The notes under the pieces were generated by a model. It did not search any database and was not told the origin of the DNA. It saw only the letters and a program-made list of their open reading frames with translations. The position numbers and the translations under genes are program-made. A stretch of 56,692 nucleotides of DNA from a virus. The stretch is from IMG/VR virus record IMGVR_UViG_3300042515_002525, positions 1 through 56,692 of that record, one strand, 5' to 3'. The stretch's first letter is position 1; each line of letters begins with the position of its first letter. Shown in pieces: positions 1-56,692 of the stretch.

Positions 1-1047
1 CTTTATGATGCTGTCCACATTGTCTTTATCTGGAGATTCCCACAACAGATACTCTCCTGTGTTAAACTCATGCTCAGTCTCAGGATAGACCTGAGCCCAG
101 AAGGAAGAGTCTAATTCTCTGATATCCTCATCATGAAAAGCTAACGGGTAATGTTTGGTACTACTCTTGCTTTTATATGCGAGTCCAAGATCTCCACAAC
201 TCTGCAGCCTGAAGTCTCTAAAGTTTTCACTTAAAAAAGGAGAATGCGTTAGAGCGAACTGCTTGACTCCGCTAGTTGAAACTACGCTAGCTAGCTGAAG
301 CTGCTTCTCACTATTTGCTACCTTACCTATCCACTCATATAAAATTTCCCTAGTTCCTATGTAGGCGAAGCAAGCATCAAGCTTTACGAAATTACTATAG
401 TTTGCTTCTGTCTCAATAGAGATAGGGTGCCTTCCTCCTAGAAACAAGACGTCGACCAGCTCAGGAACTATTCCTTTAATATTTAGTAGCGAATTAAAAA
501 AATTTGAAGTGAACACACAGTCAGAGTCTACTATCAAAAATCTTTTGTGTTCTTCTTCAACAGCTTTTTTCCATGCTTGTCCGTGATTGTACGTGATTCT
601 GTCTTGTATGTTTTCTATATCGCTCGAGGGAATAAAAGTTATAGAATTAAACCCCGCAGAGCGTAAATGCTCTTCAGCTGTATTTATACCTATTCCTGTA
701 TCAACTATATAGCAAGGCAAAGAAAGTAAGCTCTCCGCACAGTCGAACAGATACAGGTCTTTATATTTTTCTGCATAGTCGTAGAAAAGATCTTGTAGAT
801 GTTTCCGCTTGTCCACAGAGACCGTCTTGATTTCTCCGTTGAGTCTGTACGTGAACTGTATCTCTGTCTTGTCAGACAGTAAATTGTCGGCTACCTCAAA
901 GTACTTGTTACTTTTAACATAGTCGGCATCAAGACTTTTCGTAAACTTCACAACTCTTCTCCCTTGAAGCAACTCGACTCCTGCCACTTGTACGCTGAGG
1001 AGTTGAGAAAGATCTACATCTTCCTTGCCAGGTATTTTAAACCGCAT
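1..1047 (-). CDS. GT25-like glycosyltransferase, 3' end cut by window edge
   Basis: Reading frame opens at ATG 1047 and stays open for 349 codons to base 1, so the C-terminus is missing. The middle resembles the GT-A fold of family GT25 (LPS and collagen galactosyltransferases): a segment YIVDTGIGINTAEEHL, then GQAWKKAVEEE, then an acidic stretch FLIVDSDCVF about where GT25 enzymes have their metal-binding EDD, followed by VDVLFLGG. The acidic triad is DSD rather than EDD. It would transfer a sugar from a nucleotide donor. It lies 8 bases downstream of a giant fibre gene on the same strand, so the fibres are plausible substrates; that is inference. Another GT-A family is possible. The family call is moderately sure, the glycosyltransferase call somewhat more so. 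Confidence 0.6.
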   Translation of the reverse strand, partial: MRFKIPGKEDVDLSQLLSVQVAGVELLQGRRVVKFTKSLDADYVKSNKYFEVADNLLSDKTEIQFTYRLNGEIKTVSVDKRKHLQDLFYDYAEKYKDLYLFDCAESLLSLPCYIVDTGIGINTAEEHLRSAGFNSITFIPSSDIENIQDRITYNHGQAWKKAVEEEHKRFLIVDSDCVFTSNFFNSLLNIKGIVPELVDVLFLGGRHPISIETEANYSNFVKLDACFAYIGTREILYEWIGKVANSEKQLQLASVVSTSGVKQFALTHSPFLSENFRDFRLQSCGDLGLAYKSKSSTKHYPLAFHDEDIRELDSSFWAQVYPETEHEFNTGEYLLWESPDKDNVDSIIK

Positions 1048-1055
1048 ACTAAGTT

Positions 1056-4000
1056 TTAGTTAATAAGAGAGTACGTGCCGTTATTGTACTCGTATATTTT
1101 GCCTGTACTAGTGACCGTTAATCTTTTCCCGTTTGTGGAGGTTATGCTTGATACTCGAGAGTCGATCAAGCTGTTATTTTTAAGGCTGACCACGCTGATG
1201 TTTCCTAATATGGTTTTTGGAGTGGCACCAAAATCTACCCCGGTAGAGTACCTTATTAATAAATTACCTCCAATATAAGTAGGAAAATTGCTAGCGAGAC
1301 TGTCCATGTTTGCCTCCGAGATGGATAAGTACTCCAGAGAACAAGACCCTATAATTACTCGTGGAAGTCCTGTGAAATTGGTTGCCCTCTCTAGCGTCAT
1401 AAGAGCATCCCCTTGAACTTCGCGGGGAAGGAGAGGCATGATCGCGTTGGATCTGTCCGGAAGGTATGAAAGCGTTATAAGAGAGTCGGTAAGCAAGCAA
1501 TCAGCCAAGTTAGCAGTCAAACCTGTGCCTTGAGGATCATAATTTCCATGGGTCACACGATCATTCACAACATACAGCTGCTTGCTAGAATTGTACGAAG
1601 CTAAGGTATATACCTGAGTATACGGGTAGCCATTATTATGTATGTAATTAGATACGCGTCCGTCCCTTACCTTAGTAGGCACGCCGTTAGCGTAGGTATA
1701 GAAGTCTCCTGTGTCTGCGGCTTTTTGAGGAGTAGAGTTCGTATATGTTGTAGATATGGCGTCTAAAGTCTGATCAAAGTAGCCTATACTTAAAGCCATG
1801 CTCTGCTGTACTTGCGTCCTTCCTGTTGAAGAGTAGCTCCACCAAACTCCACAACGGTCTGGAACTATTAATCTTTCGTGACTCTGCAATCCAGGTAAAC
1901 TTATACTGTTTATTGTGCATGGAGCATTCGTTAGCATTCTACGTATAAGCCCGGTCCCTGTTATCGTAAGGCTATTTAGTGTAGCAGGTAGTGTTGAGAG
2001 ATCGGACGTCGTCCCAAATACGCCGACATTCAATGTAATGTTCTGTACATTTGCAGGAATATTGCCAACTCCAAAATTTCCACTCCCGCTGAATCTAAAA
2101 GTTACAATAGAGGTAGGAAGCGCGCTAAGATTTATCAAACCATTAGCTCTGGTTACAAAAAGGTTAAAAGTATTTATCTGAACTCCTGCAGGAAATGTAG
2201 AAAAGCTGGGAGGCAGCGTGAAGGAACTCCCATAAGTGAATTCTCCTGTTACCGTAGGACAACCTGCAAAAGACAACAACTCTACAACGGGTCTAGAAAT
2301 GTCGGTATTTTCTCCAAAGTCTAAATTTCCTACTTTTCTTGCAGTATGACTTAGATCAGCATAGGTTTTCGATATACCAGAACCCTGCGCTGCTCTATAT
2401 CGTAGTGTACCCGTTACTTCAACTGGAGCATAGCTGGCAGGATAGTCGTAAATTATTGCTTGCCCGCTAGGAAAGGTTATGTTTAAATCACCTAGAACCG
2501 TGACATTAGAAAAGTCTGCATATCCGATTGTGAAGTTTGGTCCGTACGGCACATTCCAGCTCACGGACGGAACAGTGAATTTTTGAGTTACACTGTCGTA
2601 TGAAACCTGTACGGGCGCCAAGTATGGCAAGATTACTAAACCTTTGCGTCCCATGGTAGGAGTTCCATTGCTGAATGTATAGAAATCTCCTGTGTCTAAG
2701 GCTGTTTGAGGAATAGAGTTTGAGTATGTGAGGTCTTTGACTCCTGCCGTGGTAAAGTACCCTATGGACATTACTCCTAGGGCCTTTACTCTCGTATTAT
2801 TGTTATAAAACCACCATACCCCACACTTATCGACAGAGGTCACACTTTGCGCCGCAGCATAAGCATTAGAAAATTGACTTATAGTGCAGGGAAAATTAGT
2901 ATAGTCGGTAAGTTTTGTGTTATTTAACACCAGCCTATTTACAGTTTGAGGTAGATCCAGCTGCGCTAGCTGTGCAGCGTTCTGGAATTCTACACTACTC
3001 ATTGAGGATCCTCCTATAGTTACCTTAGTTAAATTTGGCATTATTGACGCAAGAAATGTGTGGGTTCCTGCTATAGTTACTTCGGCGACTCTTACACTCA
3101 AAAAAGTCGTCGTCCCTGCTACAGTTCCAATGTTAGCTATATATCCACCTCCGTAATTGGCTGACTGTACAGTCAATGACCCTCCTACATTCCCTATAGA
3201 TAATAATGAAGAGATTGCTGTGTTACTGATTAGAACATCTCCCGACACATTAGGAATGCTTACAGTTGTAAAGCTGCCATTTAACAATTGAAACGACGTG
3301 AAATTCCACTTGTTATACTCACTTTCAGGTAACTGTACATTTCCTGAAAAAATAAGCGTACCTATGGTTGCAGTACCTACAACAGAAGTCAGCGAATTAG
3401 GCACTACTATCAAAGTTCCTATTTCACTAGGAAGGCCTAGCGATGTGTAACTGCCCGGACTTAAGGATAACGTACCTGTAAAAACCACGTCAGCTATATT
3501 AAGGGACAGCAAGTCTCCTTGAATTCCTGTTGGAGTGGAATGGCTGCCATCCACTTTGTATTTGCCTCCCACGTAATATATAGAAGCGCCATTCCACAAA
3601 ACACCATCTCTAACTTTTGTGGGTACGCCGTTAGCGTAGGTATAGAAATCTCCTGTGTCTATGGCTTTTTGAGGAGTAGTAGTTGAGTAGGTTGTAGCCA
3701 GCGTTCCTTTAGGGGAGAAGTAACCTGTACTATAGGCTCCAAGAAAATCGACCTCTGCTGTTCTTGTGTTGTTTAAATATACCCATTTAACTCCACATTG
3801 GTCAGCAGTCACAGGAAACATTTTTCCTCCAAGGAAAAAATTTACTCCTGCGCAAGGCATATAATTTACATTTGTAATGCCTGTATTTTCTGCTCTTAGA
3901 GTCGTGATGCTTTGAGGTAAGTATTGCAAGCTCGTTAAGTTAGGTAGATTGCTACAATTGTACGAGACGAGCTGTTTGTCGGTAGGACCGTAACGCAAAC

Positions 4001-5684
4001 TAGTTAGTGGGTGATTTCGATTACAGTCAAACTCTTGAAGAGTTCCTGGAACATTAAAGCCTTGCAGACTAGTTAAACTGTTCCACATGCAATAAAAGTT
4101 GTGTACATTCCCTGCAGCAGAAAAGTGTTGTAAACTGGTTATTTGATTAAAAGAGCAGTCAAAACTTGCTCCATTAGGAATGGTTGGAACGTACTGAAGA
4201 CTTGTGAGATTATTGTTAGAGCAATTAAATCCTGGTCCTGCTACTCCAGTTAGAACAGGAGCTCCTTTTAGGGTTGTTAGTGCGCAATAAGAACAATCTA
4301 AAGATCCTACACTAGGAGTACAGTTTGAAAGAGACCCTATTGCAACACCTGAGCAGACAAAAGCACCTGTAATACTCTCCGCAACACAACGATAGAGCCC
4401 ATACTGTAGGGAGTTACCGTTTATTCTAAAGTCTCCCTCAACTCTTTTTACATTGTTAAATCTTAGAGAAGTTAGCCCTTTGGTTGCAAAGTTTACAGAG
4501 TCATGTACGGTTATTTTGCCGTCACTGTCTACTGTGTGACTAGGAATATCGTCAACAATCACTCCCAGAAAAAACTTTTTTGTTTCCGTGCTTGTAGTGC
4601 AACTAAAAATAGTTCCAGTAGTATCTGCTGTGCGGCTGTTGCGCGCTGCGGATACTGTCCCTGTAAATGGTAAGCCGTTTAAAAAGAAATAGCCTTCATA
4701 CAGCTCACTGAAGAAGGATGGTCCTTCTCCGTCTGTAGGGTTGTTCTGATCGTCAACTCCGCAAGGACCTCCATCTATAACAACAGAACTTAGCAACTCA
4801 ACATATTGATTATAATAACCATTGACGCCTGCATTGGCGAAAGTATTTCCCTTAGGATCCGTTCCGGTAGGATCGGTAGAGGAGTATGTCTCCACTCTAC
4901 GAACTAAACCGTCGGTGAACTCATAAAATCCTGAACCTAGCAAAGATATTTGCCCTGCTGCGTTATGCACAGCCTTGTCAATTACCTGTGTACCTACCCA
5001 TGAGCCTGCATTGATGAGTCCACTATAGATATAATTATTATATACTCGTTGAACTTTAATTGTTGTTTCCGCTACATACACTGCTCCAGGATCTGCAGAA
5101 GTAGTTAAAACACAACGAATTCTTTGATTCTCTAAAGCTAAAAAATCTGATGCTTGTGTGTATGTGTTTGAAGTCGAAGGAAGATCTGTCCAAGAGGTGA
5201 ACGGAGCGCTTGAGCTTTTTTGCCATTTATACGTTATCTGTGCTGAGCTGTTCGGTCCATAGTAGGCAGAGACGCTTAAAGATAAACCTACCTTCTCATC
5301 AATGTAAGTTTCTTCTTCCGGAGTACTACTGACTACAAATCTGCTCACAGAGCCTGTATTCACGGAGCCAGGATACCTGCGCAAATTCCCAAGAATCTGT
5401 CCTCCATTCACACCCTTTAGAATAACTGTGGGTGTGGTTATACTTCCTGTGTTAGTGCCTGTGGTATCTATAGTAGTCCGAGCCGCAACAATGTTTCCGT
5501 TATTTACGCTTCCTCCTGTGACGAATACATCCGTGGCTGTAATGTTTCCTGAGTTGGTAGCCCCATTTCTCAACCGAACCTGGCCTGACGCTCCGCTAGT
5601 AGGCACATTCCCTGCACTAGTCTGCAAGGTTTTAACGTTTGTGGAGCTGTTTAAAGTAATGTTGTTGGCTATGATAGACCCCAT
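1056..5684 (-). CDS. Giant modular fibre protein with leucine-rich repeats
   Basis: 1542 residues, no signal peptide, rich in Thr, Ser, Asn and Gly, as in phage fibres and adhesins. The N-terminus (about 1-110) is a low-complexity beta-like region with repeated NSGNI/NTGSI units. An Ig-like stretch follows at about 125-215 (YKWQKS, CVLTTS). Residues about 450-610 are leucine-rich repeats of roughly 22 residues, each with an F/L-D-C-S-x-N-x-[LI]-T-S-L-Q core. A module starting CGV[KW]W[VFS]Y and ending in DTGDFYT[YF][AS]NG[VT]PT occurs three times (about 620-700, 945-1015, 1275-1345), joining beta-rich segments. It sits 1 base downstream of the LamG-like gene and belongs to the minus-strand fibre block. 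Likely a receptor-binding tail or surface fibre; the exact location on the virion cannot be read from sequence. Confidence 0.75.
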   Translation of the reverse strand: MGSIIANNITLNSSTNVKTLQTSAGNVPTSGASGQVRLRNGATNSGNITATDVFVTGGSVNNGNIVAARTTIDTTGTNTGSITTPTVILKGVNGGQILGNLRRYPGSVNTGSVSRFVVSSTPEEETYIDEKVGLSLSVSAYYGPNSSAQITYKWQKSSSAPFTSWTDLPSTSNTYTQASDFLALENQRIRCVLTTSADPGAVYVAETTIKVQRVYNNYIYSGLINAGSWVGTQVIDKAVHNAAGQISLLGSGFYEFTDGLVRRVETYSSTDPTGTDPKGNTFANAGVNGYYNQYVELLSSVVIDGGPCGVDDQNNPTDGEGPSFFSELYEGYFFLNGLPFTGTVSAARNSRTADTTGTIFSCTTSTETKKFFLGVIVDDIPSHTVDSDGKITVHDSVNFATKGLTSLRFNNVKRVEGDFRINGNSLQYGLYRCVAESITGAFVCSGVAIGSLSNCTPSVGSLDCSYCALTTLKGAPVLTGVAGPGFNCSNNNLTSLQYVPTIPNGASFDCSFNQITSLQHFSAAGNVHNFYCMWNSLTSLQGFNVPGTLQEFDCNRNHPLTSLRYGPTDKQLVSYNCSNLPNLTSLQYLPQSITTLRAENTGITNVNYMPCAGVNFFLGGKMFPVTADQCGVKWVYLNNTRTAEVDFLGAYSTGYFSPKGTLATTYSTTTPQKAIDTGDFYTYANGVPTKVRDGVLWNGASIYYVGGKYKVDGSHSTPTGIQGDLLSLNIADVVFTGTLSLSPGSYTSLGLPSEIGTLIVVPNSLTSVVGTATIGTLIFSGNVQLPESEYNKWNFTSFQLLNGSFTTVSIPNVSGDVLISNTAISSLLSIGNVGGSLTVQSANYGGGYIANIGTVAGTTTFLSVRVAEVTIAGTHTFLASIMPNLTKVTIGGSSMSSVEFQNAAQLAQLDLPQTVNRLVLNNTKLTDYTNFPCTISQFSNAYAAAQSVTSVDKCGVWWFYNNNTRVKALGVMSIGYFTTAGVKDLTYSNSIPQTALDTGDFYTFSNGTPTMGRKGLVILPYLAPVQVSYDSVTQKFTVPSVSWNVPYGPNFTIGYADFSNVTVLGDLNITFPSGQAIIYDYPASYAPVEVTGTLRYRAAQGSGISKTYADLSHTARKVGNLDFGENTDISRPVVELLSFAGCPTVTGEFTYGSSFTLPPSFSTFPAGVQINTFNLFVTRANGLINLSALPTSIVTFRFSGSGNFGVGNIPANVQNITLNVGVFGTTSDLSTLPATLNSLTITGTGLIRRMLTNAPCTINSISLPGLQSHERLIVPDRCGVWWSYSSTGRTQVQQSMALSIGYFDQTLDAISTTYTNSTPQKAADTGDFYTYANGVPTKVRDGRVSNYIHNNGYPYTQVYTLASYNSSKQLYVVNDRVTHGNYDPQGTGLTANLADCLLTDSLITLSYLPDRSNAIMPLLPREVQGDALMTLERATNFTGLPRVIIGSCSLEYLSISEANMDSLASNFPTYIGGNLLIRYSTGVDFGATPKTILGNISVVSLKNNSLIDSRVSSITSTNGKRLTVTSTGKIYEYNNGTYSLIN

Positions 5685-5685
5685 A

Positions 5686-7677
5686 TTAATTTATAGTTAC
5701 CTGATCAATTAAAAGATTAGCATTAGGTAGATTGATATCGCAAGATATTGTTGAAGAATGTATGCGTACGTAATTATCCCAGTTATCTTCAAACGATCCC
5801 GGCATTTTGTTATTTTTTCGATAGCCTATACTTCCTTCTATTCTGGTAGGCATTCTATCTGCAGATATTTGCATCACTAGTACCGACACTGCCTCGATCT
5901 GCGGATTGACCATTCCTGCAGGAGGCGTAGTAGAAGCCTGAGAATACTCGTCATCCATACCCAAGATATTTATGATTGCTCCTTTCAAAGGCAGCCCTGA
6001 CGCAAGAGGTGCAGTACGTGTACTGTCGCTATAGAAATATGTGCCTCCTCCTGCGAGCCAATCGTAGAGCCGAGGTTGATCGCCGTTCGCTTTGCCGGGC
6101 TCTCCTGCATACAGATAGGCTACAGAATAGGACGGGATGTCTGTGGCTTGAAAATCCAGCAATAGCTCTGTGTTGTTCACAAGAGGAAGAAGTGCTGCAG
6201 GCTTTGTAAAATTGGTATTACCATCAAGCAGATCTGTCACAATACGAATATTTCCTAGCGAGCCTCTAAACTTGTTTGTGGAAGGTGGGAGATCTGCAGA
6301 GGTTTGTCCGTAGCCTATAACAGCGTTAGAGCCTATCCAGAGATTGTAGGTATTGTCGTTTAACAGTGTTATTCCTGTATCGGCAAGTACACCATCTATA
6401 AAAATTTTAAATACCGATGACACTGGTTCCCTGGTTACTCGCACATGATACCAAGTCGAAATAGCTATGGGCACTCCGTCACTAGCGAACACGCTGCCGT
6501 TATCTACACGCAGCCTGCCCTGCTTTATATGAACGTGTAACTTTGTGGCATTTGATTTATTTTTAAAGCAAAAAACACTTTGATCGTCTAGACTGCTGGT
6601 GTTGAGCCAAAAATCTAAATTTATCGTATTTGTTCTCACGTCGATAAATTCATCCACAATCAAAGCTCCAGGGGACGTGCTGTTTGCGGTAAGTCCAAAA
6701 CTAGCGCAACCTGCATCTGTATCTAGTTTTACATCTCCTCCAAAAGCTACATTTCTCAAGCTAAGAGAAGCATCGTCCATCCATCTAGCCAGCACAGGTA
6801 CACGCACACTTCCGTTAGTCAGTAGCAATTGTGTTTGATTAGTTTTAGGAGGAATGGTGTACGCTCTAGGCGCGATTAATCCAAAAACTGTAGGAATAGC
6901 TTCTGTTGTTGTGTTAACAGCTCTAAAATAGCAGAAAGCTTCGGCTTGTGCTTGTGTTGTGCTTTCAGAGACACATACATCTAGTCTAGGAACAACTCCA
7001 AGGTTAGCTGTGTTATTCCACGCGGGATCGAAAGCATTAACACCATTCGATTGATATAGCGCCATAGATCCTCCGCTCAGTACAATCTCTATAGGATCGC
7101 CTCCAGCAGGATTAACGAATATTTCTAGCTTACCGTTTAGATAAGTTGTTATCTTTCCATCATCGAATATAACGGCGAGATGATTCCAGCTGTTTGGAGA
7201 TATCTCTGTGGTTCCGGTTATTTTCCCGGTAGGATCGACGGCAACATCTCTCCACAGGAAAATTTGCTCTAGTGAAAATTTTGTATTATCTGTTGCGCTT
7301 GTTACGACAGAGTAATTTAACAAGTCGTAACCGTATCCACTCAAATAGAGCGTGCTGCCGCTCAGTGGAGTACCTATCGCTCTAAATATGATATCTCCGG
7401 AGCGCTTTACTCTAAATACTGTATCTATATAAAACTTGGTTGCTCCTAATGGAAATGCGCTAAGAGGTAGTTGTAGTGCTCCGTAGTCAGAAGACTGGTT
7501 TTTATACGCTATAGCATATTTGGCTGGAGTAGATGTGTCTGATTTCTGTTCTACATTCCCTACAAGTGTAACTGTTCTGCTATACCTCGATCTGTCCGCA
7601 TACCAGGATACGATAGAGGCTATACCTCCTAGAGCTTTAGAGGCACTATTAATGCCTGCTGTGGTTATTAAAGGCAT
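5686..7677 (-). CDS. Structural protein with two concanavalin/LamG-like lectin domains
   Basis: 663 residues. Two beta-sandwich lectin-like domains are visible. The first, about residues 60-270, contains WNHLAVIFDDGKITTYLNGK. The second, about 330-500, contains WYHVRVT followed by FKIFIDGVLADTG. This Trp-His...Phe-x-Asp/Asn-Gly pattern is typical of LamG/Laminin_G_3 domains, which bind carbohydrate. The C-terminal 150 residues (YAGEPGKANGDQ onward) show no domain I recognise. ATG at 7677 is preceded by AGGAG about 7 bases upstream, one of few clear Shine-Dalgarno sites here. Its place between a collagen-like and a LRR fibre gene suggests a tail-fibre or appendage role in glycan recognition (inference). 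Confidence 0.7.
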   Translation of the reverse strand: MPLITTAGINSASKALGGIASIVSWYADRSRYSRTVTLVGNVEQKSDTSTPAKYAIAYKNQSSDYGALQLPLSAFPLGATKFYIDTVFRVKRSGDIIFRAIGTPLSGSTLYLSGYGYDLLNYSVVTSATDNTKFSLEQIFLWRDVAVDPTGKITGTTEISPNSWNHLAVIFDDGKITTYLNGKLEIFVNPAGGDPIEIVLSGGSMALYQSNGVNAFDPAWNNTANLGVVPRLDVCVSESTTQAQAEAFCYFRAVNTTTEAIPTVFGLIAPRAYTIPPKTNQTQLLLTNGSVRVPVLARWMDDASLSLRNVAFGGDVKLDTDAGCASFGLTANSTSPGALIVDEFIDVRTNTINLDFWLNTSSLDDQSVFCFKNKSNATKLHVHIKQGRLRVDNGSVFASDGVPIAISTWYHVRVTREPVSSVFKIFIDGVLADTGITLLNDNTYNLWIGSNAVIGYGQTSADLPPSTNKFRGSLGNIRIVTDLLDGNTNFTKPAALLPLVNNTELLLDFQATDIPSYSVAYLYAGEPGKANGDQPRLYDWLAGGGTYFYSDSTRTAPLASGLPLKGAIINILGMDDEYSQASTTPPAGMVNPQIEAVSVLVMQISADRMPTRIEGSIGYRKNNKMPGSFEDNWDNYVRIHSSTISCDINLPNANLLIDQVTIN

Positions 7678-7691
7678 AGTTTTCTCCTGTA

Positions 7692-10151
7692 TTAGCGGGT
7701 TACTGCTCCGTAGGTATTCTGGAACACGAACGACGTATAGTCGCCTCCGGTTTTTATCAGTGTAATACCATAAACATTAACTGTGCTTGTGGTTGGAGTG
7801 AATGTAGGCAGATTGATAAGTGTCGAAGACCCTCCATCAATTGTTATACTGGATATTGTATAAGCTGTAGTCGTTCCGGTTGTAATCATTATCGAAATGG
7901 ACATTGCTTCTCCATTTTCGAGAAGGCTGTCAAACGTTGTGTTTGCGTTACCTTTCAGGTTTATCTGGAAATCGCTGGTGGCTGGGTTTGTAAAATAGAC
8001 CACTTGTCCTGCTTTGATAAACACATCCACAGAACCTCCAGTATCCGCCATGACGTTCACTACCTCTTTTGTAGGAACACCAAGCAGAGGACTCATGCTT
8101 CCTGTCGCTCCTGTTGCACCTAGAATACCTGTTGCTCCTGTAGCCCCATTAGACCCTGGAGACCCTGTCGCTCCGGTTGCGCCTCCTGCGGGACCTGGAT
8201 CACCTTTTGGTCCAGTTGCCCCAATACCAGTTGCTCCCTGAGCTCCGGTTGCTCCTGCAGCTCCAGTTGCTCCTTGTGGGCCTGTAGCTCCATTAGATCC
8301 TGGAGACCCTGTTGCTCCTTGTGGGCCTGTAGCCCCATTAGATCCAGTTGCTCCTTGCGCTCCGGTTGCTCCATCAGATCCTGCTCCAGTAGCGCCTTGC
8401 GGGCCTGTTGCACCTACAGCTCCAGTAGATCCTGCTCCAGTAGCGCCTTGCGGTCCTGTGCTTCCTTGCGGTCCTGTTGCTCCCTCAGCTCCAGTAGACC
8501 CTTGAGCTCCTGTGGATCCCTGTGTGCCTGTAGCGCCCTGAATACCAGTTGCTCCTGTGGCTCCTTCTGCTCCCGTTGCTCCGGCTCCGGTTGCACCCTG
8601 GATACCAGTTGCTCCCTGAGTTCCGGTTGCTCCTTGTGGTCCTGTTGCGCCTCCGCCGGGGCCTGTGGCTCCCATAACGCCTGTCGCTCCTGTTGCGCCT
8701 CCTGCAGGACCGGTAGCGCCCATAACCCCTGTTGCGCCTGTTGCGCCAGCGCCTGTGGCTCCCTCAGGTCCTGTAGACCCTTGAGGTCCTGTGGATCCCT
8801 CGGGTCCTGTGGCTCCTTGTGAACCTGTACTGCCTGTGGCACCAACTCCAGTAGCTCCAGTAGCTCCTCCCGCAGGACCCGTAGCTCCTTGAATACCAGT
8901 TGCTCCTGTGGCTCCAAATCCTGTAGACCCTTGAGATCCTGTAGACCCTTGAGGTCCAGTAGCACCTTGAATCCCTGTGGACCCGGTAGAGCCTGCAGCT
9001 CCTGTAGCACCCTCAGGTCCAGTAGCCCCTTGAACCCCTGTAGATCCAGTGGCTCCACCTGCAGGACCAGTAGCACCCATAATCCCTGTTGCTCCGGTTG
9101 CACCTCCCGCAGGACCCGTAGCGCCTTGAATACCAGTTGCACCTGTGGCTCCAAATCCTGTGGCACCTACGTCTCCTGTGGCTCCTGCTACACCTGTGGA
9201 CCCTTGCGCTCCGGTTGCTCCAGTAGCTCCGCCTGCGGGGCCTGTGGCTCCCATAACGCCTGTCGCTCCTGTTGCGCCTCCTGCAGGACCGGTAGCGCCC
9301 ATAATCCCTGTTGCTCCAGTAGCGCCAGATCCTGTAGCTCCTACGTCTCCTGTGGCTCCTTGTGAACCTGTGGCACCCTCCACGCCAGTTGCTCCTGTTG
9401 CTCCTCCTGCTGGCCCAGTAGCACCCATAATCCCTGTCGCTCCTGTAGCTCCTCCTGCGGGGCCTGTGGCTCCCATAATCCCTGTTGCTCCTGTGGCTCC
9501 AAGCCCTGTAGCCCCTTGCGTTCCTGTAGCTCCGTTAGACCCTGGAGAGCCTGTCGCACCCTGAGGTCCTGTGGCTCCTAGACCGGTTGCTCCCTGCACG
9601 TTCTGCAGCTCTACAGCATAAATAACAGGAGCAGCAAATGTAACGTTTGATGTACTTAAGCTAGGTACTCTAAGAGTATATATGTGAGTACCTGCCGGAG
9701 CATCAGTATCTATGATAGACAAGCTGAATGCTTGATTTTCATTTGCATAATAGCTTTGTGTGTAAGCTATATTGCTGATCATTACCCCGTTTCTATATAG
9801 AGCTAACGGACAATTGATAGGAAGACTCGGATTAAATACGTCCCCGTAAGCCACCACCTGTACAGGATTTCCTTTGGTAGTTAAAGAGCAGGTAACTACA
9901 ATAGCAGGCATTGTAGCTCCGGTAGTTATTGTTGTTAAAACTCCTTTTGTTTGTGAGTAATTTAATGCAGATAGTGGGGAAGCTGGACCAGTAGCACCCT
10001 GAATCCCTGTAGCCCCTTGCGTTCCTGTTGCCCCTGCCGCTCCTGTTGCTCCTGTAGCTCCCGAGCCTACACCTGAAGCTCCTGTAGCGTTAGTTATACT
10101 GGTCTGCAGAGCAGCGCTCAGCATTGTAGAAGTTATTTTTGTTAGCGGCAT
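7692..10151 (-). CDS. Collagen-like fibre protein, 819 residues
   Basis: Two Gly-x-y blocks, about residues 26-65 and 185-685, are built mainly of GAT, GPA, GIQ and GIM triplets (repeating unit [16 protein letters not shown]). They flank a globular segment (about 66-184) and end in a C-terminal beta-rich domain (about 690-819, [20 protein letters not shown]). Such repeats form collagen triple helices; the C-terminal domain probably trimerises or binds receptor. Thr dominates the Y position and there is little Lys, so Thr O-glycosylation, as in Bacillus BclA, would be the likely modification rather than hydroxylysine chemistry. First of four collagen-like genes in the window. Confidence 0.85.
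8101..9595 (-). repeat. Collagen-encoding 9-base repeat tract (about 1.5 kb)
   Basis: Near-perfect tandem Gly-x-y coding repeats, seen on the plus strand as reiterated gctcctgt(t/a)g motifs, with 40-60 base higher-order units copied several times. It also creates long open frames on the opposite strand and in other frames that are Pro/Val- or Ser/Cys-rich artefacts. The tract is a natural substrate for slippage or recombination and a risk for misassembly. Confidence 0.9.
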
Positions 10152-10219
10152 GACTTTTGTTATCTAGAGGTTGATTGTATTTTAAATAAAGCTCGTGAGA
10201 AATACTAGTAAAAATAGTA

Positions 10220-11149
10220 TTAATAGAATGTCATTATAGTTACAGGAGCATCTAGAGCAGGAGCCTCATCAAAAACAAGCGAGCCTCCGTTGAGGGCATT
10301 AACAGTATAGGATACGTTTGGTGCCTGTACCAATCCTCCTACAGTAACTATATACTTCGTCGCGTCCATGCTTGTAATCCCTGCTACAGGACTGAAAACA
10401 AGCTTTGTGCCTGTACCCTGGAAGTTGGTTGTGGTTCTAGAATAAGACCCTCTAAAAGCCATAACAATCAGTTCGAGGCCTGCTGCAGGAGTTTCATCAA
10501 AAAAGAACACCTCTCCTCCTGTTGGAGATGTGCTCACGGTGTATGCCTTGTATGGAGGCTGAATAATACCATCTAAAACGACAATATATTTTGCAGCATC
10601 AGGAGACACTATTCCAGGGATTGGGGAGTACTTGTCTTTTACTCCGTCTGTAGTCACCGCAAACATCGTGACACTTTCAGGAGAAGCCCCAGAAGCGAGA
10701 ATACCCCACTTCGCGCCGTCTGTCGGAAACTTCCCGACAGTATCCTCGAGAGCTATATAAGAAGAACCTACATAGCTCACTGCGTCATTGGCTTTATAGT
10801 TTTTTGTATGAATGTACTCGCCCTGCCAATTTAAGGATGCTCCGGTAGCTCCTGTGGACCCTTGAGCTCCGGTTGCTCCAGTAGCTCCGGTTGCACCCTG
10901 AATACCAGTTGCGCCTGTAGCTCCTTCTGCTCCTGTACTTCCAGTAGCTCCTTGTGCGCCAGTTGCTCCGGTAGCGCCTTGTATCCCTGTAGCGCCTGTA
11001 GCTCCTTCTGCTCCTGTACTTCCTGTACTCCCTTGAATACCGGTACTACCTTGAATCCCGGTGCTTCCTGTAGCTCCGAGTATCCCTGTAGCTCCTATTG
11101 CTCCAGTTGACCCGGTTGCTCCTCCAACGGTAGATGCGAATAATTTCAT
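10220..11149 (-). CDS. Collagen-like fibre with carbohydrate-binding-like and paired C-terminal domains
   Basis: 309 residues. Residues about 8-105 are Gly-x-y repeats ([13 protein letters not shown] and similar). At about 108-150 there is a short module, [20 protein letters not shown]...SYIALED, like the CBM5/12-type chitin-binding fold seen in many tail fibres (aromatic residues around YxxxDAVxYxGSxYxAL). Two copies of a roughly 75-residue domain follow, each with SPIPGI/SPVAGI, DA[AT]KYIV, QPP/QAP and YTV, ending in a hydrophobic strand. A related domain is found in the 737-residue collagen-like protein at 24979-27192, so fibre genes here share parts. It starts 4 bases downstream of the small decoration-like gene and is probably cotranscribed with it. 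Confidence 0.8.
10841..11132 (-). repeat. Collagen-encoding repeat tract in the 309-residue fibre
   Basis: About 290 bases of Gly-x-y coding repeats, including two nearly identical copies of a unit encoding [19 protein letters not shown]. Confidence 0.85.
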
Positions 11150-11152
11150 AGA

Positions 11153-11722
11153 TTAACCTTCGTAGGCTGTAAAGTTCTTGCCTGCAGTAGTACAAAACAC
11201 GGTAATTGCTTGTGTAGGAACAAAGCTATCGCAGCTGATACCTCCGCCATTCTTAGCCATCAGCATTCCTGATGTAAGACTAGCTGTTCCGCCTATAGAC
11301 AAATACATGTCAGTGTCAGAAATATTCTGGAAAAAGAAATATTTTCTATTAGCGTTTTGTGCTACAACCTGGATGCTTGTATTAGCTGTAGCCGTAACAA
11401 ATCCTCCAGACTTGTCCAGCAAGGCTCCAGATGTAAATGAACTCGCATTTACATTACCCACACTAATACTACCAGAAAGCAAGAGAGCTCCCTGGTCGCT
11501 GATCTTGATTGGGTTAATTCCTCCAGTAGGAGTAATACCACACATAACCCTGGCCTCTGTATCAGGATCTATATCTGTAAGATCGACGATCTTTTCTCTC
11601 CATTTAGATCCGTCAGAGTAATAATACTTTCCCTGATCTGTGGCGAAATAGTATTTGTCTAGCCTTGTAGCTGCTGAAGGTATTGATGCGTACGGACCAG
11701 AATCTGTTATTTTTCTAGGCAT
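11153..11722 (-). CDS. Small virion decoration or fibre-base protein
   Basis: 189 residues. The C-terminal half (about 115-189) carries QNISDTDMYLSIGG, then a Gly-rich turn, then a FVPTQAITVFCTTAGKNFTA ending. This short beta-sandwich recurs in phage decoration and head-fibre proteins, where it has the pattern QN.SD..m.i..G.........G.....FVP...i.......G..ftA. The N-terminus (KYYFATDQGKYYYSDGSKW) resembles peptide modules that precede fibre repeats. It has its own promoter-like sequence upstream and heads the run into the collagen-like genes. Decoration role is inferred from pattern similarity only. Confidence 0.5.
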   Translation of the reverse strand: MPRKITDSGPYASIPSAATRLDKYYFATDQGKYYYSDGSKWREKIVDLTDIDPDTEARVMCGITPTGGINPIKISDQGALLLSGSISVGNVNASSFTSGALLDKSGGFVTATANTSIQVVAQNANRKYFFFQNISDTDMYLSIGGTASLTSGMLMAKNGGGISCDSFVPTQAITVFCTTAGKNFTAYEG

Positions 11723-11748
11723 AATTTAAAAATAGCTAATTTAGTCTT

Positions 11749-11777
11749 ATTCTATCTCTTTTTGAACTTGATAGCAA
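11749..11777 (-). promoter_or_regulatory. Sigma70-type promoter candidate
   Basis: On the minus strand TTGCTA, a 17-base spacer and TAGAAT lie about 27 bases upstream of ATG 11722. Four of six -35 and five of six -10 positions match consensus. It would drive the small decoration-like gene and the collagen genes below it. Confidence 0.45.
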
Positions 11778-11797
11778 TAAAAGACTGCCTCTATTGT

Positions 11798-12478
11798 CTA
11801 ACCCCACTTATTTTTAAATGTATTCCTCTGCCCCATAGTCATATTTATTTTCTCATCTTTAAAAAGCTCTGTAGATTGTCCTGAGAAGTGACGCACCAGA
11901 GAATCTAGTACCAGTGCATGCTTATAGCCTGCTCGCTTTATCGTCTCTGCATAGTCATCATCCTGATACCAGAAAGGAAAACTCTCATCAAACAGCTTGC
12001 AGCTATCTATCAGCTCTCTGTGAGAAGCAATACACCAGCCTTTGACGTGGTGCCTTATTTCATATCCTTGCAGCCCTTCAACTCCTTGGTGTCCTTTCCT
12101 GAGCTGGTCCTCGTGTAAAGGATCACACGGAGAGAAGCTTTTCACATCAGGATTGTTTTTGTGGTAGTTCATCATTGCTGAAAACCAACCAGGATAGAAA
12201 ATGACGTCGTTGTTGACCACGACCACCCATTCTCTCGAACAGTACTCTAATCCTCTATTAAGAAACTTGTTGTAGTGAAATGGTTCGTTTGGAAAAATAC
12301 ACAAAGCCTCCGGATAACTGAATCCTTGGTTGTGTGCTTCTGAGTGAGACTCTACAAGTTTTACCTCGAAAGAATAATCTGTCTCCGACTCTTTCAAAGA
12401 GGCTAGAGCCTGTTTCGTCATTTTATAGAGTTCCTCGTTACTGGAACTGGCGAGCATAATAATATCAATTGGAATCAT
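11798..12478 (-). CDS. GT2-family glycosyltransferase
   Basis: 226 residues, the length of a bare GT-A domain. It opens with IDIIMLASSSNEELYKMTKQAL, the nucleotide-binding strand-helix of GT2. Then FLNRGLEYCSREWVVVVNNDVIF (about 75-97) supplies the donor/metal motif, here NND in place of DxD, as is common in rhamnosyl and related GT2 enzymes. FPFWYQDDDYAETIKRAGYKHALV (about 165-188) gives the ED-type catalytic acid. Acts in the cytoplasm with a nucleotide sugar. Its start overlaps the preceding gene by 4 bases (ATGA), so the two are translationally coupled. Confidence 0.85.
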   Translation of the reverse strand: MIPIDIIMLASSSNEELYKMTKQALASLKESETDYSFEVKLVESHSEAHNQGFSYPEALCIFPNEPFHYNKFLNRGLEYCSREWVVVVNNDVIFYPGWFSAMMNYHKNNPDVKSFSPCDPLHEDQLRKGHQGVEGLQGYEIRHHVKGWCIASHRELIDSCKLFDESFPFWYQDDDYAETIKRAGYKHALVLDSLVRHFSGQSTELFKDEKINMTMGQRNTFKNKWG

Positions 12479-13476
12479 AATACGTTTAATAGTGCGTTAA
12501 CTCTGTTTACATAGGTATGGTTTTCTTGTACATACCTCATTGCTGATTGAATTCTATCATAGTCTGTCAAGTAGGGTTGAGCTGCAGATAACAGTAACCC
12601 TGAGTTGTCAGAAAAAATAACATGGTCTTGCATCAAGTCTTTGACTGCAGGCGAATTAGTTATCCCTAGCTGTCCATAGCTTATGTTTTTAAAAGTTCTA
12701 CATGGAATATATCCTATAGATAGATGGTTGCATTCCTCTGCAGTAGATCCAGAGCAAGTTAGTCCGGACCCACGAATATCTGGAGCAATATACGACTTCT
12801 GAACAAGATGCTTCGCTTCCTCGTTGGTTGTCATCTTTTTCCAGGGGTCGTGAACCACAAAGCTAATGCCCTCTTTTTCCAGAGACTGCTGAAATTCTTG
12901 AAGCTCTTTCATGTTTGCCGACCAAGCAGAACCTATATGGTGCACTTCCCTGTCTCTAGGAATATATGCGTCATTCAGGTCGATCTCGTGAGGCAGCATG
13001 TCTGTAGCCCACATAACATAAACCGCCTCGTAGCCTGCGACTCCTTTTCTGTGTCTTTCTGCTAACGCGTTGTCGTTAGCATTTTTTTCATAGGCAGTGA
13101 AGGGGTCTACGCCAGTCAGACTCAGGTTAGCTAGACAATAGTCGTAAGTGTAGTCTCTAGTTCTTTTGACGTTAAACCTAATATCTATTAGACGAGCGCC
13201 CGCGCTCACAAACTTTGATGGATTTTTACAAACATGGACAAAATATGTGGACGAAGAGACTACCGGCATTTGTTCATCTGCATAGCCTTCGGTAATGAAA
13301 AGAGCGTTCTCGTAATCAAAGTCTGTAGGATGATCTTGGTCGTGGAACCAGTACGTTTCATAGCCTAGATGTTTAAAAGCTTTATACCATCCGTGGTGTA
13401 TGAACGAGTGCGAGTGTGAGTATAGAGGATATCCCCAAATAATCACTTTTTTAAATTTATGCATATTCCCTGTCAT
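12475..13476 (-). CDS. Probable GT-B-type glycosyltransferase or sugar-modifying protein
   Basis: 333 residues. Begins KKVIIWGYPLYSHSHSFIHHGWYKAF, followed by HLGYETYWF: a Rossmann-like opening with a GT-B flavour. Later features are REVHHIGSAWSANMKELQEFQQSL (about 175-200), GSGLTCSGSTAEECNHLSIGYIPCRT (about 235-260, like the acceptor/donor loop before the GT-B ExG region) and a C-terminal helix. No clean family signature is visible, so substrate is unknown. A start at Met5 is equally possible; AGGGAA lies just upstream of it. Sits between a GT2 enzyme and an unknown gene in the fibre-modification cluster, overlapping the GT2 start by 4 bases. Confidence 0.5.
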   Translation of the reverse strand: MTGNMHKFKKVIIWGYPLYSHSHSFIHHGWYKAFKHLGYETYWFHDQDHPTDFDYENALFITEGYADEQMPVVSSSTYFVHVCKNPSKFVSAGARLIDIRFNVKRTRDYTYDYCLANLSLTGVDPFTAYEKNANDNALAERHRKGVAGYEAVYVMWATDMLPHEIDLNDAYIPRDREVHHIGSAWSANMKELQEFQQSLEKEGISFVVHDPWKKMTTNEEAKHLVQKSYIAPDIRGSGLTCSGSTAEECNHLSIGYIPCRTFKNISYGQLGITNSPAVKDLMQDHVIFSDNSGLLLSAAQPYLTDYDRIQSAMRYVQENHTYVNRVNALLNVL

Positions 13477-13482
13477 ATAGTA

Positions 13483-14469
13483 TTATTTCTGTATTGCTAG
13501 AAATTTAGCAAGAGCATCTTCAATTTTTTCAATATTTTTAGTCGGTTTAAAGTATTTCAAATTTTCAATCGCTTTATTCAGAACAAGCAGAGCAACAGGA
13601 TCATGCTCGTCCATGTTGCTGCTTAAAAGTTTTTGATTTTCTAGCTTGTCGACATATCTAAAGTCTAGAGCGACATCTAGCTTGGTTTTACTCAACCTCT
13701 CTAGACCATATCTGTGCCTAGATAGTCCTACCAGCAGACCATTTCTCTTTGCTCTGCGTAGATACCCTAGGTAACCAGAAGGCTGCTCGTCCTGGTATTC
13801 TGCTAGATATTTTACCGTAGGATTTACCGCTCCATATATTTCTTGATGTATTCTACGCAACATAGAGCATTCCGGGACAATAAAACTTATGTTGTTTTCA
13901 GGTAGCAGGCATGAGGCAAGAGCGAGTACGGGCATGTTGTACTGCGCTTGTGAAAGCCAGCACTCATGCTCTTTTGAACCCTCAGTGTACGGATTCGACA
14001 GACGCAGAACTCTGACGAATAAAGAAAACTCTTCAGGGAGAATCTCTTCAATTTCTGTGGTCGTGATTGCGTCATTGCAAACGTCCGCACACAGTTCTCC
14101 GGAAATACGTATATTTTTAATTGCTCCATGATTCTGTAGGAGCTGCACTATTGCGGCATGAGGAAGAAGCGAGTTGTTATGAATCACATCTCCCTCAGTT
14201 ATTTTTTCAATGTTACTATAGATCGGGAAGCTTTGTTCTATCTCTGTAGCTATCTCTATTCTCTTGAATACTTCAATTTCCTGAGTGCTCCACGAACGGG
14301 TTTCCGCCAGCTTACTGTACACCTCGCTTAGAGAGCTACATGAGTACTCTGCAATCTCTCGCTCTTTTGCAAAATCAGTTACGGCTGTGCGACTCTCTAT
14401 CAGGTTAAACAAACCTGTTTTCGTTTTACATCTACGCCCTAACAGAGAGTCGAAACAGTTCCAGTGCAT
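13483..14469 (-). CDS. Unknown protein in the glycosyltransferase cluster
   Basis: 328 residues, soluble, no signal peptide or membrane segment. I do not recognise a family. The N-terminal third is helical and charged. The middle has IHNNSLLPHAAIVQLLQNHGAIKN and the end KAIENLKYFKPTKNIEKIEDALAKF. Position 6 bases upstream of the glycosyltransferase at 12475-13476 and 16 bases downstream of the methyltransferase makes a role in sugar synthesis or transfer plausible, but nothing in the sequence proves it. Confidence 0.6.
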   Translation of the reverse strand: MHWNCFDSLLGRRCKTKTGLFNLIESRTAVTDFAKEREIAEYSCSSLSEVYSKLAETRSWSTQEIEVFKRIEIATEIEQSFPIYSNIEKITEGDVIHNNSLLPHAAIVQLLQNHGAIKNIRISGELCADVCNDAITTTEIEEILPEEFSLFVRVLRLSNPYTEGSKEHECWLSQAQYNMPVLALASCLLPENNISFIVPECSMLRRIHQEIYGAVNPTVKYLAEYQDEQPSGYLGYLRRAKRNGLLVGLSRHRYGLERLSKTKLDVALDFRYVDKLENQKLLSSNMDEHDPVALLVLNKAIENLKYFKPTKNIEKIEDALAKFLAIQK

Positions 14470-14485
14470 TTCTTAACCTAAAGAA

Positions 14486-15019
14486 TTACAATCCTTCTGC
14501 AGCAATATAAGAGGCTAGCCTTATTGCTTGGGGAGTTTCTTCTGCGATAATCCTGTCATAGCAAGCAGCTCCGTATTCTTTGAATACTACCGCATTGTTT
14601 CTAAACCAACCCATATGATATCCAGAAACCATAAAAGCTATAAGCTTGTCTGTAGCTTCTGCATCTACCACGTAGTTTAACAGAGCAAATTTTTCTATCC
14701 AATACTCTTTGGGCTGACAATTGATATGTCCATGACCACCTTGACCTGGGATGGCAGCTGAAAACAACACTACTGGAGCCAGTCCTGTGAGTGTTTTAAC
14801 AAGGTCATCAGCTCTTGTCGCTGGTAGATGTTCAGCGACCTCGATACACATGGCTATGTCGTATTTTCCTTTGTATTTAGAATCAAAATCACTAGAAAAA
14901 ACGTCCATAACATCATATGGACAACGAGGATCAAGATCAACTCCATCAGCTTCCACACCAGCTTCTCTAAGAGCTTTGACATAAATGCCTGGCCCACACC
15001 CAACATCAATAATTTTCAT
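14486..15019 (-). CDS. Class I SAM-dependent methyltransferase
   Basis: 177 residues. Motif I is IDVGCGPGIYV at residues 4-14. The acidic ribose-binding residue lies in DGVDLDP (about 26-32). Motif IV is IAMCIEVAEHLP (about 55-66), the pattern of Methyltransf_11/UbiE-like enzymes acting on small molecules or sugars. C-terminal domain is short, with no DNA-recognition region, so DNA methylation is unlikely. Lies 1 base downstream of the GT4 gene, suggesting it methylates a sugar made or attached by the cluster (inference). Confidence 0.85.
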   Translation of the reverse strand: MKIIDVGCGPGIYVKALREAGVEADGVDLDPRCPYDVMDVFSSDFDSKYKGKYDIAMCIEVAEHLPATRADDLVKTLTGLAPVVLFSAAIPGQGGHGHINCQPKEYWIEKFALLNYVVDAEATDKLIAFMVSGYHMGWFRNNAVVFKEYGAACYDRIIAEETPQAIRLASYIAAEGL

Positions 15020-15020
15020 A

Positions 15021-16169
15021 TTATACGTATAGCGCTTTGAAGTTTAATCCGAGACCTGTATCCAAAGTACGATTGTGATCAGTATACCAACCTTCTTTGT
15101 TGAAGACGTCACTGAAGTCGTCAAAAGCCCTCTCAAACTTGGGTTTTACTGCAGTGAGACTAAAGTTATCGTTTGCGAAAGCTACCAATCTATTGCGATC
15201 AATAGTATCGACCAGACGTACTGCTCGCAGTATGTCTCCCATCGTATTGCATCTAAATCCGTTAACTCCATCAACGATGTACTCGGTCATTGCTCCGTTG
15301 TCTGCGCAGATAGGAACACAGCCGCTGAACAGCATCTCTACGGCAGTTCCGCCAAATGGTTCCCAATAAGTAGACAATAAGAACCCGAATTTGGCTCTGC
15401 CCATAAGGTCTTTTCTAGTAGCCACATCAGCATAGCCAAGATATTCAACATGCGCAGGCCACTCAGTCATTCCGATGTCTGATGGTCCTCCCTGACCACA
15501 CACCTTAAGTTTAACTCCTAGCCTCTTGCAGGCATCAATAGCGAGGTCGAGACCTTTGTTTGTTCCTATTCTACCAATATATAGTGCCCAGTCCTCTCTT
15601 TCCGATTTTGCCTCGAACTCTAGAGGATTAAAATAATTTGGGACAATTCTGTGATACCAGGTAGGATTACAGAACGATACGCCGTCTGTGCCCACATATG
15701 CTCCTTTTAAAGGATAGCTTTCGTAACATCTAAACTGCGCAAAAGCCCAGCCACTACCTATACCAGGCTCAACAACAATAAGATCTCCGTCTTTGTTGGC
15801 GATCTCGCACGCTTCTCTTGTTCCTCCCCAGAAAGCTAACACAAGATCAGACTTTTTCTTTCTTTTTAGAATCTCTCTTCCTGCGTTTTGATTGAATACC
15901 TTGTGAGCAAGGTCATCTGTAGCGTGCTTAAAGAACCCTTTCTTCCAATCATAATCTCCATAAGCAGAGTTTAGTACTTCATCACTTGTAACATCAACCT
16001 GCTCGTGAGCGTCTGTATCTGATTTGTTGTGTCCGTAGTGTATGGTTCTGTATTTGTCGCTGTCTTTAAACATCGTTAAAAACTTGCGTACTTTCTGAGT
16101 AAAAGCGCAAGCGACATAGTCAGCATTAGTTATTGTGTGCGGTAATCCTAGGCAGTGTAGTTGTGTCAT
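15021..16169 (-). CDS. GT4-family glycosyltransferase (GT-B fold)
   Basis: 382 residues from ATG 16169; a TTG two codons upstream is in frame but ATG is preferred. The C-terminal donor domain is clear: ALYIGRIGTNKGLDLAIDAC (about 192-211), VKLKVCGQGGP, a YLGYAD strand, then the EPFGGTAVEMLFSGCVPICA motif (about 268-287) with the nucleotide-binding E-x7-E pattern of GT4/Glycos_transf_1, and a final EYIVDGVNGF. N-terminal half is the acceptor domain (HYGHNKSD, EPGIGSGWAF). Cytoplasmic nucleotide-sugar-dependent enzyme. Lies between the FN3 giant and a methyltransferase. Confidence 0.9.
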   Translation of the reverse strand: MTQLHCLGLPHTITNADYVACAFTQKVRKFLTMFKDSDKYRTIHYGHNKSDTDAHEQVDVTSDEVLNSAYGDYDWKKGFFKHATDDLAHKVFNQNAGREILKRKKKSDLVLAFWGGTREACEIANKDGDLIVVEPGIGSGWAFAQFRCYESYPLKGAYVGTDGVSFCNPTWYHRIVPNYFNPLEFEAKSEREDWALYIGRIGTNKGLDLAIDACKRLGVKLKVCGQGGPSDIGMTEWPAHVEYLGYADVATRKDLMGRAKFGFLLSTYWEPFGGTAVEMLFSGCVPICADNGAMTEYIVDGVNGFRCNTMGDILRAVRLVDTIDRNRLVAFANDNFSLTAVKPKFERAFDDFSDVFNKEGWYTDHNRTLDTGLGLNFKALYV

Positions 16170-16214
16170 ACCCAAGCAGACTACATCAAACTACAAACTA
16201 ATGTCTATATATTT

Positions 16215-19200
16215 TTAGCAGCCGTTCAGACAGCCTGATCCTCCTAGTGTCGAGTAAAGGATGGTCGTTGACTGTCCGTATGACTCTACTCTAAATGGTG
16301 CAGTCTCAGCTCCCTCACCTGCAGAGTTGGTGAACTTGGCCTTTACACACAAAGACGCGTTGGTAAATCCGCTTCCGCAATTAACGTTACCTCCCCAAGA
16401 AATTAATACTGAGCTAGAGTTAGCATTATTGACAGTAAATCCGCTTGAACCGCCAAAACAACTCCAGGATTGCCCAAGCCAACTTCCATTGTTGCTTGGA
16501 CAACCTGTGACGGTCATTCCTGTAACCACAGAAGCTGTGCCAAACCCTGTGGCTCCTGAGAAATTAACTCTAGTCGTTCTCCAGTTATTGCCTATGTAAT
16601 AAGTCATGCTTACTGGTACAGGCGTTCCTGCGGGAGCGACTATAGTCACAAAACTTAATATACCTGTGTATGTGTTAGTTGCTCCGTCTCCTGCTGCACT
16701 GTAAGCAATAAGATCGGCGGTATAATTTTGTCCGTCTGGTACTCCGGTATATGTTGTTGTCCTGTTTGTTACTGTGGTCCAGTCAGACACAACAGTAGCT
16801 CCGTTACGCAATCTGACTTTGTATCCCTGAATAAGGCATCCTCCTGTGACTGCTGGGGCATCCCAATTAAGCGTAATAGTACCTGCAGCTTTGGTATATG
16901 TCATGTTTCCAGACACTCCTGGAACAGTGCAAACCGTCACCCAGTCACTCGCTATTGCTGTGCTTGATCCTGCCGCATTACGAGCAGATACAGAAATATA
17001 GTAATTTGTTCCGTTTGTCAGTCCGGTTGCTGTAGCACTTGTATTGGTTGTTGTTGTGGGGCCGGCAACAACTGCGTTCCCTGGACTGGTGTAAAAAGTA
17101 TAAGTATAGTCGAGAATTGCTGCTCCGTTCGTGTTCCAACCAGACCAAGAAAAAGTCAGCTGTTGGTTGCCTCTAGTGAACAGATAGCTTATTGTTCCAG
17201 AAGGCACACCTCTACAAACAATATTGCCTGACTGCGCTCCTGCGCTTGTTCCTGCTCCATTGGTCGCCGTTACAGTAATGTTGTAATCTGTTCCGTTGCT
17301 GAGTCCAGTAATTGTGACACTCGAGTTGGTTGTTGAGGTAGGTCCTGCAACAACCGTTCCTCCTGAGGTACGAACTGTGTAATTGTATCCTGTAATTGAA
17401 GAGCCGTTGTTCGAGAATACGCTACCCCAATTGAAAGTAACTTGTCCGCTGGTGCCGTTTGTATTGGAGAACGAGCCTGTAAATGCTGGCGCACCTATAC
17501 AAGCAACATTGTTCGACTGCGCCGATGTAGATCCTGCGGCGTTTGTAGCCGACACAATAATGTAATACTGTGTTCCATTATTTAATCCTGTTTGTGTTAT
17601 GCTTGTATTTGTTCCTGCAGACGTGGGTCCTGCAACCACGACTCCTCCCGAGTTATACACTGTATAAGTATATCCTGTGATTGCTGACCCATTCGCCGTA
17701 AACACGCTACCCCAATTAAAGGTGATTTGATTGCTGGTACCATTCGTGAGGGTGTAGTTTGCTGCTGTTGCTGATGGAGCAGCTGCACACAGCGTACCTG
17801 CTGTAAAGTCAGCGAAAGCACTGTTCCCTGCATTTGAACTGGCTGTATACATTCTAGCTGTATATGTTGTTCCTGCAGTTAATCCTCCAATTGTTATCGG
17901 AGAGGATGTGGTTCCTGAATCTGACACAGCTACCGTGCCTCCTATAGCTCCTGAGTACAAAATATAGCGATACGGAGACGCGGTCAAAGTAGACCCGTTT
18001 GTCGAGCCTGCAACAAACGATAGCGAGAGGCTTGTGCTGCTTCCTGCTATTCTGCTGAGTAAAACTGAGGTAGGCGCAGCAGGAGCAATTGCACACACCA
18101 CTCCACTAGAGCTCGCTGAGGCGCTGTTGCCGAAGTTGGTACTCGCGGTATACACACTGGCAAAATATGCGGTGCCTGTGGTAAGGCCAGTGATAGATAT
18201 GCCACTTGTGCTGCTTGTGGATCCTGATGCCTGCTGTGTTCCTGATACCGAGCCTACATTTATAGTATAATTGTACGGGTTTGTCTGTAATGTAGATCCG
18301 TTTGTTGCTCCTGGAGTGAAAGAGAGCGTCATACTTGTGGCTGACGCAACTGTCAGAGTCACTCCTGAAGGAGCTGATGGAGCAGCTGCACACAGCACAG
18401 CAGTGGATGTTCCTCGAGCTCCTTCCCCTAGATTGCTGTTTGTCCAGACTTCTGCATAGTATGTAGTTCCTGCTGTAAGCCCAGAGATTCCTATGCCGCT
18501 GGTCGAACTTGTTGTGGTTGGACCTGACACAACCACGTTGTCACTCGATCTCTTTAGGCTATAGCTATAGTTTGTGAGAGTTGATCCATTCAGTGATCCT
18601 GGGGTAAACGTCAAACTCATCGTTGTGCCGCTTGTGGCGGCTAGTGTTATGCTTGAAGGAGCACTAGGAACGCCAACAGTTGTGACTCCAGAGGATACTG
18701 TTACTCCTGTGCTGCCTGCCACGCCGTTTACAGTATAGTTTGTTTTAACTTCGGCGTAGTAGGTTGTACCAGTGGAGAGGCCAGTTATAGGTATTCCGGA
18801 TGTTGCTGTGGTGCTTATGTTCTGCTGCCCTGCCACATAACTACTTACAGCATACGACGCGCCTGCCCTTAAACTATAGGTGTAATTATTTATTGTGGCT
18901 CCGTTTGTCACTCCTGTAACAAACGATAGTGTGACTGATGTGCTTGAGGCTGCTGCAAGAGTTACAGAGCTAGGTGCAGCAGGGGCAACAGCACACGTGA
19001 CTCCAGAAGAACTTCCTGCAGCTGTGTTGGCGGTTGATCCTCCAAAAGTATAGTTTGCCACAACATCAGCAAAATAGGTTGTTCCTGTTACAAGTCCTGT
19101 TAGTACTGCCCCACTAGTGATGGTTACTCCGCTATATGCAGGCACAGCCGGACCTGTAGATGCTGCTACTGTGCGTAATGTCAGCACATAGCTGTTTATT

Positions 19201-21146
19201 GTGGATCCGTTCGTAACGCTGCCTGTAAAAGAAACATTCAGGCTTGTTGAAGAAGCTACGGTGAGGGTTACGCCTGTTGGGGCATTTGCCGCTGCGCCGA
19301 CCATCAATCCAGATGTAAACGTGCCTGTTTCACTGTTTCCAGCTCCGCTAGTAGCGTACACAGCTGCATAGTATGTTGTTCCGTTCGATAATCCTGTAAT
19401 AGCAGTGTTTCCGACACTCACAGCCACGTCCTGTCTACCAGGCACAACAGTAGAAAGTCCTGAGTTTGTATATAGTGTATATCTGTATCCTGTGATTGCA
19501 GACCCTCTCGCTGTTGAGGCTGCAAAGCTTAGAGTTAGTCCTCCATTTACAGCAGAACCGAGCGTTACACTTGCTGGGGCTGTAGGTGTAGTAAATGGTG
19601 TCGCTCCTGCCGTGAATGATCCCGCCGTTCCATTTCCTCGCGCTGTGGTTGCGTATACTCTCGCATAATAGGTCGTACCGTTAGCCAAGCCAGAAATAAC
19701 AGTGCCACTAGGTGATGCTCCTGCCACATCTGTTTTGCCTGCCACGGCAGCTGTCAGAGCAGCATCGGTATACAATGTATAATTATACCCTGTAATAGCT
19801 TCTCCTTGAGCTGTTGCTGCTCCGAAAGTGAGTGTAAGTACTCCGTTGCCTGCCGAACCCAGCGACACACTTGTTGGAGCTGTAGGAAATTCGAATGGGT
19901 ATGCGCTAACAGCGCTACCTGTTCCTGCTCCTAGGGCTGAAGTTGCCCATACATTGACATAATAGGTTGTTCCGTTTGTGAGGCCAGTAATAGAGTTAGT
20001 GCCTACCGCAGCAGCTACATTTACCTTGCCTGCGACCGCCGCTGTAAGTCCTGGGTCAGTGAACACAGAGTATTGATAGCCTGTGATAGCTGCTCCTTGA
20101 GCTGTTGCTGCTCCAAAAGAGAGCGAGAGTGATTGTGATGCTGACCGAGTTAACGTCACGCTCGTCGGAGCCGACGGAACCGTTGTAGGAGTTCCAGAAG
20201 CACTAGCATAGTCGCCATAGCTTGCATTAGAGCTATATACTCTCGCTCTTACATAGTATGTCGTTCCATTAACGAACAAAGCATTCGTAAGAGTTACAGT
20301 TGTGTTTGTTGTTGTTACTGCAGAGTAGCTTCCTACGATGTTTGTAAGTCCGCTATTACTATACACGGAATACTCAAACGAACCAAAAGTAGAATGATTT
20401 AAAGTTGTGGATGTCTGTGTGGGGAATGTAACTACCAGAGTATTGGATGTTCCGTTACCAGCAACAGTCATGCCAGAAGGAGCCTGAGGAGGAGCGTAGG
20501 GAAATGCTCCTGCTGAAGAGGCTGGCGAACTATCTCCAGAACTCAGCGTTCTTACAAATACTCTAGCATAGTATGTTGTTCCATTATTTAAATTTGAATT
20601 TGTTACAGTTACAGTTTTAGCCTGTGCAGGCGTAGCCACGTTACTTAATCCTGCTACAGGAGTTGTGTATGCTGCATCGCTAAATATTGTATATATAAAC
20701 TCCGACAAGGTCCCTCCGTTAAGGTACGTGTTTCCTGCTCCTGTACCAAAAGTAATCACCAGCGTACGAGCTGTACCATTCCCTGCTAGACTTATTGTGT
20801 TTGGAGCTGATGGAAGTATTCCTAGTGTTGTGTTCGAGGAGTTCGAGCCTAGGGTGTTTGCTCTGTTTGTGACTTTTGCATAATATGTAGCAATATCTGC
20901 AGTTCCTGCATTGGCCAGCAAAGTCGGATTAGATGTAAATGGCAGGGTATTCGCTGTGCTTGTAGCGAGAACTGTAGAGAACCCTGTTTTATACCATTCT
21001 ATAACAATAGGCAGTGTTCCGTTATTTACGGTGATACTCGGAGCAAAAGCACTGTTTAGCCCTACGTTCGTATTGGCTGCTGGTTGAGCACTAATATTTG
21101 GAACAATATTTAGTGCTTTTGCTCTTCCTCCAGGAAATCTAGGCAT
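16215..21146 (-). CDS. Giant fibronectin type III array protein
   Basis: 1643 residues made of about fourteen FN3-type repeats of 90-100 residues, each with a proline-led start (APSSVTL, APTSVSL), a central [LIF][ST]F strand and a G-T-x-Y-Y/F-A-x-V ending strand (for example NGTTYYARV, TGTTYFADV, AGTTYYAEV). A short N-terminal Ig-like region precedes them. The C-terminal 150 residues differ: Cys-rich and Gly-rich, ending in a Gly-Gly-Ser-Gly-Cys segment. FN3 arrays in phages occur on virion surface and tail proteins and help adhesion. The first third of the repeats is more uniform, suggesting recent duplication. Ends 4 bases from the collagen-like gene upstream. Confidence 0.85.
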   Translation of the reverse strand: MPRFPGGRAKALNIVPNISAQPAANTNVGLNSAFAPSITVNNGTLPIVIEWYKTGFSTVLATSTANTLPFTSNPTLLANAGTADIATYYAKVTNRANTLGSNSSNTTLGILPSAPNTISLAGNGTARTLVITFGTGAGNTYLNGGTLSEFIYTIFSDAAYTTPVAGLSNVATPAQAKTVTVTNSNLNNGTTYYARVFVRTLSSGDSSPASSAGAFPYAPPQAPSGMTVAGNGTSNTLVVTFPTQTSTTLNHSTFGSFEYSVYSNSGLTNIVGSYSAVTTTNTTVTLTNALFVNGTTYYVRARVYSSNASYGDYASASGTPTTVPSAPTSVTLTRSASQSLSLSFGAATAQGAAITGYQYSVFTDPGLTAAVAGKVNVAAAVGTNSITGLTNGTTYYVNVWATSALGAGTGSAVSAYPFEFPTAPTSVSLGSAGNGVLTLTFGAATAQGEAITGYNYTLYTDAALTAAVAGKTDVAGASPSGTVISGLANGTTYYARVYATTARGNGTAGSFTAGATPFTTPTAPASVTLGSAVNGGLTLSFAASTARGSAITGYRYTLYTNSGLSTVVPGRQDVAVSVGNTAITGLSNGTTYYAAVYATSGAGNSETGTFTSGLMVGAAANAPTGVTLTVASSTSLNVSFTGSVTNGSTINSYVLTLRTVAASTGPAVPAYSGVTITSGAVLTGLVTGTTYFADVVANYTFGGSTANTAAGSSSGVTCAVAPAAPSSVTLAAASSTSVTLSFVTGVTNGATINNYTYSLRAGASYAVSSYVAGQQNISTTATSGIPITGLSTGTTYYAEVKTNYTVNGVAGSTGVTVSSGVTTVGVPSAPSSITLAATSGTTMSLTFTPGSLNGSTLTNYSYSLKRSSDNVVVSGPTTTSSTSGIGISGLTAGTTYYAEVWTNSNLGEGARGTSTAVLCAAAPSAPSGVTLTVASATSMTLSFTPGATNGSTLQTNPYNYTINVGSVSGTQQASGSTSSTSGISITGLTTGTAYFASVYTASTNFGNSASASSSGVVCAIAPAAPTSVLLSRIAGSSTSLSLSFVAGSTNGSTLTASPYRYILYSGAIGGTVAVSDSGTTSSPITIGGLTAGTTYTARMYTASSNAGNSAFADFTAGTLCAAAPSATAANYTLTNGTSNQITFNWGSVFTANGSAITGYTYTVYNSGGVVVAGPTSAGTNTSITQTGLNNGTQYYIIVSATNAAGSTSAQSNNVACIGAPAFTGSFSNTNGTSGQVTFNWGSVFSNNGSSITGYNYTVRTSGGTVVAGPTSTTNSSVTITGLSNGTDYNITVTATNGAGTSAGAQSGNIVCRGVPSGTISYLFTRGNQQLTFSWSGWNTNGAAILDYTYTFYTSPGNAVVAGPTTTTNTSATATGLTNGTNYYISVSARNAAGSSTAIASDWVTVCTVPGVSGNMTYTKAAGTITLNWDAPAVTGGCLIQGYKVRLRNGATVVSDWTTVTNRTTTYTGVPDGQNYTADLIAYSAAGDGATNTYTGILSFVTIVAPAGTPVPVSMTYYIGNNWRTTRVNFSGATGFGTASVVTGMTVTGCPSNNGSWLGQSWSCFGGSSGFTVNNANSSSVLISWGGNVNCGSGFTNASLCVKAKFTNSAGEGAETAPFRVESYGQSTTILYSTLGGSGCLNGC

Positions 21147-21150
21147 AGGG

Positions 21151-24100
21151 TTATACGATAAGATCTCCGCTCAGTACCCACACAGCAGGAGTTGTTGATA
21201 CACAATGAAGCACAGCAGTCGAATACTGCTGGGCAAGTTTATATCTCCCTCCTGCAGAAACAACGCCGTTTGCCGAGGAGACAGTGTGAAGCGCACTCGC
21301 AGAACCATTAACTAGAATTATTTGCGTTCCTTGAGCAACATTTGTAGCTACAGGTGCGGTGATTGTGACTGCGCTTGTTCCTGTGTAGTATACTGTGTTG
21401 TTTGCATCTGTCGTCTGCAGTGCGTCGGTTGTGCCAGAACTTACTGTTCTGGTGCTCGGAGCACTATATGGGCCTGTACTTCCCTGAAGTCCTGTGGCTC
21501 CAAATACTCCTGTAGCTCCCACTAGTCCTGTTGCCCCTACCGCACCTGTGGCCCCTACTAGCCCGGTAGCACCCTGAAGTCCTGTAGCTCCTGCTGACCC
21601 GCCAGGTCCTGTAGATCCTTGAATTCCAGTTGCTCCAGTTAATCCGGTTGCTCCTTGAACTCCTGTGGCTCCAGAGCCTGTGGCTCCTTGCGGACCTGTG
21701 GCTCCTGTGGCTCCATTATTAGCTGTCTTTGCATTCACAATACTAGCCTCAATCGTTGTGGTAGTATTGGGAATCATTGTCGCGTTCCCTGCTGCACTGT
21801 TGTACATAGAGAACATGTATCCAGAGTATTTTGTTCCTCTGTATACACTGACCAGGAAAGGGCCTCTGTATAAATTTCCTTGATAGAAGGACAATGGACG
21901 AGCCAATACAGTAGGAGCTGTGACCGCTGTGTTGGCTCCTATGCTGAGAGTTGTGTTTGTTGTGTATGTCGAGGAACTAAAGCTTACTAGCAACCCTGCA
22001 GCTATATTCACATTATTGCTCGTGGTACATGTGACTGCATTATTCGTTACCGTGGCTCCTGCAGTCAAATTAACCAAATTATTAACAGTATATGGTGCGC
22101 CTGTTCCTGAGACGATGAATGTGTTCGGAGGTATCCCTGCTCCTTGAATAAATGTGCCTGCAGGCAGAATATTGCCTCCAGTTGTTGAGAAAGAGGTCGT
22201 ATTCGTTGCTGTTGCTGACACTGTGGTGCTCAGTGAATATGTAACAGCTGTGACTGTTGTTCCTGCTGGAATACCTAATCCTTGAATTCCAACACCTACA
22301 GTGAGAGGAGTTCCACTGCAGTTATTCAAACTAAGTGAGTTTGTTGTGCTTGTTGTTGTAACAGTGCCGTAGAACGTGTTGTTTGTGCTTGCGATGTATA
22401 TGTTGTTTGCTCCTCCAACACCCAGAAGATATGAGTTGAGACTGAGAGGAGTTCCAGCTCCGTTACTCATGGTCAGTGTTGTGGTCGAGCTGGCAGCAGC
22501 AAGTCCTGTGTAGTTAGAGCCTGCACAAACAACCTTCCACAAACCTCTCTGTGCTGGAGTTGTTGTTTGTGCTCCCAGCAGAACCAAATCGTTAGCTAGT
22601 ACCGTGTAGCCATCTATTACAAGAGGACCTGCTGCGGTATAAAGCTGATTTGCAGTTGTCGTAGCAGCAATATTGGTTTCGCTATAGGCTGCAGCATAGT
22701 ATAATGAAGCAGGAGAGAATCCTGTTGCTCCTGGGATAGTTCCTCCATAAGGAAGCTGTTCGCTAACAAGGTTAGTTCTAGCGACGTTATTTGTTACGTT
22801 GGAAAACGGGGTACTTCCTGTAACATAAAGCGTATTACTATCCCATTCTACAGCGTGAGCAGCTGGAGTCTGTAATAGCACGCCAGCCTGAAATCCAATA
22901 GGAGATCCTGTGGTAGAACCTGGAGCGAATGTCTGTCTTGCTATATATGTGTTGCCTGCAGTTGTGGTATTGGTTGATCTCTGCCCTATGACTACTGTGC
23001 TGATACCTGTATTACCCACAACAATGTCTGAGTTTACAGTAGCAGAATATACATTGTATATATAGTTTACTCTAGTTGATCCGAAGCGTACATAGGCCAA
23101 AACACCACTTCTGACTGTGCCTTTATACCACGGAGGTCTCTCAAACGTAGCAGGCGTTCCTGCTCCTCCAAGAGAAGTAATAATCCAAAAACCATTTTGA
23201 ATATTGCTTGTCTGGGCAGTAAATAGAATGACAGAATTAACCGGCGGACTATACGCCGTATCAAAGGTGATCGGCGAGGCTAGATTGCCTGTGGCGTACG
23301 TGTCTCCTGTCATCACACCTGATAGGTTTCCTATCTGTGCGACGTTAACATAGTATATGGGACTGTTTAGGGCATTTAATGCCTCATAAATTCCTGTTGC
23401 TCCTGTTCCTCCTGAACCTATGGATACAGGAAGAGTTACTCCTGGACCTGTAGCTCCCTGAGCTCCTGTAGCTCCCTGAGCTCCTGTAGCTCCAACCAAT
23501 CCTCCAGACACAGGAGCAAAAAGAACAGCGTCATTGTTATTGAATTCGGCTGTTCCTCCGGTAAGGGTAACAGGAAGAAGTATATAATTATTATCAACTA
23601 GTGTAGGAGCAGCATTTACAGTCCATCTCTGAGACTTGCTAGAATCCGTCTTTTGTTGAATCACAAAAACGTCGTCTTTCTTTAGCAGAGCCAAAAACAT
23701 ATCAATGTCGTTATTAGAGACATCTTTATGTGACACTAGTATGCTAGTAGCTGCAATTTGAGTGGCTGTGTTATAATATATATGTCCTCCTGTGACACTA
23801 AATGTACCTACAGGGGTAGGAAAAACAGCGGTATCTATTTGATAGTTGTAAAAGCTTGTCGACTGGCCTGCAGGTCCCTGAGACCCAGTCGCTCCTTGTG
23901 CTCCAGTCGCTCCTTGTGCTCCAGTCGCTCCAGTTGCTCCTGCAGACCCGACGATGCTAAAAGTCCACGGAGTAAGCGTTCCTGTACCTGCCGCAACATC
24001 AACAGACAAAGTTAAAGCAGTTCCAGCGAAAGCCGTAATAGTGCCTTCCATGTAGTTTTCAGGAGAGGCTGTGTGTGCGGCACGAACACGACTTCCCACA

Positions 24101-24945
24101 TTAAACGCGGTAGCTGACGATCCGAGACTTGTTGTAAACGCTTTGTTCCCTGTACCTATAGTGAGACTCGATGCTGAGGTTAGTCCTGCATGCCCTAGTC
24201 CGGTACTTCCTGTGCTTCCTTGTAGTCCTGTGGCTCCTTGCACTCCAGTAGCTCCAGAGCCAGTCGCTCCTTGAGGTCCAGTAGAACCTTGTATACCTGT
24301 GGCTCCTTGCACGCCAGTGCTTCCTGTGCTTCCTTGTAGCCCTGTGCTTCCCTGGAGTCCTGTGCTTCCCTGCGTTCCTGTAGCACCTTGCACTCCAGTG
24401 CTTCCTGTACTTCCCTGGAGTCCTGTACTTCCCTGCAGTCCTGTGCTTCCTTGCAGACCTGTGCTTCCTTGAATCCCTGTACTTCCTGTTGATCCGGTTA
24501 TTCCAGTACTTCCTGTGCTGCCTTGTAGTCCTGTACTTCCTTGCAGACCTGTGCTTCCGGTGCTTCCTTGCACTCCAGTAGATCCTTGCACTCCAGTACT
24601 TCCAGTACTTCCTGTACTTCCTTGAATCCCTGTACTTCCTGTTGCTCCGTTAGGAGGTCCCTGGTCTCCTTTTTGCCCTGTAGCTCCAGTTACACCGGTA
24701 CTTCCCTGAAGTCCGGTAGCTCCCTGAATCCCTGTTGCTCCAGTGCTTCCTTGCCTCCCAGCTCCTGCTCCAGGAGTCCAGCTAGCTCCATCCCAGGTCA
24801 TTGCCTGACCAGGAGAAGGACTCACATCAGCAAGCGGTCTTCCTTGAATTTTAACAACTTTTGTGGACGTTCCATCTGAAGCGGCAACCACATCGCCGAT
24901 TAGATCAAGCATTCCTGCGTCTGGCTTGTTAAATGGAGTACTCAT
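21151..24945 (-). CDS. Collagen-like fibre protein, 1264 residues
   Basis: N-terminus (about 1-62) ends [20 protein letters not shown], an attachment-type segment common before collagen repeats in phage fibres. The main Gly-x-y block is about 63-250, dominated by GSTGLQ and GSTGIQ. Short collagen bridges at about 335-355, 485-500 and 1080-1155 join globular beta domains, including [10 protein letters not shown]...VGSRVRAAH (about 258-330), a known fibre module. The last 100 residues ([18 protein letters not shown]...[10 protein letters not shown]) form a compact beta domain seen in fibre tips. It follows the 737-residue collagen-like gene, 33 bases away. Confidence 0.85.
24199..24757 (-). repeat. 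Collagen-encoding repeat tract in the 1264-residue fibre
   Basis: About 560 bases of Gly-x-y coding repeats, mostly GlySerThr-GlyLeuGln units with very low diversity. Further short tracts of the same type lie near 21475-21713, 23448-23498 and 23875-23945 in the same gene. Confidence 0.85.
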
Positions 24946-24978
24946 GAAGGATATATTAACTAGTTAAATTTATTAAAG

Positions 24979-27192
24979 CTACACATAATTTATATGGTTA
25001 GCTACCAGGGAAAACTCTCCTGATGTGTTTTTAATTATTGTAAACGCATAAAAGTCTATGCCTGCCATACTGCCTGTTGGATTTGCTCCGTTAGGCCATA
25101 AAGGATTAGCAACGCTTCCATTTATAGATATGCTGTCGAACACAGTTGTTCCTGTACTTACATCAGCAAAAACAAAAAGAGAAAAACTCACAACTTGGTT
25201 CGCATTTAGTCCTGTAGGTGTGGTCACATTTAATGTGTAGGCGGTGTTTACGGCCTGCAGACTAAATATCTGTGATGAGTTAAGATTCAAAGAGACCACC
25301 CCTCTGGCTACCCCTACAGTGGGTCCTGCACTATTAGGAGCAGTGCTAGAAAGAACTTCATACACAGGAGGATTTAGCAAGCCTGAGAAAGATGCTGAAC
25401 CTCCAGCAACTCCACCAATCAGAGCTCTGACAGAAATAACACTGTTATTTAAAGGCACCGAAGACAGGGTTATTTGTCCTTTTGTAGGAAGCGTAGGATG
25501 CTGAATTACAGTAAAATTCAATCCAGGAATCTGATCTATTCCATCAATACTTACGAAATAGTTTGCCGGATCTGTTCCATTAAATCCGTCGAATGTAAAC
25601 GCTGATTGAAATCCATTACCTGTAATCTGAGTATTTACTGAGCCTGCTACAGCTGTAATGGAAATATACCCAGTGGCTCCCGTAGCTCCTGTTGGACCGC
25701 CTGCGGGTCCTGTGGCTCCTATTGGACCTGTACTGCCTGTAGCACCAACTCCAGTGGCTCCTGTAGATCCATGAGTTCCGGTAGCTCCCTGAATCCCTGT
25801 TGCCCCTGTAGCTCCTTCAGATCCTGTAGACCCTTGCGTCCCGGTACTTCCTTGTGATCCGGTTGCTCCGGTGCTTCCTTGAATTCCGGTAGCTCCCTGA
25901 GATCCTGTAGCTCCTTCAGATCCTGTAGACCCTTGAGCTCCTGTGCTTCCTGTGCTTCCTTGTGATCCAGTTGCTCCAGTACTTCCTTGAGTTCCAGTAG
26001 CACCTGTTTCGCCTGTGGCTCCCTGAGATCCAGTGCTTCCTTGTGACCCGGTTGCTCCAGTACTTCCTTGAGTTCCAGTAGCACCTGCAGCTCCTGTTGC
26101 GCCCGCACCTCCTGATCCTCCTTGAATTCCTTGAACTCCTGTCGCGCCTTGAGGACCTGTAGCTCCTGTAGCTCCTGCCCCAGTTGCGCCCTGTGTTCCG
26201 GTGGCCCCTTGAATACCAGTTGCTCCTGTTGCGCCAGCACCTGTAGCTCCCTCAGGACCAGTCGATCCTTGTATACCTGTAGCTCCTTGAACTCCTGTTG
26301 CGCCTGTTGCACCAGCACCTGTGGCTCCCTCAGGACCAGTAGCTCCCTGAATCCCTGTTGCTCCTGTAGGACCAGTAGCGCCTCCGCCAGGACCAGTAGC
26401 ACCTTGAATACCAGTCGCTCCTGTGGCTCCACCTGCATCACCACGATCTCCCTTCGATCCTGTGGCTCCCGTCAATCCTGTTGCACCTGTTTCTCCTGTA
26501 GCCCCTGTGGCTCCAAACCCTGTTGCACCTGTAGAACCTTGATTCCCGGTACTACCTGTACTGCCTTGAATCCCTGTGCTTCCCTGAAGTCCAGTAGCTC
26601 CGGTACTGCCTGCCAATCCTGTGGCTCCTGCTGTTCCAGTGCTTCCTACTAGCCCTGTAGCTCCGGTACTTCCTCCAGTTCCTGCTGTGCCAGTTGCTCC
26701 GGTTAATCCGGTTGCCCCTGTGCTTCCTGCTAATCCGGTACTGCCTGTGGCTCCCTGGGCTCCTGTACTTCCTGTACTTCCTGTTGATCCAGTTATTCCT
26801 GTACTGCCTGTGCTGCCTTGAGGTCCTGTACTTCCTTGTCGTCCGGTTGCTCCGGTTGCTCCTGTAAACCCTGCAAGTCCTGTCGCTCCTGTCGCACCGT
26901 TTCCTCCACCTCCACCGCTACCTGTACCTGTTACAACAAGATTTGATATATCTAGCAGGTTTTTCCAGACAATATCATTTGTCGTATACTTCCACTGAAT
27001 TGATGTTCCGTTGTTTCTTAGAGTGATCTCTCGACCGTCTTTTCCTGTACCTATAGCTCCGGCAATAGCCTGCTTCAACAAACCGAAGTCGACCTTTTTG
27101 GTTCTGCCGTTCTGCTCTAATATGAGCAGGTCAGGATTATTTACCACTGTCGCGGCAATAAGGTCAGCAATTTTCTCAGTAAGAACAACCAT
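24979..27192 (-). CDS. Collagen-like fibre protein, 737 residues
   Basis: N-terminal globular domain (about 1-92) ends with [19 protein letters not shown] and [10 protein letters not shown], a module found at the base of many phage fibres and collagen-like tail proteins. Residues about 93-505 are Gly-x-y repeats ([23 protein letters not shown]). A beta domain at about 515-610 ([15 protein letters not shown]...YFVSIDG) matches the paired domain in the fibre at 10220-11149. The end is a second beta domain ([17 protein letters not shown]...[11 protein letters not shown]) resembling the end of the protein at 7692-10151. Domain sharing points to shuffling among the fibre genes. Confidence 0.85.
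25672..26910 (-). repeat. Collagen-encoding repeat tract in the 737-residue fibre
   Basis: About 1.2 kb of Gly-x-y coding repeats in which units such as [16 protein letters not shown] recur in tandem. Produces open frames in other frames that are not genes. Confidence 0.88.
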
Positions 27193-27261
27193 AAATAATA
27201 ACTATATGTTACTGTAGCCAGCAATAAATTTCAACCTTATTCAAAAGCAAACTATATAAGG

Positions 27262-28254
27262 CTAAAACCCATCATACAGTGTTTTCCATTTATTTAAAAC
27301 ACTGTTTTCTAGATTAGCTGTGATATCTTTAAAATATGGAGCTAATTTGTCTCTATCTATACTCTTTACTATTTCTGGAATATCTTCTTCAGATTCAAAA
27401 TAGAATCTCACACTCTTGTGTTCTGGATTGTACCATTCGCAGAGCTTAGCAAGATCTTCTGTAAGCATGCTTCCTCCTCCATGCCCTGTTAGATTGAATA
27501 GATAGTCTCCTTTGCTCAGCTCGAGAAGTCTCGAGATGGACGGAAGCACAACAGGAATACCTGCATGCAACGATTCAAAGACAAACAGCTTAGACATTGC
27601 ATCAGGCTGAGTAATATAGGCCTTGAAGCCAGAGAGCTCGGCTACATTCTTAAACTTTCCGTGATATACGCTGAGTTCTTTCGCTTTTAAACTTTGTCCA
27701 AGCAGAACATCGTTTCTATACCCTGGTACGATCATCTCTTTCTGCTCACTCTCAGCCTCTTTCCAGGAATGGCAAGGACTCTCTCCCTCTGGAATAGTGT
27801 CTCCCAAAGCTTTTCCTAATGGAGTAATTACAGGAGCAGACAGAACATCAATGCCTCGCTTCAAACACCATATCTTTTCCCAGAAAGTGTAGCATGCTAC
27901 TCTTACTTGAGGATGGTCCTTGTATCTGTTGAACAGTTCATAGAACTCAGGCTCGTGCCACATAGCATAGTCGAACCTGTTGCATATCCAGATAACGAGC
28001 TTTGATTTAAACTCATCCATGTGCTGCAGAATACATCTGGTGATTGCAGATGTATCTGACACAAGCACGTAGTCGTGAGAGTTGATAAGCTCTCTGTGCT
28101 GATTCCAGAAAGTTGATGCTATGTCTCTCGATACCGTATAGGCTCCAGGATAGAATGGGAGGTTCGTTACCTGAAATCCCAGAATGTTAAGTATGCTGTA
28201 CTGATCTTTAAAGCAGCCAGAATGGAAGGAAATGTGTAGAACTTTCATATTCAC
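27262..28254 (-). CDS. GT-B-type glycosyltransferase
   Basis: 330 residues. The N-terminus MKVLHISFHSGCFKDQYSIL is a Rossmann start, and a start at Met3 is equally possible. The mid-part has VLVSDTSAITRCIL and KLVIWICNRFDYAM. The C-terminal donor half contains ELSGFKAYITQPDAMSKLF and then VFESLHAGIPVVLPSISRL (about 218-237), matching the E-x-[LM]-x-x-G-x-P-V motif of GT-B enzymes. Donor and acceptor unknown. It closes the fibre/glycosyltransferase block at its upstream end, 69 bases before the 737-residue collagen-like gene on the same strand. Confidence 0.7.
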   Translation of the reverse strand: MNMKVLHISFHSGCFKDQYSILNILGFQVTNLPFYPGAYTVSRDIASTFWNQHRELINSHDYVLVSDTSAITRCILQHMDEFKSKLVIWICNRFDYAMWHEPEFYELFNRYKDHPQVRVACYTFWEKIWCLKRGIDVLSAPVITPLGKALGDTIPEGESPCHSWKEAESEQKEMIVPGYRNDVLLGQSLKAKELSVYHGKFKNVAELSGFKAYITQPDAMSKLFVFESLHAGIPVVLPSISRLLELSKGDYLFNLTGHGGGSMLTEDLAKLCEWYNPEHKSVRFYFESEEDIPEIVKSIDRDKLAPYFKDITANLENSVLNKWKTLYDGF

Positions 28255-28280
28255 TGAATCTACAGTGATATTCCTTCTTG

Positions 28281-28862
28281 TTACAATACAAAACGAGCCA
28301 GTCCTATTTTAGTTTTTTCTAGTTTCGAGTAGTAGTCTTCGTGCTCTTCGAGATGATCTTTCGCTATCTCTTTAGCCAGCCTAGCGTTTGTTGTATGCTC
28401 TTTCTCGTGCTCCTGCCCTTTTCGAAGTTCTTTTTTGTCGTATTCGCTGTCAGGCAGCTCGTCAGCCATGCCTCCAGAAAGCAGCTCTAGAGCTATCTTT
28501 AATGTGGGTGTTCGATGCTTCGGTATCTTGAATGTATCGTCTTTTGGAACACTAGGCTTATTCTCTTTCAGTCTCTTGTCTGTCAGTGGTTTTTCTTTAG
28601 CTGTATAGAGGTGATTAAAGTCAGCTGTCGGATCTGCGGCCAGTTTCTGCAATCCTAGCAATATAGAGGCAGCAAAACTATTTCCTGCCTCTCCCTTCTT
28701 CTCTGGAAGTTTAGAATGCTTTGTGGCTGCAAAGTCATGAAGCTGCTTCTCAGACATGCTGGAAGCAAGCTCATGTATTTTTTTGTCATAGCTGCCTTTG
28801 CCTCTTTTTGCACTAAGCGCCATACCAAACAGTCTTTGTTGTGCTTCGCTTTTAGCAGGCAT
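28281..28862 (-). CDS. Small protein with DUF3008-like N-terminus and DUF5661-like C-terminus
   Basis: 193 residues. The start MPAKSEAQQRLFGMALSAKRG is the pattern of DUF3008-type small proteins and of the N-termini of many phage internal proteins. The end, ELRKGQEHEKEHTTNARLAKEIAKDHL followed by EDYYSKLEK, has the conserved E-H-T...A-K-x-I-A-x-D-H-L...Y-Y-x-x-L pattern of DUF5661. Neither family has a known function. Between them are IALELLSGG and LLGLQKLAAD, the latter one of the Lys-x-Ala motifs shared by this gene cluster. One base separates it from the 829-residue gene. Confidence 0.6.
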   Translation of the reverse strand: MPAKSEAQQRLFGMALSAKRGKGSYDKKIHELASSMSEKQLHDFAATKHSKLPEKKGEAGNSFAASILLGLQKLAADPTADFNHLYTAKEKPLTDKRLKENKPSVPKDDTFKIPKHRTPTLKIALELLSGGMADELPDSEYDKKELRKGQEHEKEHTTNARLAKEIAKDHLEEHEDYYSKLEKTKIGLARFVL

Positions 28863-28863
28863 A

Positions 28864-31353
28864 TTATCGAATATTGTTGTATCCTTTATCTGCCCAGATT
28901 TGCTGCTTAGTCATACCTGGGTTGTTCCTCAACAATTGGTCAATATACTGTTTCTTTCTTTGATCTAGTGGCGAACGCTGATTATAGCTTCCCATAATTC
29001 CTCTATAATCTGCAGACGGAGCCGCAGGTGTTACAGGCTGACCAGGAGCAGGCATAGAAGGAGGTCTTACTGCAGGTTGCTGTTGTTGTGGCTGCTGCGC
29101 TTGAGGTTGAGGCGCATTCTGGAGCTGAACTGCTGGTGTTGTCCGGAAGTTAGCAACAGGAGGATTAGGCCCTTGTCCTTTAGGTACAGGCGATGGAGCA
29201 GCTGTCTGAGGTTGCTGAGGATTTACCTGATTATACGCATTATATGCTGCCATACTTAACCAGCTAGGGTCTGCATTTGCCGCTAGTTGAGGATTGCCTG
29301 CATATCCTTGCTGCTGCGCTTGCTGAACAAACGCCTGGTTCATCGGAGAGCCTGCAACAGCCAGATCAGGATATTGCTGAGCGAGCCTAGCCTGCTCATT
29401 CTGATAGGTAGTCATGTTAGCTTTGTTCTGATCTGCTTGAACCTGGTCACCAAGCAGAGAAGAAGCATATCCAGGGTTACTTCTCCAAATGTGCTCCCTC
29501 ATCATAGGAGGGATTTCATTATATCCAGGAGTTCTAGCTTGTGTACCAGCAGCAGGTCTTTGAGGAGCCGCTGGAGGCTGAGGACGAGCCACAGGTTGCA
29601 CTGGAGTCGGGCGGACCTCAGGCTGGTCAATTATTTCAGGAGCACCTACAGGAACAGGAGTTCCTTTTGCTTTGAAGTATGCATTTCTGTCTGCATTGCT
29701 TGCCCAGCCTATGCCTGCATCCATATCCTTCTGATATTGATTTTGTCTGTTTTTCTGGGAAGGAGCAAACTGCCTCGTCAACCAATTGGCTTCTTTGGCG
29801 AGATACTCTTCCACAAAAGCCACGCCGGCATGCTTTGTTTGCCCTTCAAGAGCCTTACGCTCTTGTCTTTTTCTCACCATTTTAGCGACCTGCGCCAGCA
29901 AAAACGCCCCAGCACTAGCTCCTCCTAGAGCAGCAAGTGTTTTGATATTTTTGATCTTATTGTTCTTAACATCTTCTCGAATAGTTTTACCTATCTGAGA
30001 GAAATCAGACTCGTAGCCTGTTGTTCTGCCTGGAGCGTGAGGAACTCCTTCGCTCATGATCTTGGCAAGAGCCTCACCCCTATTCTCTCCCATAGTATCC
30101 CATGTATGAGCTCCTGGAAATTTACGAACAGTCTCTTCAGCATTAACAGGAAAATGCTTCATATAACCTTCAGGCTTATCGTTAGGCAGAACATTAATCA
30201 TTCTTGGTACATGTTCTCCTGGCATACGCATCACTTCAGCCACTGTGCTTCCTGGTGTAGCAAAAACGTAATGAGCATCAGCAAAAGCCCCTGGCATATC
30301 GTCGATATGATCAAGCACCTGAAGTCCTTTGAATCTCCTTTGTCCTTCTGGGTCTTCTGTAACATACTTCCTGAGTTTCTCGATAAACTCTTTGTTGTCA
30401 GGCCATGTATTCGCTTTACCTAGTCCGGTAAGGAATTTGAGATTCACATTGTCTTCGCCATGAGTCTTTCTGAGATTCTCCATAATGTCATCAAGGAAGA
30501 ATCTCTTGCTAACGTCATAATCACGCCATTGCTGTCCCTTGAGTCTCTCTTCAAGATTATATACTCCAGGACGATCTGCTCCTGGAAGAAGTCCGGCATG
30601 CTCTTTAGGAAGCTCGTCAAACACCTGAGGCATCGCGTTACCTCCACCAGTAGTAAGCACAGCATTGATCTTTGCTCCAGGACTCCAGTCTTTCTCTTTA
30701 AACGGAGTCTGACCAAACACATCTCTCGTAGGAATGTTACCTGTCATTACTGTAGGAAGCTTACCCTGGTATTGTTCAGGCATAGGTATGCTAGGATCTC
30801 CTGGTGTAAAGAACCTATCGTAGCTCTTTGGGTCCTCACGCACAGCCATCCTGTCTCCTCCTACAGTCTCGATGATCTTTCTCTTCAGTTTGTCTGAAGA
30901 AGACTCACTTTCACCTCCATGATAGAGAAGCTTGGGACTGATAAAGTTGCCTTCTCTAAAGTCACTGTTGATTCTGTATTTAACCTTTCCTATGTCTGCC
31001 AGATCTTTACCTGGAAACGAGTTATGTCCTACATAAATAGAAGCATCGGAGCCTGGAGCATCGAGCAATCGTCGAAATCCTCCCAGACGCTCTTTGTCTG
31101 CTGTGCTTGTCCAAGAGTATGGAGTGGCTTCGATACCTTCAGCCTTCAGCATAGATTCTAGCCCTTTAGCTTGATTACCAAAAGATCCTTCTGCTCCGCT
31201 CATTACCTGTACTCTAGGAGCAGCCTCTGTATCTAATCCTCTTGTTCCGCCTCCTTGAATAAACCTATAGCCGCCAGCAAGACCAAGTCCGCTGCCAACA
31301 TAATTAAGATATGTTTCCAGTTTGTGATCATTTTGTTTTTTTTCAGTACTCAT
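28864..31353 (-). CDS. GT-B (MurG/UGT)-like domain fused to membrane and Pro/Gln-rich tail
   Basis: 829 residues. The N-terminal 450 look like a GT-B glycosyltransferase: VQVMSGAEGSFGNQAKGLESML (about 48-69), a second-domain start INAVLTTGGGNAMPQ (about 228-243), and DMPGAFADAHYVFATPGSTVAEVM (about 352-375), like the region of MurG that senses UDP-GlcNAc. Residues about 470-490 (LAALGGASAGAFLLAQVA) form one transmembrane helix. Then comes FVEEYLAKEANWL, a Lys-x-Ala motif shared with neighbours, and a long Pro/Gln/Asn-rich disordered C-terminus ending NPGMTKQQIW. This layout is unlike a soluble metabolic enzyme and suggests a virion-carried or membrane-bound protein. The glycosyltransferase call is by pattern only. 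Confidence 0.5.
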   Translation of the reverse strand: MSTEKKQNDHKLETYLNYVGSGLGLAGGYRFIQGGGTRGLDTEAAPRVQVMSGAEGSFGNQAKGLESMLKAEGIEATPYSWTSTADKERLGGFRRLLDAPGSDASIYVGHNSFPGKDLADIGKVKYRINSDFREGNFISPKLLYHGGESESSSDKLKRKIIETVGGDRMAVREDPKSYDRFFTPGDPSIPMPEQYQGKLPTVMTGNIPTRDVFGQTPFKEKDWSPGAKINAVLTTGGGNAMPQVFDELPKEHAGLLPGADRPGVYNLEERLKGQQWRDYDVSKRFFLDDIMENLRKTHGEDNVNLKFLTGLGKANTWPDNKEFIEKLRKYVTEDPEGQRRFKGLQVLDHIDDMPGAFADAHYVFATPGSTVAEVMRMPGEHVPRMINVLPNDKPEGYMKHFPVNAEETVRKFPGAHTWDTMGENRGEALAKIMSEGVPHAPGRTTGYESDFSQIGKTIREDVKNNKIKNIKTLAALGGASAGAFLLAQVAKMVRKRQERKALEGQTKHAGVAFVEEYLAKEANWLTRQFAPSQKNRQNQYQKDMDAGIGWASNADRNAYFKAKGTPVPVGAPEIIDQPEVRPTPVQPVARPQPPAAPQRPAAGTQARTPGYNEIPPMMREHIWRSNPGYASSLLGDQVQADQNKANMTTYQNEQARLAQQYPDLAVAGSPMNQAFVQQAQQQGYAGNPQLAANADPSWLSMAAYNAYNQVNPQQPQTAAPSPVPKGQGPNPPVANFRTTPAVQLQNAPQPQAQQPQQQQPAVRPPSMPAPGQPVTPAAPSADYRGIMGSYNQRSPLDQRKKQYIDQLLRNNPGMTKQQIWADKGYNNIR

Positions 31354-31370
31354 GGTTAAATTGATTAGGC

Positions 31371-32231
31371 TTAAGAATGACTTTTCTCTTTTTTATTATC
31401 ATATATATGCTTCGCAGCGCCCACACCAGTCAATCCTGCTCCTGCAGCAGTCATTCCAAGTCCAGCGAGACCTGCCTTACCATACATTGCTCCCACCCCT
31501 GCTTTTTGTGCCTGCATGGTTTTTAAGATATGAAGAATGTCCTCATCTTTGGTGTTTCTAATATTGGCAAGCACATCACCCTCCTGCTCTACAAGAGCTT
31601 TAAATTTTTCTGCGCGCCTCTCAAACTCCTGCATTTTCTTTGATGTTCTATGATCTTTGCCGGGCATCTTTTCCACATACTTGCCATCGTGCATAATATG
31701 TTTACCTTTAGCGCCTGGCTCTTTGGCATAAGTCATGTTTTCAAGATTATGCGCACGCATTTCATCGAGCCACTTTAACAATCCTTCACGCTCGGGACCT
31801 GTAAACTTGTCGTAATGATCTATGGCTTCTCGTTTGGCTGCCTCTAGAGTAGGATAGGTTGGAGTTGTTTTTGCCTGACTTTTTGCAAACGCTTTAAACC
31901 CTTCCTTGTATGGAGTGTTTCCAAGCCCATGGCCGCTTTCAATATAGTCTGCCACAAACTCAGCAGGCATATATTTTCTTCCAAAGTGTCTCGCTAGAAA
32001 ACCTTCCGTCCCTTCTATAATAGCCTCAGTTTCAGGATTTCTCTTCACATTCATTCTAGGATCCATCAACTGCTTCAGAGCCATTTTGCTGGCAGGGATA
32101 CTACCGGGAAGACTAAGTGCTCCCAGAGCAGCCAATGGTATACCTGCAATAAGAAACGGGTTAGTCTTTTTCCCTCCGGTTTCTTCTTCGGTTTTGGCGA
32201 TTTTTTCTAACAGCTTAATGGCTTTACTCAT
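31371..32231 (-). CDS. Unknown protein with N-terminal Lys-x-Ala motif and two hydrophobic segments
   Basis: 286 residues. N-terminus SKAIKLLEKIAKTEEE carries the motif seen in several proteins of this cluster. A hydrophobic stretch at about 26-46 (FLIAGIPLAALGALSLPGSI) and a Gly/Ala-rich one near the C-terminus (about 250-272) may be membrane segments. Between them is a charged helical region with RAEKFKALVEQEGDVLANIR. No family recognised. It is the first gene after a terminator and promoter pair, so it heads the transcription unit for 28281-32231. Confidence 0.6.
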   Translation of the reverse strand: MSKAIKLLEKIAKTEEETGGKKTNPFLIAGIPLAALGALSLPGSIPASKMALKQLMDPRMNVKRNPETEAIIEGTEGFLARHFGRKYMPAEFVADYIESGHGLGNTPYKEGFKAFAKSQAKTTPTYPTLEAAKREAIDHYDKFTGPEREGLLKWLDEMRAHNLENMTYAKEPGAKGKHIMHDGKYVEKMPGKDHRTSKKMQEFERRAEKFKALVEQEGDVLANIRNTKDEDILHILKTMQAQKAGVGAMYGKAGLAGLGMTAAGAGLTGVGAAKHIYDNKKEKSHS

Positions 32232-32256
32232 ATATTTGCACGGATTTGTTTATTAC

Positions 32257-32285
32257 ATTATATGTTGTAGTTTAAATTAACTCAA
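32257..32285 (-). promoter_or_regulatory. Sigma70-type promoter
   Basis: On the minus strand TTGAGT, an exact 17-base spacer and a perfect TATAAT. It lies directly after the terminator at 32291-32322 and about 26 bases upstream of ATG 32231. This is the best housekeeping-type promoter I see in the window. Confidence 0.6.
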
Positions 32286-32290
32286 CTCAG

Positions 32291-32322
32291 ATTAAAAGAA
32301 AAGCCTGCGCAAAGGCAGGCTC
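32291..32322 (-). terminator. Rho-independent terminator
   Basis: Read on the minus strand: inverted arms AGCCTGC and GCAGGCT around a short loop, followed by TTTTCTTTT. It ends the unit whose last gene stops at 32353. Confidence 0.8.
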
Positions 32323-32352
32323 TTTCTAGGTTTAATATGGTGTTTTTAGCTG

Positions 32353-32871
32353 TTATCGAGGACTTGTTGCATTGATAGCTTGAAGATTACCTAAATAGCC
32401 TGCACCAGGACCTCCCATGTTAGCCGCCTGATTCTGAAGCATCTCGTTCGCTACTCCAGCATGGTTGTATCCTAGAGGATTTACATTGGAGGGATTAGCA
32501 TCGCCAATGTTCAGTTTGGCTTGCCCCATCAAATTATGTCCTCCAACAGGAACAGACTCTCCAGACCAGCCAGGGCGAACAGCATCAGGACGGCTAGAGC
32601 CTGGGTAAGGAACATTCACACCCATCATCTGCTTCAACGGGGAAGCACTGTGTTGAATATATGATGCTGACGCCTCTTGAGGCGTTCTCTTTGGTTGCTG
32701 AATATAGGCTGCATCATTTCCAGAGATGAGTGGCCGCTGCAATGGCGACGGAATTCTACCAGGAACGGTATTAGCTGACTTCAGTAGAGCAACTGCCTGT
32801 TCGTCAGTATAGCCAAACTCATTTGCCTTTTTAACAAAGCCGTACAGATAAGATTTTTCGATGTTATTCAT
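32353..32871 (-). CDS. Unknown protein with FVKKAN motif, probable virion-interior protein
   Basis: 172 residues from ATG 32871. An in-frame ATG 11 codons upstream gives the extra MAAIIRTTAIT, which looks untranslated. The N-terminus SYLYGFVKKANEFGYTDEQ continues to AVALLKSAN, the fullest example of the Lys-x-Ala motif shared in this region. The rest is Pro/Asn/Gly-rich and probably disordered (VNVPYPGSSRP, GWSGESVPVGGHN). No enzymatic motif. Similar N-termini occur in internal or ejected proteins of large phages (my recollection, unchecked). Confidence 0.6.
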   Translation of the reverse strand: MNNIEKSYLYGFVKKANEFGYTDEQAVALLKSANTVPGRIPSPLQRPLISGNDAAYIQQPKRTPQEASASYIQHSASPLKQMMGVNVPYPGSSRPDAVRPGWSGESVPVGGHNLMGQAKLNIGDANPSNVNPLGYNHAGVANEMLQNQAANMGGPGAGYLGNLQAINATSPR

Positions 32872-32914
32872 AGTTATTGCGGTTGTTCTAATAATAGCAG
32901 CCAAATATAAAAAA

Positions 32915-33361
32915 TTAAAGAGTTTTTGATACCTTTCTCTTTCCGTAAGCCTCTAGCAGCTTTTCTTTAACTGCGTCTGCATCTTTGTTTATTTCTTTTT
33001 CATCCAGTCGAAGCACAACATAGCCTGCTTTCTCAAGCCTCTTGGTCTTTTCTCTGTCTTTATACTCTTTCATTGCTCCGCTATGCCAGTAGGTGCCGTC
33101 AGCAAAAACAACCACATTAGGAGCTATAAATATGTCTGCTACAGTAATACCTAGTAGCGGTTGTTGAGTGACGAATGCTATATCTAGAGCAGCTAGTATT
33201 TCTTGTAGCTTAAGCTCTATGCTTGTTTCTTTCCTGTCTCCAGACAAATAGCCTTTTATGCTAGCGCATTTCGTGCTGCAGGTTTTGCCTTGTCTCATTC
33301 TTTCTGTCTCTCTGTTCCATATCTTTCCGCATATGGAACATTCATGCGTTTTATGCCTCAT
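32915..33361 (-). CDS. Vsr-like / PD-(D/E)XK endonuclease with zinc-binding N-terminus
   Basis: 148 residues. N-terminal Cys pairs CSICGKIW and CSTKC (residues about 8-11 and 28-32) suggest a small zinc-binding unit, as in HNH-like and homing-type nucleases. The catalytic part has an upstream Glu (SIELKLQEIL), VADIFIAPNVVVFADGTYWHSG (about 74-95), and KTKRLEKAGYVVLRLDEKEI, matching the V-F-x-D-G-x-x-W-H...L-x-x-x-G-Y/W-x-V-x-R order of very-short-patch-repair endonucleases. Vsr enzymes nick at mismatches; phage versions often act as homing endonucleases. Its ATG overlaps the stop of the DUF1501 gene by one base (TAATG), so they are cotranslated. Confidence 0.7.
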   Translation of the reverse strand: MRHKTHECSICGKIWNRETERMRQGKTCSTKCASIKGYLSGDRKETSIELKLQEILAALDIAFVTQQPLLGITVADIFIAPNVVVFADGTYWHSGAMKEYKDREKTKRLEKAGYVVLRLDEKEINKDADAVKEKLLEAYGKRKVSKTL

Positions 33362-34719
33362 TAAGCGATTATTTCTTTTATTACATTTCCAAATACATCG
33401 GTAAGCCTGAATGGTCTGCCGTTATACTCGTAGATTAGCTTTGTGTGATCAAACCCCATGAGCTGCAGTATTGTAGCGTGGAGATCGTGAACATGTACCA
33501 CATCTTTCACAGATGTCGAGCCGATCTCATTTGTCTCTCCGTATTTCTGTCCGCCTTTTACACCACCTCCACTCATCCATATGCTAAAAGCTTTGCCGTT
33601 ATGATCTCTTCCTGGTGCCCCAGCCCCTCCTCCAGCAATGCTCGTTCTGCCAAACTCACCTCCCCAAATCACTAGTGTAGAGTCTAGCAAGCCTCTTTGC
33701 TTGAGGTCTGTGAGCAGCGCACTAAATGCCTGATCATATCTTCCTGCTGTTCTAGTCATGTTTGTTTTGATGTCGCTGTGGTGGTCAAACCCTCCCACAT
33801 TTACCTGAACCATCCTCACCCCTTTCTCTACAAGCCTACGAGCAAGCAGCATTCTTGCTCCCTCTTCTGTGCGTCCATACAAATCTTTTATTGTCTCAGG
33901 CTCTCTGCTGAGGTCAAAAGCATCTGTAGCCTCAGTCTGCATCTTAAAAGCCACCTCAAAAGCCTCTATTCTAGACTCTAGCTGCACATCTCTTTGCAGC
34001 TGCTTCATGTGATCGAGATTCATCATTTTTGAGAAATCTATCTGCCTTCTCTGCCTGTCGAGAGTAGAGAACTCGCTGCGTATGTTGTTGAGAGCCTCTT
34101 CTGCTCTCATACCGAGCTTATAGTTTATGTTACACCCTTGATACATGCCTGGAAGAAAAGCGCATTGCCTCCAGGTAGCGTCACCATTCAAGGTTACAAA
34201 GCCTGGCATGCTCTGATTCACGGTTCCAAGACCATACACGAGCCATGAACCTAGGCTTGGCTTTGGCAGCTGTGTAGAGCCTGTGCTCATCATCTTTTGA
34301 GCAATGCCATGGTCTGGCACATCTGTCTGCATAGAATTGATGATAGCCATATCATCCGCATGTTTACCCAGCTTTGACCATACCTCAGATATCTCTAGAC
34401 CTGATTTGCCAAATCGTGGAAACTCAAAAGGAGAAGCAAGCAGCTGTCCTCCTCCATCATTCACTCCATCTCTTTTTTTTAGCTCTGGCTTAAAATCAAA
34501 TGTATCAAGATGAGAGGGTGCCCCTGTAGCAAAAAGATGAATCACCGCCTTTGCTTTTACAGGGAAGTGAGGATTTTTTGGTTGCAGTGGGCTTGCTCCC
34601 TCGGATGTTGAAACACCGAACAGTGAGGCTAGTGAAAGACCCCCAAGGCCCCAGCCAAACTTGGTGAGCAGCTCTCTTCTAGTTGTAGGATTAGTGTCGT
34701 GATTACCGCAGTCTTGCAT
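33361..34719 (-). CDS. DUF1501 (sulfatase/alkaline-phosphatase-like) exported protein, second copy
   Basis: 452 residues from ATG 34719; a longer frame to 34776 would overlap an opposite-strand gene. The N-terminus TTRRELLTKFGWGLGGLSLASLFG is a twin-arginine signal (RR at 14-15). It carries the DUF1501 (PF07394) pattern: VIHLFATGAPSHLDTFDFKP, DMAIINSMQTDVPDHG, then LVIWGGEFGRTS (about 348-359), GRDHNGKAFSIWMSGGG, and VHVHDLHATILQLMGFDH near the end. The family resembles the alkaline-phosphatase fold and is greatly expanded in Planctomycetota and Verrucomicrobiota; no member has a firmly known reaction. Finding it, complete and Tat-targeted, inside a phage block is unusual. Paired with the copy at 34907-36178. 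Confidence 0.88.
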   Translation of the reverse strand: MQDCGNHDTNPTTRRELLTKFGWGLGGLSLASLFGVSTSEGASPLQPKNPHFPVKAKAVIHLFATGAPSHLDTFDFKPELKKRDGVNDGGGQLLASPFEFPRFGKSGLEISEVWSKLGKHADDMAIINSMQTDVPDHGIAQKMMSTGSTQLPKPSLGSWLVYGLGTVNQSMPGFVTLNGDATWRQCAFLPGMYQGCNINYKLGMRAEEALNNIRSEFSTLDRQRRQIDFSKMMNLDHMKQLQRDVQLESRIEAFEVAFKMQTEATDAFDLSREPETIKDLYGRTEEGARMLLARRLVEKGVRMVQVNVGGFDHHSDIKTNMTRTAGRYDQAFSALLTDLKQRGLLDSTLVIWGGEFGRTSIAGGGAGAPGRDHNGKAFSIWMSGGGVKGGQKYGETNEIGSTSVKDVVHVHDLHATILQLMGFDHTKLIYEYNGRPFRLTDVFGNVIKEIIA

Positions 34720-34747
34720 AGTCTTTTGTGGTTTGTATAATCTACTT

Positions 34748-34906
34748 ATGAAACGTATCTGGTATATATGGTCCAAGGCAATTGGCGAAAAGTCTCACAA
34801 AGACAATGAAATTGCAGATCAAATAGCAATAATAAGAACTTTAATTATTTTTTGCTATATAATCACCAACATCTTCATCGTTGCTGGAATAATACGCCAC
34901 TGGTGA
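34748..34906 (+). CDS. Small one-helix membrane protein on the opposite strand
   Basis: 52 residues, ATG 34748 to TGA 34904-34906. It fills the gap between the two DUF1501 genes exactly, its stop abutting the stop of the upstream copy at 34907. The N-terminal half is polar and basic (WSKAIGEKSHKDNEIADQ). The C-terminal half is one transmembrane helix, IAIIRTLIIFCYIITNIFIV, ending IIRHW. The order S-K-A-x-G-E-K...x-D-x-x-I-A-x-x-I-A-x-I-R-T...T-N-x-F-I-V...I-R-H-W resembles a short uncharacterised protein I recall from cyanophages and other phages, which supports a real gene. The DUF1501 start at 34719 leaves it free of overlap. Confidence 0.6.
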   Translation: MKRIWYIWSKAIGEKSHKDNEIADQIAIIRTLIIFCYIITNIFIVAGIIRHW

Positions 34907-36178
34907 CTAGGTGAGCAGGTCGTGCATAACACTTCCGTTATACACGATTTTTACAGGCCTTCCGCCTCCTCCTTCAAGAGTACCTTCAGGGTTGATGCCT
35001 ATCTGATGGTATAGTGTGGCAGCGAGATTCTCTACTGTTACAGGCTTCTCATCAACATCATCTCCTGTGACGCTAGACTGACCATACACTAGTCCTTTTT
35101 TGAAGCCTCCTCCTGCAAAAACAACAGAGAACACTCTAGGCCAGTGATCTCTACCTGCATCTTTGTTGATCTTTGGAGTGCGTCCAAATTCAGAACTGAT
35201 CATCACCAGTGTAGAGTCTAGCATGCCTCTCTGTTCGAGATCAGTTATCAAGGTGGAGTAGGCCTGGTCAAAAGCAGGTAGAGCCTTGCTTATGCCGTTG
35301 CCTATTGTTGTGTGCATGTCCCAGCCGCCGTAGGTAACAGACACATATCTAACCCCTGCCTCTACCATTCTTCTGGCCATAAGAAGTCGCTGACCTGCCT
35401 GGTTTCTTCCATAAGCATCTCGCATAGCCTGAGTCTCACGATCTATTGCAAAGGCCTCTCTGGCTTTTGGAGAAGCTATAAGGTCATATGCCTGCTGATA
35501 GAAAGTATCCATAGCAGACAAAGAGTCGCTCTTTTCTAGATACCTGAAATGACTGTCCACTGTATCGAGTATGGACCTTCTTCTGTCAAAGCGCTCTTCC
35601 GATACGTTTGATGAAAGATCTCTTACCTTGAATCCCTCGGCTGCAGGATCGCTTCCCAGACTGAATGGTCCGTATGCTGTGGGCAAGAAGCCTGCGCCAA
35701 GAGCATCTGTGCCGTTATTCTCCATCTTTTGAGGTATACAGACATATGCAGGCAGGCTGTTTCTTCCTCCCTGCTGTTGAGATATTACAGAACCAAAAGA
35801 TGGATAGGTTATAGCAGGAGAGGGCTTGTAACCTGTAAACATACTAGTTACTCCTCGCTCATGCGCAGCTTCGCCGTGGGTCATCGAACGTACAACAGTC
35901 AGCTTGTCCGCAATTCTAGCTGTTTTGGACAGATGCTCAGAGAAATGTATTCCTGGGATGCTTGTGGCTACAGATTTTAGAGGTCCTCTATACTCAGAAG
36001 GAGCGTTTATTTTTGGATCCCATGTTTCCTGTGCGGCTGCTCCGCCAGGAAGAAATATATGAATAACCGAGCTAGCCTTTGGAACTGTTGCAGACTCTGC
36101 CTGTAGTTTAAGCACGTCTCCCAGACTCAAGCCTAGTCCACCAAACAATCCTGTGTATAGAAATTCACGTCTGTTCAT
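34907..36178 (-). CDS. DUF1501 (sulfatase/alkaline-phosphatase-like) exported protein, first copy
   Basis: 423 residues. Tat signal peptide MNRREFLYTGLFGGLGLSLG (RR at 3-4). The DUF1501 order is complete: VIHIFLPGGAAAQETWDPK, then the SIPGIHFSEHLSKTARIADK region and VVRSMTHGEAAHERG (about 75-105), LVMISSEFGRTPK (about 320-332), GRDHWPRVFSVVFAGGGFKKG, and VTVENLAATLYHQIGINP. The conserved His in the THGEAAHE segment and Asp/His in GRDHW fit metal binding in an alkaline-phosphatase-like fold. Length is normal for the family. It differs enough from the second copy to be an old pair rather than a recent duplicate. It lies 1 base from the holin-like gene upstream. Substrate unknown; export across the inner membrane is likely. 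Confidence 0.9.
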   Translation of the reverse strand: MNRREFLYTGLFGGLGLSLGDVLKLQAESATVPKASSVIHIFLPGGAAAQETWDPKINAPSEYRGPLKSVATSIPGIHFSEHLSKTARIADKLTVVRSMTHGEAAHERGVTSMFTGYKPSPAITYPSFGSVISQQQGGRNSLPAYVCIPQKMENNGTDALGAGFLPTAYGPFSLGSDPAAEGFKVRDLSSNVSEERFDRRRSILDTVDSHFRYLEKSDSLSAMDTFYQQAYDLIASPKAREAFAIDRETQAMRDAYGRNQAGQRLLMARRMVEAGVRYVSVTYGGWDMHTTIGNGISKALPAFDQAYSTLITDLEQRGMLDSTLVMISSEFGRTPKINKDAGRDHWPRVFSVVFAGGGFKKGLVYGQSSVTGDDVDEKPVTVENLAATLYHQIGINPEGTLEGGGGRPVKIVYNGSVMHDLLT

Positions 36179-36179
36179 A

Positions 36180-36545
36180 TTATTTGTATGTTTTGGGTTT
36201 AGCTGTTCTGCTCTTCGGTTTTCTTATAACTGCTCTCTTTTTCTTGCCTGCTGCTTTCTCTTGCATTTCCTTAAAAAGCTCCCACTGCCACCAGCTAAGC
36301 CAGAAAAAAGTAACGCTGATTCCAACATTTAAAATCACTTCTGTAACTGGAGGTGCGCTAAGAGTGAGTACATTCGCCGAAGCTCCGCAAATCACAATAG
36401 ATAGTCCTCCTTTAGCAAGCCAGGCCTTCACGCTATTATCCCAGACAGGATTATCAGGATCACCGAATATGTGAATGAGCAGTCCAAGAGCAGAAAGGGA
36501 CGTGGTTATATTGGCAACGGCATTGATGGTGGTCTCTGTAATCAT
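36180..36545 (-). CDS. Holin-like membrane protein
   Basis: 121 residues with three predicted membrane helices (about 8-27 NITTSLSALGLLIHIFG region, 45-62 GGLSIVICGASANVLTL, 68-90 VTEVILNVGISVTFFWLSWW) and a highly basic tail (KKKRAVIRKPKSRTAKPK). Small size, multiple helices and a charged C-terminus are holin traits. Its partner upstream has the same architecture. Both sit away from the lysozyme gene, so a structural or DUF1501-related role is also possible. Confidence 0.5.
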   Translation of the reverse strand: MITETTINAVANITTSLSALGLLIHIFGDPDNPVWDNSVKAWLAKGGLSIVICGASANVLTLSAPPVTEVILNVGISVTFFWLSWWQWELFKEMQEKAAGKKKRAVIRKPKSRTAKPKTYK

Positions 36546-36546
36546 A

Positions 36547-36921
36547 TTAGTCTATCCTTGGTACATTTCTTTTCCTGGGCTTTCTTCTTCTGTAAGAATA
36601 GGCTGTCTTTTGTGCACTTTCATGCAGCTCTTTGTGCGCAGACTCTGGAATGATTTTTCGACTAAAATATTCGATGCCTCTCAGTCCAAGGAAACCAAGC
36701 AGAAAAGCTATTCCATAGTGGTAGTGTGTATTGTCTAACTTTGTTACGTTAACCACAATAGGAGTTAGATAGTTAGCGCTGGCTGCTCCTCCTATTAAAC
36801 TAGATATTGTTCTTGTTAAGTTTACCGCTGTATCCTTACTTGTAAGCAATATAGCGCCAAACAACCCACTCATGAGTAAACCTACATCTATACCGTACTC
36901 TTTTAGGTTGTTTTGATTCAT
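36547..36921 (-). CDS. Phage holin-like membrane protein
   Basis: 124 residues from ATG 36921. The frame extends upstream but that part overlaps the 960-residue gene, and the ATG matches the start of the known pattern NLKEYGIDVGLLMSGLFGAIL. Helices at about 10-26, 38-56 (LIGGAASANYLTPIVVNV) and 68-84 (YGIAFLLGFLGLRGIEY), then a basic C-terminus. The S-A-N-Y-L-T-P and G-F-L-G-L-x-G-x-E-Y strings resemble holins of phages infecting Bacteroidota and cyanobacteria. It lies 1 base from the genes on both sides. Confidence 0.6.
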   Translation of the reverse strand: MNQNNLKEYGIDVGLLMSGLFGAILLTSKDTAVNLTRTISSLIGGAASANYLTPIVVNVTKLDNTHYHYGIAFLLGFLGLRGIEYFSRKIIPESAHKELHESAQKTAYSYRRRKPRKRNVPRID

Positions 36922-36922
36922 A

Positions 36923-39805
36923 TTATTTCTCTTTGTCTGCGTTAGGCTTTTTCTTTTCAGTTTTTGGTCTGCAACTATCCTCACTATATGCTTCTTTTCC
37001 AGGAACAGGTTCATAGCCTTCCCAGCATCTGCCTGACCCTTGCTTTACATTTGCTTGTGGAGGTCCGGCATATGGTAAGCTCAAAGGTTCTTTGAACTTA
37101 CCGTGGTATTCTCTAAATGATTTATCAAACCCAGGGTTATTTTTCCGTAAATTTTTAGATAGTGGACGGCCAACCATTTTAAATGGATCAAACTCTGGAG
37201 AAATTTTCTCAAGAGTTTGTGACATATATTTTCCTATGGGAGCCATTATAGGCATAGCCGACTGATTAAATTTTTGCACAGCCGCCATGTGGTCAGGGAG
37301 GCTAACATCTAGACTTTGAGGAAGTGTGAGCCCTTCGGTGTGTATGAAATCCTGTAATGGTGCAATTAGATTAGTCCCCGTCCGGTATGTATTATATCCT
37401 GCACTTGCAGTAGGTGTGTATTTTTGCTGTAGAGCTTCAGGAACTCCGAGCCGTTGCATCTCTCTCAATGCATTCGTATTTGCAGTGTTTTCTAGTTGTA
37501 GTGAAACTGCAGGCATTTTAGTTTTAAGCTCTTGTGTCATAGCCGAAGGATGAGTAGTCATTTGCCTGTATGCCTCCAGTACCTTATCTTTATCTAAAAA
37601 ATGTCCATATTCGTGCCAGAACTTCGCAAGTGGGGAGAATCCGTCTTTTCTATATTTTCCAGTTATTTGAATCATATTTTCAATAGGCGAGTATTCTGAA
37701 GTGCCCATAACTCTACGCAATTTACCTCCAGAGGCTTTAAAGTTTCTTAGTATGTTTTTACTAGCCGACAGAGTCATTGCCTGTTTCTCTGTGATCGATT
37801 CACTATGTTCTGTAACAGGTTTGCTTTGACTGGCTGCAGAAGCTGCTTGTTTGCTCATTAGTGCACGCAGCTGAGAAATTAGAGGTTCTATCTGATGCTC
37901 TGTATGATTATAGTTGATAACCCCTGGAAGCTTCCTGAACTTCTCAATTCCAGGCTCCCAGAAGTCTACTACCGCTCTCGCTTTCATTTGCTTTTCTAGA
38001 ATTTCTTCTGGAGAAAATGTGACACCTTTCTTTTTAGCTGAGCGAGCAATTCTTTGAGCTATACTTTGCTCAGGATCTCCTCCCACAAGAATATGTGCTC
38101 TATATTTTGCGAGCTCTTCAGGAGTCATATGTCCTAACTGAGCTCCCTCAATAATTGAAGCGGGAGGACTGTTATCTATAGTGTGCTTGTTTGCTCTGTG
38201 TACAAGGTCTGTATAGAACTTGTGCTCGTCTGTGCCTGGGGTTAGCGACTTTTGCCAGCGTCCGTGGTCATCTTTAGTAACATATTCTTTAAACTCAGGA
38301 TGCTTATCCACACTATGCAAAGGTAGACCAAGTTTTTCAGCTATCGTTTGCGCCAGTGTAGTTTTTCCTGCTCCGCTGTGTCCTGTGACTAGAATAGATT
38401 GCGCCGGATCGGCAGCAGCTTGTTTATTCATCAGTGCACGCAGCTGCTCTATCAAAGGCTCTACCTCATGCTCTGTGTGATTATAATTAATTACACCAGG
38501 AACCTTTTTAAACTTCTCCATTCCTGGACTCCACGAGTCAGCTACCATTCTGGACTCTAGCATTTTTCTATCTAGATCTTCAGGAGATAAGGTTATTCCT
38601 TTTTTAGCTGCTTTGTCTGTCATACGCTGCAACCGCTGAGCTATAGACTGCTCAACGTCACCACCCACAAGAACATTAGCCATATATTTTTTGAGCTGTC
38701 TTGGTCCTAGTGTGGTTACCTGTGTACCTTCAAGAACAGCTGGACCCTCCATCTCTTTCAGAGACTTGCCTACAATCTTTCGAATATCTTTGATATACTG
38801 CTTATTCTCAGCGGAACCTGGAGTTAGAGCGAGTCTTTCATAGTCAGGTCTACTCTCTAAATCTGCTCTTAGATTGTCCCAGCTCTCCTGAGCATCTACT
38901 CTATGTAGTGGAATATTTAATTTCTCTGCTAGCGCTTTAGCTAGTGTGCTCTTACCAGCTCCGCTGTGTCCTGTAACCAGTATAGTCTTACTTGGATCAG
39001 CTGCTCCTTCTTTACTCAGCTTATCCCATTGTTTCTTGTCTGGATAATCCTCGTCTCCAGGCTTAGCTGCTTTCTCTCCACGCTTTCTTTTTGCATGAAT
39101 ATTTGCCCATAAACCAGGCCGCTCACCAGACTGCTTTTCGTTCTTTTCAGTTTGTTGAAAAGACTGCTCTGTTTTTTCAACAGGAAAACACAAGTCACCT
39201 TTCACCTCATACCCTTCAGGCACACTATATCCCATATCCTTGAGATATTCACCACTGAATGCTTCTCCCTTGTCTATAAGCTTAGCCACCTCTTTAGGTA
39301 CCCCTGCCACCTTCTCGATATACGAGTATATGTCTAGTACTTCGGCGCTTTTCTCCAATCCAGTGTATTCCTCAATATCCAGATCATAACCAAGCTTGCC
39401 CAGCAGCTCCAGGTCTTCGGGATTTGTATACTCCTCACCATTCACATCTATAATCCCTGTGCTTCTTCTATACTCTGCAGTCTTTCTGCTTGGTGTTCTG
39501 ATGGGTTGAGTAGCTGCTGATCTATATGCATTAGTGCCACTCAGCTGAGGAGCAGGAGGCGGCTGATTGCTTGGAGGTGCTTGAGGTTTTGGTGCTCCTT
39601 GTTGAGGAACTGTGGGACTCTGTACAGGTTTGAAGTTTTTGTCTGCTACGCTAAATGACGTGGTCATTGGGTTGCCTCGAGCTACAGGCACACCTACCTG
39701 CTGAGGCAATACCCCCAGATGATTCTGTGCCACCATACCAGGAACACTCGGAGACACTGAATGAGCAAGGGCGATCTTTTCAAATAGCTCTCTTATAGAA
39801 TGCAT
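36923..39805 (-). CDS. Tandem P-loop kinase protein with HExxH domain
   Basis: 960 residues. The N-terminus SIRELFEKIALAHS bears the cluster's Lys-x-Ala motif; a second, YSYIEKVAGVPKE, is at about 160. A Pro-rich linker follows. Two P-loop domains in tandem, GHSGAGKSTLA (about 275-286) and GHSGAGKTTLA (about 470-481), each 195 residues, share the ends INYNHTEH[EQ][VI]EPLI and QLRALM[NS]KQAA. Each has a D near the first strand (HRVDAQ, HSVDKH) and R-rich lid, like AAA_33 or zeta-toxin-type kinases. At about 725-740, FWHEYGHFLDKD gives a HExxH zinc-peptidase-like motif. The last 50 residues include CWEGYEPVPGKEAYSEDSC. Substrate unknown; the fusion suggests an injected or virion-carried effector (inference). 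Confidence 0.65.
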   Translation of the reverse strand: MHSIRELFEKIALAHSVSPSVPGMVAQNHLGVLPQQVGVPVARGNPMTTSFSVADKNFKPVQSPTVPQQGAPKPQAPPSNQPPPAPQLSGTNAYRSAATQPIRTPSRKTAEYRRSTGIIDVNGEEYTNPEDLELLGKLGYDLDIEEYTGLEKSAEVLDIYSYIEKVAGVPKEVAKLIDKGEAFSGEYLKDMGYSVPEGYEVKGDLCFPVEKTEQSFQQTEKNEKQSGERPGLWANIHAKRKRGEKAAKPGDEDYPDKKQWDKLSKEGAADPSKTILVTGHSGAGKSTLAKALAEKLNIPLHRVDAQESWDNLRADLESRPDYERLALTPGSAENKQYIKDIRKIVGKSLKEMEGPAVLEGTQVTTLGPRQLKKYMANVLVGGDVEQSIAQRLQRMTDKAAKKGITLSPEDLDRKMLESRMVADSWSPGMEKFKKVPGVINYNHTEHEVEPLIEQLRALMNKQAAADPAQSILVTGHSGAGKTTLAQTIAEKLGLPLHSVDKHPEFKEYVTKDDHGRWQKSLTPGTDEHKFYTDLVHRANKHTIDNSPPASIIEGAQLGHMTPEELAKYRAHILVGGDPEQSIAQRIARSAKKKGVTFSPEEILEKQMKARAVVDFWEPGIEKFRKLPGVINYNHTEHQIEPLISQLRALMSKQAASAASQSKPVTEHSESITEKQAMTLSASKNILRNFKASGGKLRRVMGTSEYSPIENMIQITGKYRKDGFSPLAKFWHEYGHFLDKDKVLEAYRQMTTHPSAMTQELKTKMPAVSLQLENTANTNALREMQRLGVPEALQQKYTPTASAGYNTYRTGTNLIAPLQDFIHTEGLTLPQSLDVSLPDHMAAVQKFNQSAMPIMAPIGKYMSQTLEKISPEFDPFKMVGRPLSKNLRKNNPGFDKSFREYHGKFKEPLSLPYAGPPQANVKQGSGRCWEGYEPVPGKEAYSEDSCRPKTEKKKPNADKEK
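37830..38989 (-). repeat. Intragenic tandem duplication of a 585-base P-loop domain
   Basis: Copy 1 is about 38405-38989 and copy 2 about 37830-38404. The protein copies align end to end, with near-identical P-loop and C-terminal INYNHTEH...LRALM segments and more divergent middles. The repeat unit includes the trailing Lys-Gln-Ala-Ala. Confidence 0.75.
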
Positions 39806-39877
39806 AATTTTTATTTTTTGTGATGTATTTGCCTATTCTAAGACAAAAAATGTTTAAATTGTGCAGAAACAGGACAA

Positions 39878-40396
39878 TTAGATCTCTCCACTCCTCCTTC
39901 TCTCCATCATTCTCTTAGCATGATCTGCAAAATCTATTTTTTTATTTTTAAAATCATTCAGCATGATCTGCTCTAGTTTGTTTAAAGGTACCTGAGGATT
40001 ACTGTGTATTCTTCCAAGCATCTCAGGAGCGAGGTCATGCTGATAGTAGCTATTGATTGCTCTTTCTCTTGCAAGATGTCCTGAAAATGCTCCTATGCCT
40101 GCTCCAACCAATCCTCCGGCCGTGGCTCCTCTTAGGGCAGATGAAAGTCTGCTTTTCCTGATCTTCTGTCCTGTTCTAGGATCTATACGAGTGTCTGGAT
40201 CGATCACACCCCCTATTCCTCCAGCCAGTGCTCCTGCAGTTCCTCCCACAGCTGCTCCTCCAGTTCTGAACCCTGTTGCTTTCGACCGTATGATATCCAT
40301 GGCCTTCTGTTTTAGTTCTGAGCTTATCTGAGCTGCAGGAAGAGTGTTTGCTTTTTTAATAAAGCTAATGATGTTGTTTTTAAATTCAGGGTTCAT
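39878..40396 (-). CDS. Gly-zipper membrane protein with FIKKAN motif
   Basis: 172 residues. N-terminus NNIISFIKKANTLPAAQISSEL carries the motif. Two Gly/Ala-rich stretches, GGAAVGGTAGALAGGIGGVI (about 47-66) and ATAGGLVGAGIGAFSG (about 91-106), are glycine zippers that could insert in a membrane. Between them is the D-P-D-T-R-I-D-P-R-T-G segment. C-terminal 60 residues are charged and helical. Glycine-zipper proteins of phages include DNA-ejection and pore components, so this could be an ejected membrane protein; inference only. TATAAT lies 6 bases before its ATG. Confidence 0.6.
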   Translation of the reverse strand: MNPEFKNNIISFIKKANTLPAAQISSELKQKAMDIIRSKATGFRTGGAAVGGTAGALAGGIGGVIDPDTRIDPRTGQKIRKSRLSSALRGATAGGLVGAGIGAFSGHLARERAINSYYQHDLAPEMLGRIHSNPQVPLNKLEQIMLNDFKNKKIDFADHAKRMMERRRSGEI

Positions 40397-40433
40397 ACAG
40401 ATATTATATAGTGTATTTTAACTGGCTGATAGC

Positions 40434-40460
40434 TAAAAAAAGGACTCATTTCTGAGTCCT
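40434..40460 (-). terminator. Rho-independent terminator
   Basis: Minus strand: perfect 8-bp stem AGGACTCA/TGAGTCCT with GAAA tetraloop, followed by six T. It ends the gene that stops at 40491. Confidence 0.9.
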
Positions 40461-40490
40461 CTTTCTCGCCTTTTCTTCCTGATAGGGCTA

Positions 40491-41123
40491 CTACCAATAG
40501 CCTGCGGCTTCCTGTTCCCTCTTTCTCTCCTCTTCCTCAAACTTCAACAAAGCTTTGAGGTCCTCCTCGTGCTTCTGCACATCGAGCTCTTTTTCCATCC
40601 AGGCAAGGCTATCTTTCCAGGCATCCACCCTGGCCTGACAATATTTCGGAGTGAATTTCACAGCATCCTCTTTAAGAAGACACTCTTTAATTTCAGCTAT
40701 CGAAATCTCGAGCTGCTCCATATAGGAGGGCCACTCAGGCAAAGGCTTTTCTACAGCCCTCGGCTTTTCGTCAGTTTTCGGCTTTTCCAGAGGCTTGTTC
40801 TCTTTCTTCGGAGCCTCAGCCTTCGAGTTCGTGAAGGCTTTGATGAGTTTCGCTTCAGAGCTTTCCTCGTTTATCTCGGCCTCGGCCAGAAGATCCAGCT
40901 GACGCAGCATGCAACCAATCACATCTGAAGTAAGAGTCACTTCGCTTCTATAGAAGAATCTGACGTCTACTCTCACCTCATCAAAGTTCGCATTCATTGC
41001 TCTGAGACCTACCAGGTAAGCCTGCGCTTCCTTAATAGTATCAAAAGGCTCGAACAATCCTCCGATTGCGGTACCAGTATGATCATAATCCAACAACGTT
41101 ACTTCGAGGTTATTAACTTTCAT
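40491..41123 (-). CDS. Unknown charged protein
   Basis: 210 residues. N-terminal 85 residues fold-like (VTLLDYDHTGTAIGGLF, VRVDVRFFYRSEVTLT), then a Lys/Pro/Glu-rich linker (about 108-135, PKKENKPLEKPKTDEKPR) and a C-terminal coiled coil (EKELDVQKHEEDLKALL region). No family recognised. Its start overlaps the stop of the spanin-like gene by 4 bases (ATGA), implying translational coupling. Confidence 0.6.
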   Translation of the reverse strand: MKVNNLEVTLLDYDHTGTAIGGLFEPFDTIKEAQAYLVGLRAMNANFDEVRVDVRFFYRSEVTLTSDVIGCMLRQLDLLAEAEINEESSEAKLIKAFTNSKAEAPKKENKPLEKPKTDEKPRAVEKPLPEWPSYMEQLEISIAEIKECLLKEDAVKFTPKYCQARVDAWKDSLAWMEKELDVQKHEEDLKALLKFEEEERKREQEAAGYW

Positions 41124-41392
41124 AGTTTACAGGGGTCTAGTTTTTTCGTGGGTTTATACTTGCTCTTCAACAATGCAACGTTGCACTGCTCTAGCTGCTC
41201 CTCAAGTTCTGCTACTCTAGCTGTCAATTCTTCAGCCTTTGCCTGCTCTCTAGTGAAACTCACAGTAAGTTCTTTGATTCTCTCAAAGTCTTTGTGCGAG
41301 TCTCTTCTGTAGAAGAAGAGGCTGGTGCTGACATCAAAACAAACAAAAAGCAGCGCGATTGCGGCTGCCATGTATAGCGTTCTTGTTCTCAT
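41120..41392 (-). CDS. Small membrane-anchored coiled-coil protein, i-spanin-like
   Basis: 90 residues. One N-terminal membrane helix (about 6-26, LYMAAAIALLFVCFDVSTSL), then RRDSHKDFERIKEL and a heptad-like coiled coil with AKAEELTARVAELEEQLEQ (about 52-70), ending near a single Cys. The type II helix plus periplasmic coiled coil is the architecture of phage inner-membrane spanins (Rz). No outer-membrane partner sits next to it; a lipoprotein candidate is at 51010-51222. Confidence 0.45.
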   Translation of the reverse strand: MRTRTLYMAAAIALLFVCFDVSTSLFFYRRDSHKDFERIKELTVSFTREQAKAEELTARVAELEEQLEQCNVALLKSKYKPTKKLDPCKL

Positions 41393-41431
41393 GGGTATGG
41401 TAAAAATGAGACGCAGTATTACGTTTCAATG

Positions 41432-41450
41432 TATTATCCCAAAAATAACC
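41432..41450 (-). promoter_or_regulatory. Promoter-like element, third copy of a shared motif
   Basis: Minus-strand GGTTATTTTTGGGATAATA, differing at two of 19 positions from the element at 43771-43789. Contains GATAAT about 42 bases upstream of ATG 41392. Confidence 0.4.
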
Positions 41451-41458
41451 GCGAAGTT

Positions 41459-41470
41459 GGGGGGGGGGGG
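41459..41470. repeat. Poly-G run of 12
   Basis: Twelve consecutive G on the plus strand in the intergenic region between the small basic gene at 41539 and the spanin-like gene. Could be a slippage-prone tract or a sequencing artefact. Confidence 0.8.
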
Positions 41471-41478
41471 TCAATACC

Positions 41479-41520
41479 TAAAAAAAGGAAAACCCCCGCC
41501 CCGATTGCTCGGGACGAGGG
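41479..41520 (-). terminator. Strong rho-independent terminator
   Basis: Minus strand: a 12-bp stem CCCTCGTCCCGA/TCGGGGCGGGGG (two G-U pairs) with GCAA loop, followed by TTTTCCTTTTTTT. Lies 19 bases after the stop at 41539. Confidence 0.9.
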
Positions 41521-41538
41521 CTGTTTTTGGGGGAAGGT

Positions 41539-41736
41539 CTAGTCCTCCTTGTTTCCCTTTTTAGTCTTGGCTGTTACGCCTCGACGGGGACCGCTCTTGA
41601 GAACATCCGGATTCTTTTTCCTTACTCCATCAGGACCCACGATATAGAAGTTCGGATTGACTGGTTTGCCGCCCATCGTCTTCTTCAGTTCTTTGCGATG
41701 GATCTCGTTTTTGACTTTGCTCGATTTGTTGGCCAT
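41539..41736 (-). CDS. Small basic protein
   Basis: 65 residues, strongly basic (KSSKVKNEIHRKELKKTM at the start, RRGVTAKTKKGNKED at the end), with a central PNFYIVGPDGVRKKNPDVL. Could bind nucleic acid; no family recognised. Last gene of the tRNA operon before the strong terminator. Confidence 0.55.
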   Translation of the reverse strand: MANKSSKVKNEIHRKELKKTMGGKPVNPNFYIVGPDGVRKKNPDVLKSGPRRGVTAKTKKGNKED

Positions 41737-41743
41737 AGGTTTG

Positions 41744-42973
41744 TTATGCTTGGGTTGTTACTGCGGTTGTCACTGAAGTTGTGGTTGCTGTGAAGCTCTC
41801 TGTGTTTGCTGGAGAAATATCCTGCTCCTTGATAAACTTGCACCCTTTGGCGGTGAGCTTATACTTGTTGCCGATCTTCTCGATCAAACGCTTTTTCTTG
41901 TTGGTTGTGTATGTCCAACTATTCAGCTGCTGAGGACTGATGTCGCGCTGCTCGATGATATCCTCTTTGGTGAGCAGAATACTGTGATAGTTCTGTGAAT
42001 CTGTATCCACAAAAGCACCAAGAATCTCACGCTCGAGGGCAGAGCAACGCTCGTTGACTGGATTGGTTTGCTGTGCAGTTACCGGCACACTCACACCCAC
42101 AAGAGCCTGCATGCTTCCAAGCAGGCCTGTGTATTTTGTCAACTGCTCGTCGATCTTTGCAATTTCCGAGAGCAATTCTTCGCGCTTGCCTCTCAGAATC
42201 TTCATGCCCTCGACAGCTTTTTCAAGAAGCATCAAACCTTCCATAGGGTTATGACTTTCTTGCTGACTTACTGATCTCTCAAACGTTGTTTCTAGCATTT
42301 TTTGTTTGGGTTGGGTGACTACATATCCGAATACACAGAACGTAGTTATTTTCTTTCTATAGGAAAAGACGAACTTCTCCACTAGAGCTTTGTTATGCTG
42401 CGCTACCTCGTCTATAAGCAACTGGCTTGTCATCTCGATTTTATCCTCGATGCTAAGACAATTTAAACTATAAGCAACTGCAGCCTTGCTGGTTGGTTGT
42501 ATTCCTTGAACAGCATGCACAGCAAGTGTGATTGCTATAAAACTGTTCACTGAACACAATTTGGTGATGCAGGCTTGAATATTACTCAGGTTACCATCTG
42601 TTAGTGGTCCTGTTAAATCAAACCAGGCAAAGGTGGGTTTCTCGACAAATCCTTTCTTTAACAATGAATGGAATATGTCGCCTACATGGTGCTCCCATAA
42701 TCGTTCTGGATACTCTCCTATCCCTGTATCTTCCTTGAGATATTCATAGTCGAACGTGTGGAGCTTCAGCTTTGATTCGCCACGATCTTTTTCGAGCCTG
42801 AGAATCCTATCTAGAATTCTTTCTCTTTCCTGCTCTCCAGAACAGGCAGGCATCGTAAAGATCTGGCTATCTACTGAAAAATTATCTCGAATGAACGGTT
42901 CAAGATAAACATCTAGCTTGTCGTACGAAGCAACCTTTTCAGGCGTGCCCATGACATCAAGAGGATTTCTCAT
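41744..42973 (-). CDS. Unknown protein with C-terminal winged-helix-like segment
   Basis: 409 residues. N-terminal 180 residues have FTMPACSGEQERERIL, KLHTFDYEYLKEDTG and PTFAWFDLTGPLTDGNL; the last is reminiscent of the Asp-containing strand of class I methyltransferase-like proteins, but a glycine-rich motif I is not clear. A helical/coiled part follows (about 225-275, LEKAVEGMKILRGKREELL). The end (about 310-385) resembles a winged helix (EDIIEQRDISPQQLNSW, KKKRLIEKIGNKYKLTAKG). Could be a regulatory or DNA-binding enzyme. It starts 11 bases downstream of tRNA-Arg and is probably cotranscribed with it. Confidence 0.5.
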   Translation of the reverse strand: MRNPLDVMGTPEKVASYDKLDVYLEPFIRDNFSVDSQIFTMPACSGEQERERILDRILRLEKDRGESKLKLHTFDYEYLKEDTGIGEYPERLWEHHVGDIFHSLLKKGFVEKPTFAWFDLTGPLTDGNLSNIQACITKLCSVNSFIAITLAVHAVQGIQPTSKAAVAYSLNCLSIEDKIEMTSQLLIDEVAQHNKALVEKFVFSYRKKITTFCVFGYVVTQPKQKMLETTFERSVSQQESHNPMEGLMLLEKAVEGMKILRGKREELLSEIAKIDEQLTKYTGLLGSMQALVGVSVPVTAQQTNPVNERCSALEREILGAFVDTDSQNYHSILLTKEDIIEQRDISPQQLNSWTYTTNKKKRLIEKIGNKYKLTAKGCKFIKEQDISPANTESFTATTTSVTTAVTTQA

Positions 42974-42984
42974 CTGCGAAAAAG

Positions 42985-43056
42985 TGCACCCAGAAGGAAT
43001 CGAACCTTCATCAACGGATTAGAAATCCGCTGCTCTGTCCGTTGAGCTATGGGTGC
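42985..43056 (-). tRNA. tRNA-Arg (anticodon TCT)
   Basis: 72 bases with full cloverleaf: acceptor GCACCCA/TGGGTGC, D-stem GCTC/GAGC, anticodon stem GCGGA/TCCGT with loop TTTCTAA, T-stem GAAGG/CCTTC, discriminator A. No encoded CCA. Reads AGA (and AGG) codons. Confidence 0.93.
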
Positions 43057-43061
43057 GTTTT

Positions 43062-43295
43062 TTACCGATGCTTGTTCAAGAACTCGGCCACATGATTTTT
43101 GGCGCTTGTGTACTCTGACGAGCCTGGACTGACAGGCTCTGTGCGAGTGCTCCAATACACCTCAATATCTGGCGAAGAGCTGAAAGGATCTCCGTAGTAT
43201 AAAAGCAAAAACTCACCTTTACGGTAGGTATTCACTCTGTACACAGAGACATTCAAACTCCGATACTCTTCCGTCACCTTTACTTTATGAGGCAT
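43062..43295 (-). CDS. Small unknown protein
   Basis: 77 residues from ATG 43295. The frame continues upstream to 43349, but ATG 43295 overlaps the stop of the upstream gene as TGATG, a coupling arrangement that decides the start. It has PHKVKVTEEYRSLNVSVYRV and GEFLLLYYGDPFSSS. No family recognised. Lies between two tRNA genes, 5 bases before tRNA-Arg. Confidence 0.5.
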   Translation of the reverse strand: MPHKVKVTEEYRSLNVSVYRVNTYRKGEFLLLYYGDPFSSSPDIEVYWSTRTEPVSPGSSEYTSAKNHVAEFLNKHR

Positions 43296-43510
43296 CACAG
43301 GATTTTTAGTCTTACTGCTGCCTCTAGTGCAAAGATGGAGGAAATGCATCCAAGTAGAAATACAACACAGGCTTCAAACCCAGGCAAGTCAAAAAACCTA
43401 ATTGTTGAAAAATCGATCAAAGCCAGTACGGTGAACGCAATGCCAAACACTGAGTTGCTGCGTTGCCGGCTATCTTTATATTCCGAAGAGCTCGTAAGTC
43501 TAGAGTTCAT
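43295..43510 (-). CDS. Small two-helix membrane protein
   Basis: 71 residues from ATG 43510. Longer in-frame versions run through tRNA-Leu and are rejected. Two hydrophobic helices: SNSVFGIAFTVLALIDFSTI (about 15-34) and FEACVVFLLGCISSIFALEA (about 43-62). Hydrophilic, Arg/Ser-rich start. Function unknown; could be a holin-like or superinfection-type protein. Coupled to the gene at 43062 by TGATG. Confidence 0.5.
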   Translation of the reverse strand: MNSRLTSSSEYKDSRQRSNSVFGIAFTVLALIDFSTIRFFDLPGFEACVVFLLGCISSIFALEAAVRLKIL

Positions 43511-43541
43511 AATTAACAGGGTTGAGGTTAAACCAAGGTGG

Positions 43542-43626
43542 TGCCGATGGTGGGACTCGAACCCACACGAGGATTGCTCCCCAACGGATTTTAAGTCCGT
43601 TGCGTCTGCCATTCCGCCACACCGGC
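43542..43626 (-). tRNA. tRNA-Leu (anticodon TAA)
   Basis: 85 bases, class II with a long variable arm: acceptor GCCGGTG/CATCGGC (one G-U), anticodon stem ACGGA/TCCGT with loop CTTAAAA, variable arm GGGGAGCAATCCTC, T-stem GTGGG/CCCAC. Followed directly by encoded CCA (43539-43541), unlike the other two tRNAs. Reads TTA. Confidence 0.93.
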
Positions 43627-43649
43627 ATTGAATCTAAAAAAGAGCAGAG

Positions 43650-43721
<72 letters not shown>

Positions 43722-43769
43722 GTTCTACTCTCTTCTAGTGAGGGGGAAAGTTTACCCACTCTATTCATA

Positions 43770-43789
43770 ATATTATACCACAAATAACC
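43770..43789 (-). promoter_or_regulatory. Extended -10 promoter for the tRNA operon
   Basis: Minus-strand ATTTGTGGTATAATAT contains TGG-TATAAT, an extended -10 box, about 50 bases before tRNA-Met. The same 16 bases occur at 54806-54821. No good -35 at 17 bases. Confidence 0.55.
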
Positions 43790-43803
43790 CCAAAAATATA
43801 TGA

Positions 43804-44253
43804 CTAGACTGGTATCTTTCTGTGCTCTGACTCCTGTATTTTTGCTGTATTATTTAGCAGCTCTTTTATTTTTGCAATCTCATTACGAAGTTCTTCAACT
43901 TCTTTCTTGAGCTTGGCTTCATCTTCTTTGTTTCTTATATGGTCTGTAGAACCGTAGCTTGTGTAGGAAGCATATGTAAATGGAAATTCTTGCTGCCCTG
44001 CCGCACCCACACCTACGACAGGATATGCAAACCCAGAAGAACCTGCAGAGCTGATTGCATATCCTGGATATCTAGCTAGTCTGTTGTCAGCCTCGACCAG
44101 GTCAGCCACAGTGAGAGGAGCAATAGGAGTGGCTCTCATCTGTCCGTAAGATGAGGCAGCTAGACTTGAGGCTACTCCGTGATCTTGCAGACCATAGGCA
44201 TCGTTGACTATGTTCTGTGCAGCTACCTCTTGTTTAATGGCTTCTCTTTCCAT
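43804..44253 (-). CDS. Unknown protein with C-terminal coiled coil
   Basis: 149 residues. N-terminal two thirds are low in charge and Tyr/Ser/Ala-rich (AAQNIVNDAYGLQDHGVASS, YTSYGSTDHIRNK). Residues about 108-140 form a coiled coil (EDEAKLKKEVEELRNEIAKI). No family recognised. Overlaps the phosphoesterase gene by 20 bases, so it is likely translated from the same message. Confidence 0.55.
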   Translation of the reverse strand: MEREAIKQEVAAQNIVNDAYGLQDHGVASSLAASSYGQMRATPIAPLTVADLVEADNRLARYPGYAISSAGSSGFAYPVVGVGAAGQQEFPFTYASYTSYGSTDHIRNKEDEAKLKKEVEELRNEIAKIKELLNNTAKIQESEHRKIPV

Positions 44254-45727
44254 AGCAGTAAACTATTTCACCGATTCCTCCTTCGTCTACAATAAAACAC
44301 GACTGCCTTGATATATTATTGAGTCCCATTGCCTCGCTATGTTTGTCTCCTCGTACTGTTGTGCTCAGCATATAGTGCTCAAACTCAGCATACTCACGCA
44401 TCTCTAGATGGTGCTGATCTGCGGTCAGGAAAACCTTTTGAGTTACACCTATAAGTGTTTCTGGCTTACTCAAGAAGAGATTTGCTATATAGCTTTCTCT
44501 TGCCTTACCAGAAGAAGGAAGCCTTCCCTTGTACTCTGCGCTATAGCCGTGAGAGGCTACAAACAGAGTATTCTTTACTTTAAATAATCCATGGTCTGTT
44601 TGAAACACATCAAACTCTATTCTTTTTTCTGTCCTATAGTAGGCCTCGAGTGTTTTAAACAATACCCAGTCTCCAAAGTCGTTGTGATTTCCTTTAACGC
44701 TTTTGACTTTAACTTTCGGGAAAAGCGTCAGAAGTGTGTTGATTAGATATACGATGCTGTCGAAGGCGATAGTGAACTGCTCCTCCTTGATGCAATCGTG
44801 AACAAGCATAGTTCCCTTGGTAGTGAACCCTGCTCCTGTCGTATGGAGAATATCGCCCAATGAAGCAAGCACGCACTCATTAAGCCGATAAGATCTATTT
44901 TCAACAATTTTTCTGATTTCTTCTGCATAGTGTTTGATACATTCGGCGGCTTCTTTTGAGCTATATCCTTTGTCTCTGTAAGATTCTTTACTGTTTGTTT
45001 TTGCTCCAAAATGAACATCAGACAGACCAACAATAAGCGCTTTATCGTCAAAGCCTCTATGGTTGCTTTTTAGATATTGAACAGGCAAATAAGCAGGAGG
45101 TTCCCAATTCTCGATGAAATTGGCGAAGGGATCAAGCACTCCTTGCTGCAACTTATTCCATTTTTCTGCGGAACTTATCGTGTCTTTCCAGCTCTTTTTC
45201 TGGAACTCTTGATGTAGCTGGAATTTCTTTTTTTGTAGAAGATCTGAGGCAATCTCATCAACACCACGCTCCTGCAGCTGCTCATTGGTTATCGGCTCTG
45301 AGTCGTGAGTTACCTCAAGAACACGCAACACCTCTACTAGATAGTTTCTAGGAATAGCGTAATTCCTGGATATTTCATTGATGGTGTGCTTATTGTTATA
45401 CCAGTTTGAATAGTTTTCCTTGATGCCTCTGACAACATCACCGCTCAACACAACATTACTGTTGGCTGTTTTAAGATACATTACGTATGTATCATCGGCT
45501 TTGTTGTAGGTGTATTTCTCGGTAAATTTCAAACCTAGGGGTGTACCGTTATCGACGTGCCCTTTTTCCTCAGTCTTGTGTTGGGACTTGCCCATTTTTC
45601 TCAAGACTTCTTTATTAATTTCCACAACATCTTCCAGATCATACCCTTGACTCACAAGATATTTGGCAATTCCCTGTTTACGCTTTTTTAGCTTGATACA
45701 GTGCTGAATAAGGTCGGTTTTCTTCAT
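44234..45727 (-). CDS. Metallophosphoesterase with N-terminal helix-turn-helix
   Basis: 497 residues. Calcineurin-like phosphoesterase motifs in order: GLSDVHFG (about 227-234, D-x-H), ASLGDILHT (about 284-292, GD), VKGNHNDFGDW (about 340-350, GNH-D), FVASHGYSAEY (about 390-400), and FLTADQHHLEM (about 425-436). These form a two-metal site. The N-terminal 220 residues hold INEISRNYAIPRNYLVEVLR, a HTH-like helix pair. Phage homologues of this layout are related to nucleases such as SbcD/Mre11 or to the small subunit of archaeal DNA polymerase II; a DNA-processing role is likely but no partner ATPase (SbcC) is near. Confidence 0.8.
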   Translation of the reverse strand: MKKTDLIQHCIKLKKRKQGIAKYLVSQGYDLEDVVEINKEVLRKMGKSQHKTEEKGHVDNGTPLGLKFTEKYTYNKADDTYVMYLKTANSNVVLSGDVVRGIKENYSNWYNNKHTINEISRNYAIPRNYLVEVLRVLEVTHDSEPITNEQLQERGVDEIASDLLQKKKFQLHQEFQKKSWKDTISSAEKWNKLQQGVLDPFANFIENWEPPAYLPVQYLKSNHRGFDDKALIVGLSDVHFGAKTNSKESYRDKGYSSKEAAECIKHYAEEIRKIVENRSYRLNECVLASLGDILHTTGAGFTTKGTMLVHDCIKEEQFTIAFDSIVYLINTLLTLFPKVKVKSVKGNHNDFGDWVLFKTLEAYYRTEKRIEFDVFQTDHGLFKVKNTLFVASHGYSAEYKGRLPSSGKARESYIANLFLSKPETLIGVTQKVFLTADQHHLEMREYAEFEHYMLSTTVRGDKHSEAMGLNNISRQSCFIVDEGGIGEIVYCYGKRSH

Positions 45728-45892
45728 TTTTATTTTTTGTGAAACGAATGAGTTTTCTCAAAAAAAGCTGGATATTCTTTATTTTTAGCTATTTGTGTCT
45801 TGAACAGTCCTTGTACAAACTGAGTTTAGAATACAGATTTTGTTGAAATGCTCTATGACTGTACAAATAAATCGAAGCTAGGCAACAGCTTT
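45728..45892. other. 165-base intergenic region with TTGTACAA repeats
   Basis: Holds a palindromic TTGTACAA near 45809 and a related TGTACAAAT near 45862, both close to ACTG/CAGT sequence, and a TTTTTAGCTATTTG stretch. The minus-strand start side is AAAAAATAAAA before ATG 45727. Could be an operator-bearing promoter region for the phosphoesterase operon; no clear -35/-10 pair seen. Confidence 0.3.
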
Positions 45893-47422
45893 TTAGTTGT
45901 AACCCAATAAAAAGCTGAATGCTGCTGCTCCATCTCCTTGTGCCTCTATTTCAATCACAATACTTCCTGTCTGTCCAGGACCTACTCGACCTAAATCTCC
46001 ATAATTTTTTAAGGCTGACGGTAAGTAAGCAGGCAGCGGTTTAGTACTCGCTTGATTCAAAAACTCAAAGATTTTAACGCCATTCCATTTGAGGCGTACA
46101 AAGCTTCCGATACCAAATGCAGATATGTTGCTGGTAGGCAAAAACGCTATATATGGATACTTGTTTCCGTCAGCGTCTGCGCTCCCTATTCCAGGATTTG
46201 CTGCATCCACGTAATCGTTCCTATAGCAGACAACCAGAGTCATCTTGGAGTATTTGCCTGTTACTTCAAATGAGACATCTGTAGCTGAGGGTATAGTTGT
46301 ATTCTGTTCTACAATCCATTTCCCAGGCATACCACTGACTGCGTCGCCTATTCTTGAACTTGTGAAGTTCAAAGGACACAAATCGAGATTCGATATTAGT
46401 TTGCTTACTCCTAGTGTGGCTGTGCATGTGGTCCAGAAACTTGCAGGAGGAATTACAGAAGCTGTCCTACCTATTACTGTGTTTGATCCTCCTCCAGCAA
46501 TACCATTACTCAAGCCTCTAAGCCTTATCGAGTAGTTAGTATTGTCGGAAAGTCCTTCTATTTTTAATGGACTGGCTGTACTTGCCGGAATTCTTTCCGT
46601 CCAAGTATTACCTGCGTCAGTGCTGTATGCGTAGTTTGTCGCTGCAGGGTTCGCTCCTGCCGCTGCTGGAATGAAGCTGACTAATAGTTCTCCTGCGTCC
46701 GCAGCAGCAACACTACTTATGGTTGGTGCGTCCGGAGAAGGTATTGTGTACGCATAAACTGTATCTTGTGTAGGCAGTCCTTTATTTCCAAGAAAATCAA
46801 CTGCTCGGATTTTCACATTAAAAGTCATCCAAGGATGCAGCTGTGTTACGTATATTGGAGACGCAGTGCTGTCAATTCCTCTATGGTTCCATAGCTGCCC
46901 TCCGTCCAGACTATATTCGTAAGTTTTGATAGGAATACTTCCAGCTTTCGCAGGAACAAAGTTTATCATTATTGATGTGTATCCTCCTATTACGCTTGCG
47001 ATGGTAGGTGCAGCAGGTATGGCGACCACAGCCTCACGCCCAGTTATATCATACAGCTGCTCGGGACCAAGATCATCTAGAGCCTCCAGATCAGTGACGA
47101 GCTTCTTGACTTCGTACTTTAAAGACTCAAAGATCTCCGACAGAAGTTCTGGAGTTCTTGTCACAAGCTCTATAGAGTCTGTTCTGTAGTAAGAGCTGTC
47201 TTCAGAAGGAGAATCCTCAGAAAAATCTTCCAATTGAACAGGAGTACACACGGCGACAAAAGTATCCTCAAACAAGCCTTTCGCAAAATTTCTTGTTCGT
47301 TGATTGACAAAGATTTTGGAAGACATACCCTGAGGCTGCACAGCTTTAACAACCAACTTATAAGAAAAGATGTCAGGCAATTCAATGGTACTACTTTTAG
47401 ATAATTTTATGCTTTTTGCCAT
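45893..47422 (-). CDS. FN3-containing structural protein
   Basis: 509 residues. The N-terminal 125 are unique (SYKLVVKAVQPQGMSS, YEVKKLVTDLEALDDLGPEQ). Two FN3-type repeats follow at about 133-225 and 228-320, with APTISSV starts and NYSIRLRGLSNG-type ends. The C-terminal 180 residues form a beta-rich domain (GKWIVEQNTTIPSATDVSFE, GQTGSIVIEIEAQGDG). Probably a tail or baseplate-appendage protein; it differs from the 1643-residue array in having a distinct head. It is the first minus-strand gene beside the divergent plus-strand structural block. Confidence 0.65.
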   Translation of the reverse strand: MAKSIKLSKSSTIELPDIFSYKLVVKAVQPQGMSSKIFVNQRTRNFAKGLFEDTFVAVCTPVQLEDFSEDSPSEDSSYYRTDSIELVTRTPELLSEIFESLKYEVKKLVTDLEALDDLGPEQLYDITGREAVVAIPAAPTIASVIGGYTSIMINFVPAKAGSIPIKTYEYSLDGGQLWNHRGIDSTASPIYVTQLHPWMTFNVKIRAVDFLGNKGLPTQDTVYAYTIPSPDAPTISSVAAADAGELLVSFIPAAAGANPAATNYAYSTDAGNTWTERIPASTASPLKIEGLSDNTNYSIRLRGLSNGIAGGGSNTVIGRTASVIPPASFWTTCTATLGVSKLISNLDLCPLNFTSSRIGDAVSGMPGKWIVEQNTTIPSATDVSFEVTGKYSKMTLVVCYRNDYVDAANPGIGSADADGNKYPYIAFLPTSNISAFGIGSFVRLKWNGVKIFEFLNQASTKPLPAYLPSALKNYGDLGRVGPGQTGSIVIEIEAQGDGAAAFSFLLGYN

Positions 47423-47499
47423 TTGACTGTAAGAAAGTTGTTGCTAGGAGCTAGATATACTATACATTAAGCGGACATTACGGAAAAATCAATAAAATT
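47423..47499. promoter_or_regulatory. Divergent promoter region
   Basis: 77 bases between the minus-strand gene starting at 47422 and the plus-strand gene starting at 47500. It contains TATACTATACATT around 47456, which can serve as -10 on either strand (TATACT plus, TATAGT minus). No convincing -35. This is where transcription changes direction. Confidence 0.4.
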
Positions 47500-48099
47500 A
47501 TGACACCCACAGACAACATAGCAGGCTACAAAACAGGAGATCTAGTCGTCGGGAGTAGCGACCCAAGCAAGTCGGTCTATTCTGCTACAGGAGCGAAAAA
47601 CACTCAGTCAGGAGTTAGCCTGTATGGTAATCCTGAGGCTATTGCAGAGCAAGGTAAAGCGATCGTTACTTCTCTTATACGTAACGGAGGCAAAAGGCTA
47701 GTTACTCACGGTCAACCCAAAACCTCCAAGAAAAAGGGAGCTAAACAGAAAACATCAGACTCTTTTCAGTACTCGTTTTCCGAGTATATCCCGGAAGAAA
47801 CACAAACACCTCAACAAGAGGTTGAGGAAATTAGACTACAAACTATTCAGTTTGAAAACAGTTTTGGTAAAATTAAAGCCAAAGTAGAGCATGTCATAGA
47901 ACATAGTCTCGCGTTCCTCCTCATCTTCAGTGATGAGGACTCTGTTGTATTTGAGCCTAAAATTGGAGAGACGCTGCTTCTACATACGGCAGATAGGTAC
48001 ACATTCTCGGTATATTACCCAGGAGTTATTTTTGACTCGCCATCTGGACATAAAAGATTTATGATTTTGTTTAAAGTGCCCGAAGAAAATCAAGAATAA
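47500..48099 (+). CDS. Unknown protein upstream of portal
   Basis: 199 residues. N-terminal Gly/Ser-rich part (AGYKTGDLVVGSSDPSKSVY), a Lys-rich linker at about 70-85 (PKTSKKKGAKQKT) and a C-terminal beta-rich half (KVEHVIEHSLAFLLIFSDED, TLLLHTADRYTFSVYYPG). No family recognised. Position at the head of the portal operon suggests a head or neck protein. Confidence 0.55.
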   Translation: MTPTDNIAGYKTGDLVVGSSDPSKSVYSATGAKNTQSGVSLYGNPEAIAEQGKAIVTSLIRNGGKRLVTHGQPKTSKKKGAKQKTSDSFQYSFSEYIPEETQTPQQEVEEIRLQTIQFENSFGKIKAKVEHVIEHSLAFLLIFSDEDSVVFEPKIGETLLLHTADRYTFSVYYPGVIFDSPSGHKRFMILFKVPEENQE

Positions 48100-48102
48100 T
48101 TT

Positions 48103-48273
48103 ATGGAAAAACATGGCATGCTTACAGACGAATCGCTTAGCGATTTTGACAATACTAAGAAAGCAGAGTATTACGATGCAGAGGGATTCAAGGTAGCTGA
48201 TGAATCAAATAAACATAAGCTGACTCGCCCCGAAAAAATTGAAAATTTAAAAGAACAAAATCTTAATGATTAA
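48103..48273 (+). CDS. Small acidic protein before portal
   Basis: 56 residues, ATG 48103 to TAA 48271-48273: MEKHGMLTDESLSDFDN at the start, RPEKIENLKEQNLND at the end. Starts 3 bases after the preceding stop and overlaps the portal start by 8 bases, which supports translation. Function unknown; small acidic proteins next to portal can be scaffolding helpers. Confidence 0.55.
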   Translation: MEKHGMLTDESLSDFDNTKKAEYYDAEGFKVADESNKHKLTRPEKIENLKEQNLND

Positions 48274-50059
48274 CTCCGACGACCCTCAAAGTTACTTTAA
48301 TCTAGCTAATAGTGGTAGAGACCGCTATTCTAATCCTTTTTACAACATACCTCTTCAGTACCTTCCGATGAATATCGAAGGTATGCTTTTGTGGGCAGAG
48401 CATTTGCTTTTTAGAAACGGCTTTTATAAGCAAGCTCTGAATAGAATAGCTAACTATTTTATTACATCTTTGACTGTAGATTGTGATGATGAAGAGGCCA
48501 AAAAGAAGTACGTTGAAATTCTTGATAAGCTTCAATGGAAAAAAGTTTGCTCTAAAGCTGGCTTAAACCTGCTTGCTTACGGTAATGAGTTTGTAACTGT
48601 AAACCAAGGATTTTACAGATATCTTACTTGTCCTAGCTGTAAGAAAACTTCAAATATTGATAAACTTAACAATTTTGAGTTTAACAAAGGCAAGTATCTC
48701 ATGACTTGTTTGAAGTGCTCTTATAAAGGAGAGCATGAATGCGTTGATAAGCCTGCCAACGATGTCGAAAAAATTCATGTTGTTCATTGGCCAGCAAAAG
48801 AGATTCGTATCAGATACGAGGAGACTACAGGAGAAGCAGAATACTTTTGGGATATTCCTGGGCAATATTCTAAAAAAGTAATGACAAAGAACAATAAGTT
48901 CTATAGCAAAAAAACACCAAAGATCGTTTTTGAATGTGTCTTTAACAAGACAATGCTGGCGTTTAACTCAAAAAACTTTGTTCATCTAAAGCTTGATACT
49001 CCTAATACGTTGAGGACAGATGGAAAAGCCATACCTCCAAGCATGTTCATTTTTGAAGATTTCTTCATGCTTCAAACATTAAAGAGATATAATGAAGTTA
49101 TATGCTTTGAAGACATTGCTCCCTTCCGTGTAATTGCGATGGGAGATGCTTCTAACCCGGCAGCAAACCCTTTACTCAATCAGAATGGGGCTGTTTGGTC
49201 TAGCGCTGTCGACGAGATGATCGATGAACACCGTAGAGACCCTGGAGCTTATCATAAATTCGCATTTCCCCTAAACTATCAGCAGTTAGGTGGCGACGGT
49301 ACAAAGTTGGCACCTACGGAGCTAATGGAACAGGCAAAGAATAATATTCTAAATGCTCTCGACATCCCTATTGAGATGTTCCAGATGAATTTTCAGCAAC
49401 AAGCTGCTGGCCCAATGCTGCGTATGTTTGAAAATGCTTGGAGCGTAGTGCCGAGCAATTACAACATTCTGTTGAACCATATGGGCGAAGTAATCGGCAA
49501 TATCATGGGGCTTCCCAAAGCCAAGATATCGTTAATTCCGATTACATTCAGTGACGACATCGAAAGAAAGAGTGTTATTGGACAGCTTGTCTCTGCGAAC
49601 TCTATCGCCAGGTCTGAACTGCTCAAACTCTACAACTTCGATTACGAAGATCAGGTCAGGAAAAAGATGCAGGAAGATCGTACTGTACAAGAAATTCAAG
49701 AAGAAGAAATGGAAAAGCAGCAGATCTCGCAGGCGACTCAGCAGAACGTTATGCAGATGCTTCAGGGAAATCCACAGCAAGGAGGAGCCCCTGGAGGACA
49801 AATGCCTGCTCAGGGTGGTGGTGGAGGAGGCGTTACGCCGCAGGATGCTCTCGCACAGGCACAGCAGATAGCGCAGCAGCTATTCCCTCTCGACGCAGCT
49901 CAAAGAAGATCTCAGCTGCAGCAGATCAAGGCCACCGACCAGGACTTGTATGCTCAAGTAAAAGCTCAGCTAGAACAAATGACATCTCAATCAAAATCCC
50001 AAGGGTTAGCTGGAGCAAAACAGCAAGCTGCCGGAGGAGGTCAACAGCAACAACAATGA
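48266..50059 (+). CDS. Portal protein with zinc-ribbon insertion
   Basis: 597 residues. Forms the dodecameric DNA gate at the head vertex. Portal-like stretches: IPPSMFIFEDFFMLQTLKRYNEVI followed by APFRVIAMG (about 250-290); NNILNALDIPIEMFQMNFQQ (about 360-380); PMLRMFENAWSVVPSNYNILL; and the C-terminal helical stem. A CPSC...CLKC pair at about 121-152 forms a zinc-ribbon insertion. The C-terminal 110 residues are Gln/Gly-rich (QQGGAPGGQMPAQGGGG), probably disordered. ATG 48266 overlaps the small gene before it. Confidence 0.8.
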   Translation: MINSDDPQSYFNLANSGRDRYSNPFYNIPLQYLPMNIEGMLLWAEHLLFRNGFYKQALNRIANYFITSLTVDCDDEEAKKKYVEILDKLQWKKVCSKAGLNLLAYGNEFVTVNQGFYRYLTCPSCKKTSNIDKLNNFEFNKGKYLMTCLKCSYKGEHECVDKPANDVEKIHVVHWPAKEIRIRYEETTGEAEYFWDIPGQYSKKVMTKNNKFYSKKTPKIVFECVFNKTMLAFNSKNFVHLKLDTPNTLRTDGKAIPPSMFIFEDFFMLQTLKRYNEVICFEDIAPFRVIAMGDASNPAANPLLNQNGAVWSSAVDEMIDEHRRDPGAYHKFAFPLNYQQLGGDGTKLAPTELMEQAKNNILNALDIPIEMFQMNFQQQAAGPMLRMFENAWSVVPSNYNILLNHMGEVIGNIMGLPKAKISLIPITFSDDIERKSVIGQLVSANSIARSELLKLYNFDYEDQVRKKMQEDRTVQEIQEEEMEKQQISQATQQNVMQMLQGNPQQGGAPGGQMPAQGGGGGGVTPQDALAQAQQIAQQLFPLDAAQRRSQLQQIKATDQDLYAQVKAQLEQMTSQSKSQGLAGAKQQAAGGGQQQQQ

Positions 50060-50060
50060 T

Positions 50061-50429
50061 ATGGCAAACAAAGTATATACTTGTGTAGTTAGCGGTAAAA
50101 AAATACCGAAAGAAAGAATAGAAGCATTGAAAATGCTTGGCGTTCCAGAGAGTCGATGGACTTGTGTTGAACACGCTCTAGATATGCCAAGAAAAGGTAT
50201 CTATATGGGCGAGGTAGGTACCAGCGAGCTGAGAATAGTAAATAAAGTCTATGACGACTCTGTGCGCTCCGTTTTCAGAGGAAGTAAGAAGGAACACGTC
50301 GCTGACAGTGATGACGTTTCCGACGATAAAACCGATTACGATTCAAAAGAATTAAACTATTATATTTCTGACGAAGATCAGCCTGACCCTGCCGAAAAAG
50401 TCGAAATTATCAAGCGACAACAGCCTTGA
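50061..50429 (+). CDS. DksA-like zinc-finger protein
   Basis: 122 residues. YTCVVSGKKIPKERIEALKM followed by TCVEHA resembles the DksA/TraR C-terminal finger (C-x-x-C-G-x-x-I-x-x-x-R-L-x-A...C-x-x-C), with Ser and His replacing two Cys. The C-terminal half is acidic (SDDVSDDKTDYDSKEL). A host RNA-polymerase or virion-assembly role cannot be told apart. One base after the portal stop. Confidence 0.5.
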   Translation: MANKVYTCVVSGKKIPKERIEALKMLGVPESRWTCVEHALDMPRKGIYMGEVGTSELRIVNKVYDDSVRSVFRGSKKEHVADSDDVSDDKTDYDSKELNYYISDEDQPDPAEKVEIIKRQQP

Positions 50430-50436
50430 TTTGTCC

Positions 50437-50442
50437 TATAAT
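50437..50442 (+). promoter_or_regulatory. Candidate -10 box before the lysis cassette
   Basis: TATAAT in the 48-base gap between the DksA-like gene and ATG 50478. No -35 match at 16-18 bases. The gap is the longest inside the plus-strand block. Confidence 0.3.
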
Positions 50443-50477
50443 TATGTATAACATAACCCGGACCACTATTTCTAAAT

Positions 50478-51002
50478 ATGCCACCTCGAGACGAACATTC
50501 AATTCAAGCCATTTCTTTAGCAGTAGCTGAGTTGGAAAGTCAAAAAAGGCTGACTGACGCAGAAATAACTAACATCAAAATAAGGTTAGAGTCGTATATC
50601 TCCACAACCCAGGAACAGTTCAGAACCCTAGGAGCTACAGTTACAGAAATTCGCGACATGGCCAGAGACAATAAACATATTACTATAGGTGTGGACGGCA
50701 ATAACGGCCTAAAGGGTACCTTAGAAATCTTGGTTCGTGACGTTACCGCGATGATTAAAGAGTTTGAATTCCTTAGGCAGACTGCCCACAGCTATGTAGA
50801 GATGAAAACCTGGCTAATTAGACTTCTTATCACCTCGGTAGCTGCCATTATTTTTCAATTTGGTAGTGCTTTCTGGACAATGAATATGCAGACGACCAGA
50901 CAGGATAGTTTGAGAGAAGAAATGACAAAGGTTACTGCGTATATAAATAAACAGCAGCAGCTGCAGGAAGACTTCAAAACTAAGCCACAAGGAAAACCTT
51001 AA
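50478..51002 (+). CDS. Coiled-coil membrane protein, holin/antiholin-like
   Basis: 174 residues. N-terminal 50 residues are a coiled coil (LAVAELESQKRLTDAEITNI). A central segment (GNNGLKGTLEILVRDVTAMI) follows, then one membrane helix at about 112-133 (TWLIRLLITSVAAIIFQFGS) and a second coiled coil. This resembles XhlA-type lysis proteins with a coiled coil plus one helix. First gene of the lysis cassette. Confidence 0.5.
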   Translation: MPPRDEHSIQAISLAVAELESQKRLTDAEITNIKIRLESYISTTQEQFRTLGATVTEIRDMARDNKHITIGVDGNNGLKGTLEILVRDVTAMIKEFEFLRQTAHSYVEMKTWLIRLLITSVAAIIFQFGSAFWTMNMQTTRQDSLREEMTKVTAYINKQQQLQEDFKTKPQGKP

Positions 51003-51009
51003 TTAGATT

Positions 51010-51222
51010 ATGTTCAGACCCTTATTGATTGCGCTGCTGTTAAGTACTGCAAGTTGTGCAACACAACACAAGAAAGCTTCCGCACCAATCAATATTCCTA
51101 AGCCTCAAATAGCTAATATCAGAGAGCAATCTGCTGATAACATTAAAAAGCTAGACGACACACTAAACAGATTAGAGTCTAGAGCTGAAAAAATAAAATT
51201 GCTACTAAACTCTATTGAATGA
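51010..51222 (+). CDS. Small lipoprotein, o-spanin-like
   Basis: 70 residues. Signal peptide FRPLLIALLLSTASC with Cys17 as lipidation site (lipobox TAS-C, slightly non-standard). Mature part begins ATQHKKASAPINIPKP, Pro-rich, then a helix NIKKLDDTLNRLESRAEKI. A short Pro-containing lipoprotein fits an outer-membrane spanin (Rz1). The next gene is its possible inner-membrane partner. Confidence 0.6.
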   Translation: MFRPLLIALLLSTASCATQHKKASAPINIPKPQIANIREQSADNIKKLDDTLNRLESRAEKIKLLLNSIE

Positions 51223-51223
51223 T

Positions 51224-51751
51224 ATGAATAAGACGGCACTTTCTTTACTTGTTTACTTATCCCTGTGCTTCTTTGCTAGTGGTGCCGATAGTCAGATAAC
51301 TGCAGAGGTAAAGAAAAAGTTGCTCGCCGAGGTTGCGGGATTCCAACAAGACCTGTTGCAGGCAGACCAGCAGATATACAAACTGCAACAAGACAATAAT
51401 GCAATCATAGTTAAATTGCAAAATATGGAGTCTTGGGGATTGCTTCAACAAGAAGAAAAAGAAAGCTACTACCAGCAAGTATTGGAAGCTGAGAATAACT
51501 GGGCCGAGGCAAAAGCAACTATAGATCTAGAAAAAATGAAACAAAAACAATTGGCGGATAAATATGACAGAATTAAGCGGATCTTTTGTTTGCTCGCTGG
51601 ATCGTGTGCCGCTCTTTTGTTTCTAAAGTTCGAAAAGCTACTTCAACCTATTTTAACCTCGTTAGCAGGTCCTTGGGTACTTCTGACTCCTTTCATTGGT
51701 GTGTCTGTGTGCTTTTCAGTAGGTTATGGTGTAGCATATTTCTTTTTATAA
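51224..51751 (+). CDS. Inner-membrane coiled-coil protein, i-spanin-like
   Basis: 175 residues from ATG 51224; an in-frame TTG at 51215 overlaps the lipoprotein stop and is less likely. Signal-like N-terminus (ALSLLVYLSLCFFASG), then a coiled coil at about 25-115 (LQADQQIYKLQQDNNAI; KMKQKQLADKYDRIKR), and two membrane helices at about 118-133 and 142-170. The C-terminal location of the helices is unusual for Rz. It could span inner membrane and periplasm with the lipoprotein. Confidence 0.45.
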   Translation: MNKTALSLLVYLSLCFFASGADSQITAEVKKKLLAEVAGFQQDLLQADQQIYKLQQDNNAIIVKLQNMESWGLLQQEEKESYYQQVLEAENNWAEAKATIDLEKMKQKQLADKYDRIKRIFCLLAGSCAALLFLKFEKLLQPILTSLAGPWVLLTPFIGVSVCFSVGYGVAYFFL

Positions 51752-51754
51752 AGT

Positions 51755-52180
51755 ATGATAAATCAAATTAAAAATATTTATAGTAATGCTGCTGCTTTTT
51801 TACAGCAAGGTGTAGCTCCACCAAATACCCCTCCAGAACAGCAGAAAGCGCTAGAGTCTATAAACCATCTAGCTTCAAAAAAGTTTTTTATAACTATGTC
51901 TGCTTTCCTGATTTTAGGGATAGCTTTCTGTGTAAATATGGTTTTGCTGTACAATATGGACAGTCACCCAAATTTACTTCCTTCTTATGTGGTTATCTTT
52001 TCTAAGACCATAGAAGTTTTTGCCGCTATTATGGCTGTTTATCTTGGAGGACAAGCTGTGGTCGACTTAAAATATAACAGTTCTAGCAATGCTAGTATTT
52101 CTGAGAACATTCAAAAGACAGAAATACAGCAGACCACAAGCATAGCTATAGAAAAAGAAGAGGACTACTCTTTAGATTAA
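51755..52180 (+). CDS. Two-helix holin-like membrane protein
   Basis: 141 residues. Helices at about 45-68 (FFITMSAFLILGIAFCVNMV) and 80-103 (VVIFSKTIEVFAAIMAVYLG). N-terminus is Pro-rich (QQGVAPPNTPPEQQK), C-terminus charged (AIEKEEDYSLD). It lies 1 base upstream of the lysozyme, the usual holin position. Confidence 0.55.
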   Translation: MINQIKNIYSNAAAFLQQGVAPPNTPPEQQKALESINHLASKKFFITMSAFLILGIAFCVNMVLLYNMDSHPNLLPSYVVIFSKTIEVFAAIMAVYLGGQAVVDLKYNSSSNASISENIQKTEIQQTTSIAIEKEEDYSLD

Positions 52181-52181
52181 T

Positions 52182-52784
52182 ATGAAAATCAATAAAGAAG
52201 GCGAGCTATTCATTATCGAAGAAGAAACAGGAGGACGTGCCTATTATGAGGATGTCTATGAGAATACCTTTATATGGCCTGGAGGATTTAGCGGCTGCAC
52301 GGCCATGGTAGGCGTCGATATAGGCTACTATAGCGAGCAAGACATTTCGCTTATGTTTAAGTCTATAGTCAGTGCCGATGAACTAGCCCTGATTCAAAAA
52401 GGTAGAGGACTGACCGGGTTAAAAGCAAAAGAATATCTGCCGAACTTAAAGAAGATTATTCTTACCTGGGAAGAGGCTATTTCTGTATTTAAAGCAGTTA
52501 CATTGCCTAAATTTTGTGGACTCACAGCTAGAGTATTTCCTGGCGCAGACGATCTTTGTGAGGACGCTCAGGCAGCCTTATTATCTCTTGTCTTTAACAG
52601 AGGAACATCTGTAAGAGGCGAATCTAGAAAAGAAATGGCTGAGATTAAAAAGCTGGTGCCATCTAAAGACTATGAAGGCATAGCCAAGCAGATAAAGAGC
52701 ATGAAGCGGCTATGGGCGAAAGGCTCAGGCCTTCTAGGCAGACGAGACAGAGAAGCTGCGCTAGTGCTAAAGTGTACTAGCTAG
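52182..52784 (+). CDS. Endolysin (lysozyme/pesticin-type muramidase)
   Basis: 200 residues. IEEETGGRAYYEDV (about 11-25) provides the catalytic Glu-x8-Asp region; WPGGFSGCTAMVGVDIGYYS (about 31-50) is the substrate-cleft Gly-rich loop of T4-type/pesticin lysozymes, where GVTIGxGYD is common. DAQAALLSLVFNRGTSVRG (about 127-145) matches the q-x-AL-x-SL-x-YNRG motif. Length is normal. It hydrolyses the N-acetylmuramic acid to N-acetylglucosamine bond of peptidoglycan at lysis. No signal peptide, so a holin is needed. Its end overlaps the convergent minus-strand gene by 4 bases. Confidence 0.82.
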   Translation: MKINKEGELFIIEEETGGRAYYEDVYENTFIWPGGFSGCTAMVGVDIGYYSEQDISLMFKSIVSADELALIQKGRGLTGLKAKEYLPNLKKIILTWEEAISVFKAVTLPKFCGLTARVFPGADDLCEDAQAALLSLVFNRGTSVRGESRKEMAEIKKLVPSKDYEGIAKQIKSMKRLWAKGSGLLGRRDREAALVLKCTS

Positions 52785-53080
52785 AACTTGTCGTCGTCGG
52801 AGTCGTCATCCAGGTCTTCGTCGACATGTTCTATAATTCTATGGTTTTCTTCCTCGTCTCTCAGCGCAGTATTTTGCATATGCTGCAGCGCTGCGGTGAC
52901 ATGCATGTTTGCAAAGTTAGTTAATCCCAGTCTTATGACTGCGTTGTCGTAAGACTCGTGAGCATACAGATCTCCTTGCTCGTTACACACCAAAAGCAGA
53001 TACCCTCGCGTGTATTCTTCTAGCTGCAATAGAAAGCTGTGAGGTATTTCAAATCCTTCCTGGTTGTTGTTTTCTTGCAT
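52781..53080 (-). CDS. Small acidic unknown protein
   Basis: 99 residues from ATG 53080. A TTG at 53101 opens the frame but abuts the terminator of the upstream gene, so ATG is preferred. It has EGFEIPHSFLLQLEEYTRGY, LLLVCNEQGDLYAHES and a very acidic end (HVDEDLDDDSDDDKF). TATAAT lies 6 bases before ATG. No family recognised. Convergent with the lysozyme gene. Confidence 0.5.
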   Translation of the reverse strand: MQENNNQEGFEIPHSFLLQLEEYTRGYLLLVCNEQGDLYAHESYDNAVIRLGLTNFANMHVTAALQHMQNTALRDEEENHRIIEHVDEDLDDDSDDDKF

Positions 53081-53086
53081 ATACTT

Positions 53087-53092
53087 ATTATA
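53087..53092 (-). promoter_or_regulatory. -10 box directly before the start codon
   Basis: Minus-strand TATAAT ends 6 bases before ATG 53080. The same TATAAT-6-ATG spacing is at 40403-40408 before ATG 40396. If functional, transcription would begin at or next to the start codon, giving a leaderless message. Confidence 0.35.
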
Positions 53093-53106
53093 GCTGGTCA
53101 ATAGCT

Positions 53107-53137
53107 AAAAAAAAGGAAAAACCATTACGGTTCTTCC
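53107..53137 (-). terminator. Rho-independent terminator
   Basis: Minus strand: 9-bp stem GGAAGAACC/GGTTTTTCC (one G-U) with GTAAT loop, followed by eight T. It lies 13 bases after the stop at 53150. Confidence 0.88.
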
Positions 53138-53149
53138 TTTCTATTTAAT

Positions 53150-53665
53150 CTAGTTTAAAGCTACATACTCGGCACGCTCCGCATCAGATAAAGGTGTACG
53201 CAATAGATCAGAACTTACATGCTTTTCTTCGCAGAAGTCTGATGTTCCATACATTTTTCTGTAGTGATATACATACTTACCCTGCAGCGGTGAAAATTTG
53301 TTGCTTGCTGTTTTGGGTATGTTGAGCTTGCTGAATATGTCGTCGATAGTTAGATACTGAAGATATTGTTTTTGAATTTCGTTTACTTGTGCCGTCACTG
53401 AAGCAGGCAAATCGCTGAAATGAACTTTGGGGTATTTCTTAGCTTTGGAGTCTATTGAATTAAAGAACGTATAGCGAATTACGTCTTTGTAATACTCCAG
53501 GTTATTATCCACATGATCTGCAAATCTATCCGCCAATACGGCAGTGACCGCAGTCTTACCTAAATCTTTATTTCCCCAAGCTAGGGTCGACAGAATCGAG
53601 GACTTTGGCGTATAACTGACTTTCGAGAGACTTGATCTTTTCGATGTGTAGTCGAAGCTCTTCAT
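53150..53665 (-). CDS. Unknown protein
   Basis: 171 residues. Soluble, basic N-terminus (MKSFDYTSKRSSLSKVSY), middle with KVHFSDLPASVTAQVNEIQK, end with KYVYHYRKMYGTSDF. No family recognised. Its first 98 bases overlap the end of the membrane-protein gene in another frame. There is no internal ATG before codon ~139, so either the overlap is real or a GTG/TTG near Leu28 is used. Confidence 0.5.
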   Translation of the reverse strand: MKSFDYTSKRSSLSKVSYTPKSSILSTLAWGNKDLGKTAVTAVLADRFADHVDNNLEYYKDVIRYTFFNSIDSKAKKYPKVHFSDLPASVTAQVNEIQKQYLQYLTIDDIFSKLNIPKTASNKFSPLQGKYVYHYRKMYGTSDFCEEKHVSSDLLRTPLSDAERAEYVALN

Positions 53666-53858
53666 CCCTGATGTCTTTATAGTCCTCTATGTCTTGATGC
53701 CAATAAGCTGTTATACCTCCAACTGCTACAGCGAACAAAAGAGGGCAACTTAGGATTATGTAAGTGCCTACCACAAATTTGTTCGATGTTGCTAGTGCGG
53801 CAATACCTAAAAAAGCCAGAAAGCTTATACCTACGATAAGTAATTTTTTGTTTTTCAT
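53568..53858 (-). CDS. Two-helix membrane protein
   Basis: 96 residues. Helices at about 5-23 (KLLIVGISFLAFLGIAALAT) and 29-50 (VVGTYIILSCPLLFAVAVGG), then a charged cytoplasmic helix (KDIRDEELRLHIEKIKSL). No family recognised; superinfection immunity or holin-like are options. A GC-rich hairpin lies 9 bases before its ATG. Confidence 0.5.
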   Translation of the reverse strand: MKNKKLLIVGISFLAFLGIAALATSNKFVVGTYIILSCPLLFAVAVGGITAYWHQDIEDYKDIRDEELRLHIEKIKSLESQLYAKVLDSVDPSLGK

Positions 53859-53867
53859 AAGAAGTCT

Positions 53868-53889
53868 GGCGGGGGAGTTACCCCCCGCC
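53868..53889 (-). promoter_or_regulatory. GC-rich hairpin upstream of the membrane-protein start
   Basis: Perfect 8-bp stem GGCGGGGG/CCCCCGCC, 6-base loop. It falls between the stop at 53904 and ATG 53858, 9 bases before the ATG on the minus strand. No T-run follows in the direction of transcription, so it is not a standard terminator. Confidence 0.5.
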
Positions 53890-53903
53890 TTTAACTACGC
53901 AAA

Positions 53904-54701
53904 TTACCTCAGATCTTTGATCGTAAGAACCTGTGAAGGCTTGGGTTTGTTGACCCATACTTTCTTCATAGGCTTAGGTACGTACTCATCTTCCTGACTC
54001 AGTTCCACGAAACCGCTTTCACGGAATTCTGGAAACGGATTTGATCTTACATCGAGACCAGGGATCCAGCTTACGAGGCGATGTGTGTCTCTTGTGATCT
54101 TCATGGTTACGGTATGGTACCGAATTATCTGCTTGTGAGGAATGTCTCCCCAGGCAGCATCAGTAGTAACCCCACCAACACCACGACAAACCCACTTCAA
54201 CTGTCTGCGAAGATATCCGTTTTTCTTCGTACACTTCAACAGAGCCAGTTGCACCTTCTTGTTCTTGATGAACTCAGAAGGAATGTCCATGAACATTACA
54301 TTCCGGACACTTACCTGCCATTTACCGACGGGCAGTCTTCCAGTCAAAACAAATACCTCGTCTTTGTCTTTCCCGGTGTAGTTCTGCATCTGAGTAAGGT
54401 GAGTCAAATCGCTGACAACCTCAAGAAGGTCGTTAACCGACTCAACCTTTTCACCTCCTCTTCTCTTGATCCAAACAAACTCGCTCTGGATCTTACAAGG
54501 AAACCGCATAGGGTCAAATCCCTCTACAGGACTCTCCGCATTTTGCATACAGAGGGCATCCTGATTTCTCGTGATGCAGTCAACCAGATAGTCTGCGTCG
54601 ATCACTATGTTGTTTTCAGGCAGTGCAGTGCGGCTTACATGATCGCTCGAGGCGTCAACTGTTTCGAGCACTTCATCCAACATTTCGATTTCTTGAGACA
54701 T
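53904..54701 (-). CDS. Unknown protein
   Basis: 265 residues, soluble. Acidic N-terminus (QEIEMLDEVLETVDASSDH), then CKIQSEFVWIKRRGGEKVES, EVFVLTGRLPVGKWQVSVRN, KWVCRGVGGVTTDAAWGD, and a basic C-terminus (KPMKKVWVNKPKPSQVL). Several Cys but no clear metal motif. Not recognised. A promoter-like element and a palindrome lie upstream, giving an approximately 100-base leader. Confidence 0.6.
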   Translation of the reverse strand: MSQEIEMLDEVLETVDASSDHVSRTALPENNIVIDADYLVDCITRNQDALCMQNAESPVEGFDPMRFPCKIQSEFVWIKRRGGEKVESVNDLLEVVSDLTHLTQMQNYTGKDKDEVFVLTGRLPVGKWQVSVRNVMFMDIPSEFIKNKKVQLALLKCTKKNGYLRRQLKWVCRGVGGVTTDAAWGDIPHKQIIRYHTVTMKITRDTHRLVSWIPGLDVRSNPFPEFRESGFVELSQEDEYVPKPMKKVWVNKPKPSQVLTIKDLR

Positions 54702-54767
54702 AATACGATAACTATACTCTATCTTTTTTTCTTTCTTTGCTTATACAGGCTAAGAAAATTTCCTGTT

Positions 54768-54781
54768 CTCCTGCGCAGGAG
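54768..54781. repeat. 14-base perfect palindrome
   Basis: CTCCTGCGCAGGAG in the leader of the 265-residue gene, between the promoter-like element at 54806-54821 and ATG 54701. Possible operator for a dimeric protein. Confidence 0.45.
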
Positions 54782-54805
54782 TAACACACCTTTCAGCGTA
54801 TCAAT

Positions 54806-54821
54806 ATATTATACCACAAAT
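54806..54821 (-). promoter_or_regulatory. Extended -10 promoter, second copy of shared motif
   Basis: Minus-strand ATTTGTGGTATAATAT, identical over 16 bases to the element before the tRNA operon (43770-43785). It lies about 105 bases upstream of ATG 54701. Confidence 0.55.
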
Positions 54822-54838
54822 TTGCAGTTTTTATTGCG

Positions 54839-54925
54839 TTAGGTAGCCAGTATCACAGCCACAATTTCCTTACACAAATTAATAGTGCTCAATATAATTA
54901 AAACAATTAACAGCAGATATCTCAT
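54839..54925 (-). CDS. Possible 28-residue single-helix membrane peptide
   Basis: ATG 54925 overlaps the stop of the preceding gene as ATGA, the coupling used elsewhere here. Product starts MRYLLLIVLIILSTINL and ends AVILAT: one hydrophobic helix. Too short to be sure by sequence alone. Confidence 0.35.
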   Translation of the reverse strand: MRYLLLIVLIILSTINLCKEIVAVILAT

Positions 54926-55368
54926 TCTTGCTCTTCTCTCAGCGGGAACTTCCTCTTTAAAAAATATTTCAGAGGTTCAATAATAATTCCGAGTTCCTCG
55001 TCTTCACTCTCCATAACGAACAAACCTCCAAGCCCTCTATAAAACTTATCTCTACTTACCGCAAGCATAAGTGACTTTGTATAGAAAGACACGAAGTCTA
55101 AATCAAAGTTGTCTAGAAAGTCTTTGGACTCACTATACAGAGCGCTTTTTTTAAATGTATCAAATACAATTAACTGATTTAATCCTGCTGCTTTTTTTGT
55201 AACCGCAAATCTTATAGGTCTGTCCAATCTTTCAAGTTCTAGTGTAATTACTGGAGATTCCTCTCCGTTTTGTTCTAGATAATCTTTTGCAGCCTCGCGT
55301 ACTGCAGACCTCGGCATCTTAAGATGCTGTTTAATTTCTTGGCATGTTTTAATTTGCTCGTATGTCAT
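54922..55368 (-). CDS. Unknown protein
   Basis: 148 residues, soluble. N-terminal helix with KQHLKMPRSAVREAAKDYLE, which could be a helix-turn-helix; then VITLELERLDRPIRFAVTKK, LIVFDTFKKSALYSES, and an acidic region ending KYFLKRKFPLREEQE. No family recognised. Coupled by ATGA overlap to the genes on both sides. Confidence 0.5.
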   Translation of the reverse strand: MTYEQIKTCQEIKQHLKMPRSAVREAAKDYLEQNGEESPVITLELERLDRPIRFAVTKKAAGLNQLIVFDTFKKSALYSESKDFLDNFDLDFVSFYTKSLMLAVSRDKFYRGLGGLFVMESEDEELGIIIEPLKYFLKRKFPLREEQE

Positions 55369-55631
55369 CTGAATCTCACAATTTCGTTAATTTTTTCTTC
55401 GATAGTTTTCTTCCAAATAACTATATCTGCGTCGATGTTTTCTTCGCAACAAAACCCAGCCTTTTCGGCCGAAGCTTTACAGTCAACCTGACAAAGACAA
55501 GATTCAGGAATAAGCTGGTTATAGGCATTGTCGACAACCAAAGCGTCGACGCTTACGCCAAGCATTTCTGAAAATGTAAGAGGATTGTCTGTGTTCTCCC
55601 CTGAGTCTCTGTTGTATACCCTAATGCACAT
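55365..55631 (-). CDS. Small cysteine-rich unknown protein
   Basis: 88 residues. Cys-rich middle: CLCQVDCKASAEKAGFCCEE (about 45-65), five Cys that could bind metal. C-terminus DADIVIWKKTIEEKINEIV. Not recognised. Start overlaps the RNA-ligase end by 11 bases and its end overlaps the next gene by 4. Confidence 0.5.
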   Translation of the reverse strand: MCIRVYNRDSGENTDNPLTFSEMLGVSVDALVVDNAYNQLIPESCLCQVDCKASAEKAGFCCEENIDADIVIWKKTIEEKINEIVRFR

Positions 55632-56692
55632 CTTTAATTTGCGTTGAGATCATTTTTTTTATTTGTGCTGCCGCTAAATAGCCTTTATCAAGAATCGTGA
55701 AAGCGAGACCAGACTCGTCTCCATAAGTCTCTAAAATAGCTCTTGCTGCCTGCTTGCGTCCTTCTTTTGTTGTATCTATTTTAAAAGGGTCTATAGCGGC
55801 AAGTATAGCAGATTCTCTGTTCTTAGCTTTTTGATAGTGCTCTGTTACTTCCTTAGCCAAAGCCTCCGCTTCAGGCAAACACTCAAAATCCATGAATGTT
55901 TTTAATGCAGCTATAAAATCGTCATGCTGAGGGAACCCTTGACTTACAAACAGATCGAGCATGAAGTTTATGTTACAGTTTCCTCTCAGTCTATGTCTTT
56001 CAAGGTACCATTCACACTTAACTTTCTTTATACTCTGCCCATTGTCGAAATAAACACAGTATCCTTCTGCCCGAGTCATGCTTGCTAGTCTATCGTACAG
56101 ATCTTTGAAGCTAGCTATTCGATAACACTCAGCTGTACCTACATGCAAATCGCCTAGAGCTATTTCCGGCAAATGTACCTGCGGTACGTACGTATAGTTA
56201 GCATGCTCTACAATACCTATCAGTTTAATATCTGTTTGCGCCCCATAATCAACAACGATTTTATTGTTTCTGGTGGTCCACTCATAGATATAGGATACGT
56301 CTTTTTCAAGCTTTGAAGGATCGAACACTTTTGGATATCTCTTTTTAAGAACGGCTATATCATCTCTAGTCTTCTCGTGTTCTTCGACATCAAACGTTCC
56401 TCGTGTTCTTACTATTAGCTCTCCTCTAAATACAGAGACTATCAAACAAGAACCATCAATTTTCTCAATGACATGAGCTACGTTATCCTTTAAATCTTGC
56501 TCCACAAAGTCAGGGCAAACTTCGGCAGCTTCTCCAAGATTAAAAAACTTTTTAAATCCTAGCGAGACAGGTTCACCAGACGCTGTCCATATGCTGCTTC
56601 TATATATCAGATTGTCTTTGGTCCAGGACACTCCAATCTTTGAAGGAAACACGAGATAGCATTTTTCTCCAGCTATCTCGCGCTCTCTTACA
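55621..56692 (-). CDS. T4 Rnl1-type RNA ligase, 5' end beyond window
   Basis: Open from the right edge of the window; the GTG at 56652 is internal, because about 13 codons upstream (REREIAGEKCYLVFP) read straight on and true Rnl1 enzymes have residues there. Upstream of motif I is SLGFKKFFNLGEAAE, the conserved Rnl1 segment. Motif I is EKIDGSCLIV with Lys at about 56463 as AMP acceptor. Motif III-like SYIYEWTTRNNKIVVDYG, motif IV AEGYCVYFDN and motif V IKKVKCEWY follow. It seals RNA 5'-phosphate/3'-OH ends using ATP, typically repairing tRNAs cleaved by host anticodon nucleases. No 5'-polynucleotide kinase (Pnkp) is seen in the window. Confidence 0.85.
   Translation of the reverse strand, partial: VREREIAGEKCYLVFPSKIGVSWTKDNLIYRSSIWTASGEPVSLGFKKFFNLGEAAEVCPDFVEQDLKDNVAHVIEKIDGSCLIVSVFRGELIVRTRGTFDVEEHEKTRDDIAVLKKRYPKVFDPSKLEKDVSYIYEWTTRNNKIVVDYGAQTDIKLIGIVEHANYTYVPQVHLPEIALGDLHVGTAECYRIASFKDLYDRLASMTRAEGYCVYFDNGQSIKKVKCEWYLERHRLRGNCNINFMLDLFVSQGFPQHDDFIAALKTFMDFECLPEAEALAKEVTEHYQKAKNRESAILAAIDPFKIDTTKEGRKQAARAILETYGDESGLAFTILDKGYLAAAQIKKMISTQIKDVH

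Follow-up and report, generated by a model that had tools for sequence, protein, structure and literature searches.

Tandem DUF1501 genes with Tat signals in a probable phage of Verrucomicrobia and their relatives in other large viruses

Introduction

Phages carry auxiliary metabolic genes derived from their hosts, of which the cyanophage phoA gene is an example. The two DUF1501 genes described here, A and B, resemble such genes in that each appears to be a captured host gene that is intact and has phage genes on both sides; they differ from phoA and its like in that DUF1501 has apparently been captured several times, often stands in tandem, and belongs to a biochemically uncharacterized family. 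The cellular DUF1501 proteins of Verrucomicrobiota and Planctomycetota share with the viral copies the full domain, the Tat signal and the invariant residues, whereas the phage copies form clades of their own, have phage-like codon use and are often tandem. In the portions of the family literature drawn on here, DUF1501 function is called unknown and no activity is reported for any of these proteins. The genes are numerous in cells (29-71 per genome in ten near host genomes), and of 96 host loci, 57 have a PSD1 gene no more than two open reading frames (ORFs) away, a count in which the simple ORF caller lost the DUF1501 gene itself in 14 of the 96. By contrast, PSD1 was detected in only 10 of 50 phage records, and many of the 40 in which it was not found are possibly fragments.

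The window, i.e. the whole 56,692-nucleotide stretch analyzed, is probably from a large phage infecting Verrucomicrobia. The preliminary description knew of no phage case of DUF1501, a statement that does not hold: the family recurs in large IMG/VR viruses, and a protein of an uncultured Caudovirales phage (A0A6J5M742, BFVD/UniProt), known here from its database label only, already bears the DUF1501 name and was matched by Foldseek to the structure model of B (E 2e-4). Among 50,697 annotated phage records there was no match for B and a single partial match for A (34.8% identity over 30%), to an unverified fecal contig, and neither protein matched PHROG or NCBIfam.

Genes A and B

Gene A (type A; 34907 to 36178, minus strand) encodes a 423-residue protein with a complete domain and a predicted Tat signal beginning MNRREFLYTG. 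Gene B (type B; 33361 to 34719, minus strand) encodes 452 residues, counted from its likely ATG, with the predicted Tat signal TTRRELLTKFGWGLGG. The start of B is most likely this ATG at 34719 rather than the TTG at 34776 of the listed ORF, since the corresponding Met is where the ORFs of five related loci (L005, L010, L018, L019 and L021) start. The preliminary description had proposed that two complete DUF1501 genes with Tat signals lie inside a block of phage genes, with a search against PF07394 as a check, and this is borne out by the profile matches, the twin-arginine motifs and the neighbors. Against a cut-off of 27 bits, B scored 427 bits (E 9e-128, profile positions 1-390) and A 375 bits (E 6e-112, positions 2-390), full-length matches that place both proteins in the family. 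Membership is also indicated by 16 positions that are identical in all 146 representatives (66 viral and 80 cellular), the window included; in A these comprise, among others, H106, E248, D287, H289, D304, E330, R333, R343 and H345.

The order of motifs claimed for the pair stood in part, with EFGRT and GRDH present in both proteins and the PSHLDTFD-like first motif in B only (GAPSHLDTFD); A has LPGGAAAQETWDP there, which is equivalent and not identical. The Arg-Arg pair claimed for the signals is present in both proteins, and the two corresponding columns hold Arg in 142 and 144 of the 146 representatives. A home-made Tat pattern, by which alone export is judged, occurs in 156 of the 165 distinct DUF1501 ORFs from viruses, compared to 5 of the 1067 remaining viral ORFs at these loci. 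Values of dN/dS were 0.059, 0.078, 0.088 and 0.097 in the four of nine pairs for which they could be computed, dS being saturated in the other five and, at 1.9-2.8, near saturation in three of the four. The invariant positions and these ratios of 0.06-0.10 suggest that A and B are probably active proteins.

A place for A and B in the virion, for instance as a tail depolymerase, is highly improbable. Fibre genes do lie within the same strand block as the pair, but the domain search found no structural domain on either protein, and the Tat signals on nearly all copies would remove them from the cytoplasm, where virions are assembled.

Genomic neighborhood and integrity of the window

The end of gene B is overlapped by one base by a gene for a DUF559/Vsr-like nuclease (32915 to 33361, minus strand; PF04480, 37 bits; phrog_559 HNH endonuclease, 2.6e-10), with 70% identity in loci L010 and L017. 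A and B are separated by 187 bases on the same strand (34720 to 34906) that, when read, held no notable predicted feature, and promoter and terminator scans of the A/B region did not rise above shuffled sequence. One base before the start of A ends the gene of a small protein (36180 to 36545, minus strand) with two hydrophobic stretches by hydropathy, holin-like by position only, which has no Pfam or PHROG match and a homologue of 64% identity in L010. It is preceded by a holin-family protein (36547 to 37014, minus strand; phrog_2359 holin, E 1.2e-11; 78% in L010) and, further upstream, by a phage protein with two P-loop kinase-like domains (36923 to 39805, minus strand; 62% in L010). The holin-like genes and nuclease that had been noted around the pair are thus present, in the form of the holin-family protein, the small hydrophobic protein and the DUF559/Vsr-like nuclease. 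More distantly, a conserved 597-residue protein (48266 to 50059, plus strand), weakly portal-like (PF05133, E 0.0065, under the cut-off), ties the window at 83-84% identity to three virus records of 150-190 kb that carry DUF1501 (G012, G049 and G055). The copy in G055 has one internal stop.

Positions 23364-44773 of the window align as a single block to contigs of two other metagenomes, which may be samples of one site (99.98% and 99.995% identity). Most of the neighbors also recur in the same order, with extra genes inserted and at 29-78% identity, in L010, a virus contig of 184 kb. Both results agree with the earlier view that the pair does not mark an assembly edge, and the single-block alignments lead us to reject a chimeric assembly. 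Among the window ORFs scanned, the neighbors of A and B included, there was no match to PSCyt or PSD1, so that the adjacent partner of the DUF1501-PSCyt-PSD1 gene module of PVC bacteria was not found in this window, which may be a fragment.

It is improbable in the extreme that the window and the records related to it are cellular contigs wrongly classed as viruses. The presumed hosts commonly have DUF1501, and the window gave no match to the terminase or Gp23 queries used; the terminase of record G015 matches 5 of 22 records, the window not among them. Against this, 15 records have on the same contig a match to terminase above the cut-off (50 searched) or to Gp23 capsid protein (51 searched); of 14 control genomes, 6 are likewise matched by the terminase model and none by the Gp23 model. 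Other records hold a phage-type replication module, and the window itself encodes a holin, an RNA ligase/tail-fibre attachment protein and an exonuclease. The virus-only clades and a codon use unlike that of hosts, both described below, argue in the same direction. Cellular contamination is ruled out for the group by the terminase and Gp23 matches and the replication module.

Distribution in viruses and hosts

Relatives of gene A are encoded in 158 IMG/VR stretches. The 50 virus records examined were fetched for having DUF1501, so that its presence in all 50 is by construction, and several are near-copies of one another; they carry one to four DUF1501 genes each, with two to four in 36 records, and in 29 of these 36 the genes are in tandem. 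The pair is not universal, because some records of 150-190 kb (G049, G055, G057 and G058) carry a single copy. A second copy was found in none of 80 host type-A loci among the matches listed (flanks of up to 6 kb). One close same-strand DUF1501 pair was seen in host genome G005.

Origin

The sequence set was first counted as 234 viral and 117 cellular, and then as 220 and 131 once 14 sequences (loci L226-L239) had been moved from the viral to the cellular side; the cellular scan gave at least 80 matches. Reduction at 82% and 78% identity left 66 viral and 80 cellular representatives, from which a wider DUF1501 tree was built quickly and shows long branches. The type-A tree (63 rows, LG+G4, no mixture; bootstrap not settled) places window A within a virus-only clade of nine (support 100/96) that joins four verrucomicrobial rows (100/99), while ten phage rows of another lineage join two Planctomycetota rows (100/99). 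Each compared with its nearest cellular relative among the matches listed, the viral type-A representatives show 58-75% identity, and window A 66%. A single viral clade of type A appeared in 0 of 200 bootstraps and a single viral origin is rejected by the AU test (p = 7e-5), which indicates that the same host type-A gene was captured repeatedly.

The trees, with viral clades beside Verrucomicrobiota and inside Planctomycetota, support the earlier proposal that the genes are host-derived, and the locus presents what is expected of a phage auxiliary metabolic gene, namely a host-type gene that falls among cellular sequences and is flanked by phage genes. The GC3 of A (0.40) and B (0.43) is like that of five other window genes (0.34-0.42) and unlike that of seven host genes (0.62-0.80), and the two genes thus appear to have long resided in the phage.

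Fold and candidate active site

The structure models of A and B were built from shallow alignments (13 and 11 rows) and came out weak, their confidence being low to middling (pLDDT 48 and 57; pTM 0.53 and 0.67). Among the matches listed for the model of B, all 50 entries are of the alkaline phosphatase superfamily, a membership that for some entries we presume. The best match is ENPP6 (VIA-align Z 14.1, rmsd 4.0, 224 aligned), and the model of A agrees with the same fold (VIA-align Z 10.9); Foldseek TM-scores of B are low (0.12-0.33), with two matches passing E 0.001. A profile of 63 DUF1501 proteins found 20 distinct chains at E ≤ 5 (best E 0.0049), each of them a lipoteichoic acid synthase, a sulfatase or ENPP4, and hhalign matched DUF1501 to seven host sulfatases with E 1e-5 over 87 columns, placing the Glu of GEFGR onto the Asp of SDNG. 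A search of solved structures with single sequences gave one match for A at E 0.54 and none for B. The VIA-align and profile matches point to an alkaline phosphatase superfamily fold, and, together with the hhalign match, they suggest that A and B would share this computed fold and the C-terminal region around a metal-site residue with sulfatases, ENPP phosphodiesterases and lipoteichoic acid synthases.

The S1 sulfatases (PF00884) are marked by the formylglycine motif C/S-x-P/A-S-R. Unlike sulfatases, A and B have neither this motif, in its CxPSR form or otherwise, nor a PF00884 match, and the missing formylglycine motif rules out an S1 sulfatase identity. In 145 of 146 rows an invariant His (H106 in A, H137 in B) stands nine residues before the TG position, a slot assigned by spacing, and the sulfatase Cys, which we take to be the nucleophile, shares that spacing in alignment A4. 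With His there instead of Ser, Thr or Cys, hydrolysis could proceed by another route or not at all.

Possible roles

The explanation we give somewhat better than an even chance is that A and B are host-derived, Tat-exported hydrolases that act on an envelope or extracellular polymer and are kept under selection. They would be two deeply different paralogues of the DUF1501 family of PVC bacteria, taken by phages from Verrucomicrobiota or Planctomycetota hosts and retained by selection. During infection, the host Tat system would move the folded, metal-loaded proteins to the periplasm, where they may cleave a phosphate- or sulfate-ester-type bond in such a polymer, plausibly one processed in the host by its own numerous DUF1501 paralogues; the modeled alkaline-phosphatase-type fold fits this idea of the substrate. 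The two proteins probably work together or sequentially, and the phage might gain either a polymer-fed cell that is kept supplied or an envelope altered before release. No single function is indicated, because the gene neighborhood differs between lineages.

In locus L073, the DUF1501 pair lies in a replication module, with nucleotide kinase/exonuclease genes on one side and DNA polymerase genes on the other, and these same clusters are seen again in about 30 loci, near-copies counted. This arrangement agrees with a role in nutrient supply, whereby the enzymes, acting on polymers of the periplasm or the cell surface, would free phosphate, sulfate or sugar for phage DNA synthesis, a proposal we consider rather unlikely. 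It also accords with the presence of PSCyt and PSD1 domains alongside DUF1501 in some phages, and with the gene context that, in the part of PMC5615132 drawn on here, connects carbohydrate use with the PSCyt genes found in lake Verrucomicrobia. The window lineage speaks against it, as its DUF1501 genes stand among holin-like and fibre genes.

The position of the genes downstream of holin-family genes in the window, in L010 and, more distantly, in L012 would instead suit an alteration of the envelope or receptor, in which the enzymes would remove a charged group on the host cell, with the effect that released virions would not be caught on debris or that superinfecting phages could not attach. 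The fibre genes that share this strand in the window and the predicted periplasmic export are compatible with such a role, but it does not explain the genes in the replication module elsewhere and can hardly account for the carriage of PSD1 and cytochrome domains; we regard it as improbable. A role in a lysis cassette is rejected as a general rule, and the link to lysis is weak, since another lineage has the genes in its replication module and not beside holins.

A bolder extension of the hydrolase explanation, which we offer tentatively and hold to be considerably less likely than not to prove right, is that large phages of Verrucomicrobiota and Planctomycetota repeatedly took over part or all of their hosts' expanded DUF1501-PSCyt/PSD1 export system and made of it a tandem, co-expressed pair needed in infection, with His replacing the usual nucleophile of the superfamily. 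Were this repeated takeover true, phages would provide the first lever on the role of giant PVC gene families. Between one and four DUF1501 genes, type A included, are retained independently in several phage lineages, which singles out the paralogues that matter and offers small testable sets from families of tens per genome. Phage DUF1501 genes could also be used to recognize phages whose hosts are uncultured Verrucomicrobiota and Planctomycetota.

Further viral DUF1501 types lie at 34-39% from the cellular set, and in seven of these types Asp54 is replaced by His.

The DUF1501 gene pair and its phage setting

The window (G000), a linear IMG/VR virus record of 56.7 kb, carries two DUF1501 genes on its minus strand, gene A at 34907-36178 and gene B at 33361-34719 (with an ATG as its likely start), and the PF07394 profile covers both from end to end, which bears out the preliminary description of them as complete. 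Their products are ~30% identical, and in the family tree a long branch with good support divides them, hence the names type A and type B. The genes are 187 bases apart; a single base lies between A and the gene upstream of it, and the downstream nuclease gene shares 1 base with B. Two small proteins with hydrophobic stretches are encoded upstream, one of them a holin (phrog_2359), and the window further encodes an RNA ligase/tail-fibre attachment protein (phrog_562; 5e-38), an exonuclease (phrog_704), collagen-like fibre proteins and 3 tRNAs. The preliminary view that the block is not a contamination edge is supported by the recovery of 21 kb around the pair from two other metagenomes (99.98% and 99.995%).

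The closest long relative of the window, locus L010 on a 184 kb virus contig, bears adjacent A and B genes 74% and 73% identical to those of the window, and most neighbouring genes follow the same order, with extra genes inserted in L010. A papain-family peptidase gene (L010 6523-7557) lies between its holin-like genes and the DUF1501 pair. Three DUF1501-carrying records of 150-190 kb encode a counterpart of a 597-residue window protein at 83-84% identity. Elsewhere in the window, the long fibre-like genes at 1056-27192 encode collagen repeats, LamG domains and 11 fibronectin III domains, and genes for glycosyltransferases and methyltransferases are interspersed with them (11798-16175). A single 960-residue protein encoded at 36923-39805 contains a repeated P-loop kinase-like domain, present twice.

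Distribution among viruses

Relatives of A are encoded by 158 IMG/VR stretches, the best 80 of which were taken further, and relatives of B by 37. Among 50 virus records fetched for having DUF1501 and picked mostly by length, 14 carry one copy, 23 two, 10 three and 3 four; of the 36 records with more than one copy, 29 have two copies as same-strand neighbours no more than 450 bases apart, several of these tandem records being near-copies of one another. Fifteen records carry a terminase match over the cut-off or a Gp23 capsid match (50 and 51 records searched, respectively) on the contig that holds the gene. A search of 50,697 annotated phage records returned one partial hit. The earlier statement was that no described phage case was known: no phage DUF1501 genes were found in the literature searched, which lay mostly outside subscription journals and preprints, and one viral protein already bears the DUF1501 label in UniProt. 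One report on phages includes a 61-residue protein with a weak DUF1501 match (PMC5418858). Seven loci (L034, L035, L037, L048, L052, L064 and L084) encode a further viral type (35-38% from the cellular set) with His in place of the otherwise conserved Asp54.

Conservation, export signal and candidate active site

All 146 representative sequences (66 viral and 80 cellular) agree at 16 alignment columns, and the invariant residues include H106, E248, D287, H289, D304, E330, R333, R343 and H345 of A. Values of dN/dS were 0.06-0.10 in four pairs, three of which had a dS of 1.9-2.8; dS was saturated in five further pairs. Of the 165 distinct viral DUF1501 ORFs, 156 have a Tat-like signal; among 1067 other viral ORFs, 5 do.

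A profile of 63 DUF1501 proteins matched 20 distinct chains of solved structure at E <=5, the first alone at E <0.01, and all are lipoteichoic acid synthases, sulfatases or ENPP4. The predicted model of B (pTM 0.67) returned entries of this same superfamily in 50 of the 50 listed, with ENPP6 as the best match (Z 14.1) and low Foldseek TM-scores; the model of A, which is poorer, points to the superfamily as well (Z 10.9). When aligned by hhalign with seven host sulfatases, the Glu of GEFGR is paired with the metal-binding Asp of the sulfatase SDNG motif. An invariant His precedes the TG position by 9 residues in 145 of 146 rows, and because the Cys of sulfatases has the same spacing (alignment A4), we infer that this His may occupy the place of the nucleophile in DUF1501.

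Partner domains and neighbouring genes

PSD1 (DUF1553), a usual partner of DUF1501 in host bacteria, is present in 10 of the 50 DUF1501-bearing virus records. It lies directly beside a type-B gene in six (G049, G052 and G057-G060), about 1 kb away with one gene between in G017 and G018, and between two DUF1501 genes in G035; its placement in G053 was judged from coordinates only. Four such phage partner proteins were covered by a Pfam scan, revealing PSCyt1, PSCyt2 and PSD1 in L023 (7976-10957), PSCyt1 and PSCyt2 in L022 (19874-21260, cut by the locus end), and PSCyt2 and PSD1 in L061 and L080, the same domain set as that of the bacterial DUF1501 module. Planctomycete-type cytochrome domains (PSCyt1 and PSCyt2) occur in phages at L022 and L023. 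In L073, a locus of another phage lineage, the DUF1501 pair is bordered on one side by recombinase, DnaB helicase, primase, nucleotide kinase and exonuclease genes and on the other by a split DnaE polymerase, and the gene clusters around this pair were seen again in ~30 loci. In L073 (16636-20522) and its relatives, phages that carry DUF1501 within the replication module, the DnaE-type polymerase spans two ORFs with an exonuclease subunit gene between them.

Origin of the phage genes

The 15 best cellular relatives of A among the matches listed (62-66%) all bear verrucomicrobial names, mostly Chthoniobacteraceae or Spartobacteria; cultured-species names on environmental bins (e.g. Akkermansia muciniphila) were not relied on. 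For B, a comparison with 113 genomes from a single class gave its best match (66%) in the Spartobacteria bin G003. In the type-A tree, window A groups with eight other viral rows in a clade (100/96) that joins four verrucomicrobial rows (100/99), and a separate clade (99/99) of ten phage rows from a different lineage joins two Planctomycetota rows (100/99). A single clade for all viral A sequences was also tried and rejected, at a cost of 192 log units (p-AU 7e-5; 0 of 200 bootstraps).

A quick tree places window B among nine sequences, all of them viral (SH-aLRT 100), beside the G003 copies. The phage type-B gene at L185 9914-11362 shares 80% identity with a gene of the Spartobacteria bin G003 and 67% with the closest representative from any other phage, which marks a recent exchange. 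DUF1501 genes were thus taken up by phages on several occasions, and for type A the sources span at least two phyla. The GC3 of A and B resembles that of other window genes and differs from that of hosts, which argues that both are long resident in phages.

Proposed role

In published reports, PSCyt genes are described as abundant in surface-lake Verrucomicrobia and often near sulfatases, with function unknown and carbohydrate use suggested as possible (PMC5615132), and DUF1501 proteins encoded beside chitin synthases have a Tat motif (PMC5122149). Most likely, the host exports for the phage, during infection, extra copies of a host-type putative envelope or polymer hydrolase: the phage would supply the DUF1501 genes, the host would export their products, and envelope or polymer would be hydrolysed, from which the phage may gain nutrients or an altered envelope. 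Each of ten near host genomes carries 29-71 DUF1501 genes, and the gene context of DUF1501 differs between phage lineages.
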